DNA of 47,322 nt from Georgenia thermotolerans (lineage in GTDB: Bacteria; Actinomycetota; Actinomycetes; Actinomycetales; Actinomycetaceae). Shown piece by piece: positions 1 through 47,322 of this stretch. The stretch covers positions 1 through 47,322 of the forward strand of contig NZ_VUKF01000039.1 in the NCBI RefSeq assembly GCF_009193185.1, in the 5' to 3' direction. The translations under genes were made by a program, and so were the position numbers. The notes beneath the pieces were generated by a model, which did not search any database, was not told where the DNA came from, and saw only the letters and a list, made by a program, of their open reading frames with translations. Each line of letters opens with the position of its first letter. Positions within the stretch are counted from its first letter, which is position 1.

Positions 1-12
1 CGCGGGACCGCC

Positions 13-780
13 GTGACCGCGGTGGCCGTGGGGCTGCTCGTCGCGGCGGCCGCCTGGTTGCTCCTGGCGCCGTCGCGACACCCCCGCCGCGCCGAGACGC
101 GCGCGACGTGGGCGTGGCCGCCGTGGCGGGCGCACCCGCCGCTCCCGCACCGCCGCGACCGGCGGGGCCGGGCCCGGGCGCGGCAGGTGGACCTGGGGGT
201 CCTCGTCACGGAGGTGGCCACCCGGCTGCGCACCGGAGTGCCGGTGGAGCGGGCGTGGGCCGAAACGCTGGCCCGCAGCGGCCTGGACGTGCGGCAGCCC
301 ACCGCGGCCACGGTGCTCGGCGAGGGCGGGGTGCCGCTCGCCCTGGAGCGCCTGGCCACCGGTACCACGGGTCGCGCCGGCCACACCCGTGCCCGGGACG
401 GGCCACCCCTGGGAGAGGCGGCCATCGCGGCGCTGCCCGGGGCGCTGGCGGCCTGCCGGCTCACCCACGAGCTCGGCGCACCGCTCGCCCAGGTGCTCGA
501 GCGGTGCGCCCAGGGGCTGACCGAGGCCGGCCACGCCCGGGCCGCCCGGGCGGTGGCCCTGGCCGGGCCCCGGGCCACCGCCCGGCTGCTCGGCTGGCTG
601 CCGCTGGTCGGTCTCGGCCTTGGCGTCGCGGTGGGCGCGGACCCGCTCGCCGTGCTCCTCGACGGCCGGCTCGGCACCGCGTGCCTGGTGGCCGGGATGG
701 CGCTGGTGGCGGCCGGGCGGCGCTGGGTCCGGGCCCTCGAGCGCGCGGCGAACGCGGCGGCGGACGCGGGGGCACCGTGA
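13..780 (+). CDS. TadB-like pilus assembly membrane protein (type II secretion F family)
   Basis: Probable inner-membrane platform protein of a Tad/Flp pilus machine, 255 aa. An N-terminal hydrophobic segment (about residues 3-20), a charged cytoplasmic middle with the T2SSF-like stretch VDLGVLVTEVATRLRTGVPV, and two hydrophobic segments near the C-terminus (about 190-212 and 215-235) fit the family. The GTG start at 13 overlaps a TGA at 14-16 in another frame, which is probably the stop of an upstream gene (a TadA ATPase would be expected but is outside the window); the same GTGA overlap recurs at the next junctions. The frame is open to the window edge, so a longer N-terminus cannot be excluded. 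Neighbours confirm the assignment: TadC-like, DUF4244 pilin, TadE and TadG-like genes follow. Confidence 0.8.
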   Translation: MTAVAVGLLVAAAAWLLLAPSRHPRRAETRATWAWPPWRAHPPLPHRRDRRGRARARQVDLGVLVTEVATRLRTGVPVERAWAETLARSGLDVRQPTAATVLGEGGVPLALERLATGTTGRAGHTRARDGPPLGEAAIAALPGALAACRLTHELGAPLAQVLERCAQGLTEAGHARAARAVALAGPRATARLLGWLPLVGLGLGVAVGADPLAVLLDGRLGTACLVAGMALVAAGRRWVRALERAANAAADAGAP

Positions 781-1349
781 CGCCGCTCCTCATCGCCCTC
801 GCGCTGCTCGCGGCGCTGCCCTGGGCGTGGCCGGCCCGGGTGCCGCCGCGGCCGGCGGCGGGCCGGCCGGTCCACCGCCGCACCGCCGGGGCCGTCGACA
901 TCGCCGTGCTCCTCGACCTGGCCGACGCCGCCCTTGCGGCAGGCGCGTCGATCCCTCGCGCGCTGCAGGCCGTGGGCCGGGCAGTGGACCCGGCGGACCT
1001 GGCAGACACGGCCGGCCCGCACGCCGTCGGGCCGGCGCTGCGGCAGGCGGGGGCGGCGCTGGTGCTCGGCGCGTCGTGGGCGGAGGCGTGGCAGGCCGCG
1101 CCGGGCTGGTTGGCGCCGCTGGCCGACGCGCTCGAGCCGGCCTGGGTCGACGGCGCCGCCCCCGGCCCGCTGCTGCGGCGCGCCGCCGAGGCGGTGCGGG
1201 CGGACCGGCAGCGCCAGGCGCAGGAGGCGGCCGCCCGGCTCGGCGTCCGCCTCGTGCTGCCGCTGGGGCTGTGCTTCCTGCCGGCGTTCGTGCTGCTGGG
1301 CATCGTGCCCGTGGTGGTGGCGGCCGGGGGCGGCTTCCTCGGCGGCTGA
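777..1349 (+). CDS. TadC-like pilus assembly membrane protein (type II secretion F family)
   Basis: Second T2SSF-type platform protein of the pilus locus, 190 aa. The GTG at 777 overlaps the TGA of the preceding gene (GTGA), indicating translational coupling. The protein begins with a hydrophobic segment (TPLLIALALLAALPWAWPA), has an Ala-rich cytoplasmic part containing DIAVLLDLADAALAAGASI, typical of the F-domain helical bundle, and ends with a strong hydrophobic hairpin (LGVRLVLPLGLCFLPAFVLL onward). TadB and TadC usually form a heteromeric inner-membrane platform around the ATPase. It is shorter than proteobacterial TadC, as is common in actinobacterial loci. About 150 bases follow before the pilin gene, with no further ORF that I can support. 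Confidence 0.8.
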   Translation: MTPLLIALALLAALPWAWPARVPPRPAAGRPVHRRTAGAVDIAVLLDLADAALAAGASIPRALQAVGRAVDPADLADTAGPHAVGPALRQAGAALVLGASWAEAWQAAPGWLAPLADALEPAWVDGAAPGPLLRRAAEAVRADRQRQAQEAAARLGVRLVLPLGLCFLPAFVLLGIVPVVVAAGGGFLGG

Positions 1350-1502
1350 CCCTCGCCGGGCCCGAGCCGCGCGCTGCTGCCAACCCGTCCACAGGCCCGC
1401 GACGCCCGGCCGCGACGCGCGGGCGATCCCGAGCAGGCTCGACAGCGACCGGCACGAGCCGGGCCGAGGCGGCCCCGCGGGGCCCGACGGAAGGGGAGCG
1501 GG

Positions 1503-1721
1503 ATGCAGGTACGACGACAGCGGGGAGGGGTGCGGGCGGCGCTGGACCGGCGGGTCGTGCGGCTGGTCGCCGACGGCGAGGCCGGCATGGCCACGGCCGA
1601 GTACGCGGTGGGCACGGTGGCGGCGGCGTCGCTGGCCGGCGTGCTGCTCGCCATCCTCAAGAGCGAGTGGGTCCGCGAGCTGATCTCGGACCTCATCCGG
1701 TCGGCGCTCGGGCTGGGATGA
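1503..1721 (+). CDS. DUF4244 family Flp-like pilin, 72 aa
   Basis: Small pilin-like protein, probably the major subunit of the Tad/Flp pilus. After a basic N-terminal leader (residues 1-28) comes GEAGMATAEYAVG, which matches a class III prepilin cleavage site: cleavage after the Gly at about residue 28 would leave Glu at +5 and Tyr at +6, the residues conserved in Flp pilins. A single hydrophobic helix follows (AVGTVAAASLAGVLLAIL). The ATG at 1503 has a good ribosome site (AAGGGGAG, 1491-1498). Its stop TGA at 1719-1721 overlaps the ATG of the TadE gene. No prepilin peptidase is visible in the window. Confidence 0.85.
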   Translation: MQVRRQRGGVRAALDRRVVRLVADGEAGMATAEYAVGTVAAASLAGVLLAILKSEWVRELISDLIRSALGLG

Positions 1722-2116
1722 GTCCCCGCCCAGCACCGGCGGCGGGCACGGCACCGTGCCCGCCGCCGGGCCGACGGGCACGCGGCGGGGTGACCGCCGA
1801 GCTGGCCGTCGCCCTGCCGGGGGTGGTGCTGCTCATCCTGGTGCTGCTCACGGCGGCCAGCGCGGCGCTCACCCAGGTCCGGGTGGCCGACGCCGCCCGG
1901 GCCGGGGCCCGCGCGGCCGCGTTGGGGGAGCCGGCCGGCCAGGTCACGGCGGTGGCCGCCCAGCTGGCCGGCGGCGCCGCCGCGGTGCAGGTGGGCCGCG
2001 AGGGCGGCTACGTCGTCGTGGCGGTGGCCCGGGACCTGCCCGGCCCGCTCGCGGTGGCCGGGCTGCGTGCCAGCGCGACCGCCCGGGCGCTGCCCGAGCC
2101 GGGGGAGCCGGGGTGA
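1718..2116 (+). CDS. TadE family pseudopilin
   Basis: TadE-like minor pilin, 132 aa. A 23-residue Pro/Arg-rich leader precedes RGGVTAELAVALPGVVLLIL; processing between the two glycines gives G-V-T-A-E-L, again with Glu at +5, followed by a 20-residue hydrophobic helix. The rest is a small extracytoplasmic domain with the typical DAARAGARAAALG segment. The ATG at 1718 overlaps the TGA of the pilin gene and its own TGA overlaps the next GTG, so the three genes are coupled. TadE proteins are thought to act as pseudopilins in assembly or to sit in the pilus. Confidence 0.85.
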   Translation: MSPRPAPAAGTAPCPPPGRRARGGVTAELAVALPGVVLLILVLLTAASAALTQVRVADAARAGARAAALGEPAGQVTAVAAQLAGGAAAVQVGREGGYVVVAVARDLPGPLAVAGLRASATARALPEPGEPG

Positions 2117-2466
2117 GCGGGCGTGCGCCCGACTGCGGCGCGGGCACCGTGCTCGCCCTGGCGCTGGTGGCCGTCCTCCTGGTGCTCACGCTCGCCGTGG
2201 TGGGCCTGGCCCGCGCGGTGCACGCCCGGGCGGCGGCCCAGGCGGCCGCGGACCTGGCGGCGCTGGCGGCCGCCACCGCGCTGCGGGACGCGGCGGGCGA
2301 CCCGTGCACCGTGGCGACCGCGGTGGTGCGCGCCAACGGCGCCGAGCCGGCCGGCTGCGCGGTGGCGGGCGCGGTGGTCGAGGTGGGCGCCCGGGTGGTG
2401 GTGCTCGGCCAGGCCGACGGGGTGCTCGTCGCCCGGGCCAGCGCCCGGGCGGGCCCGGCCCCCTGA
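2113..2466 (+). CDS. TadG/Rv3654c-like minor pilin-like protein
   Basis: 117-aa protein with one N-terminal hydrophobic helix (GTVLALALVAVLLVLTLAVVGL) and an Ala-rich region (ARAAAQAAADLAALAAATALRDA) that resembles TadG and the mycobacterial Rv3654c family. Unlike the two upstream genes it lacks a convincing Glu at +5 after a Gly, so prepilin processing is uncertain. One Cys pair (CTVATAVVRANGAEPAGC) could form a disulfide outside the cell. GTG at 2113 overlaps the TadE stop. It is the last gene of the pilus operon: a convergent helicase gene ends 18 bases downstream, at 2485. Confidence 0.75.
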   Translation: MSGRAPDCGAGTVLALALVAVLLVLTLAVVGLARAVHARAAAQAAADLAALAAATALRDAAGDPCTVATAVVRANGAEPAGCAVAGAVVEVGARVVVLGQADGVLVARASARAGPAP

Positions 2467-2484
2467 TCGGGCGGGGCCCGCCGG

Positions 2485-4950
2485 TCAGCGCGCCGGCGCC
2501 ATCCCGATCTCGGCCGGGCGGGCCTGCGGAGCTGCCCTCAGCAGCAGCCGCAGCAGCCGCACGGCCCCCTGCTTGTCCAGCGGGGAGTTGCCGTTGCCGC
2601 ACTTGGGCGACTGGACGCAGCTGGGGCAGCCGTCCTGGCAGCCGCAGGCGGTGATGGCGTCCAGGGTCGCCTGCAGCCAGCGCCCGGCCGCCCGGTAGCC
2701 GCGCTCGGCGAAGCCGGCCCCGCCGGGGTACCCGTCGTGGACGAACACCGTGGGCTGCCCGGTCTGGGGGTGCACCGCCGTGGAGAGCCCGCCGATGTCC
2801 CACCGGTCGCACGTGGCCAGCAGCGGCAGCAGGCCGATGGAGGCGTGCTCCGCGGCGTGCAGCGCCCCCGGCAGCGCGTCCTTGCCCACCCCGGCGGCCT
2901 CGCACGCCTCCGCCGAGAGCGTCCACCACACCGCCGTGGTGGGCAGCACCCGCTCGGGCATGTCCAGCGGGTAGGAGCCGACGATGTCCAGGCCGGGCAC
3001 CCGGCGCTTGTCGTACCCGGTGACCTGGCTGGTCACCTCCACGTCACCGAAGGACCACAGCACCTCGGCGTCTCCCGCGCGCCACTCCTCCCGCGCCCGG
3101 GTGCCGATGATCCGCACCGAGGCGGTCGAGCGGGCCTTGGTGCGGTGGGCGACGTCAGGGTCGGCGTGGACGAGGGCCACCTCGTCCTCGAGGGCGTCGA
3201 CGACGAACGTGCGGCCCTGGTGGACGTAGACGGCGCCGGGGAAGACGGTGGCGTCGGCGCGGGCTCCGTCGACCGTGCCCAGGACCGAGCCGGTGCCCAG
3301 CTCGACCACCTGCACCGGCGGGGCGTTCCCGCCGCGCAGGTCGGTGAGGTCCTGGGCGCGCTCGGGCCGGGCGAAGTTCCAGAACCACCCGTTGGGCCGC
3401 CGGCGCAGCAGGCCCCGGCGCACGAGCTCGTCGAGCAGGGTGGCGTCCGGCAGCCCGAACAGGGCCAGGTCCGCCGTCGTCAGCGGCGTCTCGGAGGCGG
3501 CGGCGCACAGGTGCGGGGCGAGGACGTAGGGGTTGGCCGGGTCGAAGGTGGTCGCCTCCACCCCGGCGTCGAAGATCGCCTCGGGGTGGTGGACGAGGAA
3601 CCCGTCCAGCGGGTCGTCGCTGGCGACCAGCACCGCGACGCCGTCGGTGCCCGCCCGCCCGGCCCGGCCCGCCTGCTGCCACAGGGAGACCCGGGTGCCG
3701 GGCCAGCCGGCGATGACCACGGCGTCCAGCCCGGCGACGTCGACGCCGAGCTCGAGGGCGTTGGTCGTCGCCAGCGCCCGCAGCTCGCCGCTGCGCAGGG
3801 CCCGCTCGAGCTCGCGCCGCTCCTCGGGCAGGTACCCGCCGCGGTAGGCGGCCACCCGGGCGGCGAGGTCGGCGTCGACCTCGCGCAGGTGGCGGCGGGT
3901 CTGCTCGGCGATGACCTCCGCGCCGTAGCGGGAGCGGACGAACACCAGCGCCCGCGCCCCCGCGGAGACGAGGTCCGCGAGCAGGTCGGCGGCCTCGGAG
4001 GTGGCGCTGCGCCGCGGGCCGTCCTCGAGGGCCTCGCCCTCGGCGTCCGCGGCGGTCAGGTCCACGCCCTCGCCCGGCCACGACGCGGCCCACCCGGTCG
4101 CCAGCGCCGGCTGCCACAGCGCGATGCTGCGCCGCCCGGCCGGCGCGGCGTCGTCGGTGACGGCCACGACGTCCTCGGGAGCCACCCCCACCAGCCGCGC
4201 GGCGGTGAGGGCCGGCTCGGCGGTGGTGGCCGAGGCGCAGATGACGCTCGGCCGGGCGCCGTAGTGCGCGGCCAGGCGCAGCAGGCGGCGCAGCACCAGG
4301 GCGACGTGGGCCCCGAGGACCCCGCGGTAGGCGTGGCACTCGTCCACGACGACGTAGCGCAGCCCGCGCAGCAGCCGCTGCCAGCGGCGGTGGTTGGGCA
4401 GCAGGGAGAAGTGGAGGAAGTCGGGGTTGGACAGGACGACGTCGGCGTGGTCGCGGGCCCAGTCCCGCTCCGTCAGCGGGGTGTCCCCGTCGCAGGTGGT
4501 CACCCGCACGCTGCGCAGCGCGGCGGCGTCGAGCAGGCGGTGCAGGCCGGCGAGCTGGTCGGCGGCCAGGGCCTTGGTGGGCGAGAGGTACAGCGTGGTC
4601 GGGCGCCGGTTGTAGGTGCCGATGCTGCCCGCCGCCGGGCTGGCCGCCTGCGCGGCACCCTCGCGCACGGCCGAGAGGACCGGCAGCCACGCGGCGAGCG
4701 ACTTGCCCGAGCCGGTGCCGGTGGCGACGACGGTGTGCCGCCCGGCCCAGGCGGCCTCCGCGGCGGCCACCTGGTGCAGCCACGGCGCGGCGACCCCCAG
4801 GCGCCGGTAGCCGGCGACGACGTCGGGGTCGGCCCAGCCCGGCCACGCGCCGGTGCGCCCCGGCCGGGCGGGCAGCTGCTCGAGGTGGACGAGCCGCCCG
4901 TCGCGCGCGCCGGCGGCGCGCAGCAGCTGGACGAGGTCGGGTGCGGGCAC
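2485..4950 (-). CDS. MrfA/Hrq1-like DEAD/DEAH helicase with C-terminal DUF1998 zinc-type domain
   Basis: Superfamily 2 helicase, 821 aa. Visible motifs: Walker A GTGSGKS (about 78-84), DECH (203-206), SATT (240-243), motif V/VI NALELGVDVAGLD and QQAGRAGRAG (about 425-434). The C-terminal DUF1998-type region ends with a cysteine cluster CGCQDGCPSC...C (769-784), the arrangement of MrfA/Hrq1 proteins; Bacillus subtilis MrfA acts in mitomycin C lesion repair. A 3'-5' DNA helicase role in repair is therefore likely but inferred. I chose the GTG at 4950 because a -10-like CACACT lies six bases upstream, as at leaderless genes here; a GTG six codons earlier (4968) is possible, and longer versions run into non-coding sequence. 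It is convergent with the Tad genes, an arrangement also seen around mycobacterial Rv3649-Rv3654c. Confidence 0.88.
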   Translation of the reverse strand: MPAPDLVQLLRAAGARDGRLVHLEQLPARPGRTGAWPGWADPDVVAGYRRLGVAAPWLHQVAAAEAAWAGRHTVVATGTGSGKSLAAWLPVLSAVREGAAQAASPAAGSIGTYNRRPTTLYLSPTKALAADQLAGLHRLLDAAALRSVRVTTCDGDTPLTERDWARDHADVVLSNPDFLHFSLLPNHRRWQRLLRGLRYVVVDECHAYRGVLGAHVALVLRRLLRLAAHYGARPSVICASATTAEPALTAARLVGVAPEDVVAVTDDAAPAGRRSIALWQPALATGWAASWPGEGVDLTAADAEGEALEDGPRRSATSEAADLLADLVSAGARALVFVRSRYGAEVIAEQTRRHLREVDADLAARVAAYRGGYLPEERRELERALRSGELRALATTNALELGVDVAGLDAVVIAGWPGTRVSLWQQAGRAGRAGTDGVAVLVASDDPLDGFLVHHPEAIFDAGVEATTFDPANPYVLAPHLCAAASETPLTTADLALFGLPDATLLDELVRRGLLRRRPNGWFWNFARPERAQDLTDLRGGNAPPVQVVELGTGSVLGTVDGARADATVFPGAVYVHQGRTFVVDALEDEVALVHADPDVAHRTKARSTASVRIIGTRAREEWRAGDAEVLWSFGDVEVTSQVTGYDKRRVPGLDIVGSYPLDMPERVLPTTAVWWTLSAEACEAAGVGKDALPGALHAAEHASIGLLPLLATCDRWDIGGLSTAVHPQTGQPTVFVHDGYPGGAGFAERGYRAAGRWLQATLDAITACGCQDGCPSCVQSPKCGNGNSPLDKQGAVRLLRLLLRAAPQARPAEIGMAPAR

Positions 4951-5139
4951 CGTCCCAGTGTGCGCCACCGCGGTGACAGCGGCCGACGGGGCGCCGGCGA
5001 GGGCCGCGGCCCGGGTGGCAGCGACCTGCCAGGCGCACAAGTCCCCCCCGCTGGGGGGCTGGTGCTCAGGGGGTCCCGTGAAACGATGTGACGCACGTGC
5101 TAGCGGTCGAGGGCCGATCGTGCGACTGGAGGGGGGCGG

Positions 5140-5535
5140 GTGATGAACCTGTCCGTGTGCCGGCACGAGGTCGACAGCGTCGCGGTGGTGAGCTGCCGCG
5201 GGGAGCTGGACGGCGAGTCGGCCGAGCGCCTCTCCGCCGAGCTCGAGCTGGCGCTGGACGCCCGCCCGCCCGCCATGGTGGTGGACCTCGGCGGCCTGAC
5301 GTTCATCGACTCCACCGGGGTCCACGTCGTCGTGCGCAAGCGCGCGGCCAGCGTCGCGGTGGAGACCACCGTGCTCGTCGTCGCCGTGGCCGAGCGGATC
5401 CGCGACGTGTTCCGCCTCACCGGTCTCGCCGAGGGGGTGGACCTGCACCGGTCGATCCCGGACGCACTCACCTCGCTCCTGCCGGACCCGCGGGTTGCGG
5501 TCGCGGCGCATCCCATTCACGCGTCGGGCCGTTGA
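5140..5535 (+). CDS. STAS-domain protein (anti-sigma factor antagonist type)
   Basis: 131-aa single-domain protein. The core VVDLGGLTFIDSTGVHVVV holds the STAS signature with Asp-Ser-Thr-Gly; the Ser is the usual phosphorylation site in SpoIIAA/RsbV-type antagonists. Such proteins bind an anti-sigma kinase and release a sigma factor. No kinase, phosphatase or sigma gene lies nearby, so the partner is unknown. GGAGG at 5128-5132 supports either GTG 5140 or the adjacent ATG 5143. It is divergent from the helicase (190-bp gap) and 79 bp upstream of the pyrophosphatase gene. Confidence 0.85.
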   Translation: MMNLSVCRHEVDSVAVVSCRGELDGESAERLSAELELALDARPPAMVVDLGGLTFIDSTGVHVVVRKRAASVAVETTVLVVAVAERIRDVFRLTGLAEGVDLHRSIPDALTSLLPDPRVAVAAHPIHASGR

Positions 5536-5614
5536 CGCGGCGAGTAGGCTCCCAGGAACCTGCCACCGGGGGCGGCGAAGCCTGCGGTCGGCTACACGCT
5601 GCCGAGGAGGGCGG

Positions 5615-7927
5615 ATGCTGGAGATGGGGACCTCAAGCCTGATCATCGTTGGCGCCATCGGCGTCATCGCCGTGGTGGCACTCGTCATCGCCGTCGTGCT
5701 GCGGCGGCAGGTGCTCGCCGCGGACCCGGGCACCCCACGGATGCAGGAGATCGCCAGAGCGGTGCAGGAGGGGGCCTCGGCCTACCTCAACCGCCAGTTC
5801 CGCACCCTGGCGGTCTTCGCCGTCGTCGTCTTCGCGCTGCTGTTCCTGCTGCCGGGCGACGCGGAGGTCAAGATCGGGCGCGCCATCGCCTTCCTGTTCG
5901 GCGCGGGGTTCTCCGCCTCCATCGGATACCTGGGCATGTCGCTGGCGGTGCGCGCCAACGTCCGCGTCGCCGCCGCGGCCAACCGCCAGGGCGGACGCGC
6001 GGAGGGGGCGCAGATCGCCTTCCGCACCGGCGGCGTCGTCGGGATGTCGGTGGTGGGCCTGGGCCTGCTCGGCGCGGCGGGCGTGGTGCTCATCTACCGG
6101 GCCGACGCGCCGGCGGTGCTGGAGGGCTTCGGCTTCGGCGCCGCCCTGCTGGCGATGTTCATGCGTGTCGGGGGCGGGATCTTCACCAAGGCCGCCGACG
6201 TCGGCGCCGACCTGGTCGGCAAGGTCGAGCAGGGCATCCCCGAGGACGACCCGCGCAACGCGGCCACCATCGCCGACAACGTCGGCGACAACGTCGGCGA
6301 CTGCGCGGGCATGGCCGCCGACCTGTTCGAGTCCTACGCCGTCACCCTCGTCGCCTCCCTCATCCTGGGCACCGCCGCCCTGGGCGAGCGGGGCCTGGTG
6401 CTCCCGCTGCTGATCACCGCCGTCGGCGCGCTGGTCGCCGTCCTCGGGGTGTTCATCACCCGGGTGCGAGGCAACGAGTCCGGGCTGCGGGCGATCAACC
6501 GCGGCTTCTACCTCGCCGCGCTCGCCGGCGTCGTCCTCGCCGCCGTCGCCGCCTACGTCTACCTGCCCGCCACGTTCGCGGCGGTCCCGGGCGTGAGCCA
6601 GCAGCTGGCCGGGCACGCCGGGGACCCCCGGCTCATCGTCTCGGTCGCGGTGCTCATCGGCGTCGTGCTGGCCGGCGTCATCCTCTGGCTGACCGGCTAC
6701 TTCACCGGCACCACCGCCCGGCCCACCCGGCACGTGGCCGCCACCTCCCGCACCGGCGCCGCGACGGTCGTCCTCTCCGGCATCGGGGTGGGCTTCCAGT
6801 CCGCGGTGTTCACCGCCGGCATCATCGCCGCCGCGATCTGCGGGGTGTTCCTCATCTCCGGCGGCTCGATCGGCCTGGCGCTGTTCCTCGTGGCCCTCGC
6901 CGGCTGCGGCCTGCTGACCACCGTCGGGGTCATCGTCGCCATGGACACCTTCGGCCCGGTCAGCGACAACGCCCAGGGCATCGCCGAGATGTCCGGCGAC
7001 GTCGACGAGGCCGGCGCGCAGGTGCTCACCGACCTCGACGCCGTGGGCAACACGACGAAGGCCGTGACCAAGGGCATCGCGATCGCCACCGCCGTCCTGG
7101 CGGCCACGGCGCTGTTCGGCTCCTACTCCGACGCCGTGCGCGTGGCCCTCGCCGAGTTCACCAACGCCGGGACGCGGGTCGCCGGCGGGGTCGTCGGGGC
7201 GATGATGGACTACGAGATCATCTCCCCGATCACCCTCGTCGGCGTGATCCTCGGCGGGGCGACGGTCTTCCTCTTCTCCGGCCTGGCCATCGACGCCGTC
7301 ACCCGGGCCGCCGGCGCGATCGTGTTCGAGGTGCGCCGCCAGTTCCGCGAGCACCCCGGGATCATGACCGGCGAGACCCGGCCGGAGTACGGCAAGGTCG
7401 TGGACATCTGCACCCGCGACTCGCTGCGCGAGCTGGCAACCCCCGGCCTGCTGGCCGCCTCGGCGCCCATCGCCGTGGGCTTCGGCCTCGGCGTGGGCCC
7501 GCTCGCCGGCTTCCTCGCCGGCGCGATCGCCACCGGCGTGCTCATGGCCGTCTTCCTCGCCAACTCCGGCGGCGCGTGGGACAACGCCAAGAAGATCGTC
7601 GAGGACGGCCACTACGGCGGCAAGGGCTCGGAGGCGCACGCCGCCACGGTCATCGGCGACACGGTGGGTGACCCGTTCAAGGACACCGCCGGCCCGGCGA
7701 TCAACCCGCTCATCAAGGTGATGAACCTCGTCTCGCTGCTCATCGCCCCGGCCGTCGTCCAGCTCACCGCGCCCGCGGACGCCAACCACACAGTGCGCCT
7801 CACCATCGCGGTGCTGGCCGCCGCGATCGCCGGCGGGGCCATCGTGCTCTCCCGCGTCCGGGCCGGGCGTGAGGAGATCGGCGGAGAGCGGGACTCCCGG
7901 CAGGAGGCCGCCGCCGGGTCGCACTGA
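5615..7927 (+). CDS. hppA: K+-independent H+-translocating pyrophosphatase
   Basis: Membrane-bound proton pump that hydrolyses pyrophosphate, 770 aa with about 16 hydrophobic segments, the normal size. The substrate loops are complete: DVGADLVGKVE, DNVGDNVGDCAGMAADLFES and GDTVGDPFKDTAGPAINPL carry the Asp/Lys residues that bind Mg-PPi. GNTTKAVTKG has Lys at about residue 482 and Thr at 485, the pair that distinguishes K+-independent proton pumps from K+-dependent ones (Ala/Gly). The start is ATG 5615 with AGGAGG at 5605-5610; an in-frame ATG at 5624 is an alternative. A weak hairpin (GGCCCG/CGGGCC, 7933-7949) follows the stop. Confidence 0.96.
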   Translation: MLEMGTSSLIIVGAIGVIAVVALVIAVVLRRQVLAADPGTPRMQEIARAVQEGASAYLNRQFRTLAVFAVVVFALLFLLPGDAEVKIGRAIAFLFGAGFSASIGYLGMSLAVRANVRVAAAANRQGGRAEGAQIAFRTGGVVGMSVVGLGLLGAAGVVLIYRADAPAVLEGFGFGAALLAMFMRVGGGIFTKAADVGADLVGKVEQGIPEDDPRNAATIADNVGDNVGDCAGMAADLFESYAVTLVASLILGTAALGERGLVLPLLITAVGALVAVLGVFITRVRGNESGLRAINRGFYLAALAGVVLAAVAAYVYLPATFAAVPGVSQQLAGHAGDPRLIVSVAVLIGVVLAGVILWLTGYFTGTTARPTRHVAATSRTGAATVVLSGIGVGFQSAVFTAGIIAAAICGVFLISGGSIGLALFLVALAGCGLLTTVGVIVAMDTFGPVSDNAQGIAEMSGDVDEAGAQVLTDLDAVGNTTKAVTKGIAIATAVLAATALFGSYSDAVRVALAEFTNAGTRVAGGVVGAMMDYEIISPITLVGVILGGATVFLFSGLAIDAVTRAAGAIVFEVRRQFREHPGIMTGETRPEYGKVVDICTRDSLRELATPGLLAASAPIAVGFGLGVGPLAGFLAGAIATGVLMAVFLANSGGAWDNAKKIVEDGHYGGKGSEAHAATVIGDTVGDPFKDTAGPAINPLIKVMNLVSLLIAPAVVQLTAPADANHTVRLTIAVLAAAIAGGAIVLSRVRAGREEIGGERDSRQEAAAGSH

Positions 7928-8013
7928 GCGGCGGCCCGACGCCCGGGCCTCCGCGTATCCGGGCGACCGTGATCTCGGACGCGCGACGTCGTGCGGCCCG
8001 CGGAGGCGAACCG

Positions 8014-8019
8014 TAGGTT
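8014..8019 (+). promoter_or_regulatory. -10 element TAGGTT, leaderless-type, histidine phosphatase gene
   Basis: TAGGTT ends six bases before the ATG at 8026, leaving no room for a ribosome site. No clear -35 element is visible. Confidence 0.55.
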
Positions 8020-8025
8020 CGGGCC

Positions 8026-8760
8026 ATGGGTGCAACGGAACTCCTCCTCGTGCGGCACGGCGAGAGCGCCGCCAACGTCGCGGCCGCTCGCGCCGAAGCC
8101 GCCGGCGCCGAGCAGATCGACGTGCCGGCCCGCGACGCCGACGTCGAGCTGTCCGAGAACGGGCTGGCCCAGGCCCGCGCGCTCGGCGCCTGGCTCGCCG
8201 CCCTGCCCGAGCAGGACCGGCCGCAGGCGGTGTGGTCCTCGCCCTACCGCCGCGCCGCCGACACGGCCCGCGTCGCCCTGGCCGAGGCACGCCTCGACCT
8301 GCCGCTCCTGCTCGACGAGCGCCTGCGTGACCGTGACCTGGGCATCACCGACACCCTCACCGCGGCCGGGGTCCGGGCCCGTTACCCCGAGGAGGCGGAG
8401 CGACGTCGGTGGCTCGGGAAGTTCTACCACCGGCCCCCCGGCGGGGAGTCCTGGGCCGACGTCGCCCTGCGCGTGCGCTCGGTCCTCGCCGACCTCGCCC
8501 GCCAGGACCGGGCCGAGCGGGTCCTCGTCACCGCCCACGACGCCGTCGTCCTCCTCTTCCGCTACGTCTGCGAGCGCCTCGACGAGGGCGAGATCCTCGC
8601 GATCGCCGCCTCCCAGGGCGTGCGCAACGGCGCGATCACCCGCCTGGTGGCCGCCGGCGACGAGTGGCGCCTGGCCGCCTACAACGTCGACGAGCACCTC
8701 GCGCAGGCCGGCACGCCGGTCACCTCCGAGCCCGCCGTGGGGGAGCGGGGGACCGCGTGA
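8026..8760 (+). CDS. Histidine phosphatase family protein (phosphoglycerate mutase-like)
   Basis: 244-aa branch-1 histidine phosphatase. The catalytic LLLVRHGESAAN motif (His about residue 11) is at the N-terminus, followed by the conserved ELSENGLAQARALGAWL and SSPYRRAADTA segments, and the second active-site His in VLVTAHDAVVLLF. The substrate is not predictable: the protein is clearly different from the true GpmA at 25535. The -10-like TAGGTT (8014-8019) six bases before the ATG suggests a leaderless transcript. The stop overlaps the GTG of the next gene (GTGA), so the two are probably co-transcribed. Confidence 0.85.
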   Translation: MGATELLLVRHGESAANVAAARAEAAGAEQIDVPARDADVELSENGLAQARALGAWLAALPEQDRPQAVWSSPYRRAADTARVALAEARLDLPLLLDERLRDRDLGITDTLTAAGVRARYPEEAERRRWLGKFYHRPPGGESWADVALRVRSVLADLARQDRAERVLVTAHDAVVLLFRYVCERLDEGEILAIAASQGVRNGAITRLVAAGDEWRLAAYNVDEHLAQAGTPVTSEPAVGERGTA

Positions 8761-9623
8761 GCGCCACCCCCATCACCCCGGCCCTGCTGCGGGAGTGGCC
8801 GCTGCCCGAGCCGCGGGGCAGCAAGTACGGCCGCGGGCAGGTCCTCGTGGCGGGCGGCGCCCGGGCCACCCCCGGGGCGGTGCTCCTCGCCGGGGAGGCG
8901 GCCCTGCGGGTCGGCGCCGGCCGGCTCACCCTGGCGGTGGCGCGGTCGGTCGCCGGCTCCCTGGCGGTGGCGGTGCCCGAGGCCGGGGTCCGGGGCCTGG
9001 CGGAGGACGACGCCGGGGACGTCCGGGGGAGCGACGCGGCGGCCCTGGCCCCCGACCTCGAACGCGCCGACGCCGTCCTCGTCGGCCCCGGGCTGGGCGA
9101 GCCGGACGGCACCGGCGCGCTGGTGCGGGGCCTGGTGCCCCGCCTGCCCGACGGGGTCCCGGTGGTCCTCGACGCCTTCGCGCTCGGCGTGCTGCCCGGC
9201 CTGGACGACGCGCGGACGGCCCTGGCCGGACGGCTGGTGCTCACCCCGAACCTGGCCGAGATGGCCCGGCTCCTCGACGTCGCCGACGTCGAGGAGCCCG
9301 ACGCCACCGAGGCGGCCCAGGAGGTCGCCCGCCGCTACGGCGCCGTGGTGACCAGCCACGGCCTGGTCACGGACGGGTCCGCGACGTGGCAGGTGACCAC
9401 CGGGCACACCGGGCTGGGCACCTCGGGCAGCGGCGACGTCCTCGCCGGGGCGCTGACCGGGCTGCTCGCGCGCGGCGCGGACCGCACCCAGGCGGCGGTG
9501 TGGGCCACGCACCTGCACGCCAGCGCGGGCGACTCCCTCACGGCCAGCGTGGGCAAGGTCGGCTTCCTCGCCCGCGAGCTCGTCCCTGAGCTGCCCCGGC
9601 TGCTGCACGAGCTGACCGTGTGA
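8757..9623 (+). CDS. nnrD: ADP-dependent NAD(P)H-hydrate dehydratase (NnrD-type)
   Basis: Repair enzyme that dehydrates hydrated NAD(P)H using ADP or ATP; ribokinase-like fold, 288 aa. Visible motifs: KYGRGQVLVAGGARATPGA near the N-terminus, GPGLGEPDGTGALV, the LTPNLAEMARLL segment (the HPGE-like position), and the catalytic GTSGSGDVLAGALTGLLARG near the C-terminus. The epimerase domain (NnrE) fused in some homologues is absent. GTG 8757 overlaps the stop of the phosphatase gene. Confidence 0.9.
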   Translation: MSATPITPALLREWPLPEPRGSKYGRGQVLVAGGARATPGAVLLAGEAALRVGAGRLTLAVARSVAGSLAVAVPEAGVRGLAEDDAGDVRGSDAAALAPDLERADAVLVGPGLGEPDGTGALVRGLVPRLPDGVPVVLDAFALGVLPGLDDARTALAGRLVLTPNLAEMARLLDVADVEEPDATEAAQEVARRYGAVVTSHGLVTDGSATWQVTTGHTGLGTSGSGDVLAGALTGLLARGADRTQAAVWATHLHASAGDSLTASVGKVGFLARELVPELPRLLHELTV

Positions 9624-9630
9624 GCCTGCC

Positions 9631-9636
9631 TACTCT
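9631..9636 (+). promoter_or_regulatory. -10 element TACTCT, leaderless-type, methyltransferase gene
   Basis: TACTCT ends six bases before the ATG at 9643; it lies in the 19-base gap after the nnrD stop. Confidence 0.5.
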
Positions 9637-9642
9637 CGTCCC

Positions 9643-11229
9643 ATGAGCACCCGGACGAGCCCCGCCCCACCCGCCGGCACCGCGGCGCAGGTGGCCGCCC
9701 TGCGCGACGACCTCGCCGCGGCGGGGTTCACCGTCGACGGCGTCGCCGCGCTGCTGGGGGACGTCGCCGGCGCCGCGCTGCACCGCGAGCAGCGCGTCCC
9801 GGCGCTGCGCCTGGCCCGGGCGGCCGACGATCCGGTGGCCACGCTCGTGCGGCTGTTCATGCTCGGCGACGAGGTCACCGCCGCCGACGTGTCCGCCGCC
9901 CTGCCCGGGCCGGGAGCCGCCGGCGCGCAGGCCCTCGGCCTGGTCGCGGCCGCCGGCGCGGCACCGGAGGACCCCGTGCGGGCGCTGGTGGACCTGCGCC
10001 CGTACGGCGCCACCGACGCCGCCGGCACGGCCCGCTGGTGGGTCGCCTCCGACCTCGGCGAGGTCGAGACGGGCGCCCCGCTGACCGCCGACCACGTCCT
10101 GGGCATCGGCGGGGCGTCCCTCACCCTGGCCCAGCTCACCGTGCGCGACGCCCGCCCCCGCGTCCTCGACCTCGGCACCGGCTGCGGGATCCAGGCCCTG
10201 CACGCCGCCCGGCACAGCGAGCACGTGGTCGCCACCGACGTCTCCGCCCGTGCCCTGGGCTTCGCCGCGTTCAACGCCGCGCTCGCCGGGACGACCTTCG
10301 ACCTGCGCCGCGGCTCCCTGCTCGAGCCGGTCGCCGGGGAGGCCTTCGACCTGGTGGTGTCCAACCCGCCCTTCGTCATCACCCCGGCCGCCGCCTACGA
10401 CGCCGGCCTGCCGCTCATGGAGTACCGCGACGCCGGGCGCGGCGGGGACCTGCTGGTGCGCGACCTCGTCACCGGCGTCGGCGCGCACCTGGCCCCCGGC
10501 GGGGTCGCCCAGCTGCTGGGCAACTGGGAGCACCACGCCGGGCAGCCGTGGCCCGAGCGGGTCCGCGGCTGGCTGGCGGCCTCCGGCCTGGACGGCTGGG
10601 TGGTCCAGCGCGAGGTGCAGGACCCGGCCGAGTACGCCGAGCTGTGGCTGCGCGACGGCGGGCTGCGCCCCGAGCTCGACCGGGCCGCCTACGAGGCGGC
10701 GTACGCCGCCTGGCTCGGCGACTTCGAGGCGCGCGGCGTCGAGGGGATCGGCTTCGGCTACGTCGTCCTGCACCGCCCGGCCGCCTCCCGGACCCCCTGG
10801 CACCGGGTCGAGGAGGTCAGCGGGCCGGTGCAGGGGCCGCTCGGCCGGCACGTCGCCGAGGTGCTCGCCGCCCGCGCCTGGCTCGCCGACCTCGGGGCGG
10901 ACGAGGCCGGGGGGCCGACGGGCCTCGCGGCGCTGGCCCGGCAGCGGCTCGTCGTCGGGCCCGACGTCACCGAGGAGCGCTACCTCGCCCCGGGCGCGGC
11001 CGACCCGCAGGTGCTGCAGCTGCGCCAGGGCGGCGGGCTCGGCCGGGTCGTGCGCCCCGGGACCGTGGTGGCCGGGGCGGTGGGCGCCTGCGACGGCGAG
11101 CTCACCCTGGGGCAGATCGTCGCCGGGCTCGCCGCGCTGCTCGAGGTGCCCGCCGACGAGGTGGCCGCCGAGGTGCTCCCGGCCGCCCGGGAGCTCGTGC
11201 TCGACGGGTTCCTGCGCCCGGCGGCGTGA
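9643..11229 (+). CDS. Class I SAM-dependent methyltransferase, HemK/N5-glutamine-like
   Basis: 528-aa protein with a central Rossmann methyltransferase domain. Motif I is VLDLGTGCGIQALHAARH (about residues 174-191), followed by VVATDVSARAL and the catalytic-type SNPPFVIT motif (about 244-251), which in HemK/RsmC/TrmN6-like enzymes accepts an amino-N group. The N-terminal 150 residues and the C-terminal 200 residues form extra domains common to actinobacterial proteins of this type. The substrate (protein Gln, rRNA or tRNA) cannot be decided from sequence. The ATG at 9643 sits six bases after a -10-like TACTCT, so it may be translated leaderless. Confidence 0.82.
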   Translation: MSTRTSPAPPAGTAAQVAALRDDLAAAGFTVDGVAALLGDVAGAALHREQRVPALRLARAADDPVATLVRLFMLGDEVTAADVSAALPGPGAAGAQALGLVAAAGAAPEDPVRALVDLRPYGATDAAGTARWWVASDLGEVETGAPLTADHVLGIGGASLTLAQLTVRDARPRVLDLGTGCGIQALHAARHSEHVVATDVSARALGFAAFNAALAGTTFDLRRGSLLEPVAGEAFDLVVSNPPFVITPAAAYDAGLPLMEYRDAGRGGDLLVRDLVTGVGAHLAPGGVAQLLGNWEHHAGQPWPERVRGWLAASGLDGWVVQREVQDPAEYAELWLRDGGLRPELDRAAYEAAYAAWLGDFEARGVEGIGFGYVVLHRPAASRTPWHRVEEVSGPVQGPLGRHVAEVLAARAWLADLGADEAGGPTGLAALARQRLVVGPDVTEERYLAPGAADPQVLQLRQGGGLGRVVRPGTVVAGAVGACDGELTLGQIVAGLAALLEVPADEVAAEVLPAARELVLDGFLRPAA

Positions 11230-11312
11230 GCGCCGTCCCTCCCAGCCCCGTCCCAGCCTCGCGCGGCACGGTGGGTCCCGTGGCCGGGACCCCGGCCGGA
11301 GAAGGGGACACG

Positions 11313-11627
11313 ATGCTCGACACCGCGACGCAGGCGGACAGCTGGCTCACCGCGACGCTGCGCCCGGCCGGGATCATCGACCGCGACGACACCGACCGGC
11401 TGCGCGACGTGCTGGACGCGCTGGCCGCGTCGGCCTCCCTCGTGGTGGTCGACCTGGAGGCCGCCGCCCTGCGCAGCCCCGCCGCCGCGGCGGTGATCGA
11501 CGACGCCGCGCACGGCCTGGAGCGCCGCGGCGGCTGCCTGCTGTGCGTGCGGGCGGACGACGGCGCCCGGCGCGCGCTGGCCTCGGCCGGCGGGCACGCC
11601 GTCGTGCTCGACGACGCCGCCGCCTGA
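11313..11627 (+). CDS. STAS-like small protein
   Basis: 104-aa protein with a STAS-like pattern: LRPAGIIDRDDTDRLRDVLDAL, then the hydrophobic strand LVVVDLEAAAL followed by RSPAAAAVIDD at the place where DSTG usually stands. The usual phospho-acceptor motif is replaced by RSPAA, with a Ser still present. Start ATG 11313 with GAAGGGG at 11301-11307; the frame is open further upstream to 11226 (ATG overlapping the methyltransferase stop) and a longer form is possible, but the extra 29 residues look non-coding. Function unknown; partner-switching regulation is an inference from the fold. Confidence 0.65.
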   Translation: MLDTATQADSWLTATLRPAGIIDRDDTDRLRDVLDALAASASLVVVDLEAAALRSPAAAAVIDDAAHGLERRGGCLLCVRADDGARRALASAGGHAVVLDDAAA

Positions 11628-11646
11628 CCACCCGGGCGCCGGGTGG
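11628..11646 (+). terminator. Hairpin after STAS-like gene
   Basis: Perfect 8-bp stem CCACCCGG/CCGGGTGG with a GCG loop, starting directly after the TGA. No U-tract follows, as is usual in very GC-rich genomes. Confidence 0.5.
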
Positions 11647-11731
11647 CGCGGCGCGGGGCACCGGAGTCGCGCGGCGGGCGCCGTCGCAGGTCCGGGATGC
11701 GGCCGGTGCGGGCCGCCTTCACGATGGGCCC

Positions 11732-12583
11732 ATGGCCAACGACCAGATCCCCGCCCAGCAGCAGCAGTGGCCCGGCACCACCCGGGAGATGACGCCCGCC
11801 CCGGACCACGGCGAGACCAGCTACACCGGCCGTGACCGCCTCGTCGGCAAGAAGGCGCTGATCACCGGCGGCGACTCCGGCATCGGTCGCGCCACCGCCA
11901 TCGCCTTCGCCAAGGAGGGCGCCGACGTCGCCATCGTCTACCTGCCCGAGGAGCAGGCCGACGCCGAGGAGACCCAGAAGCAGGTCGAGGCAGCCGGCCG
12001 CACGTGCGTGCTCGTGCCCGCCGACCTGCGCACGCAGGAGGCCGCCGAGCAGGCCGTGCGCCAGGCGGTCGAGGGCCTCGGCGGGCTGGACACGGTGGTG
12101 AGCAACGCCGGCTTCCAGATGGCCCACCAGTCCCTGGAGGACTTCCCCGACGGGCAGATCGAGCGCACCTTCTCCACCAACGTCTTCGCGACCTTCTGGG
12201 TGGCCAAGGCCGCCGTGCCCCACCTCGAGCCCGGCTCGACGATCACCATCACCACCTCGATCCAGGCCTTCCAGCCCTCCCAGCCGCTGCTGGACTACGC
12301 CGCGACCAAGGCGGCGCTCAACAACCTCACCGTCAACCTCGCCGCGGAGCTGGGCCCGCAGGGCATCCGCGTCAACGCCGTCGCCCCGGGCCCGATCTGG
12401 ACGCCGCTGATCCCGACCACCTTCCCCGGGGAGAAGGTCGAGGGCTTCGGCTCGGACACCCCGCTCGGCCGGCCCGGGCAGCCCGTCGAGGTCGCCACCG
12501 CCTTCGTGTACCTGGCCGGCGACGAGGCGAGCTACGTCTCGGGCACCGTGCTGGGGGTCACCGGCGGCAAGCCGGTCTTCTGA
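11732..12583 (+). CDS. SDR family oxidoreductase (YghA / general-stress type)
   Basis: Short-chain dehydrogenase with the long N-terminal extension (residues 1-45) seen in YghA-like and GSP39-like enzymes, 283 aa. The cofactor loop is ALITGGDSGIGRATAIAF (about 50-67), VVSNAGFQ gives the NAG motif, and the catalytic residues are Ser in TITTSIQAF and Tyr/Lys in LLDYAATKAAL. The C-terminal VAPGPIWTPLIPTTF substrate region is typical. Homologues are NAD(P)-dependent and often stress-induced; the substrate is unknown. The ATG at 11732 lies six bases after a poorer -10-like CACGAT. Confidence 0.88.
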   Translation: MANDQIPAQQQQWPGTTREMTPAPDHGETSYTGRDRLVGKKALITGGDSGIGRATAIAFAKEGADVAIVYLPEEQADAEETQKQVEAAGRTCVLVPADLRTQEAAEQAVRQAVEGLGGLDTVVSNAGFQMAHQSLEDFPDGQIERTFSTNVFATFWVAKAAVPHLEPGSTITITTSIQAFQPSQPLLDYAATKAALNNLTVNLAAELGPQGIRVNAVAPGPIWTPLIPTTFPGEKVEGFGSDTPLGRPGQPVEVATAFVYLAGDEASYVSGTVLGVTGGKPVF

Positions 12584-12599
12584 GGACGGCGGTGGCGCG

Positions 12600-13301
12600 A
12601 TGACCGGGCGCGGTCCGGACCACCGGGTGCCGCGCGCCCTGAGCCTGCAGCGGTGGTCCGACCTGACCTTCCTGCACTGGGCGCTGCCGGTCTCCGCGGT
12701 GGCCGAGCAGCTGCCGCCGGGGCTGGAGGTCGACACCTTCGACGGGCGCGCCTGGGTCGGGCTGACCCCGCTGGTCATGCGCGACGTGCGGGCGCCCTAC
12801 GTGCCCGCGCTCCCGCACCTGTCGGACTACGTCGAGGTCAACCTGCGCACCTACGTCCGCGGCCCGGACGGCACCGGTGGCATCTGGTTCTTCTCCCTCG
12901 AGTGCGCCCGGCTGCCCGTCGTCCTCGCGCTGCGCGCCCTGTCCCTGCCCTACCAGTGGGCCCGGGCGGAGGTGGCCACCGGCCCGGCCCGCATCGCCTA
13001 CCGCACCCGCCGGTACGGCACCGGCCTGGGGATGCGCGCCGCGGTCCGGGTGGGGGAGCCGGTCGAGACGGACCCGCTCGCCGTCTTCCTCACCGCCCGG
13101 TGGTGGGCCTACACCCTGTGGGGGCAGCGGCTGTGGCGCGTGCCGGTCGAGCACGAGCCGTGGCCGCTGCGCCGGGCGACCGCGCGCGTGGCCGCCGGCG
13201 ACCTGTTCCACGCCGCCGGGCTGCCCGCCCCCTGGGTCGAGCCACTCGTCCACTTCAGCCCCGGCGTCCACGTGCGGGTCGGGGCACCGCAGCCGGCATG
13301 A
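12600..13301 (+). CDS. YqjF family protein (DUF2071)
   Basis: 233-aa protein of the YqjF/DUF2071 family. Diagnostic stretches are WSDLTFLHWALPVSAVAEQL near the N-terminus, DGRAWVGLTPLVMRDVR, and VNLRTYVRGPDGTGGIWFFS. The biochemical function is not known. It begins 16 bases after the SDR stop and its own TGA overlaps the ATG of the FUSC-type gene, so these genes probably share a transcript. Confidence 0.85.
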   Translation: MTGRGPDHRVPRALSLQRWSDLTFLHWALPVSAVAEQLPPGLEVDTFDGRAWVGLTPLVMRDVRAPYVPALPHLSDYVEVNLRTYVRGPDGTGGIWFFSLECARLPVVLALRALSLPYQWARAEVATGPARIAYRTRRYGTGLGMRAAVRVGEPVETDPLAVFLTARWWAYTLWGQRLWRVPVEHEPWPLRRATARVAAGDLFHAAGLPAPWVEPLVHFSPGVHVRVGAPQPA

Positions 13302-14509
13302 GGGGCGGCCGTTCCGACCGGGCCGACCAGCGCGCGCGGCAGGACCACGTGGCCCGCCTCGCCCGGGCGGCCCACCAGGCGCAGGCGGAGCGTCAGGCCC
13401 GAGCGGCCCGGCAGGCCCGGGCGGCCCGCGAGACCTGGCGGGCGCGCCGCCCGGGCTGGGTCCGGCGCACCTGGGCGCGCCACCCCCGCCTGGCGATGGC
13501 CGCGCGGGCCGCCGTCGCGACCGCCCTCGCCTGGATGGCCGCCCACGCGGTGCCCGGCCCGGCCGCCGACTACCCGTACTACGCCCCGCTCGGCGCCGTC
13601 ATCGCCACCACGTTCACCCTCGTGGGGTCGGTGCGCGAGTCCGTCCAGGCGGTCGGGAGCATCGCCCTGGGCGCCGCCGTCGCGTACGTGGTGGGGGCTC
13701 TGGTGCCGGGCACCGGCGCCCCGGCGGTGGCCGTCGTCGTCGCGCTCGGCGTGCTGATCGCCGGCTGGCGGCGCCTCGGGGCGATGGCCTCGTGGGTGCC
13801 CACTGCGGCCCTGTTCACCCTCGTCATCGGCGGCCCGGACCCCACTGGGTTCATCGGCGCCTACACGGGGCTGACCCTGCTGGGGGCGCTGATCGGCGTC
13901 GGCGTCAACCTCGTCCTCCCGCCGCTGCCGCTCGCCCCCGCCCAGCTGGCGATGGAGCGCGTGCGCGGCCTGATCGTCGAGCAGCTGCGCGATCTCGCCG
14001 ACGGCCTCGACCGCGACGAGCCGCCGGAGGCGGCGGAGTGGGCCCAGCGCCGGCGGGACCTGGCGCCGGCGCTGCGGGAGATGCACGACGTCGTCGCCGA
14101 CGCCGCCGCGGCCCGCCGGTGGAACCGGCGCAGCCGCCGCTACGACGCGGCCACCGCCCGGCAGGACCGCATGGCCGCGGCGCTGCAGCGCACGGCGCTG
14201 GTGGTCGAGGACCTCACCGGGACCGTCACCGAGGCCGAGCGGGCCGACCTGGAGGACGTCGCGCTGGGCCCGCGGCTGCGCCCGCACGCGGCGCGCACGC
14301 TGCGCACCCTCGCGGACGTGCTCGTGCACGTCGAGGGCACCGCCGAGCACCCCGAGGCCGTCGCGGAGGCCCGGCGGGCCCTGGAGGGCTTCGCCGCGGA
14401 GGTCACGCACGGCCCCGCGGCCGGCCACCTCGTCGCCGCCAGCGTCGTGGTCGCCCTGCGCCGGTGCCTCGTGGCCGCCACCGACCCGCCGGTGGCACCG
14501 GCCGGCTGA
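13298..14509 (+). CDS. FUSC/aromatic acid exporter-like membrane protein
   Basis: 403-aa protein with three parts. Residues 1-55 are a basic Ala/Arg/Gln-rich segment with short internal repeats (ARQARAARQARAARE), probably helical and cytoplasmic. Residues about 68-210 hold some six hydrophobic segments (for example AVVVALGVLIAGW, LGALIGVGVNLVLPPLPLAP). The C-terminal 200 residues are soluble and helical with many Arg/Glu. This matches FUSC/ArAE exporters, although half-size compared with full proteobacterial members. The transported compound is unknown. ATG 13298 overlaps the YqjF stop. Confidence 0.75.
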   Translation: MRGGRSDRADQRARQDHVARLARAAHQAQAERQARAARQARAARETWRARRPGWVRRTWARHPRLAMAARAAVATALAWMAAHAVPGPAADYPYYAPLGAVIATTFTLVGSVRESVQAVGSIALGAAVAYVVGALVPGTGAPAVAVVVALGVLIAGWRRLGAMASWVPTAALFTLVIGGPDPTGFIGAYTGLTLLGALIGVGVNLVLPPLPLAPAQLAMERVRGLIVEQLRDLADGLDRDEPPEAAEWAQRRRDLAPALREMHDVVADAAAARRWNRRSRRYDAATARQDRMAAALQRTALVVEDLTGTVTEAERADLEDVALGPRLRPHAARTLRTLADVLVHVEGTAEHPEAVAEARRALEGFAAEVTHGPAAGHLVAASVVVALRRCLVAATDPPVAPAG

Positions 14510-14553
14510 GCGCCGACGGTGTCGCCGACCGGAACGGACGCCCCGCGGGCGGT

Positions 14554-14559
14554 TACCGT
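14554..14559 (+). promoter_or_regulatory. -10 element TACCGT, leaderless-type, PAP2 gene
   Basis: TACCGT ends six bases before the GTG at 14566 in the 56-base gap after the FUSC-type gene. Confidence 0.55.
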
Positions 14560-14565
14560 GTCGCG

Positions 14566-15417
14566 GTGACCCAGACGCTTCCTCGCCAGACGCGCCGCGT
14601 CGACCGCCGGCTCGTGGCCGTCGCCCTCGCCGTGCTCGCGGCCGCCGCCGTCGTCGCGGTGTGGTGGTTCTTCGTCACTACGCCCGCCGGCCAGCACGTC
14701 GACGAGGTCGCCTACACCGGCTCACGCATCGGCCGCAGCCGGCTGTCGGAGGTCACCCAGTCGATCCTCGACGTCGTCTCCGTCCCCTTCCTCGTGCTCG
14801 TCATCCTCGTCACGGCGGTGATCGCGGCGCTGCGGCGCCAGTGGCGCCTCGCCGTCGGGGTCGGGGCGATGGTGGCGGGGATGAACCTCACCACCCAGCT
14901 GCTCAAGTACCAGCTATTCACCCGCCCCGACCTGGGCTACACCGACGGGTACCAGGAGAACACCCTGCCCAGCGGGCACACCACGGTGGCGGGGTCGGTG
15001 GCCGCCGCCGCGCTGCTCGTCGCGCCGCGGCGCTCGCGGTGGTTCGTCGCGCTCCTGGGCGCCGCCTACACCGGCGGGACCGGCATCGCCACCATGGCCA
15101 ACGGCTGGCACCGGGCCTCCGACGTCGTCGCCGCCGTGCTCGTCGTCGCCGCCTGGGCCCTGCTCGCCCAGGCGGTGGCCGGGCCGGTCGAGCCGCTCGG
15201 GCCCGTCGGCGCCGTCGCCGGGCTGCTCGGCGTGGCCGGCGGGCTGGGCGCGGGCGTGGCCGCCGCGGCGATGCTGCTCACCCGCGGGGCCGACGTCGCC
15301 GACCCCTCCCGGTCTCAGATGCTCATCGCCTATGGTGGGGCGAGCGTGGGCGTGCTGGCGGTCGTCTGCCTCGCCACCTGCGCCGTGCTGCTCGTGGGCA
15401 CCCGGCCGCGCCGTTGA
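14566..15417 (+). CDS. PAP2 family membrane phosphatase
   Basis: 283-aa integral membrane acid phosphatase. The three phosphatase motifs are visible: KYQLFTRPD (K-X6-RP), LPSGHTTVAGS (PSGH) and ANGWHRASDVVAA (His and Asp of motif 3). At least six hydrophobic segments surround them. Such enzymes dephosphorylate lipid or prenyl phosphates at the outer membrane face; the substrate here is not known. GTG 14566 is chosen because a -10-like TACCGT ends six bases before it. Confidence 0.87.
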   Translation: MTQTLPRQTRRVDRRLVAVALAVLAAAAVVAVWWFFVTTPAGQHVDEVAYTGSRIGRSRLSEVTQSILDVVSVPFLVLVILVTAVIAALRRQWRLAVGVGAMVAGMNLTTQLLKYQLFTRPDLGYTDGYQENTLPSGHTTVAGSVAAAALLVAPRRSRWFVALLGAAYTGGTGIATMANGWHRASDVVAAVLVVAAWALLAQAVAGPVEPLGPVGAVAGLLGVAGGLGAGVAAAAMLLTRGADVADPSRSQMLIAYGGASVGVLAVVCLATCAVLLVGTRPRR

Positions 15418-15571
15418 GGCTCGCGGCCAGAGCGGGCCGTCCTCCCGGTCGTCTCCGTCCACACCGCCGACACGGGTCCACGCCGCACCTGTCGGGGCGA
15501 CGTTGTACCGTCGCCACGAAACCCCGGGGCCGGACGGCCGTCCGACCCCCACCGAAGTGAGGTATGTCCGC

Positions 15572-18316
15572 GTGACCAGCTCCCGCAAGCTCGTGATCGT
15601 CGAGTCGCCCGCCAAGGCGCGCACCATCGGCGGCTATCTCGGGCCCGACTTCGAGGTCGAGGCCAGCGTGGGGCACATCCGCGACCTCCCGCAGCCCTCC
15701 GAGCTCCCGCCGGAGATGAAGAAGGGCCCGTACGGGAAGTTCGCCGTCGACGTCGAGGGCGACTTCGACCCCTACTACGTCGTCGACTCGGACAAGAAGA
15801 AGAAGGTCACCGAGCTCAAGCGGGCCCTCAAGGACGCCGACGAGCTCTACCTGGCCACGGACGAGGACCGCGAGGGCGAGGCGATCGCCTGGCACCTGCT
15901 CGACGTCCTCAAGCCCAAGGTGCCGGTCAAGCGCATGGTGTTCCACGAGATCACCAAGGAGGCGATCAGCCGGGCCCTGGAGAACACCCGCGAGCTGGAC
16001 ACCCGTCTCGTCGACGCCCAGGAGACCCGCCGCATCCTCGACCGCCTCGTGGGCTACGAGGTCTCGCCCCTGCTGTGGCGCAAGATCAAGCCGGGCATCT
16101 CCGCCGGGCGCGTGCAGTCCGTGGCCACCCGCATGGTCGTCGAGCGCGAGCGTGAGCGCATGGCCTTCCGGTCGGCGTCCTACTGGGACGTCAAGGGCAC
16201 GTTCACCGGCGGGCCCGAGGACGACCGCGGCCAGTTCGTCGCCCGCCTGACCACCCTCGACGGGCACCGCGTGGCCACCGGCCGGGACTTCGGCGACGAC
16301 GGCCTCCTCAAGAGCGCCGCCGGGAAGGCCGGCGTGGTCCACCTGCACCAGGCCGAGGCCGCCGCGCTGGCCGCGGCGCTGGAGCGGGCCGAGGCGCGGG
16401 TGGTCTCCATGGAGACCAAGCCGTACACCCGCCGGCCCGCCGCGCCGTTCACCACCTCCACCCTCCAGCAGGAGGCCTCCCGCAAGCTGCGCATGAGCGC
16501 CCGGGAGACCATGCGCACCGCGCAGGGCCTGTACGAGAACGGCTACATCACCTACATGCGTACCGACTCGCCGGTGCTGTCGGGGCAGGCCATCGCCGCC
16601 GCCCGCCGGCAGGCGGCGGAGCTGTACGGCCCCGAGTTCGTCCCCGACAAGCCCCGCCTCTACGGCGCGAAGGCCAAGGGCGCGCAGGAGGCGCACGAGG
16701 CCATCCGCCCCGCCGGGGACTCCTTCCGCACCCCGGCCCAGGTCGCCAACCAGCTCAGCGGCGCCCAGTTCCGCCTCTACGAGCTCATCTGGAAGCGCAC
16801 CGTCGCCTCGCAGATGGCCGACGCCCGCGGCTCCACCGCCACCGTCCGCCTCGCCGCCACCGCGGCGCTCGAGGACGGCGCGCGCCGGGCCGAGCTTTCG
16901 GCCTCGGGCACCGTCATCACCTTCCGCGGATTCCTCGCCGCCTACGAGGAGGGCCGCGACGCCGACCGCTACGAGGGCGGCGCCGAGAAGGAGACCCGCC
17001 TGCCGGTGCTCACGGAGGGAGACCCGGTCGACACCGACGCGGTCACCGCCGAGGGCCACGAGACCACCCCGCCGCCGCGCTACACCGAGGCGTCCCTGGT
17101 CAAGGCGCTGGAGGAGCGCGGCATCGGCCGCCCGTCCACCTACGCCGCGACCATCTCGACGATCACCGACCGCGGCTACGTCGACCGGCGCGGCCAGGCG
17201 CTGGTGCCGACCTGGCTGGCGTTCTCGGTGGTGCGCCTGCTCGAGGACAACCTGCCCCGGCTGGTCGACTACGACTTCACCGCCGAGATGGAGGACGACC
17301 TCGACCGCATCGCCTCGGGCGCCCAGGACCGGGTCGACTGGCTCTCCCGCTTCTACCGCGGCGACGCCGCCACGGAGAACCCGGGTCTCAAGGAGCTCGT
17401 CGACGGGCTGGGCGACATCGACGCCCGCGCCGTCAACAGCATCGAGATCGGCGACGGGATCACCCTGCGGGTGGGCCGCTACGGCCCCTACCTCACCGCC
17501 CTGGGGGAGAACGGCGAGGAGCGGCGCGCCAGCGTGCCCGACGACGTCGCCCCCGACGAGCTGACCGTCGAGAAGGCCCGCGAGCTCCTCGAGCGCCAGA
17601 GCGACGACGGCCGCGAGCTCGGCACCGACCCCGCCACCGGCCACGCCATCGTCGCCCGCGTCGGCCGCTTCGGGCCCTACGTCACCGAGGTGCTGCCCGA
17701 GGAGGACGACGACGCCGCCCCCGCCGCCGCCGCGGACGGGAAGAAGCCCGCCCGGAAGAAGGCCGCGAAGGCCAAGCCGCGCACCGCCTCGCTGTTCAAG
17801 TCCATGCAGCTCGAGACCGTCACCCTCGAGGACGCCCTCCGGCTGCTGTCCCTGCCCCGGGTGGTCGGCACCGACCCCGACGGGGTGGAGATCACCGCCC
17901 AGAACGGCCGCTACGGGCCCTACCTCAAGCGCGGCACCGACTCGCGGTCGCTGGCCACCGAGGACCAGATCTTCGACATCACCCTCGAGGAGGCCCTGGC
18001 CATCTACGCCCAGCCCAAGCGCGGGCGCGGCGCCACCGCCAAGCCGCCGCTGCGCGAGCTCGGGGAGGACCCCACCAGCGGCAAGCCGGTGGTCGTCAAG
18101 GACGGCCGGTTCGGCCCCTACGTCACCGACGGCACGACCAACGCCACCCTGCGCAAGGACGACGACGTCGAGACGATCACGCCCGAGCGCGGCTACGAGC
18201 TGCTGGCCGAGAAGCGCGCCAAGGGGCCGGCCAAGAAGCCCGCCCGGAAGACCGCGGCGAAGAAGACCACGACGAAGGCGAGCACCACCAAGGCCAAGGC
18301 CGCCGCGAAGAAGTAG
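15572..18316 (+). CDS. topA: DNA topoisomerase I (type IA)
   Basis: Relaxes negatively supercoiled DNA; 914 aa. The TOPRIM domain begins with LVIVESPAKARTIGGYL and contains DEDREGEAIAWHL (metal-binding acidic triad). The active-site Tyr is in YITYMRTDSP (Tyr at about residue 328). The C-terminus has repeated RYGPYL/RFGPYV modules (four copies between about 630 and 850) instead of zinc fingers and ends in a Lys/Ala-rich tail, both typical of actinobacterial TopA. GTG 15572 is the only in-frame start near the TOPRIM domain. A -10-like TACCGT at 15506-15511 may be its promoter. Confidence 0.97.
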   Translation: MTSSRKLVIVESPAKARTIGGYLGPDFEVEASVGHIRDLPQPSELPPEMKKGPYGKFAVDVEGDFDPYYVVDSDKKKKVTELKRALKDADELYLATDEDREGEAIAWHLLDVLKPKVPVKRMVFHEITKEAISRALENTRELDTRLVDAQETRRILDRLVGYEVSPLLWRKIKPGISAGRVQSVATRMVVERERERMAFRSASYWDVKGTFTGGPEDDRGQFVARLTTLDGHRVATGRDFGDDGLLKSAAGKAGVVHLHQAEAAALAAALERAEARVVSMETKPYTRRPAAPFTTSTLQQEASRKLRMSARETMRTAQGLYENGYITYMRTDSPVLSGQAIAAARRQAAELYGPEFVPDKPRLYGAKAKGAQEAHEAIRPAGDSFRTPAQVANQLSGAQFRLYELIWKRTVASQMADARGSTATVRLAATAALEDGARRAELSASGTVITFRGFLAAYEEGRDADRYEGGAEKETRLPVLTEGDPVDTDAVTAEGHETTPPPRYTEASLVKALEERGIGRPSTYAATISTITDRGYVDRRGQALVPTWLAFSVVRLLEDNLPRLVDYDFTAEMEDDLDRIASGAQDRVDWLSRFYRGDAATENPGLKELVDGLGDIDARAVNSIEIGDGITLRVGRYGPYLTALGENGEERRASVPDDVAPDELTVEKARELLERQSDDGRELGTDPATGHAIVARVGRFGPYVTEVLPEEDDDAAPAAAADGKKPARKKAAKAKPRTASLFKSMQLETVTLEDALRLLSLPRVVGTDPDGVEITAQNGRYGPYLKRGTDSRSLATEDQIFDITLEEALAIYAQPKRGRGATAKPPLRELGEDPTSGKPVVVKDGRFGPYVTDGTTNATLRKDDDVETITPERGYELLAEKRAKGPAKKPARKTAAKKTTTKASTTKAKAAAKK

Positions 18317-18320
18317 CGGG

Positions 18321-19028
18321 TCAGCCCACCAGCAGCCAGGTCAGCGTCATGAGCACGACGGCGCCGGCCGGTAGCAGCCACGCCTGGAGGACGGCGGACC
18401 GGCGGGCGCGGCCCCGCTCCCGCGCGAGCTGGGCCGCGCCGTCCGTGGGACTGAGCACGGGGTCCGCCATCGCCGCGGCGGCGCGGTGGTCGAGGACTGC
18501 CGTGCCCACCAGCAGCACGGCGCCGACCGCGACGGCTGCCGGGGCCGGCACCTCGAGCACCACCGGCCGCCAGAGCGCGGCCGCGAGGACGGCGCCCGCG
18601 GCGGCCGTGCCTGCCGCGACGGCCACCTGGACCGGATGGTCGAGGACGGCACGAAGGTGCCGGGCCAGCGCGACGAGCGCCGCCGCGACGACCACCACCG
18701 CCACCACGCTGCCCGCCGTCAGCATGTACGTCCTGCCCTCGCGCCAGGCCAGGAAGGCCGTCAGGGTGAGGTAGACGGCGGCGAGACCGACCACGCTGCG
18801 CACGAGGACGCCGGGCAGCCCGCCGGCGCGCTCACGGGGCAGGTCAAGGCTGCGGGCGTACGCCGCCGCGTGGCCGAAGGCCTCGGCCGGTTCCTCGCCG
18901 CTCTCGGCGCAGTGCGAGCGCACCTGGGCCAGGGCGTCGCCGATGGCGGCGCCGTCGACGTCACGCAGGCGCAGCTCGACGACGAAGTCGGTCTCCCAGG
19001 TGCTTGTAGCGTGGTGCGGTGCGGTCAT
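18321..19028 (-). CDS. HAAS-type membrane protein, partner of PadR regulator
   Basis: 235-aa protein. The N-terminal 65 residues (FVVELRLRDVDGAAIGDALA ... AEAFGHAAAYARSL) have the pattern of the small HAAS domain, which often accompanies PadR regulators. Five or six hydrophobic segments follow. Its ATG overlaps the TGA of the PadR gene (18-19 kb region, overlap 19025-19028), so both are co-transcribed. A role in membrane sensing or transport under PadR control is inferred from this pairing only. It converges with topA, with four bases between the stops. Confidence 0.7.
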   Translation of the reverse strand: MTAPHHATSTWETDFVVELRLRDVDGAAIGDALAQVRSHCAESGEEPAEAFGHAAAYARSLDLPRERAGGLPGVLVRSVVGLAAVYLTLTAFLAWREGRTYMLTAGSVVAVVVVAAALVALARHLRAVLDHPVQVAVAAGTAAAGAVLAAALWRPVVLEVPAPAAVAVGAVLLVGTAVLDHRAAAAMADPVLSPTDGAAQLARERGRARRSAVLQAWLLPAGAVVLMTLTWLLVG

Positions 19029-19411
19029 GGTCGGGCCTCTCTCGGGGGCGCGGCACGGGGCCGCTCGGTGGGGTCGTGCACGACGAAGCGGCTGGTGAGG
19101 TCGGCGAACGCCGCCCACCGCCCGGCGAGGGTGGCGAGCTCGGCGCGGCCGGCCGGGGTGAGCGCGTAGTACTTGCGGGCTGGGCCGGTCTCGCCGGTGC
19201 GCCACTCCACGCGGACCAGGCCGGTGCGCTCGAAGCGCGCGAGCAGGGGGTAGAGAGTGCCGCCCTTGACGGTCCCGATGCCCTCTTGAGCGAGCCGTGC
19301 GGAGATCGCATAGCCGTACGTGGGCCCCTCGCCGAGGATGCGCAGCACGCACACCTCGAGCACACCCCGTAGCCACTCGCTGGGCCACTCGGGGGGCCGC
19401 TCCGTCTCCAT
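19025..19411 (-). CDS. PadR family transcriptional regulator
   Basis: 128-aa winged-helix repressor. EWLRGVLEVCVLRILGEGPTYGYAISARL, GTVKGGTLYPLLARFERTGLVRVEW and ARKYYALTPAGRAEL are classic PadR helix-turn-helix, wing and C-terminal start signatures. PadR proteins usually repress their own operon and a neighbour. The promoter region holds inverted repeats (19417-19448) that overlap a candidate -10 (TACTGT on the minus strand, 19425-19420), consistent with autoregulation, and extend toward the divergent oxidoreductase gene. Confidence 0.9.
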   Translation of the reverse strand: METERPPEWPSEWLRGVLEVCVLRILGEGPTYGYAISARLAQEGIGTVKGGTLYPLLARFERTGLVRVEWRTGETGPARKYYALTPAGRAELATLAGRWAAFADLTSRFVVHDPTERPRAAPPREARP

Positions 19412-19416
19412 GGCGC

Positions 19417-19448
19417 TAGACAGTACGTCTACCTAGTCAGGCTGTCTA
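19417..19448. promoter_or_regulatory. Candidate PadR operator between divergent genes
   Basis: A perfect dyad TAGAC-AGTAC-GTCTA spans 19417-19431, and an outer pair TAGACAG (19417-19423) / CTGTCTA (19442-19448) frames the region. It overlaps the likely PadR -10 element and lies just upstream of the TACGGT element (19459-19464) of the oxidoreductase. The assignment to PadR is inferred from position. Confidence 0.6.
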
Positions 19449-19458
19449 CATAGGCGAG

Positions 19459-19464
19459 TACGGT
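19459..19464 (+). promoter_or_regulatory. -10 element TACGGT, leaderless-type, oxidoreductase gene
   Basis: TACGGT ends seven bases before the GTG at 19472 and supports that start over GTG 19463, which it overlaps. Confidence 0.5.
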
Positions 19465-19471
19465 GGGTCCT

Positions 19472-20500
19472 GTGGATCGGACGCCGTTCTCCCTGCCCGC
19501 GCTCCCGGATCCCGCCGAGGCGCCGCCCCTGCGCTGGGGCATCCTCGGCGCCGGCGGGATCGCGGCCACCTTCGCCCGGGACGTCCCGGCGCGCACCCGT
19601 CAGCGGGTCGTCGCCGTCGGCTCGCGCGACCGGGCCCGGGCCGAGGCCTTCGCCGCCGCCCACGGCGTCCCGCGCGCCCACGGCGGGTACGAGGCGCTGG
19701 TGGCCGACCCCGAGGTCGACGTTATCTACGTCGCCACGCCGCACAGCCTCCACCGAGACCACGCGCTGCTGGCCCTGGCCGCCGGCAAGCACGTCCTCGT
19801 CGAGAAGGCCTTCACCCGCAACGCCGCCGAGGCGCGGGAGGTCTTCGCCGCGGCGCGGGCCCAGGGCCGGTTCGTGATGGAGGCCATGTGGACCCGGTTC
19901 CTGCCGCACATGGTGGCGCTGCGCGCCCTCGCCGGCTCCGGCGAGCTGGGCGAGGTCCTCGCCGTCACCGCCGACCACGGCCAGCGGCTGGACACCGTCG
20001 AGCGCCTGCTCGCGCCGTCGCTGGCCGGCGGCGCGCTGCTCGACCTGGGCGTCTACCCGCTCTCCTTCGCGCACAGCCTGCTCGGGGCGCCGGCCACCGT
20101 GCAGGCCGCCGGCGTGCTCACCGACCTCGGGGTGGACGCGTACGAGGCCATCACCCTCACCTACGCCGACAGCCGGGCGGTGGCGGTGTGCGGGGCGAAC
20201 ATGTGGGCCCGCAGCGCGACGGCGGCGGCCGTGGTGGGCACCGACGCCCGGGTCGACGTGGCGGGGGAGTTCTACCGGCCCAGCGCCTTCACCGTCACCC
20301 CGCTGCGCGGGGAGCCGTGGCGCTGGGAGGCCGACGGCCTGGTGGGCGGCGGCTTCGAGTTCGAGGCGGCCGAGGTGGCCCGCTGCATCGCCGCGGGCCG
20401 GCAGGAGTCGGCGACCATGCCGTGGCAGGACACCGTCGAGGTGATGGAGATCATGGACGAGGTGCGCCGCCAGCTCGGCGTGGTCTACCCCGGCGAGTAG
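19472..20500 (+). CDS. Gfo/Idh/MocA family oxidoreductase
   Basis: 342-aa NAD(P)-dependent oxidoreductase. The Rossmann start is LRWGILGAGGIAATFARDV, with the family signatures VIYVATPHSLHRDHALLAL and GKHVLVEKAFTRNAAEA (catalytic Lys in EKA). The sugar or polyol substrate is unknown; closest by pattern to trans-1,2-dihydrobenzene-1,2-diol dehydrogenase-like members. It is divergent from PadR with a shared 60-bp control region. GTG 19472 is preferred because a -10-like TACGGT ends seven bases before it; GTG 19463 is three codons upstream. Confidence 0.88.
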   Translation: MDRTPFSLPALPDPAEAPPLRWGILGAGGIAATFARDVPARTRQRVVAVGSRDRARAEAFAAAHGVPRAHGGYEALVADPEVDVIYVATPHSLHRDHALLALAAGKHVLVEKAFTRNAAEAREVFAAARAQGRFVMEAMWTRFLPHMVALRALAGSGELGEVLAVTADHGQRLDTVERLLAPSLAGGALLDLGVYPLSFAHSLLGAPATVQAAGVLTDLGVDAYEAITLTYADSRAVAVCGANMWARSATAAAVVGTDARVDVAGEFYRPSAFTVTPLRGEPWRWEADGLVGGGFEFEAAEVARCIAAGRQESATMPWQDTVEVMEIMDEVRRQLGVVYPGE

Positions 20501-20573
20501 GCGCGCTCGTGTCGTGCCCCGGACGGCGCCCGCGGCCCGGTGGATGCTCGGCGGGCGTGTCGGTGGGGCTGGT

Positions 20574-20579
20574 TACGCT
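20574..20579 (+). promoter_or_regulatory. -10 element TACGCT, leaderless-type, tmk
   Basis: TACGCT ends six bases before the GTG at 20586. Confidence 0.55.
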
Positions 20580-20585
20580 GACCCC

Positions 20586-21272
20586 GTGACCACCCCGCCC
20601 CCGCGCCCCACCACCGCCCTCCCCGCGACCGGCTGCTTCGTCGCGCTCGAGGGCGGCGACGGCGCGGGCAAGACCACCCAGCAGGAGCTGCTGGGCCGCT
20701 GGCTCCGCGGGCTCGGCCACGAGGTGGTCCTCACCCGCGAACCGGGCGGGACCGAGCTCGGGCGGGTGCTGCGCGAGGCGGTCCTGCACGGCGGTGACGT
20801 CGACCCGCGCACCGAGGCCCTGCTCTACGCCACCGACCGCGCCCACCACGTCCACCAGCTCGTCCGCCCGGCGCTCGGGCGCGGCGCCGTCGTCGTCACC
20901 GACCGCTACATCGACTCCTCCGTCGCCTACCAGGGCGCCGCCCGCGAGCTCGGCGCCGCGGAGATCCGCGACCTGTCGCTGTGGGCCACCGAGGGCCTGC
21001 TGCCGCACCTCACCGTGCTGCTCGACCTCGATCCCGCCGCCGGGGCCGCCCGCATCACCGGTGCGCCGGACCGCATCGAGCGCGAGTCCGCCGCCTTTCA
21101 CACCCGGGTGCGCGAGCACTACTTCGCCCTCGCCGCCGCCGACCCCGCCCGCTACCTCGTCCTCGACGCGACCTGGCCGCCCGAGCGGATCCACGCGGCG
21201 GTCCGGGAGCGGCTGGCGCCGCTGCTGCCCGCCCCCGCGGTGCCCGGGGCGCGGGCCGGAGGCCGGCCGTGA
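20586..21272 (+). CDS. tmk: Thymidylate kinase
   Basis: Phosphorylates dTMP to dTDP; 228 aa. The P-loop is ALEGGDGAGKTTQ, followed by the LTREPGGTELG segment and the DRYIDSSVAYQGAAREL region with the DR(Y/H) motif. GTG 20586 is chosen over an upstream ATG (20514) because the longer form adds unconserved residues and a -10-like TACGCT ends six bases before the GTG. Its stop overlaps the GTG of holB; the tmk-holB pair is a common actinobacterial arrangement. Confidence 0.96.
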   Translation: MTTPPPRPTTALPATGCFVALEGGDGAGKTTQQELLGRWLRGLGHEVVLTREPGGTELGRVLREAVLHGGDVDPRTEALLYATDRAHHVHQLVRPALGRGAVVVTDRYIDSSVAYQGAARELGAAEIRDLSLWATEGLLPHLTVLLDLDPAAGAARITGAPDRIERESAAFHTRVREHYFALAAADPARYLVLDATWPPERIHAAVRERLAPLLPAPAVPGARAGGRP

Positions 21273-22441
21273 GCGTGTGGGACCAGGTGGTCGGCCAGGA
21301 CCAGGTGGTGGCCACCCTGCGCGCCGCCGTCGACGCCTCCCGGGCGGCCACCGACGAGGCGGCCGCCCGCGCCATGACGCACGCCTGGCTCATCACCGGC
21401 CCGCCCGGCTCCGGCCGCTCGGTCGCCGCCCGCGCCTTCGCCGCCGCCCTGCAGTGCACCGACCCCGACGAGCCCGGGTGCGGCCGGTGCCAGGCCTGCA
21501 CGACGGCGCTGGCCGGCACGCACGCCGACGTCGCCCTGGTGGGCACCGAGAAGGTCGTCTTCAGCATCGACGAGATCCGCCCGCTGGTGTCCCAGGCGCA
21601 GCGCTCGCCCGCCCAGGGGCACTGGCGCGTCATGCTCATGGAGGACGCCGACCGCATGGTCGAGCGCACCTCCAACGTGCTGCTCAAGGCCATCGAGGAG
21701 CCGCCGCCGCGCACCGTCTGGCTGCTGTGCGCGCCCAGCCCCGAGGACGTCCTGACCACCATCCGCTCCCGGTGCCGCGCGGTGCACCTGCGGGTGCCCG
21801 ACCCGCGCGCCGTGGCGGACCTGCTGGTGCGCCGCGACGGGGTGGACCCGCAGGTGGCGCTGACCGCCGCCCGCGCCGCGCAGTCGCACGTCGGCCTCGC
21901 CCGGCGCCTCGCCCGCGACCCCGAGGCGCGCGAGCGGCGCCGCCGGCTGCTGGCGGTGCCCACGACGATCCGCGGGGTGGGCGACGCGGTGCTCGCCGCC
22001 GCCCAGCTCATCGACCTCTCCGCCACCGACGCCAAGGCGGCCACCGAGGAGCGCGACGCCGCCGAGAAGGCCGCGCTGCTGCGCACCCTCGGCGCCGAGG
22101 CCGGAGCCCGCCTGCCCCCGGCGCTGCGCGGGCAGGTCAAGCAGCTCGAGGAGGACCAGAAGCGACGCGCCACCCGCGCGCAGCGCGACGTGCTCGACCG
22201 TGCCATGGTCGACCTGCTCTCCCTGTACCGCGACGTCCTCGTCGTCCAGCTCGGCGCCGACGTCGAGCTCGTCAACGCCGACGCCGCCGAGCAGGTGCGC
22301 CGCCTCGCCGCCGACTCCACGCCCGAGCAGACCGTGCGGCGGATGGACGCCGTCGGCGTGGCCCGGGAGCGGCTCGCCGGCAACGTCGCCCCGCTGCTGG
22401 CGATGGAGGCGATGATGATCGCGCTGCGCCCGCAGGCCTGA
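21269..22441 (+). CDS. holB: DNA polymerase III delta-prime subunit
   Basis: Clamp-loader subunit, 390 aa. AAA+ core with LITGPPGSGRSVAARAFA, where the P-loop Lys is replaced by Arg, as expected for a delta-prime subunit that does not hydrolyse ATP. The zinc module is visible as CTDPDEPGCGRCQACT, and VMLMEDADRMVERTSNVLLKAIEEPPPRTVWLL holds the degenerate Walker B and the SRC-like region. GTG 21269 overlaps the tmk stop (GTGA). The C-terminal third is a helical collar domain. Confidence 0.93.
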   Translation: MSVWDQVVGQDQVVATLRAAVDASRAATDEAAARAMTHAWLITGPPGSGRSVAARAFAAALQCTDPDEPGCGRCQACTTALAGTHADVALVGTEKVVFSIDEIRPLVSQAQRSPAQGHWRVMLMEDADRMVERTSNVLLKAIEEPPPRTVWLLCAPSPEDVLTTIRSRCRAVHLRVPDPRAVADLLVRRDGVDPQVALTAARAAQSHVGLARRLARDPEARERRRRLLAVPTTIRGVGDAVLAAAQLIDLSATDAKAATEERDAAEKAALLRTLGAEAGARLPPALRGQVKQLEEDQKRRATRAQRDVLDRAMVDLLSLYRDVLVVQLGADVELVNADAAEQVRRLAADSTPEQTVRRMDAVGVARERLAGNVAPLLAMEAMMIALRPQA

Positions 22442-22501
22442 CGCGCCTGGCGTGAGCGGGGTCGCCCCCGGCCCGGGTGCCGGTCGGCGCGACGTGCCAG
22501 G

Positions 22502-22507
22502 TAGCGT
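22502..22507 (+). promoter_or_regulatory. -10 element TAGCGT, leaderless-type, hydrolase lipoprotein gene
   Basis: TAGCGT ends six bases before the GTG at 22514. Confidence 0.5.
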
Positions 22508-22513
22508 GGCCGG

Positions 22514-24034
22514 GTGACCTTGCGCCGCGCCCTGCCCGCCCTCCTCGCCACATTCCTGCTGCTGGCGGGCTGTGCGTCAGGTTCGCCCCAGGGCGGCCCG
22601 GCCGCCTCGTCATCCGCCACGACCGCTGAGGTGCCGGCCGGGCTCGAGCAGTACTACGACCAGCAGGTGGCCTGGGAGCGGTGCGGCAGCGACCTCGAGT
22701 GCGCCGACGTCACGGTCCCGCTCGACTACGACCACCCGGACGGGGAGCACGCCACCATCGCCGTCAAGCGCCTGCTCAGCGCCCGGCAGGGGGAGCGGGT
22801 CGGCTCGCTGCTGGTCAACCCCGGCGGCCCGGGCAGCCCGGGCACCACGCTGGTGGACTCCGCGACCACGATGTTCAGCGCGAACCTGCGCGACGCCTAC
22901 GACATCGTCGGTTTCGACCCGCGCGGCACCGGGGGCTCCAGCCGGGTGGAGTGCGTCGGGGACGGCGAGCTCGACCGCATCCGCGCGACCCAGTACGACA
23001 CCGACACCCCCCAGGGGCTGGCGGACTACGAGGCGGACGCGAAGAAGATCGCCCAGGGCTGCGAGCAGCACACCGGCGCCCTGCTCGGCGAGGTCGACAC
23101 CAAGTCGGCCGCCCGGGACATGGACGTCCTGCGCCACCTGCTGGGCGAGAAGGAGCTGAACTACCTCGGCTACTCCTACGGCACCTACCTCGGGGCGACC
23201 TACGCCGAGCTGTTCCCCAAGCACGTCGGGCGCTTCGTCCTCGACGGCGCGATGGACCCCGCCCTCAGCGCGCACGAGACCACCCTGGGCCAGGCGAAGG
23301 CCTTCGAGCAGGCCCTGCGGGCCTACGTCGAGGACTGCCTGAAGGGCCAGGCGTGCCCGCTCAGCGGCAGCGTGGACGACGGCGTCGCCCAAGTGCGCAC
23401 CCTGCTGCAGGTCACCGAGCACACCCCGTTGCCCACCTCCGACGGGCGCGAGCTGACCGCCCCGCTGGCCTTCTCGGGCATGCTCCTGCCGCTGTACGAC
23501 AACCGGCAGTGGGTGGTCCTCACCCAGGCCCTGACCCAGGCCATGCGCGAGGGTGACGGGTCCATGCTGCTCTATCTGGCCGACCTCATGGCCGGCCGCG
23601 CCTCCGACGGCACCTACCCCGACGGGTCCACCGAGGCGAACTGGGCGATCAACTGCGCGGACTTCGGCTCCACCGGCGACCCGGAGGAGTGGGCCCGGCA
23701 GGCCAAGGAGCTCGAGCAGGCCTCGCCGACGTTCGGGCAGATGCTCGCCTACGGCGACGTCCTGTGCGCCGAGTGGCCGGGCCACCCGGCCGGCGAGCGC
23801 GGCCCGATCCACGCGCCCGGAGCGAACCCGATCATGGTCGTCGGCACCACCGGCGACCCCGCCACCCCCTACGCCTGGGCCCAGTCCCTGGCCGAGGAGC
23901 TCGACAGCGGCTTCCTCGTGACCTACCAGGGCGAGGGACACACCGCCTACGGCCGGTCCAACGCCTGCGTCACCGGCGCCGTGGACGACTTCCTCATCGA
24001 CGGCACCCGCCCCAAGGAGGGGCTCACCTGCTGA
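22514..24034 (+). CDS. Secreted alpha/beta hydrolase lipoprotein (tripeptidyl aminopeptidase-like)
   Basis: 506-aa exported enzyme. The signal peptide ends in the lipobox LLLAGC, so Cys20 should be lipid-modified. The hydrolase core has the oxyanion stretch LLVNPGGPGSPG (about 99-110), VGFDPRGTGGSS, and the nucleophile elbow GYSYG (Ser about 221). The C-terminal TAP-like part has NPIMVVGTTGDPATPY (Asp) and GEGHTAYG (His). Streptomyces Tap and SlpD/E-type peptidases share this layout; a peptidase role is likely, with unknown specificity. GTG 22514 follows a -10-like TAGCGT by six bases. Confidence 0.88.
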   Translation: MTLRRALPALLATFLLLAGCASGSPQGGPAASSSATTAEVPAGLEQYYDQQVAWERCGSDLECADVTVPLDYDHPDGEHATIAVKRLLSARQGERVGSLLVNPGGPGSPGTTLVDSATTMFSANLRDAYDIVGFDPRGTGGSSRVECVGDGELDRIRATQYDTDTPQGLADYEADAKKIAQGCEQHTGALLGEVDTKSAARDMDVLRHLLGEKELNYLGYSYGTYLGATYAELFPKHVGRFVLDGAMDPALSAHETTLGQAKAFEQALRAYVEDCLKGQACPLSGSVDDGVAQVRTLLQVTEHTPLPTSDGRELTAPLAFSGMLLPLYDNRQWVVLTQALTQAMREGDGSMLLYLADLMAGRASDGTYPDGSTEANWAINCADFGSTGDPEEWARQAKELEQASPTFGQMLAYGDVLCAEWPGHPAGERGPIHAPGANPIMVVGTTGDPATPYAWAQSLAEELDSGFLVTYQGEGHTAYGRSNACVTGAVDDFLIDGTRPKEGLTC

Positions 24035-24047
24035 GGCCGCGACGCCG

Positions 24048-24113
24048 GCGTTGGCTCGCGTCCCGCGAGGGTGCCGGCTCGCGTCCCGCGACCGTGCCGC
24101 ACAGTGCCGCACA
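24048..24113 (+). repeat. Short tandem repeats, about 23-bp then 10-bp period
   Basis: GGCTCGCGTCCCGCGA occurs at 24053-24068 and 24076-24091 (period 23). GTGCCG begins at 24071 and 24094, and GTGCCGCACA is repeated at 24094 and 24104. The array lies directly after the hydrolase stop. Confidence 0.85.
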
Positions 24114-24138
24114 TCACGTCAGGCCAGGTGGCCCCGCT

Positions 24139-24168
24139 TTGTCCCAGCCACGCCGCGCCCGGTACAGT
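24139..24168 (+). promoter_or_regulatory. tRNA-Thr promoter
   Basis: TTGTCC (24139-24144) and TACAGT (24163-24168) with an 18-base spacer, ending 31 bases before the mature tRNA. It is the best -35/-10 pair in the gap. Confidence 0.55.
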
Positions 24169-24199
24169 GGTCCGCGCGTCCGGGGCTGCCCGGAGGCAC

Positions 24200-24272
24200 G
24201 CCGCCTTAGCTCAGTCGGCAGAGCGATTCACTCGTAATGAATAGGTCGTGGGTTCGATTCCCACAGGCGGCT
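24200..24272 (+). tRNA. tRNA-Thr (anticodon CGT)
   Basis: Complete cloverleaf of 73 bases. Acceptor stem GCCGCCT (24200-24206) pairs perfectly with AGGCGGC (24265-24271), discriminator T 24272. D arm GCTC/GAGC; anticodon stem ATTCA/TGAAT around loop CTCGTAA (24231-24237), giving anticodon CGT, which reads ACG (Thr). T arm GTGGG-TTCGATT-CCCAC. CCA is not encoded: the next bases are CAG. The upstream hydrolase gene and downstream hairpin suggest a single-gene transcript. Confidence 0.97.
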
Positions 24273-24276
24273 CAGA

Positions 24277-24307
24277 ACGGGGCCCGGTCCTTCGGACCGG
24301 GCCCCGT
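24277..24307 (+). terminator. Strong hairpin after tRNA-Thr
   Basis: Perfect 14-bp stem ACGGGGCCCGGTCC / GGACCGGGCCCCGT with a TTC loop, five bases after the tRNA. No T-run follows. Confidence 0.8.
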
Positions 24308-24635
24308 GGCGTTCCCCGGCCGGGGGAGGCGGGATCCCGATTGGTCCTGTCGCTTGGCGCTGCCCACGTCGGCGCAATTCAGCATCCCGGGAGCGCCGGA
24401 GGCGCCGCCTCCGGCCCCCGGCCGCACGCTCGCCGAGCGTCCGACCTCGTCGGTAATAACCCGGTGACCGCGGCTGCCTGAACAAAGCCTGAGAGGCGCC
24501 GTCGGCACTTGCCCCCGCCGACATTCTTATTGCGGACTGTCTGGTGCAAAATTGGGTTTTGTGAGTGGCGTCACGAAAAGGTGCGTTCCCCGAGGTCGCG
24601 TGACCTCACCGTGAGGCGGGCGCCGTGTCGGCACG
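24308..24635. other. Gene-free stretch of about 330 bases before the 52-aa protein
   Basis: No credible gene is seen on either strand. It holds a second hairpin (GCCGGAGGC-GCC-GCCTCCGGC, 24395-24415) and becomes clearly less GC-rich from about 24450, including AAAATTGGGTTTT at 24548-24560. Such AT-richer sequence close to lsr2 could be an Lsr2 binding region, but this is only an inference. Confidence 0.6.
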
Positions 24636-24641
24636 TAGACT
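24636..24641 (+). promoter_or_regulatory. -10 element TAGACT, leaderless-type, small membrane protein gene
   Basis: TAGACT ends seven bases before the GTG at 24649. Confidence 0.6.
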
Positions 24642-24648
24642 CGTGCGC

Positions 24649-24807
24649 GTGAACTATCTCGTGGCACTGCTCCCCTCGATCGGTGTGGGAATTCTCTTCT
24701 ACATCGTCATCCGTGCCCTGGTGAACGCCGACCGCAATGAACGGGCCGCGCTCAAGCGGCTCGAGGAGGAGGACGCCAGAAAGGCCGCCTCTCCCGATCA
24801 GCCGTAG
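24649..24807 (+). CDS. Small single-pass membrane protein, 52 aa, unknown function
   Basis: 52-aa protein with one transmembrane helix (YLVALLPSIGVGILFYIVIRAL) and a charged C-terminal tail (NADRNERAALKRLEEEDARK) that is probably a short cytoplasmic helix. I do not recognise a named family. GTG 24649 is preferred over ATG 24625 because a good -10 element (TAGACT) ends seven bases before it and the longer form adds only a basic stretch. It stands alone between tRNA-Thr and lsr2; codon use looks normal for this genome. Confidence 0.75.
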   Translation: MNYLVALLPSIGVGILFYIVIRALVNADRNERAALKRLEEEDARKAASPDQP

Positions 24808-24901
24808 CTCCGGTTCGGCCGGGCGGCGAGTATCACTGCGCCCGGACCGGCATTGTTCATCGAGCGTCGGTTTTTCCACCAACTTGCGTCCTGAAGATGA
24901 C

Positions 24902-24920
24902 AATTGTTCGGCGAACAATT
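24902..24920. promoter_or_regulatory. Perfect palindrome upstream of lsr2
   Basis: AATTGTTC-GGC-GAACAATT, an 8-bp perfect dyad with a 3-base centre, about 78 bases before the lsr2 ATG in an AT-richer patch. It could be an operator; the binding protein is unknown. The half-site order differs from the mycobacterial LexA box. Confidence 0.6.
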
Positions 24921-24997
24921 ACGCTGCCGATCAACGCGATATCAGATCGTGTCCGCGGGAGCTCTCCCGGGGGAAGAGCCGAGAAGAAAGACATCCC

Positions 24998-25330
24998 ATG
25001 GCGCAGAAAGTTCAGGTCATGCTCGTCGACGACATCGACGGGTCCGCGGCCGACGAGACCGTCACCTTTGCTCTCGACGGCGTTTCCTACGAGATCGACC
25101 TGACCGAGGAGCACGCCAAGGCCCTTCGCGAATCCTTCGCCGAGTGGGTCGGCCACGCGCGCCGTTCCGGCGGGCGCAGGACCCCCGCTCGCCGCGGCGG
25201 GGCCACCCGCGCCAGCGACTCGGGCGACGCGGGGAAGATCCGCGAGTGGGCCCGCCAGAACGGCTACGAGGTCTCCGAGCGCGGCCGGATCTCGGCGGAG
25301 ATCCGCGAGGCGTACGAGAAGGCCAACTAA
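24998..25330 (+). CDS. lsr2: Lsr2 nucleoid-associated protein
   Basis: Actinobacterial H-NS-like DNA-bridging protein that silences AT-rich genes; 110 aa, the usual length. The N-terminal oligomerisation domain is MAQKVQVMLVDDIDGSAADETVTFALDGVSYEIDL, followed by a basic linker (GRRTPARRGG), and the DNA-binding domain IREWARQNGYEVSERGRISAEIREAYE contains the RGR clamp that inserts into the AT minor groove. The 190-base upstream region is comparatively AT-rich and carries a perfect palindrome (24902-24920), consistent with autoregulation. Confidence 0.96.
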   Translation: MAQKVQVMLVDDIDGSAADETVTFALDGVSYEIDLTEEHAKALRESFAEWVGHARRSGGRRTPARRGGATRASDSGDAGKIREWARQNGYEVSERGRISAEIREAYEKAN

Positions 25331-25339
25331 GCCCATCCC

Positions 25340-25380
25340 GCGACGGCCGGCCACCCTCCCCGGGGGTGGCCGGCCGTCGC
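25340..25380 (+). terminator. Strong hairpin after lsr2
   Basis: 16-bp perfect stem GCGACGGCCGGCCACC (25340-25355) with GGTGGCCGGCCGTCGC (25365-25380), starting nine bases after the stop. Confidence 0.8.
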
Positions 25381-25394
25381 CGTTCCTGGGGGAC

Positions 25395-25475
25395 GGTGAT
25401 GCACGCCGTCGCCCGGTGGCGGTGACGCGGGCGCCGTCGCCCGGTCGCGGTGACGCGGGCGCCGTCGGGCGTGCC
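25395..25475 (+). repeat. Three tandem units of 26-28 bp upstream of gpmA
   Basis: Units begin with GGTGATGC (25395), GGTGACGCGGGC (25421) and GGTGACGCGGGC (25449), each followed by GCCGTCG. They fill the gap between the lsr2 terminator and gpmA. Confidence 0.85.
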
Positions 25476-25534
25476 GGTCCCGCTGGACGGAGGTCCCGAG
25501 GACGTCGTCGCCGCCGGATGGGAGAATGGCGGCC

Positions 25535-26272
25535 ATGACCTACACGCTGGTACTGCTCCGCCACGGCGAGAGCGAGTGGAACGCCAAGAACCTCTTCACG
25601 GGCTGGGTGGACGTGCCCCTGTCCGAGAAGGGCGTCGAGGAGGCCCGGCGCGGCGGGCAGCTGCTCGTCGACGCCGGCGTCCTGCCCGACATCCTCCACA
25701 CCTCGCTGCTGCGCCGCGCCATCAACACGGCGAACCTCTCCCTCGACGTCGCCGACCGGCACTGGATCCCGGTCAAGCGCAACTGGCGCCTCAACGAGCG
25801 CCACTACGGCGCCCTGCAGGGCAAGAACAAGAAGGAGATCCGCGACGAGTACGGGGAGGAGCAGTTCATGCAGTGGCGCCGCTCCTACGACGTGCCGCCG
25901 CCGCCGATCGAGCTCGGCTCGCAGTGGTCCCAGGACGCCGACCCGCGCTACGCCGGCGAGCCGATCCCGCGCACCGAGTGCCTCAAGGACGTCCTCGAGC
26001 GCGCCCTGCCGTACTGGGAGGGCGAGATCGTCCCGGACCTGAAGTCCGGCAAGACCGTCCTCGTCGCCGCCCACGGCAACTCCCTGCGCGCGATCATCAA
26101 GCACCTCGACGGCGTCTCCGACGAGGCGATCGCCGGCCTGAACGTGCCCACCGGCATCCCGCTGCTCTACGAGCTCGACGAGGACCTCAAGCCCACCGTC
26201 CCCGGCGGCAAGTACCTCGACCCCGAGGCCGCCAAGGCGGCCATCGCCGCGGTGGCGAACCAGGGCAAGTGA
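25535..26272 (+). CDS. gpmA: 2,3-bisphosphoglycerate-dependent phosphoglycerate mutase
   Basis: Glycolytic enzyme interconverting 3- and 2-phosphoglycerate; 245 aa. [31 protein letters not shown] contains the phosphohistidine and binding loop; [23 protein letters not shown] and [20 protein letters not shown] are diagnostic of true dPGM. ATG 25535 gives the conserved N-terminus; an ATG three codons upstream is also in frame. GGGAG-like sequence and a -10-like GAGAAT seven bases before the ATG are both present. Confidence 0.97.
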
Positions 26273-26295
26273 CCCCCGCCCGGTAGCGACGCGAA

Positions 26296-26339
26296 ACGGC
26301 CCCGGTGGGGCGGTCAGCAGACCGCCCCACCGGGGCCGT
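26296..26339. terminator. Bidirectional hairpin between gpmA and pcaG
   Basis: Perfect 20-bp stem (26296-26315 with 26320-26339; core CGGCCCCGGTGGGGCGGTC) and an AGCA loop, between convergent genes. Confidence 0.85.
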
Positions 26340-26407
26340 CCTCGTGTCTCCCCGGGCGGCCGGGGTGCCCGTCCGGCGGCGGCCGGACCGGCACGCCGGT
26401 CGCGAGG

Positions 26408-28142
<1,735 letters not shown>

Positions 28143-28147
<5 letters not shown>

Positions 28148-29111
28148 CCCGTCGCCGGAGGGTCTCCTGCCGGAGGACGTCCCGCCGGACGTCGCGCACC
28201 TGCTGCGCCGCCTGCGCCTGCGCCACCTGTCCTGCTTCGTCGCGGCGGCGCAGGAGGAGCACCTGGGCCGGGCCGCGGACCGGCTGGGCCTGAGCCAGCC
28301 CGCCGTCACCAAGACCCTCAACGAGCTCGAGGCGCTGGCGGGGGCGCGGCTGCTGGACCGCGGCCGGCACGGGGCCCGCCTCACCCCCGCCGGCGAGGAG
28401 TTCCTGCGCCATGCCGTCGGCGTCACGGAGGCCTTCGGCGCCGCCGCCGGCGCCCTGGCCGGGGCGGGGGAGCCGGCCGCCGTGCCGGTGCGCGTCGGCG
28501 CCCTGCCCACGGTCGCCAGCGTGCTGCTGCCCGACGCCGTCGCCCGGCTGCGCGCCCGCCACCCCGGCGTGGGCGTGCAGGTGCGCTCGGGGGCGAACCG
28601 GGGCCTGCTGGAGGCGCTGCGCGCCGCCGAGCTCGACCTCGTCATCGGGCGCATGGCGGAGCCGGCCACCATGCGCGGGCTGTCCTTCGAGCTGCTCTAC
28701 GCCGAGTCGCTCGCCGTCGTCGTCCACCCCGACCACCCGCTGACCCGGCGGCCCGGCCCGGTGCCGCTGGCCGCCGTCCTCGAGCACCCGCTGGTGGTCG
28801 CGACCGCCGGCACCGTGCCGCGCCACCACACCGAGGCGCTGCTGCAGCGCCAGGGGCTGCGCCTGCCGGGCGGGTGCGTGGAGACACTGGAAGTGTCCGT
28901 GGCCCGGGCACTGGTGCGCCGCTCGGACGCCGTCTGGTTCACCCCCGAGCGCACCCCGCAGGTCGACCTCGACGACGGCGTGCTGGTCCGCCTGGACGTC
29001 CCGGCGCGCGGGACGGCCGAGCCGGTCGGGCTGCTGCGCCGCAGCGTGGCCGAGCCCGCGCCCCTGGCGGACGACCTCGCCGCCATCCTGCGCGGCCTCG
29101 CCGCCGGTTGA
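28143..29111 (+). CDS. LysR family transcriptional regulator, likely controls pcaHG
   Basis: 322-aa LysR-type regulator. The N-terminal winged helix-turn-helix is RLRHLSCFVAAAQEEHLGRA followed by ADRLGLSQPAVTKTLNELEAL; the long N-terminal run before it (15-20 residues) resembles PcaQ/GbpR-like members. The effector domain starts near residue 110 (VRVGALPTVASVLLPDAV). Divergent placement from pcaHG suggests that it activates the operon with a pathway intermediate, but the ligand cannot be deduced. It is followed by a strong hairpin shared with phoU. Confidence 0.9.
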
Positions 29112-29195
29112 GAGGGCGCCAGACGCCGCCGGCTGAGGCCGCCAGGAGGCCCGCCAACCCGGCGACGCGGTCGCGCCCCCGGGTGCCGAGAAACG

Positions 29196-29233
29196 CCGGA
29201 GGGGCGCACCGCCGAGGCGGCGCGCCCCTCCGG
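29196..29233. terminator. Bidirectional hairpin between LysR gene and phoU
   Basis: 12-bp stem CCGGAGGGGCGC / GCGCCCCTCCGG, extended inward by CCGCC/GGCGG after one mismatch; between convergent genes. Confidence 0.75.
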
Positions 29234-29243
29234 GCGAAGCGGG

Positions 29244-29945
29244 TCAGCCCAGGCGCTCGCTCGTCTGGCCCGGCTGGTCCTGGGACATCGGCACGTGCAC
29301 GGCGTTGGCGGTGTCCCCGGTGACGAGGTAGGAGATGCGGCGGGCGACGGACACGCCGTGGTCGCCGAAGCGCTCGAGGTAGCGGCCCAGCAGCACCGCG
29401 TCCACGACCTGCTGGCGGGTGAGCGACTCGTCCTCGTCGAGCAGCACCTGGAAGGACTCCCGGTGCAGGCGGTCGAGGACGTCGTCCTCCGCCTCGACCA
29501 CGGCCGCCAGGCTCAGGTCGTGGGTCTTGAGCAGCTCGTAGACCTGCTGGCCCACCTTGACCGCCTGCGCGCCCATCTCGGAGACGACGTCGCGCATCCG
29601 CCCGGTCAGGGCGTGCTCGGGGTAGCGGCCCCGGGCCACATAGGCCACGTGGCGCGCCAGGTCGCCCATCCGCTCCAGGGTCGCGGACAGCCGCAGGCCC
29701 GAGACGACGATGCGCAGGTCCGTGGCCACCGGCTGCTGGCGCGCGAGCAGCGAGATGCCCAGGTCGTCGATCTGCCGCTCGAGCTCGTCGATCCTGTCGT
29801 CGGCGTCGATGACCTCCTCGGCCAGCTGCAGGTCCCGCTCGCGCAGGGACTGGTCGGCTTTCTCGATCGCCGTCGCGACGTGGTCCGCCATGGTGACGAG
29901 GCCCGTGGCCAGCTCCTGCATCTCCTGCTTGAAGATCTCCCGCAC
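29244..29945 (-). CDS. phoU: Phosphate signalling protein PhoU
   Basis: 233-aa negative modulator of phosphate uptake and Pho signalling. The two three-helix repeats are visible, each with its metal-site signature: LERMGDLARHVAYVARG (about 91-107) and LERFGDHGVSVARRISYL (about 190-207), with the acidic EAEDDVLDRL and ADDRIDELE stretches. Start ATG 29945 with TGAGGAG just upstream. It is divergent from the senX3-regX3 pair, as in mycobacteria, where PhoU links the Pst transporter to SenX3. No pst genes are in the window. Confidence 0.95.
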   Translation of the reverse strand: MREIFKQEMQELATGLVTMADHVATAIEKADQSLRERDLQLAEEVIDADDRIDELERQIDDLGISLLARQQPVATDLRIVVSGLRLSATLERMGDLARHVAYVARGRYPEHALTGRMRDVVSEMGAQAVKVGQQVYELLKTHDLSLAAVVEAEDDVLDRLHRESFQVLLDEDESLTRQQVVDAVLLGRYLERFGDHGVSVARRISYLVTGDTANAVHVPMSQDQPGQTSERLG

Positions 29946-29969
29946 GACGGCTCCTCACCTCGGTTCACG

Positions 29970-30025
29970 CGGCCCGCTGTGGGCCCACATACCTTGATAG
30001 TCACACGGCCCGCTGGGGCCATACC
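29970..30025 (+). repeat. Imperfect 36-bp direct repeat in the phoU-senX3 gap
   Basis: CGGCCCGCTG occurs at 29970 and 30006, in each case followed by GGGCC and ATACCT (second copy 3 bases shorter). Confidence 0.8.
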
Positions 30026-30074
30026 TGCCTTTACCGTAGCCAAACCCGCACAGGTGTACACGCGGTGCCGCGCC

Positions 30075-30114
30075 GGTGAACGGCAGGCGAGCGGCGGGCG
30101 GTGGCTCGGTGAAC
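30075..30114 (+). promoter_or_regulatory. PHO-box-like direct repeats upstream of senX3
   Basis: GGTGAAC at 30075-30081 and 30108-30114 lie 33 bp (3 x 11) apart; GGCGAGC at 30086 fits the 11-bp register. GGTGAAC is the complement of GTTCACC, the 11-bp-spaced PHO box of Streptomyces PhoP and similar to RegX3 sites. It ends 16 bases before the -10 element of senX3. Confidence 0.65.
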
Positions 30115-30129
30115 TCGCAGGGGCGGGCC

Positions 30130-30135
30130 TAATCT
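30130..30135 (+). promoter_or_regulatory. -10 element TAATCT, leaderless-type, senX3
   Basis: TAATCT ends six bases before the GTG at 30142. Confidence 0.6.
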
Positions 30136-30141
30136 TCGTCC

Positions 30142-31368
30142 GTGGACCAGATGTGGCTGCTCGCCGGCGTGGCGCTGCTCGGCGTGCTGGTCGGCGCCGT
30201 CGGGGTCCTCAGCTTCCGGCTCAGCGAGCGCGAGCAGCGCCGCGGCCCGCGCGCCGAGCGCACCGGGATCGAGGACGACGCCGTCTCGGTCCTGTCCGTG
30301 CTGCCCCAGAGCGTCGTCGTGCTCGAGCCCGACGACGACGTCCTGCGCGCCTCCGCGTCGGCCTACGGCTTCGGCCTGGTCCGCAACGACACCCTGGCCC
30401 ACCCCGAGGTGCGCGAGATGGTCGCCGGGCTGCGCCGCGACGGGGTCATCCGCGACGCCGAGCTCACCCTCGCCCGCGGCCTGGAGGGCTCGGGCACGCT
30501 GCGCATGCAGGTGCGCGTGGCGCCCCTCAAGGCCGGCCGGGTGCTGGTGCTGGCCGAGGACCGCACCGCCGCGCGCCGGGTGGAGGAGATGCGCCGGGAC
30601 TTCACCGCCAACGTCTCCCACGAGCTCAAGACCCCGGTGGGGGCCATCTCGCTGCTCGCCGAGACCATCGCCGACAGCGCCGACGAGCCGGACACGGTGC
30701 GCCACTTCGCCGGCCGGATGGGCAAGGAGTCGCGCCGCCTCGCCGCCCTGGTCCAGGAGATCATCGAGCTCTCCCGCCTGCAGGAGCCCGACGCGCTGGT
30801 CGAGCCCGAGCTCGTCGAGGTCGACGACGTCGTCGCCGAGGCCGTCGACCGGGTGCGGGTGGAGGCCCAGTCCCGCAAGGTCACCCTCGTCCTCGGCGGC
30901 ACCCAGGGGGTGAAGGTCTACGGCGACCCGGCCCTGCTGACCACCGCGGTGCGCAACCTGCTCGACAACGCCATCCGCTACGCCCCGCCGACCTCCCGGG
31001 TCTCCGTGGGCATCTCCCGCGGGTCCGGCCAGGTGCGCATCGCCGTCGTCGACCAGGGCCCGGGCATCCCCGAGGACCAGCGCGAGCGGGTGTTCGAGCG
31101 CTTCTACCGCCTCGACGCCGCCCGCTCGCGCGAGACCGGCGGCAGCGGGCTGGGGCTGAGCATCGTCAAGCACATCGCCAACGACCACGGCGGACGCGTC
31201 GACGTATGGTCCACCGTGGGCAAGGGCTCGACCTTCACCCTCGTGCTGCCGGAGGCCTACGGGCCCCAGCTGACCGACGCCCACGATGACGACGCCGCGG
31301 CGCGGGCCGCGCACACGACCACGACCACGGGCCACCGGCCCGGCCGTGCCATGGAGGAAACGCGCTGA
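30142..31368 (+). CDS. senX3: SenX3/PhoR-type sensor histidine kinase
   Basis: 408-aa membrane kinase of the phosphate-sensing pair. One N-terminal transmembrane helix (residues 4-25), a PAS-like region (about 45-140), then the H-box RDFTANVSHELKTPVGAISLL with phospho-His at about 160. The ATPase part has the N box (RNLLDNAIRYAPP), G1 (VVDQGPGIP), F (FERFYRLD) and G2 (GGSGLGLSIVKHIANDHGG) motifs. The single helix and PAS domain, and the neighbouring phoU, identify the SenX3 type. GTG 30142 sits six bases after a TAATCT -10 element. The stop overlaps the ATG of regX3. Confidence 0.93.
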   Translation: MDQMWLLAGVALLGVLVGAVGVLSFRLSEREQRRGPRAERTGIEDDAVSVLSVLPQSVVVLEPDDDVLRASASAYGFGLVRNDTLAHPEVREMVAGLRRDGVIRDAELTLARGLEGSGTLRMQVRVAPLKAGRVLVLAEDRTAARRVEEMRRDFTANVSHELKTPVGAISLLAETIADSADEPDTVRHFAGRMGKESRRLAALVQEIIELSRLQEPDALVEPELVEVDDVVAEAVDRVRVEAQSRKVTLVLGGTQGVKVYGDPALLTTAVRNLLDNAIRYAPPTSRVSVGISRGSGQVRIAVVDQGPGIPEDQRERVFERFYRLDAARSRETGGSGLGLSIVKHIANDHGGRVDVWSTVGKGSTFTLVLPEAYGPQLTDAHDDDAAARAAHTTTTTGHRPGRAMEETR

Positions 31369-32057
31369 TGACGACCATCCTGCTCGTCGAGGACGAGGAG
31401 TCCTACCGGGAGCCGCTCACGTTCAAGCTCGAACGCGACGGCTTCGAGGTGGTGCCGGTCGCCGACGGGCTCGAGGCGCTGACGGCCTACGACCGCGGCG
31501 GGATCGACCTCGTCCTGCTCGACCTCATGCTGCCCGGGTTGTCCGGCACCGAGGTGTGCCGGCACCTGCGCCAGCGGGGCAACGTGCCGGTCATCATGCT
31601 CACCGCCAAGGACAGCGAGATCGACAAGGTGGTCGGGCTGGAGATCGGCGCCGACGACTACGTCACCAAGCCGTACTCCTACCGCGAGCTCGTCGCCCGG
31701 GTGCACGCGGTGCTGCGCCGCGGCGGGGCCGCCGACGACCTGGGCGAGCCGGCCGTGCTCAGCGTGGGGCGGGTGCGCATGGACGTCGACCGCCACGAGC
31801 TGCAGGTCGACGGCGAGACGGTGGCCATCCCGCTGCGCGAGTTCGAGCTGCTCGAGCTGTTCCTGCGCAACCCCGACCGGGTGCTCACCCGCGGGCAGCT
31901 CATCGACCGCATCTGGGGCCCGAACTACGTCGGGGACACCAAGACCCTCGACGTCCACGTCAAGCGGGTGCGGGCAAAGATCGAGGAGGACCCGGCGCGG
32001 CCGGCCATGCTGCAGACGGTGCGGGGGCTGGGCTACAAGCTCGTCTCGACGTCCTGA
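31368..32057 (+). CDS. regX3: RegX3/PhoB-type response regulator
   Basis: 229-aa OmpR/PhoB-family regulator. Receiver domain TILLVEDEESYREPL, phospho-acceptor Asp52 in VLLDLMLPG, conserved Thr/Lys in VIMLTAKDSE and DYVTKPY. The winged-helix domain includes LREFELLELFLRNPDRVLTRGQLIDRIWG and TLDVHVKRVRAKIE. Expected to bind the PHO-box-like repeats upstream of senX3 and other phosphate genes. ATG 31368 overlaps the senX3 stop. Its last 25 bases are overlapped by the convergent HXXEE gene. Confidence 0.94.
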   Translation: MTTILLVEDEESYREPLTFKLERDGFEVVPVADGLEALTAYDRGGIDLVLLDLMLPGLSGTEVCRHLRQRGNVPVIMLTAKDSEIDKVVGLEIGADDYVTKPYSYRELVARVHAVLRRGGAADDLGEPAVLSVGRVRMDVDRHELQVDGETVAIPLREFELLELFLRNPDRVLTRGQLIDRIWGPNYVGDTKTLDVHVKRVRAKIEEDPARPAMLQTVRGLGYKLVSTS

Positions 32058-32572
32058 GCCCGCGCGCCGCGCCCGGCGCCAGGCCCGTCCCCGCCGTGAC
32101 GCCGGGCGCGCAGGTAGAGCACGGCGATGGGGAGGTTGACGACGACGGCGCTCACCACGCCGGGCACGTAGCCGCCGGTGAGCAGCGCCCCCGGCACGTG
32201 CGGGACCGCCACGTTGACGACCATGACGACGGCGAGCACGGCCAGGGCGTCGCCGGCCCAGCGGCGCCCCGCCGTCGCCGCCGCGGCAAGCGCCCACGCG
32301 CCCACCGTGACCACGGTGACGGCGACGAGGAACGGCACCAGCAGGTCCGGTCCGGGCGCCACGGGGCCCACCGCGGCGCCCGAGCGCAGGAACGGCCCCA
32401 TCGTCAGGGCCTCCTCGGCGTTGTGCACGGTCAGGGCGCCCACCAGCGCCCACGCCGCGGCCGCGGAGGGGCGGGCCGCCTTGGCCCGCTCGCGGGACGC
32501 GCGCGCCGGCGGGCGCGGTCCGGCCGGCCGCGGGCGGCCGGAGGCCGGCTCAGCGGCGGCGTCGGCGCCCAC
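32033..32572 (-). CDS. HXXEE-domain membrane protein
   Basis: 179-aa membrane protein. The signature HNAEEALTMGPF (about residues 49-60) matches the HXXEE domain, a family of unknown function with four transmembrane helices; hydrophobic segments are at about 37-50, 78-98, 108-125 and 137-155. The N-terminal 35 residues are Pro/Arg/Ala-rich. It begins 18 bases after the upstream lipoprotein stop, so the two are likely co-transcribed. Its 3' end overlaps the regX3 coding end by 25 bases. Confidence 0.75.
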   Translation of the reverse strand: MGADAAAEPASGRPRPAGPRPPARASRERAKAARPSAAAAWALVGALTVHNAEEALTMGPFLRSGAAVGPVAPGPDLLVPFLVAVTVVTVGAWALAAAATAGRRWAGDALAVLAVVMVVNVAVPHVPGALLTGGYVPGVVSAVVVNLPIAVLYLRARRHGGDGPGAGRGARAQDVETSL

Positions 32573-32589
32573 GGGTCGCGTGCGACGGG

Positions 32590-33066
32590 TCAGGCCTGGT
32601 TCTGGCGGAGGTACTCGTCGTACGGCGGGATGGTGCCGTCCAGGACGGGGATGTCCACGCTGACGTTGCCGGCGTTGTCCGCGCTGACCGTCGCGGGCAG
32701 CACGCCGCCCGGGGCGATGCCGACGGACGGCGTGGTGATCTTGTCGTTGGTGAAGTTGACCGTGCCCTTCGCCGGCACCCGCAGCGGGACGGTGGCGCCG
32801 CCGTCGCCGATCTGCAGCGAGACGCGCACGTCCTCGGTGGACCGGTTGACCACCGCGCCGAGCACGTGGCCGGGCTGGCCCTCGCCCTCGGTGAGCACCA
32901 TGAGGTTCTCCACGCTCACGCCGTCACCGACCTGCACCAGCACCCCGTCGCTCGGGGCGTAGGAGTACTGCGTCGTGATGGGGTTGGTCGCCGTGCAGCC
33001 CCCCAGGACGAGCGCGACACCGAGCGTGGTGGCGGCGATGGCGGTGCGGCGGATGGTGCGAGCCAC
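32590..33066 (-). CDS. Small lipoprotein of unknown function, 158 aa
   Basis: Exported lipoprotein. The signal peptide [20 protein letters not shown] ends in the lipobox LGGC with Cys at about residue 24. The mature part reads as a small beta-rich domain ([40 protein letters not shown]) similar in character to DUF4352/copper-chaperone-like lipoproteins, but I do not recognise a specific family. GTG 33066 is chosen because GGAG lies 7 bases upstream and the lipobox is then at normal distance; the ATG at 33114 adds 16 basic residues. Confidence 0.8.
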
Positions 33067-33318
33067 GGGAGGTCTCCTTCGTCGATGTCCGGCGGGGCAG
33101 CCGCCGCGCGGCACTTCCCCAGGGGGAGGTTACCGGAGGTTCCGTGCTGGTCGGGCCCGCGCCCAGCGGCGGCCCGACGCGGATCCCGTTTGCCGTCGAT
33201 TCCCGTCCGGCGTTGTCGGCCGCGCCCGCCGTCCCGGCGGTGCCGCCTCGGCGGCGTCCCGACGGACCGCGGCTGTCTCTTTGCTCACGAGCCGCAGAAT
33301 TACGCCATTTCTCCGTGT

Positions 33319-33324
33319 TAGAAT
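33319..33324 (+). promoter_or_regulatory. -10 element TAGAAT of carD
   Basis: TAGAAT lies 33 bases before the carD ATG, leaving room for the ribosome site GAGGGAG (33341-33347). A -35 box at the expected distance is poor. The surrounding 33287-33350 is AT-rich for this genome. Confidence 0.6.
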
Positions 33325-33356
33325 GGAACCCTTCACGACTGAGGGAGCACCTGAAA

Positions 33357-33839
33357 ATGACCTTCGCTGTCGGCGAGACCGTTGTCTACCCGCACCACGG
33401 GGCGGCGCTGATCGAGGATATCTCCACGCGGACCATCCGCGGGGAGGAGAAGCTCTACCTGCACCTGCGCGTCGCGCAGGGTGACCTCACCATCCAGGTT
33501 CCCGCCGAGAACGTCGACCTCGTCGGCGTACGCGACGTCGTGGGCACCGAGGGCCTCGAGAAGGTGTTCGAGGTGCTGCGCGCTCCGTACACCGAGGAGC
33601 CCACCAACTGGTCCCGGCGGTACAAGGCGAACGTCGAGAAGATCGCCTCCGGCGACATCATCAAGGTCTCCGAGGTCGTCCGGGACCTGTCCCGCCGCGA
33701 CACCGACCGTGGCCTGTCCGCCGGCGAGAAGCGCATGCTCGCCAAGGCGCGCCAGATCCTCGTCTCCGAGCTCGCACTGGCGGAGAAGACCGACGAGGCC
33801 AAGGCCGAGGCCATGCTCGACGAGGTCCTCGCCTCCTGA
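33357..33839 (+). CDS. carD: CarD family RNA polymerase-binding regulator
   Basis: 160-aa essential-type regulator that stabilises open complexes, notably at rRNA promoters. The N-terminal RNAP-interacting Tudor-like domain is [20 protein letters not shown] ... [21 protein letters not shown]; the helical C-terminal DNA-contact domain has the conserved Trp in [20 protein letters not shown] 33357 with GAGGGAG upstream. The carD-ispD-ispF-cysS-rlmB order is a conserved actinobacterial neighbourhood. Confidence 0.96.
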
Positions 33840-33863
33840 TCCTCGACGTGACGACCCGCAACG

Positions 33864-33893
33864 CGCGCGTGGTGACCGTGGTCGCCACGCGCG
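33864..33893 (+). terminator. Hairpin between carD and ispD
   Basis: 9-bp stem CGCGCGTGG/CCACGCGCG with a 12-base loop, followed by TTCT. It may attenuate rather than end transcription, as ispD starts 20 bases further on. Confidence 0.4.
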
Positions 33894-33912
33894 TTCTGCG
33901 TCCTGGGGCGCG

Positions 33913-34638
33913 ATGAGCACCGGCGCCATCCTCACCGCCGCCGGGTCGGGCACCCGGCTCGGCCACCGCATGCCCAAGGCGCTCGTGGAGCTCGCCGGCG
34001 TGCCGCTGGTGGTCCGCGCCGCCCGCGGCCTGGCGCTCGCCGGCTGCGTCGACGCCGTCGTCGTGACCGTCCCGCCGCACGAGGTGCGCGGCTTCCAGGC
34101 GCTCTTCGCCGGCGCCCGGGTGCCCGGCCCCCGCCTGCCGGTGCGCATCGTCCCGGGCGGGGCGACCCGGCAGGCCTCCGTCGCCGCCGGGCTGGCCGCG
34201 CTGGCGGAGGACGTCGACGTCGTCCTCGTCCACGACGCCGCGCGCTGCCTCACCCCGCCCGAGGTCGTCCAGCGGGTGGCGGCCGCCGTGCGCGCCGGGC
34301 ACCGCGCCGTCGTCCCTGCGCTGCCCGTCACCGACACGATCAAGGCCGTCGGCGCGCCGGACGGCAGCGGCGCCGAGCCCGTGACCGCCACCGTGGACCG
34401 CGCCGCGCTGCGCGCCGTGCAGACCCCGCAGGGCTTCGACCGGGCGCTGCTCGAGGCCGCGCACGCCGCCGGGGCCGCCCGTGCCGCCGACGAGGCGTTG
34501 GCCGCGTCCGACGACGCCGGGCTGGTCGAGGCGCTCGGCGAGGCGGTGTGGGTCGTCCCTGGGCACGACCGGGCCCTGAAGATCACCACCCCGCGGGACC
34601 TGGCCCTCGCACGCGTGCTGCTCGACGGCGAGGCCTGA
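33913..34638 (+). CDS. ispD: 2-C-methyl-D-erythritol 4-phosphate cytidylyltransferase
   Basis: Third step of the MEP isoprenoid pathway: MEP + CTP to CDP-ME; 241 aa. The nucleotide-binding start is [21 protein letters not shown] with the conserved Arg and Lys, then [32 protein letters not shown] and [19 protein letters not shown] 33913 follows carD by 73 bases. The last 39 bases of the gene region (34602-34640) are repeated at 34717-34755 beyond an array of 19-bp repeats. Confidence 0.95.
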
Positions 34639-34640
34639 CC
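34602..34640 (+). repeat. ispD-tail direct repeat, copy 1
   Basis: 39 bases ending two bases after the ispD stop; matches 34717-34755 at 36 of 39 positions. Confidence 0.92.
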
Positions 34641-34660
34641 GCGCCCCCTCCGCCCCGCGG

Positions 34661-34717
34661 CGAGACGTCAAGTTGTGCGCGAGACGTCAAGTTGGGCGCG
34701 AGACGTCAAGTTGGGCG
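34661..34717 (+). repeat. 19-bp repeat array B (three tandem units)
   Basis: CGAGACGTCAAGTTGTGCG (34661-34679) and CGAGACGTCAAGTTGGGCG twice (34680-34698 and 34699-34717). Units 2 and 3 are identical; unit 1 differs at one base. Confidence 0.97.
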
Positions 34718-34755
34718 GTCCTCGCGCGCGTGCTGCTCGACGGCGAGGCCCGACC
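34717..34755 (+). repeat. ispD-tail direct repeat, copy 2
   Basis: Duplicate of the ispD 3' end (GTGCTGCTCGACGGCGAGGC core) with the stop codon TGA changed to CGA. It is in a different frame relative to ispD (offset 115 bases) and is not coding. Confidence 0.92.
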
Positions 34756-34779
34756 GGGAGCGGCCGGCTGCCCGCCCGC

Positions 34780-34785
34780 TACCGT
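34780..34785 (+). promoter_or_regulatory. -10 element TACCGT, leaderless-type, ispF
   Basis: TACCGT ends seven bases before the ATG at 34793. Confidence 0.5.
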
Positions 34786-34792
34786 GAGCCGC

Positions 34793-35299
34793 ATGCTGCC
34801 GCGCACCGGGATCGGGACCGATGTCCACGCCTTCGCCCCCGAGGGGGAGCGGCCCATGGCCCTCGCCTGCCTCATCTGGCCCGGCGTGACGGGCCTGGCC
34901 GGGCACTCCGACGGCGACGTCGCCGCGCACGCCGCCTGCGACGCCCTCTTCGCCGCCGCCGGGCTCGGCGACCTCGGCTCCCAGTTCGGCACGAGCGACC
35001 CGCGGTGGGCCGGGGCCTCGGGCGCCGGCATGCTCGCCGAGGCGGCCCGCCGGGTGCGCGCGGCGGGCTTCACGATCGGCAACGTGTCCGTCCAGGTCAT
35101 CGGGGTGCGCCCGAAGATCGGCCCGCGCCGCGCGGAGGCCCAGGACGCGATGAGCCGCGCCCTGGGCGCCCCCGTGAGCCTGAGCGCCACCACCACCGAC
35201 GGGCTCGGCTTCACCGGCCGCGGCGAGGGCCTGGCCGCCCTGGCCACGGCGCTCGTGGTGCCCACCTCCGGGGAGACGGGCACGCAGGAGCCCGCATAG
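34793..35299 (+). CDS. ispF: 2-C-methyl-D-erythritol 2,4-cyclodiphosphate synthase
   Basis: Fifth step of the MEP pathway, forming the cyclic diphosphate; 168 aa. The metal ligands are visible in GIGTDVHAF (Asp, His) and [26 protein letters not shown] (His), followed by DIGSQF-like [11 protein letters not shown] and the conserved [18 protein letters not shown] near the end. ATG 34793 is preferred because a TACCGT element ends seven bases before it; a GTG three codons upstream (34784) is also in frame. ispD and ispF are usually adjacent, but here a repeat array separates them by 154 bases. Confidence 0.95.
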
Positions 35300-35357
35300 C
35301 GCCGGGGCGCCCCGCCGGAACCCGCGCAGAGCCGGGGGTGGCCCGGCCGGCGGCGGC

Positions 35358-36749
35358 TCAGCGGGCGTCGTCGAGCGCCGTGTGGGTCCGGGTGCCGGGG
35401 CGGACCGGCAGCAGCAGCGCCAGCCCCAGCGCGAGCACGAGGACGATGCCGAGGATGCCCCAGTACTGGGTGGCGTCGCCCTGGAGGCCGGTGACCGCCG
35501 CCCCGAAGCCGAGGAACGCCGAGAACGCGGCCGGCGCGAGGAAGCTCACCGCCCGCCCGGTGGTGGCGTACAGGCCGAACACCTCGCCCTCCTTGCCCGC
35601 CGGGATCAGCCGGGCCAGGAACGTGCGGGAGGCCGACTGCGCCGGCCCGACGAAGATGCACAGGATCAGGCCGAGCACCCAGAAGGCGGTGGCGCCGGCG
35701 TCGTGCAGGACGAACACCCCGGTGCCCGCGACCACCATGGCGGCCAGCGCCAGCACGATGACGCGCTTGGGGCCCAGCCGGTCGTCCAGGGCGCCGAAGA
35801 GGATGGTGGCCACGCCGGCGACGAGGTTGGCGACGACGCCGAAGATGATCACCTGGCCGGCGCTGAAGCCGAACGTGCCCGCCGCGATGACGCCGCCGAA
35901 GGTGAACACCCCGGCCAGCCCGTCGCGGAAGACGGCACTGGCGAGCAGGAAGTACACGGTGTTGCGGTCGGTGCGCCACAGGTCGGCGACGGAGCGGAAC
36001 AGCAGCCGGTAGGAGTCGATCAGCCCGGTGCGCGCCTGGCGCTCCCGCGGCCCCGGCCGGTCGCGGAGGGTGAGGATCACCGGCAGCGAGAACACCAGCG
36101 TCCACGCCGCGCAGATGAGCATGGTCACCCGCACGTCCATCCCGTCCGCGCCGGTGATGCCGAACAGGCCCACCTCGGGGCTGATGAGCCCGAAGTACAC
36201 GACGAGCAGCAGGACGATGCCGCCGATGTATCCCAGCCCCCAGCCCAGGCCGGAGACCCGGCCGACGTTGGCCGGGGTGGCGATCTGGTTGAGCATCGCG
36301 TTGTAGTTCACCGAGGCGAACTCGAAGAAGATGTTCCCCGCGGCGAGCAGCAGCAGGCCCAGCCACAGGAGGTCCGGCGAGGGCGCCACGAAGAACATCC
36401 CCGCCGACGCCGCCACCACCAGCAGCGTGTTGATGGCCAGCCAGAGCGTGCGCCGGCCGGAGCGGTCCGCCCGCTGCCCGCTCACGGGCGCGAAGACGGC
36501 GATGAGGACGCCCGCCCCGGCGAGCACCCAGCCCAGTTTCGCGTCCGCCCCGGGCCCGAAGGCGTCGGAGGTGAGGTAGACGGTGAACACGAAGGTGGTG
36601 ATGACCGCGTTGAACGCGGCCGAGCCCCAGTCCCACAGCCCCCAGGCGAGGACCGGCCAGCCGAAGGCACGACGGCGCACCTCGCCGGGCGGGGCGGCCG
36701 GGCCTCCCGCCGCTGCTACGGACGGTTCGGGGACGGAACGGTTCGTCAC
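35358..36749 (-). CDS. MFS permease, UMF1 family
   Basis: 463-aa transporter with 12 predicted membrane segments. AWGLWDWGSAAFNAVITTFVF near the N-terminus is the UMF1/Atg22-like signature, and GLGWGLGYIGGIVLLLVVYFG in the middle region also fits. Substrate unknown; related fungal proteins export amino acids. GTG 36749 is chosen since a TAGGTT element (minus strand, 36762-36757) ends seven bases before it; ATG 36791 would add 14 residues overlapping this element. It is divergent from cysS. Confidence 0.85.
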   Translation of the reverse strand: MTNRSVPEPSVAAAGGPAAPPGEVRRRAFGWPVLAWGLWDWGSAAFNAVITTFVFTVYLTSDAFGPGADAKLGWVLAGAGVLIAVFAPVSGQRADRSGRRTLWLAINTLLVVAASAGMFFVAPSPDLLWLGLLLLAAGNIFFEFASVNYNAMLNQIATPANVGRVSGLGWGLGYIGGIVLLLVVYFGLISPEVGLFGITGADGMDVRVTMLICAAWTLVFSLPVILTLRDRPGPRERQARTGLIDSYRLLFRSVADLWRTDRNTVYFLLASAVFRDGLAGVFTFGGVIAAGTFGFSAGQVIIFGVVANLVAGVATILFGALDDRLGPKRVIVLALAAMVVAGTGVFVLHDAGATAFWVLGLILCIFVGPAQSASRTFLARLIPAGKEGEVFGLYATTGRAVSFLAPAAFSAFLGFGAAVTGLQGDATQYWGILGIVLVLALGLALLLPVRPGTRTHTALDDAR

Positions 36750-36756
36750 GACACGC

Positions 36757-36762
36757 AACCTA
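36757..36762 (-). promoter_or_regulatory. -10 element TAGGTT, leaderless-type, MFS permease gene
   Basis: On the minus strand TAGGTT ends seven bases before GTG 36749. Confidence 0.55.
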
Positions 36763-36832
36763 GTGGGCGCGGGCGTCCGCGGGGTGAACATCGCCTCGGT
36801 GCCCGGCGCGGCGCCGCGTCAGCCCGCCCCGG

Positions 36833-36838
36833 TAGCCT
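36833..36838 (+). promoter_or_regulatory. -10 element TAGCCT, leaderless-type, cysS
   Basis: TAGCCT ends six bases before GTG 36845. Confidence 0.55.
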
Positions 36839-36844
36839 GGGCCC

Positions 36845-38284
36845 GTGACCCTGCGACTCTACGACTCCGCCACGCGGTCGGTGCGCCCCCTCGAGCCCCT
36901 CCACCCGGGCAAGGTGGGCATCTACCTGTGCGGCGCCACCGTCCAGGGCGCCCCGCACGTGGGTCACATGCGCGCCTCCATCGCCTTCGACGTCCTGGTG
37001 CGCTGGCTGCGCCGGTGCGGCTACGAGGTGACCTTCATCCGCAACGTCACCGACATCGACGACAAGATCCTCGCGAAGTCCGCCGAGGCCGGGGTGGCGT
37101 GGTGGGCCTGGGCCTACCGCTTCGAGCAGGAGTTCACCGCCGCCTACGACGCCCTCGGCGTGCTGCGCCCCACCTACGAGCCGCGCGCCACCGGGCACGT
37201 CACCGAGATGGTCGAGCTCATGGAGCGCCTCCTGGCGGCCGGCCACGCCTACCGCGGGGAGGAGGGCAACGTCTACTTCGACGTCAGCTCGCTGCCCGAC
37301 TACGGCTCGCTCACCCGCCAGGCGCTGGAGAACATGACCGTCGCCGAGGACGACGCCGAGCCGGACAAGCGCGACCCGCACGACTTCGCCGTGTGGAAGG
37401 CGCCCAAGCCCGGTGAGCCGGAGACGGCGTCGTGGCCCACCCCGTTCGGCCGCGGCCGGCCCGGCTGGCACCTGGAGTGCTCGGCGATGGCCCGGCGCTA
37501 CCTGGGCGACACCTTCGACATCCACGGCGGCGGCATCGACCTGCGCTTCCCCCACCACGAGAACGAGCAGGCCCAGTCCCACGCGGCCGGGTACGGCTTC
37601 GCCCGCCACTGGGTGCACAACGCCTGGGTGACCACGGGCGGGGAGAAGATGAGCAAGTCGCTCGGCAACTCCCTCGTCGTCGCCAACGCCCTCGAGCGCA
37701 CCAGCGCCCCGGTGCTGCGCTTCGCCCTGGGCACCGTGCACTACCGCTCCACCGTGGAGTTCTCCGACGTCACCATCGCCGAGGCCACCGGCTCCTGGGA
37801 GCGCTTCGCCGGCTTCGTCACCCGCGCCGTCGAGCGGGTCGGGGAGGTGCCCGCCGCGGAGATCGCCGCCAAGGGCCCCGCCGAGCTGCCGGCCGCCTTC
37901 GTCGAGGCGATGGACGACGACCTGAACATCTCCGCCGCGCTCGCCGTCGTGCACGAGCACCTGCGCGCGGGCAACACCGCCCTGGCCGAGCAGGACGACG
38001 TGGCCACCCGCGACGCCCAGCTGCAGGTGCGGGCCATGCTCGACGTGCTCGGGCTCGACCCGCTGGCCGAGCCGTGGCGCACCGCCGCGGCCGGCGGGGC
38101 GGAGAGCGCCGAGCGCGAGGCGCTCGACGCCCTCGTGACCGCCGTGCTCACCGAGCGCGTCGCGGCGCGCAAGAACAAGGACTGGCAGCGGGCCGACGCG
38201 CTGCGCGACCAGCTGGCCGAGGCCGGCGTCGTCGTCGAGGACGGCCCCGACGGCGCGCGCTGGCAGCTGAAGGGGACGAACTGA
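36845..38284 (+). CDS. cysS: Cysteinyl-tRNA synthetase
   Basis: Charges tRNA-Cys; 479 aa class I synthetase. [21 protein letters not shown] carries the zinc-binding Cys and the HIGH-like motif; [21 protein letters not shown] supply the other zinc ligands; KMSKSLGN is the second signature. The full-length C-terminal anticodon-binding part argues for CysRS rather than the shorter mycothiol ligase MshC. GTG 36845 sits six bases after a TAGCCT element. The stop overlaps the rlmB ATG. Confidence 0.96.
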
Positions 38285-39330
38285 TGGCAGGCAACTCCCG
38301 GCGCCGCGGCGCCGTGCGCAAGGCGGGCTCGAAGAAGGGCATGGTCGTCGGCTCCGGCGGGCAGCGCCGTCGCGGGCTCGAGGGCCGCGGGCCCACGCCC
38401 AAGGCCGAGGACCGCGAGTACCACCCGGCCGCCAAGCGGAAGGCCGCCGCCGAGCGGCAGGCCGCCAAGACGGGCTCGGCCAAGACCGGCCGACCGGTCG
38501 CGGGGCGGCGGGGCGACGGGGCCCGCGAGGCCGCCCGCGGCGAGGCGACGACGGCGAAGGTCCGCGCCGCCCTCGGCGTGGGCCGCGACCACGAGCTCAT
38601 CGCCGGCCGCAACCCGGTCACCGAGGCCGTCCGCTCCGGCATCCCGCTGGCCAAGGTGTTCCTCGCCGGCGGCATGGCCTCCGACGAGCGGCTCGCCGAG
38701 GTGGTGCGCACCGCCACGGCGCTGGGCACCCCGCTCATCGAGGTCACCCGCGGCGACCTGGACCGGCTCACCGAGGGCGCCGTCCACCAGGGCGTCGCCA
38801 TCGAGGTCCCGCCCTACGCCTACCGCGACGTCGCCGACCTGCTCGCCCGCGCCGAGCGGGCCGGCCACCCGCCACTCGTCGTCGCCCTCGACGGCGTGAC
38901 CGACCCGCACAACCTCGGCGCGGTGCTGCGCAGCGCCGGGGCCTTCGGCGCCGACGGCGTCCTCGTGCCCGAGCGCCGCTCGGCCGGGGTGACCGCCGCC
39001 GCGTGGAAGGTCTCCGCCGGCGCCGCGGCCCGGGTGCCGGTGGCCCGGGCCACCAACCTCGTGCGGGCGCTGACGGAGCTGAAGGAGGCCGGCTGCTTCG
39101 TCGTCGGCCTCGACGGCGGCGGCGCCACGACGGTGGGCCAGCTGGAGCTGGCCACCGAGCCGCTCGTGCTGGTCACCGGCTCGGAGGGCAAGGGCCTGAG
39201 CCGGCTCGTGCGCGAGGCGTGCGACGTCGTGGCCTCGATCCCCATCGCCGCGTCGGTGGAGTCCCTCAACGCCGCGGTCGCCACCGGCATCGCGCTGTAC
39301 GAGGTGGCGCGCCACCGCCACCAGGCCTGA
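38284..39330 (+). CDS. rlmB: 23S rRNA (guanosine-2251-2'-O)-methyltransferase RlmB
   Basis: SpoU/TrmH-family methyltransferase, 348 aa. Residues 1-95 are a basic low-complexity extension (many Lys/Arg/Gly/Ala) typical of actinobacterial RlmB. The substrate-binding domain begins ELIAGRNPVTEAVRSGIPLAKV, and the knotted SAM domain has motif 1 DPHNLGAVLRSAGAFGADGV, motif 2 LVTGSEGKGLSRLV and motif 3 IPIAASVESLNAAVATGIAL. ATG 38284 overlaps the cysS stop (TGATG). Confidence 0.94.
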   Translation: MAGNSRRRGAVRKAGSKKGMVVGSGGQRRRGLEGRGPTPKAEDREYHPAAKRKAAAERQAAKTGSAKTGRPVAGRRGDGAREAARGEATTAKVRAALGVGRDHELIAGRNPVTEAVRSGIPLAKVFLAGGMASDERLAEVVRTATALGTPLIEVTRGDLDRLTEGAVHQGVAIEVPPYAYRDVADLLARAERAGHPPLVVALDGVTDPHNLGAVLRSAGAFGADGVLVPERRSAGVTAAAWKVSAGAAARVPVARATNLVRALTELKEAGCFVVGLDGGGATTVGQLELATEPLVLVTGSEGKGLSRLVREACDVVASIPIAASVESLNAAVATGIALYEVARHRHQA

Positions 39331-39344
39331 GAGAAGGAGCCCGC

Positions 39345-40556
39345 GTGAGCAGCGAGACCTGGAACCGCACCGAGGCCGTCATCGTCGCGGCGGCCCTGGA
39401 GCCGCTGGACGTGGCGAGCCACCTGGCCGCGGCTGCGGTGGTCGCCCGCCTCGAGTGGTACCCGAGCACCGAGCACCTGCTCTCGGTCTCCCTGCTCACC
39501 GACGCCGCCGGCCGGGTGGCCCGCAACGCCGACGGCGTGCTGGAGCCCGGCCCGGCCGCCGCCGATCTCGCCGATGCGCTCACCGAGGCCTTCGACGTCG
39601 ACGTGCTCATGGAGGGCGTGCCGGCACGGCGGGTGGCCGGGGAGGCGGCCGGCGCGGGCGAGGCCGGCCCGGGCGAGGGCGGCGCGGGCGAGGGCGGCGC
39701 GGGCGCGCCTGGCGCCGCGGGTCCGCAGACCCCCGGGGCCGCCGCGCAGCCGACCGGGGCCGAGGGGGCTGGTGCGCTGCCGGTCGTCACCGAGGAGGAC
39801 GTCGACCACGACGCCCGCACGGTGGTGCTCACCCCCATGCCGGCCCACCAGGCGCCGCTGCACGCGACGCTGCTCGAGCGCACGGTCACCGTCCTCGAGC
39901 AGCCGGTGGGGGAGGAGACCCGCCGCCTGCTCGTGACGACCGGTCCCGGCCGCGAGCTCGGGGTGCTCGGCTGGGACGCCGACGCCTACCCGGTGCTGCG
40001 CCTGCAGGTCGACGCCGAGGACCGCACCACGCTGCTGCTGCCCGGCCCGGAGGTGGACGACGACGAGCCCGAGGGCACGGCCGTGTTCAGCTGGGCCATG
40101 CAGAGCCTGTACGTGTACGGCGGCGCGAGCGGCGCCGAGGCCTCCCCGGTGCGCGAGCTCGCCCACGAGCTGCTCGGCGACGGCGCCGACGCCGCGGCCT
40201 TCGCCGCGGCGGTGCCCGGCGCCGACCCCGACGCGGTCGCGGCCGCGCTGCGCCTGCGCGGCGCCGACGGGCTCGCGGCGTTCGTCGCCGCGCTCGGGCT
40301 GCCGGCCGCCGTCACGGAGGTGCTCGAGGGCCGCACGTCGCCCGCGGAGCTGCCCGGCGCCGTCGTCCACGAGCCGGCGCGGCTGGACAGGGCGGCCGCC
40401 ACCGCCGCCAAGATCGCGTTCGAGTCCAGCGTGCCCGGCCGGGCGGTGCGCGAGCCGGCCGTGCAGCGCCGGCTGCTTCGCGGGGCGGTGGCCGGCCTCG
40501 GGGCGCTGGCCGCGGGGGCGGCGGTGTCCGCCGTCGTGCGCCGCGCGCGACGGTAG
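39345..40556 (+). CDS. Unrecognised 403-aa protein with Gly/Ala-rich linker
   Basis: I do not recognise this family. The N-terminal 90 residues (ETWNRTEAVIVAAALEPLDV onward) and the central part (LLVTTGPGRELGVLGWDADA) look folded, separated by a Gly/Ala/Glu/Pro-rich linker (about 103-145) containing the repeated GEGGAGEGGAG. The C-terminus has a hydrophobic stretch (LLRGAVAGLGALAAGAAVSAVV) followed by RRARR, which could be a tail anchor. GTG 39345 has GAAGGAG seven bases upstream. It follows rlmB by 14 bases and is probably in its operon. Confidence 0.75.
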   Translation: MSSETWNRTEAVIVAAALEPLDVASHLAAAAVVARLEWYPSTEHLLSVSLLTDAAGRVARNADGVLEPGPAAADLADALTEAFDVDVLMEGVPARRVAGEAAGAGEAGPGEGGAGEGGAGAPGAAGPQTPGAAAQPTGAEGAGALPVVTEEDVDHDARTVVLTPMPAHQAPLHATLLERTVTVLEQPVGEETRRLLVTTGPGRELGVLGWDADAYPVLRLQVDAEDRTTLLLPGPEVDDDEPEGTAVFSWAMQSLYVYGGASGAEASPVRELAHELLGDGADAAAFAAAVPGADPDAVAAALRLRGADGLAAFVAALGLPAAVTEVLEGRTSPAELPGAVVHEPARLDRAAATAAKIAFESSVPGRAVREPAVQRRLLRGAVAGLGALAAGAAVSAVVRRARR

Positions 40557-40601
40557 GCCCCCGCCCTTTCCCGCGGCGGTGGCACACCCACCCTGCCCCC
40601 G

Positions 40602-40664
40602 CGAGACGTCAATTAGTTCCTGATTTGCAGGAGTAATTCCTGATTGCAGGATCGACCTCTCACA
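40602..40664. repeat. Repeat cluster C: one GAGACGTCAA unit plus two TTCCTGATTGCAGGA units
   Basis: CGAGACGTCAA at 40602-40612; TTCCTGATTTGCAGGA at 40617-40632 and TTCCTGATTGCAGGA at 40637-40651 (20 bp apart; one extra T in the first). A degenerate reverse unit GACCTCTCAC follows at 40654. Each TTCCTG..CAGGA unit is itself a small dyad. Lies between two convergent genes. Confidence 0.88.
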
Positions 40665-40679
40665 CCGAAGCGGACTAGG

Positions 40680-41924
40680 TCAGGCGTCGGTGGTCTCGTC
40701 CGCGATGCCGCCGTGGTGGAGGAAGGCCCGCTCGTCGGGCCGGTGGCGCAGCACCGTGTCGGTGTAGGAGCGCACCGCCTCGACCATGGGCACGTCGCGG
40801 CGCTGCTGCTGGGAGATGAACCAGCGGTGCTCGAGCACCTCGTGGAAGATCTCCGCCGGCTCGAGCTTGCCGCGCAGCTCGCGGGGCACCGCGCGGACCG
40901 TGGGCGTGAAGACCTCGTCGAGCCAGTCGTGGGCGACCATCGTCAGGTCGTCGTTCTGCCGGTCGGTCGCGGCGCGGTAGGAGTCCAGGTCGTTGAGCAT
41001 CCGGCGCGCCTGGTTCTCCTGGACGTCCAGGCCGGTCAGGCGCATGAGCTGGCGGTGGAAGTGCCCGGCGTCGACGACCTTGGGCTGAATGCTCACCGTG
41101 GTGCCGTCGATGTCGGTGGTGATGGTCAGCTCCCCGACGTCGTAGCCCAGCTCGTTGAGCCGGTGGATGCGGGCCTCGACCCGCCAGCGCTCGCCGGACT
41201 CGAAGGACTCCTGGGCGGTGAGCTCGGCCCACAGCGACTCGTAGCGCTCGACGATCTGGTTGCCGACCTCGATGACGTCGACGTCCTCCTCCAGCTGCTC
41301 GCCGGCCTGGAGGTCCATGAGCTCGCCGATGATGTTGGTGCGCGCCAGGTCGACGTCGTAGCTGCGCTGCCCGGTGGTGAGCTGGGGGTGCAGCTCGCCG
41401 GTCTCGGCGTCGACGAGGTAGGCGGCGAACGCGCCGGCGTCGCGGCGGAAGAGGGTGTTCGACAGCGAGACGTCACCCCAGTAGAAGCCCAGCAGGTGCA
41501 GCCGCACGAGCAGCACCGACAGGGCGTCGATGAGCCGGCCGGCCGTCTGGGGGCTGACGTACTGGCTGAACAGGGCGCGGTAGGGCAGGGAGTACTGCAG
41601 GTGCTCGGTGACCAGCGCCGAGTTGAGCGGCTCGCCGGTGGGGCTGGTCCGGCCGGTGATGACGGCCAGCGGCTGGACGGCGGGGGCCTCGAGCCGGCCG
41701 AGCGCGCGGAGCTGCTCGTACTCGTGGTAGGCCACCCGCTCGCCGATCTCCTTGACGGCGATGACGCGGCCGGAGAGCTTGACGAAGCGGACCACGTGCC
41801 GGGAGATGCCGCGCGGCAGGGCGGCGAGCACCTCGGCCGGCCACTCCTCGAGCGGGACCTCCCACGGCAGGTCCAGCAGCGCCGGGTCGACCCGGGCGGC
41901 GGTGATCTGGAGCTGCTGTGCCAT
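40680..41924 (-). CDS. DUF4032 protein, kinase-like fold
   Basis: 414-aa protein of the actinobacterial DUF4032 family. The first half has a lipopolysaccharide-kinase-like pattern: VVRFVKLSGRVIAVKEIGE (Lys/Glu) and LLGFYWGDVSLSNTLFRRDAG (catalytic-loop-like GDxxxxN) followed by YLVDAETGE. The C-terminal 150 residues form the DUF4032 domain. Substrate unknown. ATG 41924 lies six bases after a -10-like AAGAAT on the minus strand; the ATG at 42041 would include repeat sequence. The gene is bracketed by repeat clusters C (downstream) and D (upstream). Confidence 0.82.
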   Translation of the reverse strand: MAQQLQITAARVDPALLDLPWEVPLEEWPAEVLAALPRGISRHVVRFVKLSGRVIAVKEIGERVAYHEYEQLRALGRLEAPAVQPLAVITGRTSPTGEPLNSALVTEHLQYSLPYRALFSQYVSPQTAGRLIDALSVLLVRLHLLGFYWGDVSLSNTLFRRDAGAFAAYLVDAETGELHPQLTTGQRSYDVDLARTNIIGELMDLQAGEQLEEDVDVIEVGNQIVERYESLWAELTAQESFESGERWRVEARIHRLNELGYDVGELTITTDIDGTTVSIQPKVVDAGHFHRQLMRLTGLDVQENQARRMLNDLDSYRAATDRQNDDLTMVAHDWLDEVFTPTVRAVPRELRGKLEPAEIFHEVLEHRWFISQQQRRDVPMVEAVRSYTDTVLRHRPDERAFLHHGGIADETTDA

Positions 41925-42011
41925 GGGGCCATTCTTCCAAGCGGGGACGACATTGCCGGGCGAGGTGGTCGGCAGCGCACCTGTGAGGTTCGTCCGATTC
42001 ACCTCAGAGGG

Positions 42012-42131
42012 CGAGACGTCAACTGTGGCACGAGACGTCAACTGGTGCTGGACCGTGCGACAGCGGCGTGCCCGCGACCGAGTTGCCGTCTCGCGCCGGA
42101 TTTGACGTCTCGCGGCGGAGTTGACGCCTCG
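42012..42131. repeat. 19-bp repeat array D: two forward and three reverse units
   Basis: Forward CGAGACGTCAACTGTGGCA (42012-42030) and CGAGACGTCAACTGGTGCT (42031-42049). After 25 bases, three contiguous reverse units (42075-42093, 42094-42112, 42113-42131) read on the minus strand CGAGACGGCAACTCGGTCG, CGAGACGTCAAATCCGGCG and CGAGGCGTCAACTCCGCCG. Period exactly 19 bp within each block. Confidence 0.97.
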
Positions 42132-42160
42132 CGCGCATGGCCGCGGGCCGGGGACGCGAA

Positions 42161-42187
42161 CGGGGCGGGCCGTTCCGGCCCGCCCCG
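42161..42187 (-). terminator. Hairpin downstream of the ABC ATPase gene
   Basis: Perfect 11-bp stem CGGGGCGGGCC / GGCCCGCCCCG with a 5-base loop, 30 bases after the msiK stop on the minus strand. Confidence 0.75.
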
Positions 42188-42216
42188 CTCCCGCCTCGCG
42201 GCGGCGTGTCAGTTCG

Positions 42217-43344
42217 TCACTGCGGCAGGCGCTCGCCCGTCGCGGCGGAGAACACGTGCTGCTCGCCCTCGCGGATGCGCACGTGGATGGTCTCGCCCTT
42301 GGCGGGCACGTCGCGCGGGTCGATGCGGACGATGACCTGGTCGGAGTCCTCGCCCGAGCCCAGGTGCTCGGCCAGCTCGCGCGAGCCGGACAGCTCGCCG
42401 TAGACGTAGGCGTCCGAGCCGAGCTCCTCGACGAGGTTGACCGTCACCGGGATGGTGCCCGGCCCGCCGGTCGGCACGCGGTCGAGGGACTCGGGGCGGA
42501 AGCCCAGGACGACCTTGCCGTTGTCCGCGGCGCTCAGCGCGTCGACGGTCGCCCGGGTCAGCGGCACCCGCGCCTCGCCGAGCACGGCCTCACCGTTCTC
42601 CACGTGGAAGTCCCCGAGGTTCATGGCGGGGGAGCCGATGAAGCCGGCGACGAAGACGTTGGCCGGGGTGTCGTACATCTCCCGCGGGGTGCCGACCTGC
42701 TGCAGGACGCCGTCCTTGAGCACCGCGATGCGGTCGCCCATGGTCAGCGCCTCGGTCTGGTCGTGGGTGACGTAGACGGTGGTCACGCCCAGGCGCCGCT
42801 GCAGCGAGGCGATCTGGGTGCGGGTCTGCACGCGCAGCTTGGCGTCGAGGTTCGACAGCGGCTCGTCCATGAGGAACACGCGCGGCTGGCGCACGATCGC
42901 CCGGCCCATGGCCACGCGCTGGCGCTGGCCGCCGGAGAGGGCCTTGGGCTTGCGGTCGAGGTACTCGGTGAGGTCGAGGATCCGGGCGGCCTCCTTGACC
43001 CGGGTCTCGATCTCGGCCTTGGGGGTGCCGGCGATCTTCAGGGCGAAGCCCATGTTGTCCGCCACCGACATGTGCGGGTAGAGCGCGTAGTTCTGGAAGA
43101 CCATGGCGATGTCACGGTCCTTGGGCTGGACGTCGGTGACGTCGCGGTCGCCGATGTAGATCCGGCCCGAGTTGACGTCCTCGAGCCCGGCGAGCATCCG
43201 CAGCGAGGTGGACTTCCCGCACCCGGACGGGCCGACCAGGACGAGGAACTCGCCGTCGGCGATCTCGAGGTCGAGGGCGTCCACCGCGGGACGCTCGGAA
43301 CCGGGGTAGACCCGGGTGGCTTTGTCGAAGGTGACTGAGGCCAT
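42217..43344 (-). CDS. msiK: Multiple-sugar ABC transporter ATPase (UgpC/MsiK type)
   Basis: 375-aa ATPase that can energise several sugar importers. Walker A VGPSGCGKSTSLRMLAGLE, Q-loop VFQNYALYPHMSV, signature LSGGQRQRVAMGRAIV, Walker B VFLMDEPLSNLDAKLR, H-loop VTHDQTEAL. The C-terminal 130 residues form the MalK-like regulatory TOBE/OB domain. No permease genes are adjacent, which fits a shared MsiK. ATG 43344 has GGAG upstream; a dyad CCGGCA-N6-TGCCGG (43363-43380) lies just ahead and could be a regulatory site. Confidence 0.92.
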   Translation of the reverse strand: MASVTFDKATRVYPGSERPAVDALDLEIADGEFLVLVGPSGCGKSTSLRMLAGLEDVNSGRIYIGDRDVTDVQPKDRDIAMVFQNYALYPHMSVADNMGFALKIAGTPKAEIETRVKEAARILDLTEYLDRKPKALSGGQRQRVAMGRAIVRQPRVFLMDEPLSNLDAKLRVQTRTQIASLQRRLGVTTVYVTHDQTEALTMGDRIAVLKDGVLQQVGTPREMYDTPANVFVAGFIGSPAMNLGDFHVENGEAVLGEARVPLTRATVDALSAADNGKVVLGFRPESLDRVPTGGPGTIPVTVNLVEELGSDAYVYGELSGSRELAEHLGSGEDSDQVIVRIDPRDVPAKGETIHVRIREGEQHVFSAATGERLPQ

Positions 43345-43362
43345 GGTGATTTCTCTCCTCCA

Positions 43363-43380
43363 CCGGCAGGTACGTGCCGG
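43363..43380. promoter_or_regulatory. Small dyad before the msiK ribosome site
   Basis: CCGGCA-GGTACG-TGCCGG; perfect 6-bp arms. Possible operator or leader hairpin. Confidence 0.35.
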
Positions 43381-43426
43381 ACGATCCGTAGTGAAGGTGC
43401 CAGGTCGTGTCCGCTCTGACACAGCA

Positions 43427-43451
43427 GTGTCGCGGCACCCGGCCGCGACAC
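43427..43451 (-). terminator. Hairpin downstream of otsB
   Basis: Perfect 9-bp stem GTGTCGCGG / CCGCGACAC with a 7-base loop, about 30 bases after the otsB stop on the minus strand; an operator for msiK is the alternative. Confidence 0.45.
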
Positions 43452-43479
43452 CCGCCGTCGCTATCCTCCCACACGGAGG

Positions 43480-44489
43480 TTACGCAGACGTGTCCAACGG
43501 CCCACTTCTCAGTGCCACCAGCCGCATCAGGACGGCGGAGAACTCCTCCGGGTCGGTGACCCGGTAGGCCGCGCCGGTCTCCCCGGCCCCCACCTTGATG
43601 CCCACGTCGCCCTCGCCCAGGACGGCGAAGGCGTCCTCGTCGGTGGTGTCGTCGCCCGCGTACAGGACGGCGTCGGCGCCGAGCTCGGTGCGCAGCTGGA
43701 CCAGGGCGTCGCCCTTGGTCACGCTGAGCACCGACATCTCCACGACCTCCTTGCCCACGATGACGTGGACCTCCGGGTGCGTCGCGGGCCCGTCGAGGGT
43801 GGCCTGGGTGAGCCGCTCGGCGTCCGGGCGGGCGGCGCCGCGGGTGTGCAGGACGGCGGCGGCCGGCTTGACCTCGACGTGGGCGCCGGGGACGCCGGCG
43901 ACGATCGCCTCGGTGTCCCGGACCAGGCGGGCGAGGAGGGCGCTCTGCTCCTCGGTCAGGGCGACCGGGTCGGCGCGCAGCTCGCGCCCGCGGGGCCCGG
44001 CCACGACGGTGCCCCACTGGGCGCCGTGGCTGCCGATGATGCGCGTGCCGGCCGGGACGTCGGCCAGGGCGGTGAGGGTGGCGGCCTCGCGGCCGGAGAC
44101 GACGGCGACCGTCACCCCGGGCAGGCCGGTGAGGTCCTGGATCGCGGCGGCGGACTCGGGCAGGACCCGGGAGGTGGCGGGGTCGAGCACGAGCGGGGCG
44201 AGGACGCCGTCGAAGTCCAGGGCCACGAGGATCGTGGGGGCGGCGGCGAGCTCGCGCAGGGCCGAGTCCAGGCCCTCCTTGATGTGGGCGGTGAACAGCG
44301 GGGCGGCCACCCCGGGGCCGGGCACGCCGGGGTCGTCGGCGCCCACCTCGGCGGCGCCCTCCCCGCGGGCCGCGGCCTCGGTGCCGGCCAGGCCGGCGGT
44401 GGCGTCGTCGGTGGCGTCGTCGGGCGCCCCGAGCGGGCCGCCGCCCGGTCCGGTGAGCCGGGCGTCGTCGTCGGGCATGTTCTCGGTGC

Positions 44490-44493
<4 letters not shown>
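43480..44493 (-). CDS. otsB: Trehalose-6-phosphate phosphatase
   Basis: Second step of OtsAB trehalose synthesis; 337 aa HAD-type phosphatase. Motif I is LVALDFDGVLAPL (nucleophile and acid Asp), motif II VAVVSGREA, and the metal-binding motif YAGDDTTDEDAFAVL. Residues 1-75 are an acidic, Ala/Gly/Asp-rich extension without recognisable domain (DDATDDATAGLAGTEAAARG). ATG 44493 overlaps the otsA stop (ATGA), so both enzymes are made together. Confidence 0.93.
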
Positions 44494-45923
<1,430 letters not shown>

Positions 45924-45997
45924 GGGGCTATCAGCTCCTTCTGTAATCCTCTTGCCACGCTACCGGCGCCCACCCGGGGTTGCCCGACCATGTGGCG

Positions 45998-46072
45998 CCG
46001 GTCACTGCTGTGGTGAGAAGGGCCGGTCACTGCTGTGGTGAGAAGGGCCGGTCACTGCTGTGGTGCGAAGGG
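45998..46072 (+). repeat. Three tandem 25-bp repeats upstream of otsA
   Basis: Units start at 45998, 46023 and 46048 with CCGGTCACTGC and end in GGTGAGAAGGG; the first two are identical, the third has one change (GTGCGAAGGG). Confidence 0.95.
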
Positions 46073-46120
46073 TGGTCCGGTGAGGGGCGCGCGGGCGGAC
46101 GGATCCGGCATCGACGTCCC

Positions 46121-46219
46121 TGAGCACGAGCGTTGGTGGTGAGTACGAGGGTTCTGGAGTACGTATTCACCAGCGACCCTCGTATTCACCGGCAACCCTC
46201 GTGTTCGCCGCTCACCCCC
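46121..46219. repeat. 19-bp repeat array F: two forward and three reverse units of a second sequence type
   Basis: Forward TGAGCACGAGCGTTGGTGG (46121-46139) and TGAGTACGAGGGTTCTGGA (46140-46158). Reverse units begin GTATTCACC at 46163 and 46182 and GTGTTCGCC at 46201, each 19 bp apart; on the minus strand they read TGAATACGAGGGT. The same layout as array D with different sequence. Confidence 0.95.
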
Positions 46220-46317
46220 GCGCTCCATCAGCCCCTCGGCTCCACGGGAAGGCAGGTGGTGACTCCGGTCGAGGCAAAGGCGCGGCCCCGCGCCGGTCCT
46301 GGCCCGCTCGCGGTAGG

Positions 46318-46323
46318 TAGGTT
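46318..46323 (+). promoter_or_regulatory. -10 element TAGGTT, leaderless-type, Ser/Thr kinase gene
   Basis: TAGGTT ends seven bases before the ATG at 46331. Confidence 0.55.
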
Positions 46324-46330
46324 GGAGCCC

Positions 46331-47322
46331 ATGACGACGGCCGACGGCGAGCAGCGCGAGGTGGGCGGGTACCGCCTGCTGCGGCGCCTCGGTTCCGGCG
46401 GGATGGGCACCGTGCACGAGGCGGTCGACGCCGACGGGCGGCGCGTGGCCCTCAAGCTCCTCCACCCGCACATCTCCGCCGACCCCCAGGCCCGCAGGCG
46501 GCTGGCCCGCGAGGTCTCCCTGCTGCACCGGGTGCGTGAGGCCGGCGTCGCCCGGGTCCTCGACGCCGAGGTGGAGGACGCCGAGGCCTTCGTCGTCACC
46601 GAGCTCATCGAGGGCCCCACGCTCGAGGAGGACGTCGCCGCCGACGGCCCGTTCAGCCCCTCCGAGCTGTCCCACCTCGCCCACGGCCTGGCCGAGGCCC
46701 TGCGCGCCATCCACGCCGTCGGCGTCGTCCACCGCGACTTCAAGCCCGGCAACGTCATGATGAGCGAGCACGGGCCGGTGGTCATCGACTTCGGCATCGC
46801 CCAGGTCGCCGACGACGCCCGCCTCACCCAGACCGGCATGGTCACCGGCACCCCGGGCTACCTCGACCCCGAGGTCATCGCCGGCGCCGAGCCCTCGCCC
46901 ACCTGCGACTGGTGGGGCTGGGCGGCCGTCCTGCTCTTCGCCGCCACCGGCCGGCCGCCGTTCGGGCGCGGGCCCACCGGCGCCGTCCTGGCCCGGGTGA
47001 CCACCGGGCAGGCGGACACCGAGGGGCTCGAGCCGGTCGTCGCCAAGGCGCTGCGCGCCGCCCTCGACCCCGAGCCGGACCGCCGCCTCGGGGTCGACGG
47101 CGTCCTCGCGGTGCTCGACGGGCAGTGGGGCGACGACAAGCTCACCCAGGTGCTCCAGGTCGGCACCGCCGGGGCGCTGGCCGCCGGGTCCGCGGCGGCC
47201 CTGCTCGGCGACGACGACGGCGACGGCACCCGGGCGCTCGACGGCGGCCCGGCCACGGCGCCCTTCACCGACGGCACGCGCGCCGCCGCCACCGGGTTGC
47301 CCGCCGGCGCCGCAGCGGCCGG
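46331..47322 (+). CDS. Ser/Thr protein kinase (PknB-like), 3' end outside window
   Basis: Hanks-type kinase, at least 330 aa; open to the window end. Glycine loop RRLGSGGMGTVHEA, Lys in RRVALKLLHP, catalytic loop GVVHRDFKPGNVMM (Phe replaces the more usual Leu after HRD), Mg loop VIDFGIAQV, activation segment GTPGYLDPEVI (DPE for APE), then WWGWAAVLLFAATGRPPFG. After the kinase domain (about residue 270) an Ala/Gly/Asp-rich segment starts; a transmembrane helix or sensor domain may follow beyond the edge. The ATG is seven bases after a TAGGTT element. Divergent from otsA. Confidence 0.9.
   Translation, partial: MTTADGEQREVGGYRLLRRLGSGGMGTVHEAVDADGRRVALKLLHPHISADPQARRRLAREVSLLHRVREAGVARVLDAEVEDAEAFVVTELIEGPTLEEDVAADGPFSPSELSHLAHGLAEALRAIHAVGVVHRDFKPGNVMMSEHGPVVIDFGIAQVADDARLTQTGMVTGTPGYLDPEVIAGAEPSPTCDWWGWAAVLLFAATGRPPFGRGPTGAVLARVTTGQADTEGLEPVVAKALRAALDPEPDRRLGVDGVLAVLDGQWGDDKLTQVLQVGTAGALAAGSAAALLGDDDGDGTRALDGGPATAPFTDGTRAAATGLPAGAAAA

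Follow-up and report, generated by a model that had tools for sequence, protein, structure and literature searches.

A 19-bp tandem repeat near gene ends in Georgenia, a REP-like element and candidate boundary of transcription units

A 19-bp tandem repeat in Georgenia thermotolerans looks like a fast-changing marker of gene ends with a species-specific spelling. Its basic element is a single arm, in which a C-rich leader of ~20 nt precedes one to seven head-to-tail units; many arms lie in sense orientation shortly behind a stop codon, their sites are gained and lost quickly, and the genes that end in one-armed arrays have weaker hairpins behind them. From these sequence comparisons we tentatively propose a REP-like gene-end repeat that may serve as a factor-read, sense-direction boundary of transcription units. 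The starting point was one array in the window, by which we mean the whole 47,322-nt stretch of DNA analysed here; the genome that contains it (G000; 4.64 Mb in 116 contigs) is one of nine genus genomes compared (G000 to G008), among them its sister G002.

RESULTS

The array at 42012-42131 and its relatives in the window

An earlier, sequence-only reading of the window described five units at 42012-42131, two forward and three reverse, in strict 19-bp register, and the core coordinates bear this out: cores lie at 42013 and 42032 on the forward strand and at 42083, 42102 and 42121 on the reverse strand, with a step of exactly 19 bp inside each block. Three of the five cores are exact GAGACGTCAA, and the other two carry one mismatch each (GAGACGGCAA and GAGGCGTCAA). 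Because the inner cores of the opposed blocks are 51 bp apart, the forward and reverse blocks are out of mutual register. The related units that the same reading placed in three other gaps of the window were located at 27899-27946, 34662-34709 and 40603 (Table 1). With up to one mismatch allowed, the window contains 14 core matches, whereas 100 shuffles gave 1.64 on average and never more than 6. Two of these matches, at 16185 and 41467, lie apart from the arrays and carry one mismatch each.

Table 1. Coordinates of the repeat arrays and neighbouring features in the window
Feature	Position	Strand	Remarks
Three-unit array in divergent gap	27891..27947	-	Between protocatechuate-dioxygenase-like gene and LysR-type gene; exception to gene-end rule
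C-rich leader (34644-34660) and three units (34661-34717)	34644..34717	+	Empty in G002
Single unit in convergent gap	40602..40620	+	46 nt past stop at 40556; absent in G002
Forward block, two 19-bp units (42012-42030, 42031-42049)	42012..42049	+	Antisense to both neighbouring genes
Reverse block, three 19-bp units (42113-42131, 42094-42112, 42075-42093)	42075..42131	-	Sense to msiK-like gene
GC-rich inverted repeat between msiK-like stop codon and reverse block	42161..42188	.	Seen directly; also in G002
ABC-transporter ATPase gene, msiK-like	42217..43344	-	Pfam ABC_tran and OB_MalK on ORF 42217-43422; start (43344) from in-house gene caller

The earlier reading did not include the association with stop codons, the sense orientation or the C-rich leader, all three of which the 42012 site, atypical among the arrays, displays poorly. 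Its forward block has no clear C-rich leader, and decayed units occupy the counterpart place in G002; its reverse block begins 86 nt past the msiK-like stop and is missing in G002. Upstream of the msiK-like ATPase gene beside this array, an msiK RNA motif (RF01747, 62.5 bits) lies at 43349-43405 on the reverse strand, and an Rfam scan of the window returned only a tRNA and this msiK RNA. In the 34661 array the first core lies 23 nt past the stop at 34638 of a forward-strand gene. The 37-bp end of the gene preceding this array (34605-34641, stop codon region included) recurs directly behind it at 34720-34756 (35/37), a repeat that is unique among the listed clusters.

The reading further expected the units to be in excess genome-wide, to keep their 19-bp spacing and to lie mostly between genes. 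All of this was found: exact GAGACGTCAA cores number 161 in the genome and exact pairs at 19-bp spacing 58, against 0 of each in the reversed control, and only 9 of the 61 listed clusters fall within an ORF of our in-house gene caller, which relies on codon bias and whose starts are unreliable. Three of these nine are lone cores and six are arrays, for which the caller may have over-extended a start.

Units, arms and leader

The matches listed for G000 comprise 61 clusters, 73 arms and 228 units, where units have up to two mismatches and some weak members are included (for example, the forward unit of L049). G000 thus holds at least 61 clusters, counted from the matches listed; other searches added more, nine of which were retrieved. 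Among the matches listed, arms contain one to seven units, most commonly three (29 of 73 arms), and the unit reads [CT]GAG[AG]CGTCAA[GC]T, followed by partly free positions. It is the single arm, and not the layout of two forward and three reverse units, that forms the basic element.

Each arm has a sharp and a ragged side. On the leader side, none of the 64 arms with at least two units has a unit at up to three mismatches one step upstream, whereas toward the far side the mean number of mismatches in these arms rises along units 0 to 3, from 0.09 through 0.47 and 2.69 to 5.05. The leader, measured over positions -23 to -7 relative to the first core, is C-rich and G-poor (64 arms), and all 64 arms have G two bases ahead of that core. 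The C content of the leader is 62% in the 42 arms that follow a stop and 59% in the 22 that do not; because it is C-rich with or without a preceding stop, the leader seems integral to the element. The first five bases past the stop are 77% C in 43 array genes, compared with 47% in 93 others. Adjacent units in one arm also resemble each other in their variable part (0.677 vs 0.501 for random units), as expected from tandem duplication.

Position relative to genes

Among the matches listed, 43 of 72 arms start 8-46 nt past a supported stop on the same strand, as do 16% of random intergenic points and 2.4% of random points. The contexts of the 61 listed clusters are 16 convergent, 2 divergent and 32 same-strand gaps, 9 called ORFs and 2 contig edges, and array-free gaps of at least 60 nt in the same stretches number 13 convergent, 40 divergent and 70 same-strand, so that gaps with and without arrays differ strongly when convergent are set against divergent ones (p = 2e-6). 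A remaining gap of <30 nt, which would be operon-like, is found in 2 of 29 same-strand pairs with arrays vs 74 of 145 without. Five of the nine further arrays from a profile search begin 4-20 nt past a supported stop; the profile was trained with the leader included, so the leaders of these arrays are not independent evidence. Several observations count against the gene-end reading: for 29 of the 72 arms no same-strand stop with support is found within 60 nt, the 27891 array stands in a divergent gap, and of the two arms at 42012 one is antisense and the other lies beyond the GC-rich inverted repeat.

Opposed arms and hairpins

The 42012 array folds to -77.5 kcal/mol over 124 nt, and its opposed layout had been taken to suggest a hairpin or cruciform. 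As a general rule this is not supported, with 12 of the 61 listed clusters two-armed and 49 one-armed. In 6 of the 12 two-arm clusters the inner cores are spaced by exactly 38 bp, in a seventh by 114 bp (6 x 19), and five of the six clusters with 38-bp spacing, L049 being the exception, have strong inner stems, one of them a perfect 21 bp; the good pairing of the inner units in these five shows that a palindromic subset exists. Between opposed arms, the outer units resemble each other no more than random arms do (0.505 vs 0.501, permutation 0.74). Convergent genes can bear one arm apiece, and we interpret opposed arms in this way, with the palindromic subset in addition.

One-armed arrays have an opposed unit within 100 nt in 0 of 43 cases at up to two mismatches, and in 18 of 43 at up to three vs 31% in the control. 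The unit itself is not palindromic: the mean longest stem is 4.05 in the 228 G000 units vs 3.87 in shuffled ones, and stems reach 6 bp in 14 of the 228, the same as in shuffles (6.3%); the first units of G008 score somewhat higher (5.06 vs 3.98, n = 16). As RNA, one-armed arrays hardly fold better than shuffles (mean z -0.71, 31 arrays), and the T run of intrinsic terminators was not seen in the arrays inspected by eye; inverted pairs, unlike one-armed arrays, do form stems.

Local hairpins at gene ends are weaker with one-armed arrays (median -21.1, n = 34) than without (-26.9, n = 78; p = 2e-6), coding windows giving -23.7 by the same measure (215 windows), and G002 orthologues that lack the array have the stronger hairpin in 9 of 9 pairs (p = 0.004). 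Hairpins beyond the array often persist, 2 of 9 being as strong as in the G002 orthologues. When the sequence beyond arrays is compared with that after stops, the hairpins differ weakly (26 vs 76 genes; p = 0.09, and p = 0.026 for the first 60 nt), and part of the hairpin weakness may simply reflect the space and composition of the arrays.

Spellings and turnover in the genus

The common core is GAGNNGTCA, with a 19-bp step in most species. Pairs of GAGNNGTCA at this distance number 195 in G000, 147 in G003, 109 in G008, 7 in G005, 3 in G002 and 0 in G001, G004, G006 and G007. Related elements with other spellings occur in G003, G005, G008 and G004: GAGAGGTCAAGT is frequent in G003 and GAGATGTCATCT in G008, each with variants, and the form in G004, detected through a k-mer excess, is GAGCGGTCAAGT or GAGAGGTCAAGT; there, most copies either stand singly behind a C-rich leader or form compact inverted pairs that have such a leader at each side (for example, L178, L179 and L181). 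Palindromic ends are found in G005 and G008. At L177 of G004 (1035-1130), three units, each with its own C-rich leader, are spaced 38 bp apart, twice 19, and the 19-bp register might stem from such a 38-bp leader-plus-unit module.

In three of the nine genomes (G001, G006 and G007) the element was not found in the sequence searched: sense units within 80 nt past gene ends were seen at 0 of 15, 0 of 165 and 0 of 68 ends, respectively, and a period scan for 19-bp families in samples of G001, G004, G006 and G007 gave nothing convincing, the samples being small (17 kb for G001, 24 kb for G005, 117 kb each for G004 and G007 and 217 kb for G006). An unbiased sample of G003 had sense units at 0 of 50 gene ends and antisense units at 2, despite the many arrays of that genome. 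A GCGATGTGACGTT-like 13-mer with a 22-bp step lies in G006 (L130, near 5200, reverse strand), in a gap matching that of the G000 34661 array, and one copy lies in G001 (L129, near 5105, reverse strand); this 13-mer may be unrelated to the element. Palindromes like TGCAATCGGTTGCA are strongly over-represented in the sampled stretch of G007 (L168, L169 and L170); they were judged regulator operator-like and set aside.

A six-gene tree groups G000 with G002, then G008, then G004, places G003 and G005 beside G007, and joins G001 with G006. Although G002 is 95% identical to G000 across the six genes, almost all arrays are missing from it: at the four window sites, arrays are absent at three and decayed units remain at the fourth, and elsewhere remains were found at C39:147356 and C11:77593, most other sites being empty. 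Of the window gaps, three are comparable in other species, with the species' own spelling present at 3 in G008 and 1 in G003, and the fourth has no matching flanks. In a gene-level test that excluded pairs below 55% protein identity, the genes with arrays in G000 also bear the element in 3 of 6 cases in G008 vs 3 of 34 other genes (p = 0.03) and in 1 of 7 vs 2 of 19 in G004; no sharing was seen in G003 (0/6), G002 (0/10), G006 (0/3) or G005, G007 and G001 (0/1 each). Together, the absent or decayed sites in G002 and the modest gene-level sharing point to rapid gain and loss of sites.

DISCUSSION

Comparison with known systems

The closest likeness is to REPs, which Di Nocera et al. 2013 (PMC3733652) describe as short, intergenic, present in many copies per genome and mostly located in convergent or same-strand gaps near ORF 3' ends, at convergent genes mostly <20 bp from them. 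According to the same paper, REP families can be species-specific, opposed pairs occur, GTAG- and CGTC-tagged types are distinguished, the latter without a dedicated transposase, and the described REPs are palindromic, with stems of ~8-9 bp in the CGTC family and negligible head-to-tail dimers; Actinobacteria are not mentioned in the text of that paper. Our arrays likewise lie mostly between genes and near ORF 3' ends. The GTAG or CGTC tag of REPs sits unpaired at one end; CGTC lies within the G000 unit, and G003, G004 and G008 have GGTC or TGTC in its place. In contrast to REPs, the G000 unit has no palindromic, stem-bearing form of 20-40 bp, head-to-tail 19-bp copies (up to seven per arm) are the rule and opposed pairs the minority, a C-rich leader is attached and the orientation is sense; the RAYT family of GTAG REPs and REPINs was not found in the nine genus genomes. 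The non-palindromic unit, the strict tandem register and the missing RAYT distinguish this element from described REPs.

DNA uptake sequences of Neisseriaceae (PMC3630211) also have a per-species spelling (dialects) and often form inverted pairs linked to terminators, and they occur in thousands of copies per genome, commonly within genes. The likeness lies in a short sequence spelt differently per species; the difference lies in the 161 exact cores of G000, their mainly intergenic location and their tandem register. Rho-dependent terminators with their rut sites are C-rich, G-poor stretches of ribosome-free RNA after a stop codon, and to our knowledge they have no sequence-specific tandem repeat. 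The leader of the arrays is similarly C-rich and G-poor past the stop, but it is just ~20 nt long. Intrinsic terminators differ in that one-armed arrays lack a marked RNA hairpin and, in those inspected by eye, a U run. Sal-box arrays of eukaryotic rDNA are oriented tandem terminator sites downstream of the transcription unit that are read by TTF-I. They provide a working analogy, namely short oriented tandem sites just past a transcription unit; they are eukaryotic, confined to one locus type and read by a known protein, whereas the present arrays are bacterial and lie at many genes, and their reader is postulated.

Candidate function and alternative explanations

Both roles that were first proposed from the letters of the window, binding sites for a protein and a repeat that has spread, still stand. 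The reading that we tentatively prefer gives the arrays a boundary function, in which a trans-acting factor would recognise the unit as DNA or RNA and would cause transcription to end or the mRNA 3' end to be fixed; the ribosome-free C-rich leader may assist, for example via Rho loading, and the number of units would shift through tandem duplication. The weaker hairpins at array gene ends fit factor-read arrays that replace hairpins at the ends of transcription units; that G002 manages without almost all arrays, that the G003 sample showed no sense unit at gene ends and that species share array genes only modestly count against this reading. A more specific version, built on the Sal-box analogy, in which a fast-evolving sequence-specific protein would read the oriented tandem 19-bp sites past stops, reader and spelling would change together and some species would have lost the system, we regard as improbable. 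Much of the same picture would come from a functionless repeat tolerated at gene ends, because REPs also sit near ORF ends (PMC3733652). Such a selfish, non-autonomous REP- or MITE-like repeat, useless to the host, would be spread by some enzyme and tolerated past stops, its spellings reflecting copying bursts from a single source. This alternative agrees with the patchy occurrence within the genus, the empty sites in the close sister and the 37-bp duplication of the preceding gene's end that flanks the 34661 array, and we consider it doubtful, since no Y1_Tnp family, the only transposase family examined, was found in 9 of 9 genomes, a general flanking duplication is absent (1 of 61 listed clusters, the others at or below control), tolerance alone does not account for the strict sense orientation and the 19-bp register, and G008 has its own spelling at array genes more often than at others.

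If the functional form were instead the inverted pair, which would stabilise mRNA or act as a bidirectional stem-loop terminator, the one-armed arrays would be decayed or half-copied versions of it. The 38-bp and 114-bp inner spacings, the perfect 21-bp stem, the compact inverted pairs of G004 with leaders on both sides and the palindromic ends in G005 and G008 speak for this; it is nevertheless decidedly improbable, because one-armed arrays are the rule among the listed G000 clusters, their opposed units are absent at up to two mismatches and occur at up to three in 18/43 vs 31% in the control, and opposed arms have outer units that do not match. Clustered operator or nucleoid-protein sites, acting in regulation or chromosome structure rather than at transcript ends, would explain the regular 19-bp spacing, a core that varies between species as in protein-site co-evolution and the location of the 27891-27947 array inside a divergent promoter gap. 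We consider them very unlikely, as arrays avoid divergent gaps (2 of 50 classified intergenic clusters) and their position is linked to the stop of the upstream gene rather than to the start of the downstream one. Should the preferred boundary function hold and arrays end transcripts, they would constitute a factor-read terminator type in high-GC bacteria, and the G000 and G002 orthologues form natural pairs with and without an array, so the role is directly testable. If the repeat is selfish, it would be a REP-like family spread or homogenised without RAYT, the enzyme that accompanies GTAG REPs, and would bear on the movement of CGTC-type REPs, for which PMC3733652 likewise reports no dedicated transposase.

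Mobility and searches beyond the genus

Mobilisation by RAYT was rejected, as PF01797 (Y1_Tnp) had matches in 0 of the 9 genus genomes and in 5 of 14 control genomes. A target-site duplication was likewise discarded as a general mark of insertion, being seen in 1 of 61 listed clusters (window 34661); flanking direct repeats of the remaining clusters score at most 12, compared with up to 16 in 200 controls. Phage carriage was also set aside, since the two viral contigs with one match each were judged chance.

Searches of the open-access literature listed nothing recognised as this 19-bp repeat. The exact G000 spelling was found in three stretches of the genome contig collection, which may not include the genome of the window; one was from Georgenia and two were judged chance. 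A draw of 191 other genomes of the family gave 3 singletons, and the reversed control gave 1 in G008 and 3 elsewhere. A sequence-only profile run on 81 family genomes, including four of the nine genus genomes, matched 88 times in G000 and 13 times in G004, and one match in G015 (E 2e-4) was judged unconvincing. In a draw of 297 genomes of the order, with G000 as the sole congener, five genomes had one match and G333 had two adjacent ones. G333, which belongs to another family of the same order, carries at L145 and L148 three GAGCNGTCAGAC-like units 19 bp apart, which may be chance.
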